Positions 1-21,322 of a DNA stretch of 21,322 nt are shown one piece after another (the stretch's first letter is position 1; every line of letters starts with the position of its first letter). Under the pieces are notes generated by a model, which saw only the letters and a program-made list of their open reading frames with translations, did not search any database and was not told the DNA's origin. Location of the stretch: positions 1-21,322 of the IMG/VR virus record IMGVR_UViG_3300002906_000008. One strand, written 5' to 3'. This stretch comes from a virus. A program made the translations under genes and the position numbers.

Positions 1-13
1 GACTCGCCGTGAC

Positions 14-22
14 CCCTAGGAA
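14..22 (-). promoter_or_regulatory. Mirror leader element TTCCTAGGG, leftward copy
   Basis: On the minus strand this reads TTCCTAGGG followed by GTC, preceded by a T-rich run. It lies about 32-40 bases into the predicted leftward transcript. The same nine bases, followed by ATC and also preceded by a T-rich run, occur in the rightward leader at 205-213. No start codon lies at Shine-Dalgarno distance inside the window, so it is not obviously a ribosome binding site here. Confidence 0.4.
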
Positions 23-60
23 AAAGTACCAAAAACTCCACCCTACCAACTAATACATTA

Positions 61-89
61 AGTATAACATAAGAAGTTAAGTTTGTCAA
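61..89 (-). promoter_or_regulatory. Leftward sigma-70 promoter, extended -10
   Basis: Read on the minus strand, TTGACA (84-89) is followed by a 17-base spacer and TATACT (61-66). A TGn extended -10 element sits immediately upstream of TATACT (67-69). The -35 is a perfect consensus and the -10 has one mismatch. Transcription would start near base 54 and run left out of the window, so the gene it serves is not visible. It is arranged back to back with the rightward promoter, as is common where two phage transcription units diverge. Confidence 0.8.
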
Positions 90-128
90 GAGATTTCTGA
101 GCTTTTGAATAAAAAGTGAAGAAAGCTA

Positions 129-157
129 TTGACAATAGATAAAAGTTGTGATATACT
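129..157 (+). promoter_or_regulatory. Rightward sigma-70 promoter, extended -10
   Basis: TTGACA (129-134) is separated by exactly 17 bases from TATACT (152-157), with TGA (149-151) forming an extended -10. Expected transcription start is near 164, giving a leader of about 58 bases before the lipoprotein ATG at 222. It is the strongest promoter I can see in the window. It could serve the lipoprotein alone or also feed the packaging genes downstream, since no clear terminator with a T-tract separates them. Confidence 0.85.
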
Positions 158-204
158 AATAGATGTAGTGATAATTTAATAATAGATATCTCTCATACAT
201 TTTC

Positions 205-213
205 TTCCTAGGG
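205..213 (+). promoter_or_regulatory. Mirror leader element TTCCTAGGG, rightward copy (includes SD)
   Basis: TTCCTAGGG precedes the lipoprotein ATG at 222. The AGGGA part (210-214) is correctly spaced to act as its Shine-Dalgarno sequence. The same nine bases recur in mirror orientation in the leftward leader (14-22). The core CCTAGG is palindromic, so a protein-binding site is an alternative reading. Confidence 0.45.
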
Positions 214-221
214 ATCTTATA

Positions 222-605
222 ATGAAACTATTTTCTTCAGTTGTATCTATCTCTGCTGTTCTCCTTAGCGCTTCTGCACTGCTTCTCTCCGGCTGTTCAG
301 CCAATATCGTCGCTACCCTAGATACCGAAGGTTACCGAGCTGTCCTGACAGACGGTAAGTGTAAGAATGAGGTTGTCCTGAAACGCCTGAAGGAAGAAGG
401 CGAGATGGCTAAATTAATGGGTGTTGAACCTGCTGAAGTCGATAAAATCACTTCTGAGTTTAAAGCCGGTTCGGTACATCTCAAAGGTACCGGAGAAGAC
501 CGACAACTATGCTACCGAGACCAAAAAGACGGTACAGTCTATATCATTGACGACAAAGGTGGAGAAGGTGTAATTGCTCTAAATCCAGAACCAAAAAAGC
601 CGTAG
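222..605 (+). CDS. Small outer-membrane-type lipoprotein
   Basis: This 127-residue protein has a classical lipoprotein signal: MK at the N-terminus, a hydrophobic stretch (about 7-22) and the lipobox L22-S23-G24-C25. Cys25 would be lipidated, and Ser at +2 is compatible with sorting to the outer membrane. The mature domain of about 103 residues is hydrophilic and contains C47 and C97, which could form one disulfide in the periplasm; I do not recognise its fold. The start at ATG 222 is supported by AGGGA at 210-214. It stands directly behind a near-consensus promoter and ahead of the packaging genes, separated from them by a structured gap. Phages often carry such promoter-driven lipoprotein genes as host-altering extras, for example in superinfection exclusion, but that role is only inferred. 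An outer spanin is less likely because no inner spanin or lysis cluster is adjacent. Confidence 0.85.
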   Translation: MKLFSSVVSISAVLLSASALLLSGCSANIVATLDTEGYRAVLTDGKCKNEVVLKRLKEEGEMAKLMGVEPAEVDKITSEFKAGSVHLKGTGEDRQLCYRDQKDGTVYIIDDKGGEGVIALNPEPKKP

Positions 606-670
606 GGTCAAGAGGGCAGCGCGTTGACTGCCCCAGTTCACAAGAATTCTACCAGAATCCTCTTGATCCT
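604..670 (+). other. Predicted three-way-junction RNA structure
   Basis: The gap between the lipoprotein and small terminase genes can fold as an outer helix of 604-613 with 661-670 (ten pairs including one G-U), enclosing two hairpins. One is GGGCAG (614-619) with CTGCCC (628-633) around an eight-base loop. The other is ATTCT (646-650) with AGAAT (654-658) around ACC. The outer helix can extend to twelve pairs at the expense of the first hairpin. There is no T-tract after it, so it is not a standard terminator. It includes the lipoprotein stop codon. Processing site, antitermination element or barrier to readthrough are all possible. Confidence 0.45.
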
Positions 671-703
671 GAAGAACACTGGCACTGCGCTTAAAAGGGA
701 GAT

Positions 704-1291
704 ATGCCTAGAGGTCCGGACTACTCTGACAAGGTTAAACTAGAAGTAGTACAAACCTACCTACTTCTCGGTAATTCCTATATGGTTGAAGCCGTTACTG
801 GAGTCGCATCCGGAACGGTGCGACAGTGGAAACTACAACCTTGGTGGAAAGAACTCGTAGAGCAAATCCACTCGGAAGAGGAGATCCGGCTATCCGGTAA
901 GCTCCAAACCCGTGTCGATAAAGTACTTGAACTCGTGGAAGATCGCCTAGAAAACGGCGACTACATGTATAGCCCCACCACAGGGGCCCTTGTGCGGAAG
1001 CCAGTGTCTCTTAAGGACGGTTGGCGGGTAGGAGCAGAAATGCTCAAAGCCCGCAATGACATCTTGACCAAACCAAAAGAACAGGTCAATCAAGAGGCTG
1101 TCGCTGATATCCTTAAAGCACTGGCAAAAGACTTCGCTCAAATGGCGAAGCGCAAGATGGAGTTAGTCAATGTACAAACGAAACTATCAACTGGAGTACC
1201 AGAACTACCAGTCCAGACCGGACCAGATCAAAAAGAGACAGATGCGGAATCAAGCCCGTCTAATCTTGGAGAGAGCGGGACTAGTTCATAA
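704..1291 (+). CDS. terS: Terminase small subunit (DNA-recognition protein)
   Basis: This 195-residue protein has an N-terminal helix-turn-helix-like region (about residues 10-48, with the likely recognition helix around GTVRQWKLQPWW), a helical middle (50-90 and 105-150) and a disordered Ser/Glu-rich C-terminal tail. This matches the pattern of phage small terminases, which bind the packaging-start site and load the large subunit. The start is ATG 704 with AAGGGA at 695-700. Position, first in the packaging cluster and about 370 bases before TerL, supports the call. The last 122 bases are shared with the HNH gene in another frame, which may explain the unstructured tail. The family is assigned from layout and HTH character, not from a database match. 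Confidence 0.75.
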   Translation: MPRGPDYSDKVKLEVVQTYLLLGNSYMVEAVTGVASGTVRQWKLQPWWKELVEQIHSEEEIRLSGKLQTRVDKVLELVEDRLENGDYMYSPTTGALVRKPVSLKDGWRVGAEMLKARNDILTKPKEQVNQEAVADILKALAKDFAQMAKRKMELVNVQTKLSTGVPELPVQTGPDQKETDAESSPSNLGESGTSS

Positions 1292-1427
1292 AGGGGATAA
1301 TATGGATGTAGATCATATTAAGCCCTTGGATAAGGGGGGTACCAATGATGCAACTAATCTTAGAGTTAGTTCTCGTAGTCGGAATCGTTCTTATCCTCGT
1401 ACTGGTACCGGTGACATAAAAGGGTAA
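1170..1427 (+). CDS. HNH endonuclease, small phage type
   Basis: This 85-residue basic protein has a compact HNH core at about 46-75: D48-H49, a glycine-rich turn (DKGGTN), N63 in TNLRV, and N72 in the RNRSY ending, which takes the place of the third HNH residue. No zinc-binding CxxC pairs are present. HNH proteins of this size beside the terminase genes are frequent in phages and in some systems assist TerL in cutting concatemers. The start is ATG 1170 with GGAG at 1159-1162, seven bases upstream, so translation would begin inside the terS reading frame. The N-terminal 40 residues overlap terS codons. The catalytic core lies entirely after the terS stop, so only the Lys/Arg-rich arm is dual-coded. 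Confidence 0.8.
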   Translation: MYKRNYQLEYQNYQSRPDQIKKRQMRNQARLILERAGLVHKGDNMDVDHIKPLDKGGTNDATNLRVSSRSRNRSYPRTGTGDIKG

Positions 1428-1431
1428 AATA

Positions 1432-1617
1432 ATGCCTCTAGATAAATCAGGCACTAAACAATCAGTTGGTAACAATATCCGTACTGAGGTTGCCGCAGGG
1501 CGACCACAGAAACAGGCTATAGCTATTGCCTTGGATGTACAACGTAGGGCAGGTGGTGTACCCGACCAACCACAGTCTGGTTATCGAAAGAACAAAACTA
1601 TGAGGTCAGACTATTAG
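1432..1617 (+). CDS. Small basic conserved phage protein
   Basis: This 61-residue protein starts at ATG 1432, after an AGGG about nine bases upstream and just behind the HNH stop. The core GRPQKQAIAIALDVQRRA resembles a short motif (K/R-Q-A-x-A-I-A-L) that I know from many very small phage and prophage proteins of undefined function. The rest is hydrophilic, Lys/Arg-rich and probably disordered apart from one amphipathic helix (about 25-42). It sits between HNH and TerL, so a link to packaging is plausible but unproven. Its TAG stop (1615-1617) overlaps the most likely unconventional start region of terL. Confidence 0.7.
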   Translation: MPLDKSGTKQSVGNNIRTEVAAGRPQKQAIAIALDVQRRAGGVPDQPQSGYRKNKTMRSDY

Positions 1618-1657
1618 CATATTAACATCGGAGATCATCGAAGGCTTCGTTGGCTCC

Positions 1658-3127
1658 GTGTTAATCAAGCGATTCGATGATCCTGCACCCATTCCCAACT
1701 GCCATCGAGAATGGTGGGAACTCTGTACCAGTAATAGTAGGTTCGTGGCAATTGCGGCTCCACGGGGATTTGCTAAGAGTACCGCGATTACCCACAGCTA
1801 TGCTCTCGCGGCTGTACTATTCCGTGAAAGAAACTACGTACTTATCATATCGGGTACGGAGGCTCAAGCGATTCAATTCCTCAATGATATAAAGAGTGAA
1901 TTGCTAGAGAATGAACACGTAAAGAATCTATTCGGAGTCAAAGGATTACTTAAAGACTCTGAAACAGACATTATCTGTGAGTTAACAGATGGTCATAAGT
2001 TCAGAATACAGGCTAAAGGTTCGGAGCAAAGACTCCGAGGTGTTAAATGGTCCGGTAAAAGACCCGACCTAATCATCTGTGACGACATCGAAGATGATGA
2101 GCAGGTGATGAACAAGGATAGACGGGAGAAGTTCCGTAGATGGTTCTACGGGGCCCTTATGCCGGCATTATCCGTAGACGGAATTATCCGGGTTGTAGGT
2201 ACTATTTTGCATATGGACAGCCTTTTAGAGCGTCTTATGCCTGAATTCCAGCTCCAAACACGTCAGAAACGTAAGTTTATTCGGGAAGAACCCCTAAAAA
2301 TCTGGACAGATCACCGATTACCGTGGCGTTCGGTTAAATATAGGGCCCATGATGACTCTTTTGAGCATCTTTTGTGGCCAGAACGTATAACCAAGGAATT
2401 CCTTGTCGAGAAACGACAACAGTACATCGATCAGGGTCTTCCGGATGTGTATTCTCAAGAATATTTGAATGTACCGATCGATGAATCTCTCGCTTTCTTC
2501 AAAAGCGGAGATTTTAGACCCCGTACGGAGGAAAACCGTAGAAAAGGACTTCGTTATTACATCGCTTGTGACTTGGCGATCTCTGAGAAAGAGCGGGCAG
2601 ACTACACAGTATTCGTAATTGGTGGTTTAGATGATGAAGGTTTGCTCCATATTGTCAATGTAATTAGGGAGCGTATGAATGCGCTGGAAATCATCGAAAC
2701 AATATTTGCGTTGGAGAAAACATACAAACCCGAAATCTTCGCAATTGAAGAAGGGCAGATCTCGAAAGCGATTGGACCTTTCCTATACGAAGAAATGCCT
2801 AAGAGAGGAATCTTCCCTGACCTCCTTGGAGTTAAACCAACTACCGATAAAATGATGCGTGCACGGTCCATACAGGCCCGTATGCGCGCTAAGGCAGTGA
2901 GGTTTGAGCTAGATGGGGACTGGTTTCCGGTCTTCAGGGACGAGCTTGTACGCTTCCCTAGAGACAAACATGATGACCAAGTAGACGCCTTTGCGTACCT
3001 TGGATTAATACTCGACAAGATGGTGGAAGCACCTACTAAAGAAGAAATAGTCGAAGAGGAATATATTGATGAATTATCCAGATCAGGGCTCTATGAACGC
3101 GGGAGATCCGCAGTCACAGGCTATTAG
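1658..3127 (+). CDS. terL: Terminase large subunit (ATPase/nuclease packaging motor)
   Basis: This is the DNA-packaging motor. Numbering from GTG 1658 (489 residues), the Walker A loop is APRGFAKST (34-42), Walker B is LIICDDIE (138-145), and the coupling motif is GTILHMDS (181-188). The C-terminal RNase H-like nuclease shows D305 (ACDLAIS), E364-E365 (AIEEGQ) and DKHDDQVDAF (436-445) as the acidic metal ligands. All key residues are present and length is normal. GTG 1658 has no well-placed ribosome binding site. The open frame reaches back to 1604 and encodes EIIEGFVGSV just before the GTG, which looks like real TerL N-terminus. An ATT at 1613 with GAGG at 1602-1605 is an attractive unconventional start, so the true protein may be about 15 residues longer. 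The 3' end overlaps the portal gene by 59 bases. Confidence 0.93.
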   Translation: MLIKRFDDPAPIPNCHREWWELCTSNSRFVAIAAPRGFAKSTAITHSYALAAVLFRERNYVLIISGTEAQAIQFLNDIKSELLENEHVKNLFGVKGLLKDSETDIICELTDGHKFRIQAKGSEQRLRGVKWSGKRPDLIICDDIEDDEQVMNKDRREKFRRWFYGALMPALSVDGIIRVVGTILHMDSLLERLMPEFQLQTRQKRKFIREEPLKIWTDHRLPWRSVKYRAHDDSFEHLLWPERITKEFLVEKRQQYIDQGLPDVYSQEYLNVPIDESLAFFKSGDFRPRTEENRRKGLRYYIACDLAISEKERADYTVFVIGGLDDEGLLHIVNVIRERMNALEIIETIFALEKTYKPEIFAIEEGQISKAIGPFLYEEMPKRGIFPDLLGVKPTTDKMMRARSIQARMRAKAVRFELDGDWFPVFRDELVRFPRDKHDDQVDAFAYLGLILDKMVEAPTKEEIVEEEYIDELSRSGLYERGRSAVTGY

Positions 3128-5267
3128 TCCGGATCAGCAGCAGCAACCCCAACCGCAACAACAACAGTCCGAATCCGTCCAAAATGCCGGATTGGATAAG
3201 TTGCTGGAGCAAACCAATATTGCCGAGAAGCTCGATGAAGAACTTCTCCAAAAGATTGGTGATGAGGTATTTGAAGGTTATCAACGTGATCTCAAGTCTA
3301 AAGAGGCATGGGACAAGCAAGTTGATGAGTGGGTTAAACTGGCTGCACAGGTAAAGGAAGAGAAGGCGTATCCATGGCCCAAGGCATCCAACGTAAAGTA
3401 TCCACTGCTTGCAACTGCCGCAATGCAGTTTGCGGCCAGAGCATACCCGAGTCTTGTACCAGCAGACGGCAAGATTGTTCAGTTCAAGGTTGTGGGGGCA
3501 GATCCACAGGGGCAGAAGGCTGCCCTTGCCGACAAACTAGCCAAGCACATGAACTACCAGCTTCTGGAGGACATGGAAGACTGGGAAGAGGAAATGGATC
3601 GTCTATTGATCCAATTACCCGTTGTTGGTTGTTTATTCAAGAAAACCTATTTCGATCAATTAAAAAAGAGAAACGTAAGTAAGTTAGTTGGTCCGAAGGA
3701 CTTAGTTGTTAATTACTGGGCTACCTCATTAGAGGCCGCACATCGGAAGACTGAGATCATTCCGATGACTAAAAACCAGATTAAGAGTCTCCAGAATGCT
3801 AAGATCTATTGTGAAGATGTTGATCTTCCTGAGCCACGCAATGCTCCGGAAGTACCAAAGAAAACTGATGTGCACGGTAATCACATGCCGTCACAGGCGG
3901 ACGATGCTACCCCATACGTAATCCTTGAGCAACACACCTATTGGGACCTAGATGAAGATGGCTATCAAGAACCTTATATCGTTACGATTGAAGAACAATC
4001 TAAAGAGGTACTTCGTATTGTTGCTCGTTTCGATTCAGATGGCATCATTACGGATAAGGATGGAACACTACTTTGCATTGAGCCGGTTGAATATTACACC
4101 AAGTATGGATTTATTCCCAATCCTGACGGAGGTTTCTATGACATCGGGTTTGGGCACTTACTTGGGCCTCTTAATGAAAGTGCTAATACACTTATTAATC
4201 AGCTTGTCGATGCTGGTACTTTGTCAAACCTACAGGCTGGTTTCATCGGTAAAGGGCTTCGTCTCAAGATGGGCGAACAGCGATTCCAACCAGGGGAGTG
4301 GAAACCAGTAAACGCTACTGGCGACGATATCAAGAAACAGATTTACCCATTACCAGCTAATCAACCATCGGAAACGTTGTTTAAACTTCTTGGTATGCTG
4401 GTAGATAGTGGCCGGGAGTTGGCCTCTGTTGCTGAGATTTTCACCGGGAAAATGCCGGGACAGAACACGCCAGCTACTACGACTCAGGCCACTATTGAAC
4501 AGGGTATGAAGGTCTTTACGGCAATTTACAAACGGACCTTCCGCAGTCTCTCTAAAGAGTTCCGGAAGATCTTCAGGCTCAATAGCCTATATGCCGAGAA
4601 CTTCAAGAAAGCTCAACTCATCCTCGATGAGCCCATTAGTCCGCAAGATTACGACCGGACTAAGTACGATGTATGTCCGAGTGCTGATCCTACTGCGGTC
4701 AGTACTACCCAGAAGATGCAGAAGTTGGCGCTTCTCGGTAACCTGATTCAGCTTGGTACCATCAATATTATGGAGTTTACCAAGCGTACTTTAGAGGCTC
4801 AGGAACAGCCAAATCTCATGGCCCTACTGCAACAGCCACAACCCCAGGTCGATCCTAAGGTCCAGCAGGCGCAGATGGAAATGAAGATGAAGCAAGAAGA
4901 ACATCAGATGAAGATGCAAGAGAGCCAGATGGAGCTTCAATTCAAGCAACAAGAGGCTCTTATGGATCAGAAGTTTATGGCGATGGAACAACAGATGAAA
5001 CTTCAGTTTGAAGCCATGAAGTTCCAGATGCAGTCTAAACATCAAGTACAGCAGGCCCAACTAGACCAGCAGACTGGTCAGATGGACATGCAGACAGCTC
5101 AGCAAGAGCACAAGTTGAATTCCCAGATGCAACAAGAGAAGCATCAACTAGATATGAAGACTATGAAGGAGAAGGCAAGTGCACAACGTGACGCAAGAGC
5201 AGTGGCTGGAGTGGGTAAATCATCCAGTAACAGTGGCAGTTCGGGAAATAGCTCTAAAAAGAATTGA
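3069..5267 (+). CDS. Portal protein, P22-like
   Basis: The portal forms the dodecameric ring at one vertex through which DNA is packaged. The 732-residue product (ATG 3069, GAGGA at 3056-3060) has a Gln/Pro-rich N-terminal tract (about 20-34). A body follows with YPWPKASNVKYP near residue 98-110 and other features I associate with P22-type portals, such as a GHLLGPLNESANTLINQLVDA helix segment split over 361-381. The C-terminal segment from about residue 584 on is a long Met/Gln/Lys/Glu-rich helix. In P22-type portals a C-terminal helical barrel projects into the capsid, and this region is a good candidate for it. The extreme C-terminus is Ser/Asn/Gly-rich. A TTG at 3066 is possible but ATG 3069 is better. 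It overlaps TerL at the 5' end and the next small gene by 89 bases at the 3' end. Confidence 0.88.
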   Translation: MNYPDQGSMNAGDPQSQAISPDQQQQPQPQQQQSESVQNAGLDKLLEQTNIAEKLDEELLQKIGDEVFEGYQRDLKSKEAWDKQVDEWVKLAAQVKEEKAYPWPKASNVKYPLLATAAMQFAARAYPSLVPADGKIVQFKVVGADPQGQKAALADKLAKHMNYQLLEDMEDWEEEMDRLLIQLPVVGCLFKKTYFDQLKKRNVSKLVGPKDLVVNYWATSLEAAHRKTEIIPMTKNQIKSLQNAKIYCEDVDLPEPRNAPEVPKKTDVHGNHMPSQADDATPYVILEQHTYWDLDEDGYQEPYIVTIEEQSKEVLRIVARFDSDGIITDKDGTLLCIEPVEYYTKYGFIPNPDGGFYDIGFGHLLGPLNESANTLINQLVDAGTLSNLQAGFIGKGLRLKMGEQRFQPGEWKPVNATGDDIKKQIYPLPANQPSETLFKLLGMLVDSGRELASVAEIFTGKMPGQNTPATTTQATIEQGMKVFTAIYKRTFRSLSKEFRKIFRLNSLYAENFKKAQLILDEPISPQDYDRTKYDVCPSADPTAVSTTQKMQKLALLGNLIQLGTINIMEFTKRTLEAQEQPNLMALLQQPQPQVDPKVQQAQMEMKMKQEEHQMKMQESQMELQFKQQEALMDQKFMAMEQQMKLQFEAMKFQMQSKHQVQQAQLDQQTGQMDMQTAQQEHKLNSQMQQEKHQLDMKTMKEKASAQRDARAVAGVGKSSSNSGSSGNSSKKN

Positions 5268-5409
5268 AGAAGCTAAAGAGGAATTAGTTGCCTCTAGCGA
5301 TCCAGAATATGATCGAGTCATTAAAGGACTCATCATTGGTCTCAGAGAGTACTTTGAGATTAAACCAGATGTAACCGAAGAGGTCTTCCAAGATGACGAT
5401 CAAGTTTAA
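5179..5409 (+). CDS. Small conserved phage protein between portal and GroES-like gene
   Basis: This 76-residue acidic, mostly helical protein begins HNVTQEQWLEWVNHPVT and has a middle segment IALKRIEEAKEELV that would form a helix. Small proteins with a QEQWLxWxxHPVT-like start next to portal genes are familiar from other podoviruses, but I know of no assigned function. The start is GTG 5179, supported by GGAG at 5168-5171. The gene overlaps the portal 3' end by 89 bases in another frame, where the portal encodes only its Ser/Asn-rich tail. Its own 3' end overlaps the GroES-like gene by 17 bases, implying translational coupling. Confidence 0.72.
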   Translation: MHNVTQEQWLEWVNHPVTVAVREIALKRIEEAKEELVASSDPEYDRVIKGLIIGLREYFEIKPDVTEEVFQDDDQV

Positions 5410-5704
5410 CGAGAGTTCATTAGCTGAACGGGTAATTCTTAAACCACTCATTGAGAAGATGAGTAAAGGTGGAATTGCCATGGTTCGAGATGAAAGATCT
5501 CAAGCTATTAATACCAATCAAGGTGAGGTCCTATTCATTGGTCCCATGTGTTGGTATGACTTACCACAGAAGCCCGATGTGAAGATTGGGGACAAGGTTT
5601 TCTACTCTAAGTACGGAGCAATGGTACTGAAACCAGAGGGTGTAGAAAACTTCCTAGTATTGTGTAATGATAAAGATATCCTAGTGGGGTATTCCGATGA
5701 GTGA
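5393..5704 (+). CDS. GroES-like co-chaperonin (Cpn10 family)
   Basis: The 103-residue length and residue pattern fit the 10-kDa chaperonin family. Visible landmarks are RVILKP (13-18), a GGIAM tripeptide-like segment at 26-30 where GroES has the GroEL-contacting mobile loop, QGEVLFIGP (43-51), VKIGDKVFYSKYG (63-75) and NDKDILV (92-98). GroES caps the host GroEL chamber; phage versions such as T4 gp31 adapt the chamber to the capsid protein. Its place between portal and scaffold suggests a role in capsid protein folding. No GroEL partner is encoded in the window, so it would act with host GroEL. The start is ATG 5393 with AAGAGG roughly ten bases upstream. The stop overlaps the scaffold start (5697). 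The fold call is by eye and would benefit from a profile search. Confidence 0.78.
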   Translation: MTIKFNESSLAERVILKPLIEKMSKGGIAMVRDERSQAINTNQGEVLFIGPMCWYDLPQKPDVKIGDKVFYSKYGAMVLKPEGVENFLVLCNDKDILVGYSDE

Positions 5705-6521
5705 AGAAACCGTAGTAGATGCAGTAGTTGAGACAGAGGTTGCTGCAGAACGTACTACTCAAGCTGACGAGCAAGTACAGGCATCACCTGTCGAGAATCA
5801 AGCTCGGGATCAGGGTTGGGTAAGTAAGAATGAGTGGGTTGCATCCGGTCGAGATGCCGATGAATGGCGTCCTGCTAAAGAGTTCGTGGATCGCGGAGAA
5901 CTCTATAAATCTATCCATAGTACTAAACGCGAACTAAAACAAACACAAGCTGCTTTATCGGCTCTTCAAGGCCATCACAAGATGGTGTACGAGAAGGCCC
6001 ATGATCAGGCAGTAAAAGATCTAAAAGCGATGCGTCGGGATGCCTTTAAAGCGGATGATATTGATCAAGTAGAGCGCATCGAGAATAAGATCGAAGAACT
6101 ACAAACCGATCATGCAAAGGAAATGCAACAGTTCCAGCAGGCTCAAATGGCTGCTCAGGCTGTTGGTCCTAATCCGGAGTTCGAGGCTTTCCTTAATCGA
6201 AACCCTTGGTATCAGGTAGATAAGGACATGAAGATCTTTGCAGATGGTGTAGGTCTAGATTATTTGAATACTGGTGGTACAAGAGATGGACTTCTTGGCC
6301 ATGTAGAGAAGGAAATTAGACGTAAGTTTCCAGACAAGTTTGGAGTGCGAAAAGCCGCACCAAATGCTGTAGCCGCTACCAATAGAGGTGGGAAAGTCGA
6401 GCAGACGACTGATACAGATATGAGTGACGGTCAACGCGAAATTATGAAAACATTCGTTCGAAGCGGAGTAATGACGGAAGCTCAATATAAAGCCGAAATC
6501 AAAAGAATAAAGGACCGATAA
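5697..6521 (+). CDS. Probable capsid scaffolding protein
   Basis: The 274-residue protein is highly charged. It has an acidic, Val/Glu/Gln-rich N-terminus (1-40), a predicted coiled coil from about 75 to 150 (Lys/Glu/Gln-rich, including ERIENKIEELQTDHAKEMQQ), a more globular segment with PEFEAFLNRNPWY (about 160-172) and a basic helical C-terminus ending EAQYKAEIKRIKDR. Scaffolds of P22-like phages have this extended helical make-up with a basic C-terminal capsid-binding helix. Position between portal and capsid genes supports the role. It starts at ATG 5697, overlapping the GroES-like gene by eight bases. A head maturation protease is not recognisable in it. Confidence 0.72.
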   Translation: MSEETVVDAVVETEVAAERTTQADEQVQASPVENQARDQGWVSKNEWVASGRDADEWRPAKEFVDRGELYKSIHSTKRELKQTQAALSALQGHHKMVYEKAHDQAVKDLKAMRRDAFKADDIDQVERIENKIEELQTDHAKEMQQFQQAQMAAQAVGPNPEFEAFLNRNPWYQVDKDMKIFADGVGLDYLNTGGTRDGLLGHVEKEIRRKFPDKFGVRKAAPNAVAATNRGGKVEQTTDTDMSDGQREIMKTFVRSGVMTEAQYKAEIKRIKDR

Positions 6522-6940
6522 TGTCTAAAACAGATACTATTGCCGAAGAAAAGGCAACGCCCGTAAAACGGGAAAGAACACGTAGATCACCACTAGATGG
6601 TGCCCGTGATATTCTCACGGTACATGATCAAGATCCAAAGTTTAAATATCGTTGGGTAAGAAACGACGAAGGTCGCGTTCAGTGGTTCAAAGAGCGCGGT
6701 TATGAGGTAGTCACACAGCACCATGCAGTTGGTGAAAAAGCTGTAGATAGTGGCTCCCAACTTGGATCGGCAGTTACGAAGTTTGGTGGGGGTACCGTAA
6801 CACTCGTGTTAATGCGTATTCCTAAAGAATGGTATGACGAAGATCAAGCAGCCAAGGAAACGGCTATCGCCGCAACTGAGGCTACGATGAAACGACCTGA
6901 TGCCGGACAGTATGGCAAGGTTGATATAACTCGTAAGTAA
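6521..6940 (+). CDS. Conserved phage head-region protein
   Basis: This 139-residue protein has a basic N-terminus (VKRERTRRSPLDGARDIL, about 15-32), a central segment with YRWVRNDEGRVQWFKERGYEVV (about 43-64) and a helical C-terminus with MRIPKEWYDEDQAAKE (about 98-113). I recognise this pattern as a family repeatedly found between scaffold and capsid genes of podoviruses, without known function. It could be a minor capsid or assembly factor. The start ATG overlaps the scaffold stop as TAATG, so it is translationally coupled. Confidence 0.72.
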   Translation: MSKTDTIAEEKATPVKRERTRRSPLDGARDILTVHDQDPKFKYRWVRNDEGRVQWFKERGYEVVTQHHAVGEKAVDSGSQLGSAVTKFGGGTVTLVLMRIPKEWYDEDQAAKETAIAATEATMKRPDAGQYGKVDITRK

Positions 6941-6981
6941 TCTGCTTGGCCGGAGTCAATTAACAATGGAGAAATATAACA

Positions 6982-7578
6982 ATGGCTAACACAAGCAAAC
7001 CCATTGGCTTGCGGCCGGTAAGTACCGTCTCAGGTGCTAAGTGGAACGGACAGGTAACTCAATACCTAGTTCGATCTGCCGATGGCACCGCAATTTATGT
7101 GGGCGATTTAGTCAAGAGTGAAGGTACGGCTGGTGCTGCTGGTGTAGTTGTAAATGGTCAGGATGTAGAAGGAATGATGTCCATTATTCGCGCCGCGGCA
7201 GGAGATGTATGCCGGGGTGTGGTAGTTGGTTTCCTTCCTAAACAAACCGACCTTACAGTGCTACATCGTGAAGCATCTACTAACCGTATCGCACTGGTAG
7301 TTGACGACCCCAATGTGGTTTATGAAGTTGAAGCAAACGGCGTAGGGCTAGCTGCTGTAGATATTGGTCTTAACGCTAATATCGTCGCAACTGCTGGTTC
7401 AACGACCACCGGACAAAGCGCTGAAGTTCTAGATACTTCTAGTATTAATACTACGAATACTCTACAACTTAAGATTCTTGGTCTTGTGAAACGCGCTGAC
7501 AATGCTCTTGGAACATCAGATAAAGTGCTTGTCCTGCTCAATTCCCATGAATATCGCACCGGCGTAACCGGCGTTTAA
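6982..7578 (+). CDS. Probable capsid decoration/structural protein
   Basis: The 198-residue protein is rich in Ala, Val, Gly and Thr and reads as beta-strand throughout, beginning MANTSKPIGLRPVSTVSG. It has no signal peptide or membrane segment. It lies immediately before the capsid gene, where many phages encode a decoration (cement) protein. The composition and the GLRPV start are familiar from virion proteins in this position. The start is ATG 6982 with GGAG at 6968-6971. No catalytic motif is visible, so the structural role is inferred from context. Confidence 0.65.
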   Translation: MANTSKPIGLRPVSTVSGAKWNGQVTQYLVRSADGTAIYVGDLVKSEGTAGAAGVVVNGQDVEGMMSIIRAAAGDVCRGVVVGFLPKQTDLTVLHREASTNRIALVVDDPNVVYEVEANGVGLAAVDIGLNANIVATAGSTTTGQSAEVLDTSSINTTNTLQLKILGLVKRADNALGTSDKVLVLLNSHEYRTGVTGV

Positions 7579-7590
7579 TAGGAGAATGAT

Positions 7591-8520
7591 ATGGCTGTAA
7601 TTTCAACTGGTAATTTTGCCAAATTCCTATGGCCCGGTATCAACGCCATTTATGGCATGAACTATAAGGATTGGAAAACAGAGTATACGGAGATTTTCGA
7701 TACCTTTAAGTCCGATAAGGCTTGGGAAGAAGATGTGGGCGTTAGTTCGTTTGGTCTCGCCATTCAAAAAGGTGAGGGCGCTCCTGTTACGTATGATACC
7801 CAGATGCAAGGGTTTATCACGCGTTACACGCATGCTGAATATGCTCTTGGTTTCGTCATTACCCGCAACATGGTGGAAGACGACCAATATGGCAAAATCG
7901 GTAACCAACGTGCAAAAGCTCTTTCGCGTTCAATGCGTCAAACTAAAGAAACTCTTGGTGCTAACGTACTCAACCGTGCGTTCAATACCTCCTACACTGG
8001 TGGTGATGGTTCTACCCTAGTGGCAAGTGCTGGTGGTGGTGGCTCGTCTACTCACTCCAACATTGCTGGTGGTACTTGGACTAATGGTCCTTCGGCTGCT
8101 GTTGATATCTCTGAAGCTGCTCTTGAGCAGTCTGTTATTGATATGGGCAAGTGGCTTGATGATCGTGGTTTGAAGATCGCTACGCGTCCTCAGAAACTGA
8201 TTGTTCCTATTGACCTCGACTTTGATGCCAATAAGATCATGAAGACTGAGTATCAAGTGGATACTGCGAACAACACGGTTAACCTCGTGCGCTCGCGCTT
8301 TCCAAGTGGTATTACCATTAATCACTGGCTAACTGATACCGATGCTTGGTTCATTAAGACAGATTTTGGTGGTGAAGGTCTTAAATACTTCGAGCGTAGG
8401 GCCGATAGTTTCGACATGGACAATGACTTCGATACGGACAATGCTAAGTTTAAAGCCGTCTCGCGGTACTCGTTCGGTTGGACTGATCCACGTTGTATCT
8501 ATGGATCACCCGGCGCTTAA
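7591..8520 (+). CDS. Major capsid protein
   Basis: This 309-residue protein is the best candidate for the shell subunit, probably HK97-fold. It follows scaffold and probable decoration genes, has a very good ribosome binding site (AGGAG at 7580-7584, six bases from ATG 7591) and is followed directly by a strong terminator-like hairpin, as expected of the most expressed late gene. Sequence features include an N-terminal helical arm. A segment containing KAWEEDVGVSSFGLAIQKGEG (about 48-68) resembles the extended loop of phage capsid proteins. A Gly/Ser-rich insertion (about 144-160) and a beta-rich C-terminal half follow. It is short next to P22 gp5 (about 430 residues), so it lacks that protein's inserted domain. 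Confidence 0.85.
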   Translation: MAVISTGNFAKFLWPGINAIYGMNYKDWKTEYTEIFDTFKSDKAWEEDVGVSSFGLAIQKGEGAPVTYDTQMQGFITRYTHAEYALGFVITRNMVEDDQYGKIGNQRAKALSRSMRQTKETLGANVLNRAFNTSYTGGDGSTLVASAGGGGSSTHSNIAGGTWTNGPSAAVDISEAALEQSVIDMGKWLDDRGLKIATRPQKLIVPIDLDFDANKIMKTEYQVDTANNTVNLVRSRFPSGITINHWLTDTDAWFIKTDFGGEGLKYFERRADSFDMDNDFDTDNAKFKAVSRYSFGWTDPRCIYGSPGA

Positions 8521-8530
8521 TTAACCCTGT

Positions 8531-8562
8531 CCGGGATAGTTTGGACACTATCCCGGCTTTTC
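8531..8562 (+). terminator. Intrinsic terminator after the capsid gene
   Basis: CCGGGATAGT (8531-8540) pairs perfectly with ACTATCCCGG (8547-8556) around a six-base loop, followed by CTTTTCC. The ten-pair GC-rich stem and T-run directly behind the capsid stop codon (8518-8520) are typical of a factor-independent terminator. The T-run is short, so partial readthrough into the next gene is likely; no promoter is visible between here and 8583. Confidence 0.8.
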
Positions 8563-8582
8563 CTAATATAAGAGGAGAATAA

Positions 8583-9578
8583 ATGTCTAATATTACAATT
8601 TCCCAGTATCCGGGTGGATTTGCTTCTGGTGTCACTATTCGTGGTGTTCCAATTGCAATGACTCACCCCGGCCAAATCTTCTGGGTATATAATGGTACAG
8701 TCCTAGACCAAGGACACAAGAATGGTTCAAATGGTAACAAGGGAACGTTTACGGCCCCTTATGCTACTATTAACTACGCCATTACTCAGTGTCGTGCAAA
8801 CAAGGGTGATATCATCTTTGTTAAACCAGGACATACTGAAGCCTTAGCTGCTGCTGGTGATATTAGTTGTGGAGTCGCTGGAGTGGCAATTATCGGGCTT
8901 GGTGTAGGTTCCATGCGTCCGACGATTACCCTTGGTACACTTACAACTGCTTCTATTAAAGTTGCGGCTGCTAATGTAACTTGGGCTAACTTTCTGTTTG
9001 TCTCTGCTCTCGCGGCTGTAGCAACTGTATTTGAAGTAGCTACCACAGTGATTGCAACTGATCTGGCACTTGTAGATTGTGAATTTAGAGATGGTTCTAC
9101 CGCACTAAACCTTGTCTCTGCTCTTGTACAGGGTGGTACTACGGCCAATGCTCTAGATGGTCTCTATTTCTACGGTAATACAATTGTTGGTAAGAAGGCT
9201 TCAGCAGTAACCGCTGCTACCACGGCTGTTGTAGTTACTGGTGCAATGGATAGAGCTGTGCTTTCTAAAAACGTAGCTACACATCGAGTTCTACTGGCTA
9301 ACACGGCAGTATTACTAGCGATGGGTGCTAATGATCTCACCAACGTGTTAATGGATGGAAATATGACGTATCGTCCAAATACATCCAACAACACAGGTGA
9401 ACTACTCAGCTCGTCTTCAACTGCTTCATCTGGTCTAGTTACTAACAATATTTGTATGAGCCTGTCAGCAAACGGCCTAGTAATCCCGACTGGTACGAAA
9501 CTTGGTACTTCACGTAACTTTGCGATGATTACTGGTGCTACCGATAAGTCAGCACTTGAGAATCCAGCAGCAGTCTAA
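8583..9578 (+). CDS. Beta-helix virion protein (pectate-lyase-like fold)
   Basis: The 331-residue protein starts MSNITISQYPGGFASGVTIR. It then shows TAPYATINYAITQC (about 58-71) and GDIIFVKPGHTEAL (about 75-88), a pattern I associate with right-handed parallel beta-helix proteins. This is followed by a long run of short Val/Ala/Thr-rich strands. Proteins of this type occur just after the capsid gene in many phages and are thought to be surface-exposed head or spike proteins. Catalytic residues for polysaccharide cleavage cannot be assigned. The start is ATG 8583 with AGAGGAG at 8571-8577. It is preceded by a terminator and followed by another hairpin. Confidence 0.65.
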   Translation: MSNITISQYPGGFASGVTIRGVPIAMTHPGQIFWVYNGTVLDQGHKNGSNGNKGTFTAPYATINYAITQCRANKGDIIFVKPGHTEALAAAGDISCGVAGVAIIGLGVGSMRPTITLGTLTTASIKVAAANVTWANFLFVSALAAVATVFEVATTVIATDLALVDCEFRDGSTALNLVSALVQGGTTANALDGLYFYGNTIVGKKASAVTAATTAVVVTGAMDRAVLSKNVATHRVLLANTAVLLAMGANDLTNVLMDGNMTYRPNTSNNTGELLSSSSTASSGLVTNNICMSLSANGLVIPTGTKLGTSRNFAMITGATDKSALENPAAV

Positions 9579-9599
9579 TTGTAGTCTAATGGTAATAAA

Positions 9600-9625
9600 G
9601 ACGGGGCGCTTCTGGCGGCCCTGTC
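9600..9625 (+). other. Intergenic GC-rich hairpin
   Basis: GACGGGGCGC (9600-9609) pairs with GGCGGCCCTGTC-side bases (9615-9625) with one G-U pair and one bulged G (9617), leaving the loop TTCTG. It is followed by five A residues rather than T residues on the + strand, so it does not look like a terminator. An mRNA-stabilising or processing hairpin is the simpler reading. Confidence 0.5.
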
Positions 9626-9639
9626 AAAAAGGATAAAAC

Positions 9640-10167
9640 ATGTCTAATATTGATCTAGCAGGATATAACCGCGCGGGTCGGTTGTTTACTGCCGCGAATC
9701 AGGCGGCTGCAACTGTAACGCTTATCAACACGTCGACCACTACTGGTTTCGTGCTGAGCAATCCGTACGGTTCGAATAAAAAAGCTCTAATCGTTTCTGG
9801 TGGTTTTCAGTATACCACCGTACCTACAGCAACTGCTGTTCTGTGGTGGTGCCTAAGTGTGGCTCCATCTCCAGTAGCACATGCGACGGTAACTGCTTTG
9901 ACGGTGTATAACGCGGATGGTTCGGGTGCGTCAGGTTCTAACTTAATGCGTGCGTATAGCGCATCGACGACTCCTAACCTTCCTGTCTATACACGATCAT
10001 TCGGGTATTCTCCGACAACTCCAGCTACTACTGGTTCACTATCAAACTTCAGAGATTACATTGATGGTGCACTAGTTCTCGTTCCAGGATCGTATCTACA
10101 GGTATCGTATATCACTACAGCCCCTGTTGGTATGACGGATATGCAGTGGGTAGAAGTTCCAGCCTAA
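9640..10167 (+). CDS. Small beta-rich virion protein
   Basis: This 175-residue protein starts MSNIDLAGYNRAG and is rich in Thr, Ser, Val, Ala and Tyr with no charged clusters, predicting a beta-sandwich-like structural domain. It has no signal peptide. It sits between two hairpins in the post-capsid cassette and shares the MSNI start with both neighbours. The family is not named to my knowledge, but this composition and position suggest a head fibre, decoration or minor tail protein. The start is ATG 9640 with AAGGA at 9629-9633. Confidence 0.65.
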   Translation: MSNIDLAGYNRAGRLFTAANQAAATVTLINTSTTTGFVLSNPYGSNKKALIVSGGFQYTTVPTATAVLWWCLSVAPSPVAHATVTALTVYNADGSGASGSNLMRAYSASTTPNLPVYTRSFGYSPTTPATTGSLSNFRDYIDGALVLVPGSYLQVSYITTAPVGMTDMQWVEVPA

Positions 10168-10180
10168 GTTGTTTAACCTC

Positions 10181-10218
10181 GCATTCCCTCGAAAGGGGGA
10201 ATGCTCTTTACTCTTTTC
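10181..10218 (+). terminator. Intrinsic terminator with GAAA tetraloop
   Basis: GCATTCCCTC (10181-10190) pairs with GGGGGAATGC (10195-10204), ten pairs including one G-U, closed by a GAAA tetraloop. The stem is followed by TCTTTACTCTTTT (10205-10217). The GNRA loop and pyrimidine/T-rich tail fit a factor-independent terminator, though the T-tract is interrupted and readthrough is probable because no promoter precedes the next gene. Confidence 0.75.
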
Positions 10219-10230
10219 TAGGAAAACTAA

Positions 10231-10632
10231 ATGAGTAATATTATTACTAAAAATATTATCATGGATGGCCCAAAAATGGCCATTGTGTCGCTCTATTTGG
10301 AGAGCGACGGCGTTGAAGGCGAACTTAAGAACTATGTCGTACTTGATCCTGCTGTTGATTTTAATCCTTCTATACCTAATACTCAAATGAGTATTCGACA
10401 AATTTGGTATGGATTTTCATGGTTTGATGCACTACTTTCATTTGATGACATCAATCCGTTTCCGGGATGGATGATCCCGCGAGATGCAGAAGGATACTTT
10501 GATTTTCGCTATTTTGGTGGAATTAAAGATCGAGCTGGTATCGATCATACTGGCAAACTATTTCTATCCACAAGTGGTTTTGCGCCATTTGGTTCTATAG
10601 GAACTCTTATTGTTGAAGTCAAGAAAGACTAA
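10231..10632 (+). CDS. Small conserved virion protein
   Basis: This 133-residue protein starts MSNIITKNIIMDGPKMAIV and alternates predicted strands. It carries the segments SIRQIWYGF (about 54-62), FDFRYFGGIKDRAG (about 90-103) and TGKLFLSTSGF (about 106-116). I recognise the overall pattern (DGP start, central DPA, FGG..., TGKILLST) from small virion proteins of marine and other podoviruses; the exact place in the particle is unknown. The start is ATG 10231 with AGGA at 10220-10223. It is the last gene of the cassette whose genes are separated by hairpins; the genes behind it overlap. Confidence 0.68.
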   Translation: MSNIITKNIIMDGPKMAIVSLYLESDGVEGELKNYVVLDPAVDFNPSIPNTQMSIRQIWYGFSWFDALLSFDDINPFPGWMIPRDAEGYFDFRYFGGIKDRAGIDHTGKLFLSTSGFAPFGSIGTLIVEVKKD

Positions 10633-10634
10633 TC

Positions 10635-10811
10635 ATGTCTATTTTTGATAGTCGATCTGATCGAGATCAAGTTAGACTCAGATCGTTTAGTTATGCTCCT
10701 ACAAGCGGTGGAAGTGAACCTGCTCCGGCTTATCTTCTATTAGAAACTAATGAGTATCTTTTAAATGAAAATACTGATTTTATTGGAATCGAGCAGATAA
10801 TCAATGGCTAA
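10635..10811 (+). CDS. Small conserved phage ORF, 58 codons
   Basis: This short gene encodes 58 residues beginning MSIFDSRSDRDQVRLRSFSY. A Pro/Gly/Ser linker follows, then a repeat-like Leu/Glu segment (YLLLETNEYLLNEN, about 38-51). ATG 10635 lies two bases after the previous stop, and the TAA (10809-10811) overlaps the next gene's start at 10804, so it fills the gap exactly. The upstream ribosome binding signal is weak (AAGAAAG), so coupling to the preceding gene is likely. Short phage proteins with LLLE-type repeats in this neighbourhood are familiar to me, with no function known. Confidence 0.65.
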   Translation: MSIFDSRSDRDQVRLRSFSYAPTSGGSEPAPAYLLLETNEYLLNENTDFIGIEQIING

Positions 10812-11334
10812 TTCTAAAATTTCGGCTTTAACAGCCGCCACATCGACTGGTCCTACAGATACTATTGTACTGGTACAAAGTGGTACTACAAAAAAAGCTG
10901 TCTATGGTCTAGGTACTTCAACAAATGATAGCGCAGCAGCCGGAAGTATTGGGGAATTTATCACGGCTACCGCAGCTCCTGCTGCAGTGAGTTTGACAAC
11001 TACAACCTCCGCGAATGTAACATCCATATCTCTGACGGCTGGAGATTGGATGGTATCTGGTACTGTTAATTTTACATTTGGGGCAACTACAAGTGTTACC
11101 AATTTAGCCGGTGGCCCAAGTTCGGTTAGTGCTACATTACCAACGCAAGATAATATGTTCGATCAAGAAAATGCAGCACAGATACCAACGGCTACATCAG
11201 TTGCTTCATACGCAACACCAGTTGTGAGATTTTCACTTTCTGGAACTACTACTGTATTTCTTGTTACGCAAGCTATTTTTACCGCGAGTACGTGCACAGC
11301 GGGTGGGACGATTCGGGCATGGAGAATGCGATGA
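10804..11334 (+). CDS. Fibre-like or head-decoration virion protein
   Basis: The 176-residue protein starts MANSKISALTAATSTGPTD, a start I associate with phage tail or fibre-related proteins. It continues as an almost uncharged Thr/Ala/Ser-rich beta protein and ends TASTCTAGGTIRAWRMR, a conserved-looking C-terminal segment seen on other small fibre-type proteins. It starts at ATG 10804 inside the end of the 58-codon gene (eight-base overlap) and its stop overlaps the next start as ATGA. A trimeric beta-structured virion appendage is the most likely role. Confidence 0.65.
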   Translation: MANSKISALTAATSTGPTDTIVLVQSGTTKKAVYGLGTSTNDSAAAGSIGEFITATAAPAAVSLTTTTSANVTSISLTAGDWMVSGTVNFTFGATTSVTNLAGGPSSVSATLPTQDNMFDQENAAQIPTATSVASYATPVVRFSLSGTTTVFLVTQAIFTASTCTAGGTIRAWRMR

Positions 11335-11468
11335 ATATGACTATGCAAGATGTACTAGCAGTGCTAGGTGCCAAAGAATTGGAACTAGTATCTCTTCGAA
11401 CAGAATTAGCCAAACTCCAAGAGGAGCAAAAGAAAACGGAGAAGAAAGATGAGCAGCAACACTCTTGA
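11331..11468 (+). CDS. Small coiled-coil ORF, 45 codons
   Basis: This gene encodes 45 residues, MNMTMQDVLAVLGAKELELV and then a charged Lys/Glu/Gln-rich helix. Leucines and valines spaced every three to four residues suggest a short coiled coil. ATG 11331 overlaps the previous stop (ATGA), is preceded by GGAG (11321-11324, six bases away), and its TGA (11466-11468) overlaps the following gene by 20 bases. The tight fit and good ribosome binding site make it a likely real gene. Comparable tiny VLGAKE-type helical proteins occur in other phages; function unknown. Confidence 0.62.
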   Translation: MNMTMQDVLAVLGAKELELVSLRTELAKLQEEQKKTEKKDEQQHS

Positions 11469-11760
11469 GTTAGGTAAGTGGAATGTTATCTGTGATCGCT
11501 GTGGTAGTAAACAAAAATCAGATGAAGTAACTAAAACTTGGGATAATCTATTAGTATGCAAACCTTCCGTTAAAGAAGGTTGTTTTGAACATCGCCATCC
11601 CCAAGACTTCGTACGATCAGTAGTCGATAAACAGTCTGTACTATATGTACGCTCTGAATCTACGGATCAATTTGTAGCAGTTACTTATGTTGCTGGTACT
11701 GTTGGCCACCAAGAGACTACGATTCCAACTGGTACATCAGGTAATGGGACGGGACTCTAA
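11449..11760 (+). CDS. Small zinc-ribbon-like conserved phage protein
   Basis: The 103-residue protein carries C15-x2-C18 (VICDRCGSK) and further cysteines at about 37 and 45, followed by the signature EHRHPQDFVR (about 47-56). The CDxCG...K...LxVC...RHPQDF pattern is one I know as a recurring small phage protein near neck genes. The four cysteines could bind one zinc ion. The C-terminal 30 residues are Thr/Gly-rich and probably flexible. The start is ATG 11449 with CGGAG about ten bases upstream. It overlaps both neighbours (20 bases upstream, one base downstream). A structural or connector-assembly role is inferred only from position. Confidence 0.72.
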   Translation: MSSNTLELGKWNVICDRCGSKQKSDEVTKTWDNLLVCKPSVKEGCFEHRHPQDFVRSVVDKQSVLYVRSESTDQFVAVTYVAGTVGHQETTIPTGTSGNGTGL

Positions 11761-12743
11761 TGGCGACAAGTGGCAGTTTTGACTTCGCCCTTACCCGAGA
11801 TAATCTTATAGAATTAGCGTACCAACATATTGGTGTGCTAGGTGAGGGTGCGTCTGCATCCACCGCACAGATTACTGAAGGGGCCAAACTCCTTAACATG
11901 ATCGTGAAGCTACGGGCTTCCGATGGTATGCCGTTATGGGCTCTTAAAAGAGGCACAATCCTCCCATTCTCCAGTGCCAGTTCTATCCAAACTAACTCGC
12001 ATGTAGTGACCACGTATCGATCTACCTCAACCTCTGCTAGTGCGGCTAGCGGAGCCAGTACCATTTCAGTGGTTAGTGCTACCGGGATTTTAGCCAGTGA
12101 TCAGATTGGTATTGAGCAGGCAACTGGAACTATGCAATGGACCACTGTTAGTGGTTCCCCAAGCGGGACTACTATCACGCTCGCTACGACGCTCACAGGA
12201 GCAGTCAGCAGCAGTGCTCGGGTATATGCCTATACTGCATCCTCTGATCGTATACAACGACCCCTGCGTGTTATCGAGGCAAATATGATGAATGTCCCAA
12301 ACAATACATCTTGGGAGATTGATATAGTCGCTCGAAAGGATTACTATAATCTGGGTAGTCGTACTTCTACTGGCACGGTAAATCAAATCTATTATGATGC
12401 TTCACTCGGATCTCTGACTGCTGATCCCACCAGTTCTACGACGTGGTATGGATCATTCTATGTTTATCCACGCTTCGCCAATGGACAATATGCGGTTGAG
12501 TTTACCTATCATCGTCCATTTGAGGATTTTGATAGTTCCAGTGATAATATCGATTTCCCGCAAGAATTCTACCTTCCATTAATGTTGGAATTAGCCGCTA
12601 TTCTAGGTCCAAAGGCACAAGTTCCCATTGAAGAGCGTAGGTCCTTATTCACGGAAGCTAAGATGTATCGTGAAGAAGCATTGGAGACTATTACTCCAGA
12701 AGGTTCATTCCGGATCATACCTGATAAACAAAGGATGTACTAG
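11760..12743 (+). CDS. Head completion/tail adaptor, P22 gp4-like
   Basis: The 327-residue protein has a helical N-terminus (TRDNLIELAYQHIGVLGEG, about 10-28), a Ser/Thr-rich beta insertion (about 85-160) and a C-terminal part with RPLRVIEANM (about 167-176), a YPRFANGQYAVEF strand region and DFPQEFYLPLMLELAAI (about 266-282). This pattern fits gp4-like head completion proteins, which bind beneath the portal and stabilise packaged DNA. It directly precedes a gp10-like protein, the same order as in P22. The beta insertion separates the conserved parts and may be a surface-exposed domain. It starts at ATG 11760, overlapping the previous stop by one base. Confidence 0.78.
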   Translation: MATSGSFDFALTRDNLIELAYQHIGVLGEGASASTAQITEGAKLLNMIVKLRASDGMPLWALKRGTILPFSSASSIQTNSHVVTTYRSTSTSASAASGASTISVVSATGILASDQIGIEQATGTMQWTTVSGSPSGTTITLATTLTGAVSSSARVYAYTASSDRIQRPLRVIEANMMNVPNNTSWEIDIVARKDYYNLGSRTSTGTVNQIYYDASLGSLTADPTSSTTWYGSFYVYPRFANGQYAVEFTYHRPFEDFDSSSDNIDFPQEFYLPLMLELAAILGPKAQVPIEERRSLFTEAKMYREEALETITPEGSFRIIPDKQRMY

Positions 12744-14251
12744 TGAGGCAAGGCCAACAACAGTTATCTGAAGTTGGTGATCCTAATGTGGTTATTCCTT
12801 TGGCTGCTAGTTACAATAGCCGGGGATTGGCTGGCTTCACAAACACTATTACTAATGCTGTTGATCAACGCAAGATCAACTCGATGTATGAACCTGTACA
12901 CAATAGTGTGAGTGGAGAAACAGCCTTATATTTAATTAAACGGCCAGGTGTCTCTGATGTAGGAAGTACTTATGGTACGACAGGACAAGTAGCCTATCTA
13001 TGGGACGTGGCGGCGGGTGCACTCACCAGTGCAGCAGTTAATAGGTGGGTATTTTCTACATCCTCCAATGACTGCCGTGCCAGTGATGCTTCATCAACTA
13101 CAGTAATTTTAACTTCTGCAGGGTATAGTCCTGCCTTCGTAGATAAGAGTTTTATCACCAGTACAGATACTTGTATTGTCCAATTACGTCATACCAATGG
13201 TACACAACGTGTTTTCTATAGTTCTACCATAGGAACGTGGACAGAAATCATCGACACTGATTTTACCACTCTTGCTCATGTTGGCAAAATGGAGTATTTA
13301 AATGGACGTGCTTATGTATTATCTCGTACTGGTGCTAGGATTTATAATTCCGATCTCAATTCTTTATCTAGCTGGTCTGCTACTTCGTTTCTTACCAAAC
13401 AAGTGGTTCAAGACATTGCGACTGGACTAGCTAGGTTTGGTGACCAAATCATTGCATTTGGTGAATCTACTATGGAGGTATTCCGAGATGTTGGCAATCC
13501 TACAGGTTCTTCCCTTGAAGCTCAAACCGACCTCGCTCAGCGTGTCGGACTCCAATCCACTGTGGTTACGGGTCAAAGACACTATTACACACGAATCGGT
13601 GACTACATGTTCTGGCGGGGCTCTAATCCCTTGGGTGTATATGCGTATAACGGACAGCGAGTAGAGAAGGTCTCTACCCCTGCTATTGATAAGATACTTG
13701 CTGAACGTCAACATTATTTTGTCTCCAGTATGGATATTCAAGGTCAAAAAGCCGTGGTTATCGGGCTCGACTTGCCTTCCGCAACGACCCAACGCGCACT
13801 CCTATTCTTCCCGGATTGGAAGGATTGGTTCGAGTGGAATTCTACAGTATTCATTCCACAAAGTTCCCCGCGTCTTTTAGATGTATGTCTTGGGGTAGGT
13901 ACCAATCAACATAAGTTGTATCAAGTCTCCAGCGGTACTGATAATTGGCAAGATGCTGGTGGTAACTATACTATGACTCATCAATTTAAGATACCCAAGC
14001 AAGGGAATGGACGAGATCGGATGTCTATGTTTGGAGTTACCGGGGATACCTCCAGAAGCGCTCAGAACCTCTCTGTTGAGTTCTCTAACGACGATTACCA
14101 GACCTTCCAGACTGTTCGTAACATTGATCTTACGGCTCCTGAGAAGGCCCTGTGGCATTGTGGTAGCTATAAGACTCCGCGTATTGCTAGACTGTCATAT
14201 GCAGGTAGTTTAGGTGTTCGTCTTAAAGACGCTATTGCGAGAATAACTTGA
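12743..14251 (+). CDS. Packaged-DNA stabilisation protein, P22 gp10-like
   Basis: This 502-residue protein is made of repeated beta-strand blocks, consistent with the beta-propeller-like plug protein gp10 of P22, which closes the neck between gp4 and the tail needle. Landmarks are an N-terminal AASYNSRGLAGFTN (about 22-35), a DIATGLARFGDQIIAFGEST segment (about 225-244) and YYTRIGDYMFWRGSNPLGVY (about 281-300). It starts at GTG 12743, with AAGGA at 12730-12734, overlapping the gp4-like gene by one base. The length is close to gp10 of P22. No gp26-like needle gene is seen after it; the fibre gene comes next. Confidence 0.78.
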   Translation: MRQGQQQLSEVGDPNVVIPLAASYNSRGLAGFTNTITNAVDQRKINSMYEPVHNSVSGETALYLIKRPGVSDVGSTYGTTGQVAYLWDVAAGALTSAAVNRWVFSTSSNDCRASDASSTTVILTSAGYSPAFVDKSFITSTDTCIVQLRHTNGTQRVFYSSTIGTWTEIIDTDFTTLAHVGKMEYLNGRAYVLSRTGARIYNSDLNSLSSWSATSFLTKQVVQDIATGLARFGDQIIAFGESTMEVFRDVGNPTGSSLEAQTDLAQRVGLQSTVVTGQRHYYTRIGDYMFWRGSNPLGVYAYNGQRVEKVSTPAIDKILAERQHYFVSSMDIQGQKAVVIGLDLPSATTQRALLFFPDWKDWFEWNSTVFIPQSSPRLLDVCLGVGTNQHKLYQVSSGTDNWQDAGGNYTMTHQFKIPKQGNGRDRMSMFGVTGDTSRSAQNLSVEFSNDDYQTFQTVRNIDLTAPEKALWHCGSYKTPRIARLSYAGSLGVRLKDAIARIT

Positions 14252-16581
14252 TCTATCTTGACTCACCTGCTAAGTCCTTAATGTTGGTATTAGATGCTGT
14301 TGTGGCTACTAATCAACTCGACATTAGCTTAGATTACTTTGATGTGGTACCCCAGAGTACAACAACTACACGGCGTGGTGGTGTACAAACATCTTCCAGT
14401 AATGGTATATCCGATGTGACCATTTCTAGTGCTCCGGCGACTCAAGGTATCATTAGAAATATCCATACTATCTTCATTAATAACAAGGACACTGCTACTC
14501 GCATTGTTACGGTTAAACTTGATGATGGTGGTAGTCAGAAGATACTTATTAAGCAAACTCTCGCCTCTGGAGATAGTCTTGTGTACGAAGACAATAGAGG
14601 CTGGGAAGTTCTTACTCCTATTACTGCTCCCTTCGTAGATACTACGGAAATAGTTAAAGGTTCATTAGACGCGTCTAAGCGGTTACGAATTGAAGTAGAT
14701 GGCATTACTACAGGTACAACTCGTGTATGGACTGTAGCGGATGCTGACATTGTTGTAGGTGGTTCTGCCAGTGCTATGACTGCTGGTAGAGTGGTTTACA
14801 CTGATACTGGTGGTTTGCTTAATGCTAGTGGCTCTCTTACATGGACTGGTAGTGGTACTCTCGCATTAATAGGCGCCCAGACCATTTCCAGTACCCTTGG
14901 TGTAACAGGTACAAGTACATTAGGTGTAACCAATACAGGCGCATTCACTGCTACAACTGGAAGTTTTAGTTCAACTCTTGGTGTAACTGGCCATACTACC
15001 TTTGAAGGTGTAACTTCTACAGGTGCCACAGGCACTGGCAATCTCGTCTATAGCATCAGTCCGACAGTTACCGGAACGCTATCAACGGCCAATATCTCGG
15101 CAACCACCACAAGTAGTTATGGATTGACGATGACTACTGCGGCCAACGCTTTCGTTGGTATGCAGTTGTCTCGCACAGTAAATACTGCATCGAGTTGGGA
15201 CATTTATACTCCGGCAGGTACTACCGATCTACGGTTGTTCGCCAATACCGCCGATCGTCTAACGCTCACGAATACGGGGGCATTAACTATTACGGGTGGG
15301 TTGTCGGCAACTACTGGGAACTTCAGCAGCACACTCAGTGTTACCGGACATACTACTTTTGAGGGTGTGACTTCAGCCGGGGCGACGGGCACCGGCAACA
15401 TCGTCTATAGTGTCGCGCCTACATTCACTGGAACAATCAATGGTGGTACTTTTACGGCTTCTGGTCAGTTTGATAATGGTGGCGTACAGGGTGCGACGAA
15501 AGGAATTGTCCTCGGAGGACTAGGCGTCAATTATGGACGCTTCATCGAGTCTGCCAATGATAATTGGCAAATTGGCTATTCTGGAACACGAACAGGAGCA
15601 GTTACATCATTGCTTGCGTTTACAACGTCAACAGCGACTTTTAGTCAAAACTTGACGGTCTCTGGCACAGGCCCTCACTCGGTTGGTGGGGCAACGAGTA
15701 CTTTGTCGCAGTGGTTGATACAAGGTGGATTTACTCCTAGTGCTGGAACTGGATATAATATCTCCATCCAAAGCAGTATTTCACCACCTGTTAATCAAAG
15801 TGCGTATGCCTTCGATGTGCAGCCAACACTCGTACGCTTTGGAAGTGGTACGATGCCAGAATATGCCTCGGCTCGTTTTTCCGCTCCGGCAGTTGGTGGA
15901 AGTGCTACCACCATTACAGTTATGTCAACAGTATCTATTGAGAGTGCGCCCAGTAATGGTGCAACTAATTGGGCACTCAACATAAAAGCCGGTGGGACGA
16001 ATATGGGCGGCGCTCTCACCTACGGCGGCGTCACCCTCAGCAACGCCGTGACGGGTACGGGGAATATGGTTCTATCTGCATCTCCGACATTATCAGGAAC
16101 AATCGGAGGTGCAATCACCTTCTCTGGAGCATTAACTCTTAGCAGTGCACTTACTTATGGAGGTGTTGCTTTGAGTAACGCAGTCACCGGCACCGGCAAC
16201 ATGGTGTTATCGGCCAGTCCTACTCTGTCGGGTACAGCTACGCTGCCAAGTGTCACAATGGCAGCAAGTGCCAATTTAACCAATGGCGTTACAGTTACTG
16301 CTGGTTCTTATTCCACCGGTTCCATCACTGTAGATTACACTAAAGGCCCCCTTTCTACAATTACGAATGGTGGAGCATACACTATTACTAACTCAGCCTC
16401 AGACGGATCACAGATTCTGTTGGTAACAAATAATGGCAGTGCTGGTGCTACAACCTTTACAGGTTTTACAGCTAGTAGCAATACAGGTGATCCATTGACT
16501 ACTACGAATACTCATAAATTTATGATTACACTTGTTCGTATTAATAGTACAAGTACATATCACGTCAAGGCGCTTCAGTAA
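14248..16581 (+). CDS. Tail fibre / receptor-binding protein with repeated modules
   Basis: The 777-residue protein is low in charge and very rich in Thr, Ser, Gly and Ala, typical of a trimeric beta fibre. The N-terminal 120 residues look like a distinct, probably virion-attaching domain. From about 190 on it is modular. Residues 243-277 and 362-396 are near-copies (TGHTTFEGVTS, ATGTGN). Residues 590-618 and 635-663 are another pair (LTYGGV, SNAVTGTGNMVLSASPTLSG). All four share a TGTGN core. The last 100 residues form a different C-terminal domain ending HVKALQ. No C-terminal self-cleaving chaperone is seen. The start is TTG 14248, overlapping the gp10-like stop as TTGA; ATG 14281 is an alternative that would lose 11 residues. 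Base composition shifts along the gene, with GC-rich patches near 15,280-15,440 and 16,000-16,065, suggesting a mosaic origin. Confidence 0.8.
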   Translation: MIYLDSPAKSLMLVLDAVVATNQLDISLDYFDVVPQSTTTTRRGGVQTSSSNGISDVTISSAPATQGIIRNIHTIFINNKDTATRIVTVKLDDGGSQKILIKQTLASGDSLVYEDNRGWEVLTPITAPFVDTTEIVKGSLDASKRLRIEVDGITTGTTRVWTVADADIVVGGSASAMTAGRVVYTDTGGLLNASGSLTWTGSGTLALIGAQTISSTLGVTGTSTLGVTNTGAFTATTGSFSSTLGVTGHTTFEGVTSTGATGTGNLVYSISPTVTGTLSTANISATTTSSYGLTMTTAANAFVGMQLSRTVNTASSWDIYTPAGTTDLRLFANTADRLTLTNTGALTITGGLSATTGNFSSTLSVTGHTTFEGVTSAGATGTGNIVYSVAPTFTGTINGGTFTASGQFDNGGVQGATKGIVLGGLGVNYGRFIESANDNWQIGYSGTRTGAVTSLLAFTTSTATFSQNLTVSGTGPHSVGGATSTLSQWLIQGGFTPSAGTGYNISIQSSISPPVNQSAYAFDVQPTLVRFGSGTMPEYASARFSAPAVGGSATTITVMSTVSIESAPSNGATNWALNIKAGGTNMGGALTYGGVTLSNAVTGTGNMVLSASPTLSGTIGGAITFSGALTLSSALTYGGVALSNAVTGTGNMVLSASPTLSGTATLPSVTMAASANLTNGVTVTAGSYSTGSITVDYTKGPLSTITNGGAYTITNSASDGSQILLVTNNGSAGATTFTGFTASSNTGDPLTTTNTHKFMITLVRINSTSTYHVKALQ
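14974..15078 (+). repeat. Fibre module A, copy 1
   Basis: This 35-codon segment encodes STL-GVTGHTTFEGVTSTG-type sequence through to SPTVTGT. It matches copy 2 (15331-15435) at 29 of 35 residues, but only 11 codons are identical and 18 differ synonymously. Confidence 0.8.
15331..15435 (+). repeat. Fibre module A, copy 2
   Basis: This is the second copy of the 35-codon module, in frame with the first and 357 bases downstream. It uses more G/C-ending codons than copy 1, for example GCG, ACG and GTG. The shared core ATGTGN is also present in module B. Confidence 0.8.
16015..16101 (+). repeat. Fibre module B, copy 1
   Basis: This 29-codon segment begins LTYGGV and ends SPTLSGT. Compared with copy 2 (16150-16236), 28 of 29 residues are identical but 26 of 29 codons differ. 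The first half of this copy is strongly GC-rich against its surroundings. Confidence 0.82.
16150..16236 (+). repeat. Fibre module B, copy 2
   Basis: This is the second copy, 135 bases downstream and in frame. Only AAC, ATG and the final ACA codons are unchanged between the copies; the only residue change is Thr to Ala in the GV-T/A-L position. Confidence 0.82.
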
Positions 16582-16997
16582 TGTTCTCACCGATGGTTTT
16601 TATGCCCGGCGATGTTCTCTCAATGCCACTTCTAGCCACTACGGCCACCGTGGTTACAGGAACGGCTACTTGTAGTTATCAATTGAGAACAGATGGTCAT
16701 GAATGGGCAACTAACGGCGGAAACACAGTAGTAGATCAAGGAAAATTTGTAAATCCTGTTGGTAATGAGACCAATTATGAATGTATGTCCACTGTGACAT
16801 CTGGTACATTAACGACCGATCCATCAGTAGGGGCATGGATTAGTTTGGGCGGTTCAACCCGTACATGGGATTTAAGTAAAACTACGGGCATTGGATCTTT
16901 AGATGTTACAATGACTGTTAATATTCGTCGGATTGGAACTACCACTACATTGTTGAGTGTCACTGTTACACTGCATGCTGAAAAGACTGGGGTATAA
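16581..16997 (+). CDS. Small beta-rich protein after the fibre gene
   Basis: The 138-residue protein has no motif I recognise. It starts MFSPMVFMPGDVLSMPLLAT, followed by Thr/Val/Gly-rich strands (for example ATVVTGTATCSYQLRTDG) and ends TVTLHAEKTGV. Two cysteines (about 31 and 68) are far apart. It is coupled to the fibre gene by TAATG and to the next gene by the same arrangement. The composition resembles the other beta-rich virion proteins, so a fibre-associated or tail-tip protein is the best guess. The N-terminus is too polar after residue 20 for a confident signal peptide call. Confidence 0.62.
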   Translation: MFSPMVFMPGDVLSMPLLATTATVVTGTATCSYQLRTDGHEWATNGGNTVVDQGKFVNPVGNETNYECMSTVTSGTLTTDPSVGAWISLGGSTRTWDLSKTTGIGSLDVTMTVNIRRIGTTTTLLSVTVTLHAEKTGV

Positions 16998-17380
16998 TGG
17001 GGCCGTCTTACCACCTTCTTAATTTGCTACTTTCTCTTGCCCCATCTTTTGGGCAATGGCAGAATATGCAACCAGGTCAAGGCGAGGATCAATGGTTACA
17101 ACATCCCTATCTGCAAGTACCAAAAGAACGATGGGGCTATAATTTCAGTCCTGATGTCAACGCCGATTGCACTGCAGCGTTTGGTCCTAAACCTAGTGGA
17201 CCATGGGCAGGATGTACGTCTTATGTGCCGGGAGAAAACGGACTTGAAGCTATGATTAATCTTCCAAGACGTGGTCTTAAACCAGATTTGCAAGAACATG
17301 AAGAAAAGCATGCTCAGGGATTTGTTCATCCCGATCAACAAATATTAGATGAATATTCCAGACAACAAGGAATCAAATGA
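16997..17380 (+). CDS. Secreted-looking mini-protein with metzincin zinc motif
   Basis: The 127-residue protein has a hydrophobic N-terminal segment (about 7-18, LLNLLLSLAPSF) that could be a signal peptide. It also has C58 and C73, likely disulfide partners, and HEEKHAQGFVH at 101-111. The last matches HExxHxxGxxH, the zinc-binding consensus of metzincin metalloproteases, with H101, H105 and H111 as ligands and E102 as catalytic base. Small phage proteins with a similar histidine motif preceded by a Cys pair are known to me from other phages, with no established substrate. It may act on the envelope in lysis or entry; that is inference. No Met-turn can be assigned in the 16 residues after the motif, so activity is uncertain. 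The start is ATG 16997, coupled by TAATG. Confidence 0.72.
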   Translation: MGPSYHLLNLLLSLAPSFGQWQNMQPGQGEDQWLQHPYLQVPKERWGYNFSPDVNADCTAAFGPKPSGPWAGCTSYVPGENGLEAMINLPRRGLKPDLQEHEEKHAQGFVHPDQQILDEYSRQQGIK

Positions 17381-19056
17381 ATTATCAAACTGAAGATATG
17401 GGTGGTCGAAGTCTTGCAGATAATTATGTAACTTCCCCTAGTCCTGCTCTTGGACAAGGAATGCAATCCTCCCAAGCCATGGCGGATCAATACAATCAGT
17501 GGCTTGCTCAAAACGCTCCCAAAGGCGGAGGTTCATTCATGGATTTCATTACCCATGATGCGTTATCTACTGATGCCCTTAAAAACTATGCTGCTATGGC
17601 GGCTATGATGTTTGGTGTTCCGGCTGCCGCTGGAGCGGCGGGAGGTGCTGGTACTATGGCAGGTGCTGCTGCTGGTGGTGCTGTGGCTGGTGGTGCTAAT
17701 GCTCAACTCATGGGACAACCAGTAGGTCAAGGTGCTCTACTGGGTGCTGCCGGTGGAGCTGGTGGTAGTGCCATGAACGGCATGATGACTCCGGAAGTAG
17801 CGAATAGCGGTAGTGATTTTGGGGGACAAGGTGTAGGTTGGAGTCCCGATCAAATGGGTGGAATGGCATCACAAGAAGCACAATCTTTCCCAATTAGTAA
17901 TCCTCAACAAGGTATGCAAAGTATGCCAATGTCCGCAAATCCACCTATGGGACAACCATTTCAAATAGCGCAAGGTGGTGGAATGCCTCAAACAGATACT
18001 AATATATCGGGTCTTAGTAATATGACGAATTCTAGTACTCCAGATTTTAGTAATGTAGATTTTAACAAGATCTTTGATTCCGGTTCAAACGGTGTAACTA
18101 ATCTACCGAGTGCTCCAGCACCTGCACCTATGAATGCAGGTACTCCAGATCTAACTGGCCAACAACTTGCTCCACAACAACAAACTGCAAGTACCGGTAG
18201 TACGATGCCACAGTTACCACAAGGTTCCGGACAACTAGCTGCGGGTAGTTTAGTTGCGGGCAGTGCCTCTCAATTTGATCCTGCTTCTGATCCTAATACT
18301 AATACCAACCAAGGTCCTGCTAATCCCAATGTTTCGAGTATCGATCCGATAACAGGTACTCCATATGAAACTGGAACTGGTAGTGGTGGAGGAAACTCAC
18401 AAAGTGGCAGTGGTGGTCTAAGTGATTTTCTAGGTCAACTCGGTCTTGGTGGATCATCCGGGTTTGCCCAGCAGCAAGGTGGAATGAATATTCCAGGTAT
18501 GATTGGTTCCGGGATGGAATTTGCCGGGGCTCAACAATACCGTAAACAGCTTTTGGATCTAATGCAACAGGCAGTAAATAAGAGTGATCCGTTTGCCAGC
18601 CAGCGTGGTCAGTATCAACAACAGTTCCAACAATACAATACCAATCCAAATTTCTTCCAAAATGACTCGGTTATGCAAGGGTTACAGAATAGTGCCTTGC
18701 GTAATGTGGAAAGTAGAGATGCTACTAGAGGTTATCTCGGGTCCGGGAATATGCTTATGGATTCAATCAGGCAGTCAAATGAGACTGCTGCTCCATATAT
18801 GCTCGCTCGTGGTAATCAACTTGGACAAGCTGCCGGTATGAATGCTAATCCAGCAGCAGCAGGTCAAGTTATGTCTTCCATTAGCCCACTCATTGCTGGT
18901 GCATCTAATCAATCTATGGGTGCTTTGGGTTCCTTGATGCAATACGGTCTTGGTGCTCAAACTGGTGCTAATGGTTCCCCACAAGGTGGTGGAATGAATC
19001 TTAGTGGTCTCGGGAATATGGTAAGTGGCGGAATTAAGAGTATTTTCGGAGAATAA
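17377..19056 (+). CDS. Low-complexity internal virion (DNA ejection) protein
   Basis: The 559-residue protein is very rich in Gly, Ala, Gln, Asn, Ser and Met. Residues about 70-135 form an Ala/Gly stretch (MAAMMFGVPAAAGAAGGAG onward) that resembles a glycine-zipper membrane segment. The middle (150-370) is Pro/Gly/Ser/Gln-rich and probably disordered. The C-terminal part (380-559) is more helical, with IGSGMEFAGAQQYRKQLLDL and a GYLGSGNMLMDSIRQS segment. Podovirus ejection proteins are carried in the head and inserted into the envelope to guide DNA, and such composition in this position fits. It starts at ATG 17377, overlapping the metzincin-like gene as ATGA. Confidence 0.7.
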   Translation: MNYQTEDMGGRSLADNYVTSPSPALGQGMQSSQAMADQYNQWLAQNAPKGGGSFMDFITHDALSTDALKNYAAMAAMMFGVPAAAGAAGGAGTMAGAAAGGAVAGGANAQLMGQPVGQGALLGAAGGAGGSAMNGMMTPEVANSGSDFGGQGVGWSPDQMGGMASQEAQSFPISNPQQGMQSMPMSANPPMGQPFQIAQGGGMPQTDTNISGLSNMTNSSTPDFSNVDFNKIFDSGSNGVTNLPSAPAPAPMNAGTPDLTGQQLAPQQQTASTGSTMPQLPQGSGQLAAGSLVAGSASQFDPASDPNTNTNQGPANPNVSSIDPITGTPYETGTGSGGGNSQSGSGGLSDFLGQLGLGGSSGFAQQQGGMNIPGMIGSGMEFAGAQQYRKQLLDLMQQAVNKSDPFASQRGQYQQQFQQYNTNPNFFQNDSVMQGLQNSALRNVESRDATRGYLGSGNMLMDSIRQSNETAAPYMLARGNQLGQAAGMNANPAAAGQVMSSISPLIAGASNQSMGALGSLMQYGLGAQTGANGSPQGGGMNLSGLGNMVSGGIKSIFGE

Positions 19057-19059
19057 TCT

Positions 19060-20121
19060 ATGTTAAATGATTACTTTAATCCTAACGCATCTAAACCACA
19101 GAATGGCTGGCAACCACAAGGTTTCCTTGGTGGTATGGGCTATGCTCAAGGTCAGATGCAATATGAAGACCAGATGAAGATGCAGCGAGAACTGACTCTT
19201 CAGCATATCATGCAACAGCAGATGGCGAATGATGTGTATCGTCAAAAGGATCTCATTTCTGCTGGTGCCCAAGGCCGTCAAGCTACCTCGACAGCAGATC
19301 TTGGAGATCAAGTTAATCGTGCATCTATGGCTGATCCACGCTATGCTCCTGCAATGGTGGGAGGTAAGATTGGAGAGGCTCAGCAACAAGAATCTAAGGG
19401 CCGATTCGATATGGCCACCACGGATTCCAAGATTGCTGATACTAAAGGTGAAAGTATGCTCAAGCAGTGGACTACTACTGCGCAAAGAATTGAACATGAA
19501 ATGAGTATGAATCCCGCCTACGGACAATCTGGATATAGTCAGTTTCTAAAGACTCTACCTCCAGAACTACAAGGTAAATTCCCGGAACAATACTCTAAAG
19601 CACATATGGATGAGTTTATCAAGTCTGCGGAGAATAGTATTGCTCAACGTCAGAAGATTGGTGTTGAACACTCCAAAGATGAAGGTAATATTGAAATTGC
19701 TCATATCCAAGGTATGTATAGTCTTATGAAAGAGCGTGAACGTGTTGCTAATAAGACCAAAGACTATCAAACTACATTACGTGATGCGCGCACTCCAGAA
19801 CATCAACTATCTATTGCTCAACAGATCGATCAAGATCCGGATGCAAGTCCAAGATTGAAACAACAGGCTAGAGTGGTGGCTAATAGTGCTGCTCAACAGA
19901 TTGCCGCTAAATGGGGCGTTAAACTACCATCCCCACTCCCAGGTCTGCCAGATCACCCCATCCAAGATGTCGTGAAGCATTTGGCGGGACTTGCAGGTGG
20001 TGCACAACCTGCGGAAGGTGGTGGACATACTATGGCGGAAGTCCGGAAACTTTATCCCGGTAAAACTGATGCATGGATTAAAGATGCCTATAAACGTAAG
20101 TTTGGTGTGGAACCTAAATAA
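19060..20121 (+). CDS. Helical internal virion (DNA ejection) protein
   Basis: The 353-residue protein is Gln/Met/Lys-rich and mainly helical, with an N-terminal GGMGYAQGQMQYEDQMKMQ segment, long amphipathic helices (about 100-260) and a C-terminal domain ending TDAWIKDAYKRKFGVEPK. It lacks a signal peptide. Lying between the Gly/Ala-rich protein and a much larger protein, it matches the second member of the usual three-protein ejection set of short-tailed phages. The start ATG 19060 follows the previous stop by three bases, with CGGAG at 19048-19052. The stop overlaps the next ATG as TAATG. Confidence 0.68.
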   Translation: MLNDYFNPNASKPQNGWQPQGFLGGMGYAQGQMQYEDQMKMQRELTLQHIMQQQMANDVYRQKDLISAGAQGRQATSTADLGDQVNRASMADPRYAPAMVGGKIGEAQQQESKGRFDMATTDSKIADTKGESMLKQWTTTAQRIEHEMSMNPAYGQSGYSQFLKTLPPELQGKFPEQYSKAHMDEFIKSAENSIAQRQKIGVEHSKDEGNIEIAHIQGMYSLMKERERVANKTKDYQTTLRDARTPEHQLSIAQQIDQDPDASPRLKQQARVVANSAAQQIAAKWGVKLPSPLPGLPDHPIQDVVKHLAGLAGGAQPAEGGGHTMAEVRKLYPGKTDAWIKDAYKRKFGVEPK

Positions 20122-21322
20122 TGAGTGATCCACTTGGCTTGGAGACCGATCCTCTTGGATTAGAGTCTGACTCTTCCGATGAGAAATCCTATGCTGGACG
20201 TGTCTTTAAAGAGGCTGCTCCAGCAGTAGGTAGTACGATTCTTGATATGGTACGAGCTATTCCAAGTGGTCTACGTGGAGCTAGTTCTGTTGTCGGAGAC
20301 TTGGTTGCCAAACCGTACACCAATGAATCCTTAGACACCATTCTACAGCGCGGTGCTGAGAGATTTGGTTCTAACATGGAATCTCTTGGCAGCACTCCAA
20401 ATGATCCGGCCGTACAAGAGGCTAAAGGTGTACTTGGTGAAGGTATCGAGCACGGTATCTCTAATATTGCTAATCCTCCAAGTATGATGAAGTTTATGGC
20501 TGGTACACCCGGATCTATTACCGGTAATGAGGTACTTACTCAATTAATGCCTATCCCAGGGATGGGACTAGCATCTAAAGGTCTGCGTAAAGTTATTCCA
20601 GCATTAGATCCAAAGATTGGGAAGATTAAGCAACTCGAAGAAATCCAACAGCGTCTCGATAAAGATAAGGCTGACCGGATGCAACGGGCTATGACTCCGG
20701 AGCTTCCATTTGCTGATCCCTTGGGATTGGAGGGTACTGAACGTAGTCCGTACCATATGCCCCAGGAAGACCTACAACGCGTTCAGGGCGAACTTAATGA
20801 TCCACGTACCATCACCTATCCTGAGGAGCTACAGCCTCGTGTAGAGGGCCAGGGCGATCTGTTTAAAGATCCGGAGACCTTTGGCGGAGTGGGTAGCCGG
20901 GATAAGACCAATGCTCCTGATCTAGAGGCTCGTCAAATGACGTGGCCCGGTCTAGATTCCGGCTTAAATGCTGAACGTGCTGCCATGAACATGGGACGTG
21001 ATCTACGTGGGGAACTACCCGTAGAACAGATGTCTGGTCGTGGTCACGGAGATCCGGTACGTCCGGAACAGACTACCATGAATTGGGACCCTTCGGTAAC
21101 GGAACAACTAGAGTCTCGTCTTAAGCCAGGTTTCCAACGTGATGCTATTGATGTAATGCGTAGTAAGGAATTAGGCGAAGCTGATCCATGGAAAGGTCCC
21201 GGTAAGAACGAAAAAGGTGGAATAGAGATTGGTACGGGTAAATCCTCTGAATATGAGCAATTTAAGAAAGAGATGGAAGGCCGTGGTATTGTCCTGCTAG
21301 ATTCCGTGATTAGAGCTGTCTA
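20121..21322 (+). CDS. Large internal virion protein, 3' end outside the window
   Basis: This reading frame opens at ATG 20121 (TAATG overlap with the previous gene) and has no stop through the window end, giving at least 400 codons. It begins MSDPLGLETDPLGLESD, and the hexapeptide DPLGLE occurs again at 199-204. Residues 30-65 are moderately hydrophobic and helical, and IPGMGLASKGLRKVIPAL near 145-162 may be a membrane-active segment. After about 170 the protein is polar, Arg/Glu/Pro-rich, probably extended. By position it is the third and largest ejection-type protein; in podoviruses such proteins often run beyond 1,000 residues and may carry a lytic or protease domain. No such domain is visible in this part. 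Confidence 0.75.
   Translation, partial: MSDPLGLETDPLGLESDSSDEKSYAGRVFKEAAPAVGSTILDMVRAIPSGLRGASSVVGDLVAKPYTNESLDTILQRGAERFGSNMESLGSTPNDPAVQEAKGVLGEGIEHGISNIANPPSMMKFMAGTPGSITGNEVLTQLMPIPGMGLASKGLRKVIPALDPKIGKIKQLEEIQQRLDKDKADRMQRAMTPELPFADPLGLEGTERSPYHMPQEDLQRVQGELNDPRTITYPEELQPRVEGQGDLFKDPETFGGVGSRDKTNAPDLEARQMTWPGLDSGLNAERAAMNMGRDLRGELPVEQMSGRGHGDPVRPEQTTMNWDPSVTEQLESRLKPGFQRDAIDVMRSKELGEADPWKGPGKNEKGGIEIGTGKSSEYEQFKKEMEGRGIVLLDSVIRAV

Follow-up and report, generated by a model that had tools for sequence, protein, structure and literature searches.

Mirror-image codon blocks in paired modules of a phage tail-fibre-like gene suggest a mosaic of an old shared fibre module

Two neighbouring modules in a tail-fibre-like phage gene, B1 and B2, encode almost the same peptide with almost entirely different codons, and each is a patchwork of GC-type and AT-type module sequence, the two types standing in opposite order in the two copies. 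On balance, we lean towards reading the pair as a mosaic of an old shared fibre module, whose GC-type and AT-type halves came to be reciprocally joined through recombination. The window analyzed is an entire virus record of 21,322 bases (IMGVR_UViG_3300002906_000008), an environmental virus contig.

The modules lie in an open reading frame at 14248-16581 (+ strand, 777 aa), whose TTG start codon overlaps the stop codon of the gene before it. Terminase, portal, capsid, and connector/head-closure genes of a tailed phage are found upstream, which places this ORF in the structural-gene position expected of a tail fibre or receptor-binding protein. We call it fibre-like and assign no family because Pfam and PHROG scans of the 777-aa protein gave no match to a curated fibre family; some module-carrying proteins elsewhere have hits to tail fibre families in PHROG or to the Collar domain in Pfam. 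A whole-fibre search of IMG/VR, where sampling may be too thin, returned zero relatives. The monomer model was of low confidence (mean pLDDT 59.6), too low for a fold search, and a profile of the module matched no sequence of a solved structure in the PDB. The domain directly before module B (15658-15993, +) shares 29% identity with a stretch in a fibre found at two other loci (L022/L123); its counterpart, residues 275-394 of the L022 ORF, lies there downstream of a B module, not upstream. Further along the window, a downstream 559-aa gene (17377-19056) carries imperfect GGT/GCT-rich repeats at 17646-17766.

All four module copies are in frame within the ORF. Of the 35 codons in copies A1 (14974-15078, +) and A2 (15331-15435, +) of module A, 11 are the same in both, 18 differ synonymously, and 6 change the residue. 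Copies B1 (16015-16101, +) and B2 (16150-16236, +) of module B differ in 26 of 29 codons, 25 of them synonymously and one with a residue change (T/A), and 24 of their 30 base differences fall at third positions. These counts agree exactly with those of a first-pass annotation of the same DNA, for the A copies as well as for the B copies. The annotation also placed the B copies 135 bases apart, a figure that is correct as the start-to-start period (45 codons) but not as the intervening gap, which is a linker of 48 bases, or 16 codons (16102-16149, +). There are only two other close B-type pairs (at L002 and L003), and both have this 45-codon period. The synonymous and nonsynonymous distances that the annotation called for, calculated by NG86, are a dS of 1.79 and a dN of 0.105 for the A pair; for the B pair, pS is 1.02 (saturated, leaving dS undefined) and dN is 0.068.

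Modules A and B, which align in register around TGTG...V.....P, represent two classes within a single "TGTG" fibre module of 28 residues. Hundreds of environmental phage contigs carry this module, with variable flanking contexts: a search with module B recovered 224 loci, and a search with module A recovered 143 loci. Despite the variable flanks, many module-bearing fibres are chained together by other common fibre pieces. Contigs of bacterial genomes, among them candidate phyla and Bradyrhizobium, contain the class B module as well; the contigs at L145-L154, filed as bacterial (candidate phyla, Acidobacteriia, Bradyrhizobium), are perhaps prophages or binned phage contigs. Near-invariance of the protein is seen in 91 ORFs, which between them hold 115 class B modules, although the searches used module peptides and the motif fixes several residues, so that invariance at those positions is partly by construction; with a relaxed motif, residue 18 is still Met in 118 of 121 modules. 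Between genomes, same-residue codons match at a rate of 0.32, compared with 0.27 under random choice by each gene's codon use. These comparisons show that purifying selection holds the module protein almost constant and that, from lineage to lineage, synonymous change in the module is near saturation, and copies with separate histories would therefore look rewritten. Codon rewriting is thus the rule for the TGTG module across genomes. The strong selection on the protein postulated in the first pass is borne out by this near-invariance alongside near-saturated codons. As for the synonymous excess that it proposed to test in other fibres, codons are near-saturated between genomes, but within genes paired copies are closer in codons than random. 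Judging from the spread and conservation of the module, its residues are probably kept because it acts in the structure of a trimeric fibre as a joint or for register.

The codon matches of the A pair are nothing unusual (11 of 23 versus 7.9 expected, z +1.4), and A1 and A2 are each other's closest relatives in DNA (rank 1 of 83). Because the copies are mutual nearest neighbours, the comparison supports reading this pair as a plain old duplication within the gene. The B pair, in contrast, is a real outlier. Over its 28-codon core, a single one of 26 same-residue codons matches, where the codon use of the fibre itself would predict 7.9 (P = 0.0007), and only about 0.5% of between-genome pairs show so low a match; allowing for local third-position GC across all 29 codons, 2 of 27 match (P = 0.02). 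Moreover, B1 and B2 rank only 122 and 94 of 147 among each other's DNA relatives. A simple old tandem duplication, the history that the first-pass annotation had set against its own readings, is thus indicated by nearest DNA relatives for the A pair but not for the B pair. The divergence of the B pair goes beyond saturation, and therefore something else contributes.

The third-position GC content (GC3) of the gene provides an indication of what this may be. The fibre-wide GC3 is 0.36, yet B1 starts with 13 consecutive G/C-ending codons from codon 1, more than anywhere else in the gene (null P 0.0015), so that the GC-rich start of B1 noted in the first pass is real. Among the 15 window genes tested, GC3 patchiness is strong in the fibre only (P < 1/500), with P values of 0.01 and 0.03 for two others. 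A two-state GC3 hidden Markov model (HMM), unsupervised and fitted without knowledge of the module positions, placed all three internal GC-rich patches of the fibre in modules: in the core of A2 (15376-15405, +), at 16003-16053 (+, GC3 0.94), which stops at B1 codon 13, and at 16183-16206 (+, GC3 1.00) beginning at codon 12 of B2. By a rough count, the chance of three patches of such length all touching modules is about 0.008. The boundaries of the B1 and B2 patches are in register, at module codons 11-13, and between the patches lies an AT-type stretch (16054-16182, +, GC3 0.26), which we propose to be the exchanged or inserted repeat unit. The sequence GGCACCGGCAAC is common to the GC-rich patch and core of B2 and to the core of A2.

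Codon log-odds of the module pool versus the fibre divide the B copies in the same manner: B1 scores +12.7 bits over codons 1-12 and then -6.9, whereas B2 scores -9.6 bits first and then +7.1. Accordingly, the 5' half of B1 (codons 1-12) is of GC type and its 3' half of AT type, and in B2 an AT-type 5' half (codons 1-11) is followed by a GC-type core and 3' half. When the 5' part of B1 is joined to the 3' part of B2, the best identity to an outside module is 70-71 of 84, compared with 67 for B1 and 66 for B2, and the mean similarity of the join to outside modules peaks with the cut after codon 11; these similarities are each based on 84 bases and stem in part from GC content alone. For the arrangement in two blocks, a sign-flip test gave P = 0.004, the second lowest of 37 pairs, a value that alone fails strict correction for that number of pairs. 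By GC3 patchiness, HMM, and block test, the fibre thus contains blocks differing in composition or ancestry within one gene. DNA searches of each copy against 50,697 phage records (INPHARED) yielded chance-level matches only and no specific donor, and the distinct nucleotide source for each copy that the first-pass annotation proposed to search for did not emerge, in what may be too thin a sample. Of its proposal that the copies were acquired separately, the different codon origins are retained, as is a GC-rich start of B1 that was probably imported, while import of whole copies is at odds with half-modules that mirror each other.

The favoured history starts from an old, widespread fibre module of 28 residues, shared and shuffled among phages. 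The GC-type module in the B patchworks lies close to the common module pool, and the AT-type one has the codon habit of this fibre. The likeliest event would be recombination at the conserved VTGTG core, by which one 135-base period of an AT-type array (3' half, linker, 5' half) entered a GC-type module, and the outcome of such an insertion would be two chimeric modules with complementary halves. Against this mosaic, no relative with an intact GC-type module at the B site is known.

Several other origins may be considered for these patterns. Short GC-rich patches could have been imported independently into the 5' half of B1, the core of B2, and the core of A2 through gene conversion, either with GC-rich phages as the source or between modules, as might be suspected from three short patches that each lie in a module, from the occurrence of GGCACCGGCAAC in both the A2 and B2 cores, and from a GC3 in flank-nonredundant modules (the 35 left once those with similar flanks were removed) that generally exceeds their own gene's expectation by 0.09. 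This explanation is unlikely, as it leaves the in-register boundaries of B1 and B2 to chance; two independent imports into the B pair would also fit, less likely than a mosaic, if the boundaries coincided by chance. A very old tandem duplication, in which B1 and B2 arose from one in-gene event and drift saturated the synonymous sites of a selected protein, gains from the near-saturation that is normal for the TGTG module between genomes and from the A pair, which fits such a history. We nevertheless hold it to be improbable for the B pair, for which saturation predicts 7.9 matching codons rather than the one observed among 26 (P 0.0007), mutual nearest relatives are not found, and drift is not expected to yield complementary GC3 blocks. 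That the assembly joined the fibres of two strains could be imagined for an environmental virus contig, but the reading frame is open throughout and the runs common to B1 and B2 reach at most 7 consecutive bases (5 in register), too short to let an assembler cross from one to the other, making an artefact exceedingly unlikely. The variable repeat of a diversity-generating retroelement was also considered and rejected, since the B differences are almost all synonymous and not residue-changing.

The first-pass annotation had further suggested that synonymous divergence is maintained to protect adjacent modules from recombination, and B1 and B2 do diverge more than random codon choice predicts. 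Additionally, an IMG/VR scan for other TGTG[N/S]MV pairs at a 40-50 codon period found none, although it admits only AAY/AGY at residue 17 and misses the TCN serine form of L003 and the lysine form of L002. As a general rule, such selection is contradicted by the within-gene pairs, which on average are more alike in codons than random, both in class B (35 pairs including the window pair, mean z +1.14) and in class A (35 pairs, mean z +2.3); same-gene pairs are not independent, so the P values for these pairs are rough. Codon similarity is unrelated to spacing among the 35 class B pairs, and nearer copies are the more alike in class A (rho -0.43, P 0.01), so that adjacent copies are not more synonymously diverged than distant or unrelated ones. 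Furthermore, adjacent copies in class A arrays are near-identical, with up to 83 of 84 bases the same. Selection to block recombination is thus a very unlikely cause of the divergence between B1 and B2. Class A head-to-tail arrays with exactly 28 residues per unit are seen at L155, L156, L159, L160, L162, and L208.

Certain codons of the module are more constant than the rest, whereas its other synonymous sites are nearly free. At valine 19, GTG is the codon in 28 of the 35 flank-nonredundant modules, where 7.0 would be expected (z 9.2); at leucine 20, CTG stands in 19 of 35 (7.4 expected), and ACC is used at residue 2 in 17 of 29 (7.6 expected). Of 59 M-V pairs outside the module in the fibres that carry it, only 14 have GTG. 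Residues 18-20 correspond to 16066-16074 in B1 and 16201-16209 in B2. RNA structure as a cause of the conserved codons found no support (MFE z -0.29 versus synonymous shuffles). It is conceivable, but doubtful, that the module is conserved at the DNA level as well, serving as a recombination joint inside which crossing over exchanges fibre halves. On this view, a few codons, above all ATG-GTG-CTG at residues 18-20, would be held among otherwise nearly free synonymous sites, and the mirror-image B1 and B2 chimeras could, in an equally speculative step, be a record of such crossovers.

Shuffling of fibre fragments between phages is documented, and tail fibres are among the most mosaic protein classes (Smug et al. 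2023, PMC10684548). As in that receptor-binding-protein mosaicism, fibre fragments are common here to otherwise different proteins; the differences are that the present unit is only 28 residues long, almost invariant, and near-saturated in its codons, with an apparent breakpoint inside the unit. For repeats within proteins, Persi, Wolf and Koonin (2016, PMC5120217) report that protein change is accelerated between new copies. The modules resemble such repeats in being paralogous copies within one protein, and duplication within the gene suits both the A pair and the tandem A arrays seen in other phages, but the B pair shows almost no protein change and did not arise as a simple duplication. 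Rad52-like phage recombinases carry out relaxed homologous recombination between diverged phages (PMC3945230), an established way for diverged sequences to be joined. Fibre mosaicism is a known kind of process, while the novelty seems to lie in the TGTG module and in how B1 and B2 are split in register. No occurrence of the module peptide strings was found in the paper text searched, the 28-residue unit has no Pfam or PHROG match in the scanned proteins, and tblastn of the module against INPHARED gave no matches, possibly owing to the low-complexity filter. A unit of this length, near-invariant across fibres that are otherwise unlike one another, would serve as a useful marker for fibre genes in metagenomes and as a handle on how fibres are rebuilt. 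Copies can also seem recoded for an ordinary reason, an old shared part combined with mosaicism, which calls for caution with adaptive readings of codon divergence.

Finally, residues 11 and 17 of the class B module are coupled: among the 115 modules, 72 have the A-N combination and 38 have S-S, with one A-S exception and four modules with K17. The A11-N17 and S11-S17 forms both occur within single genes, and K17 accompanies D21 in both module classes.
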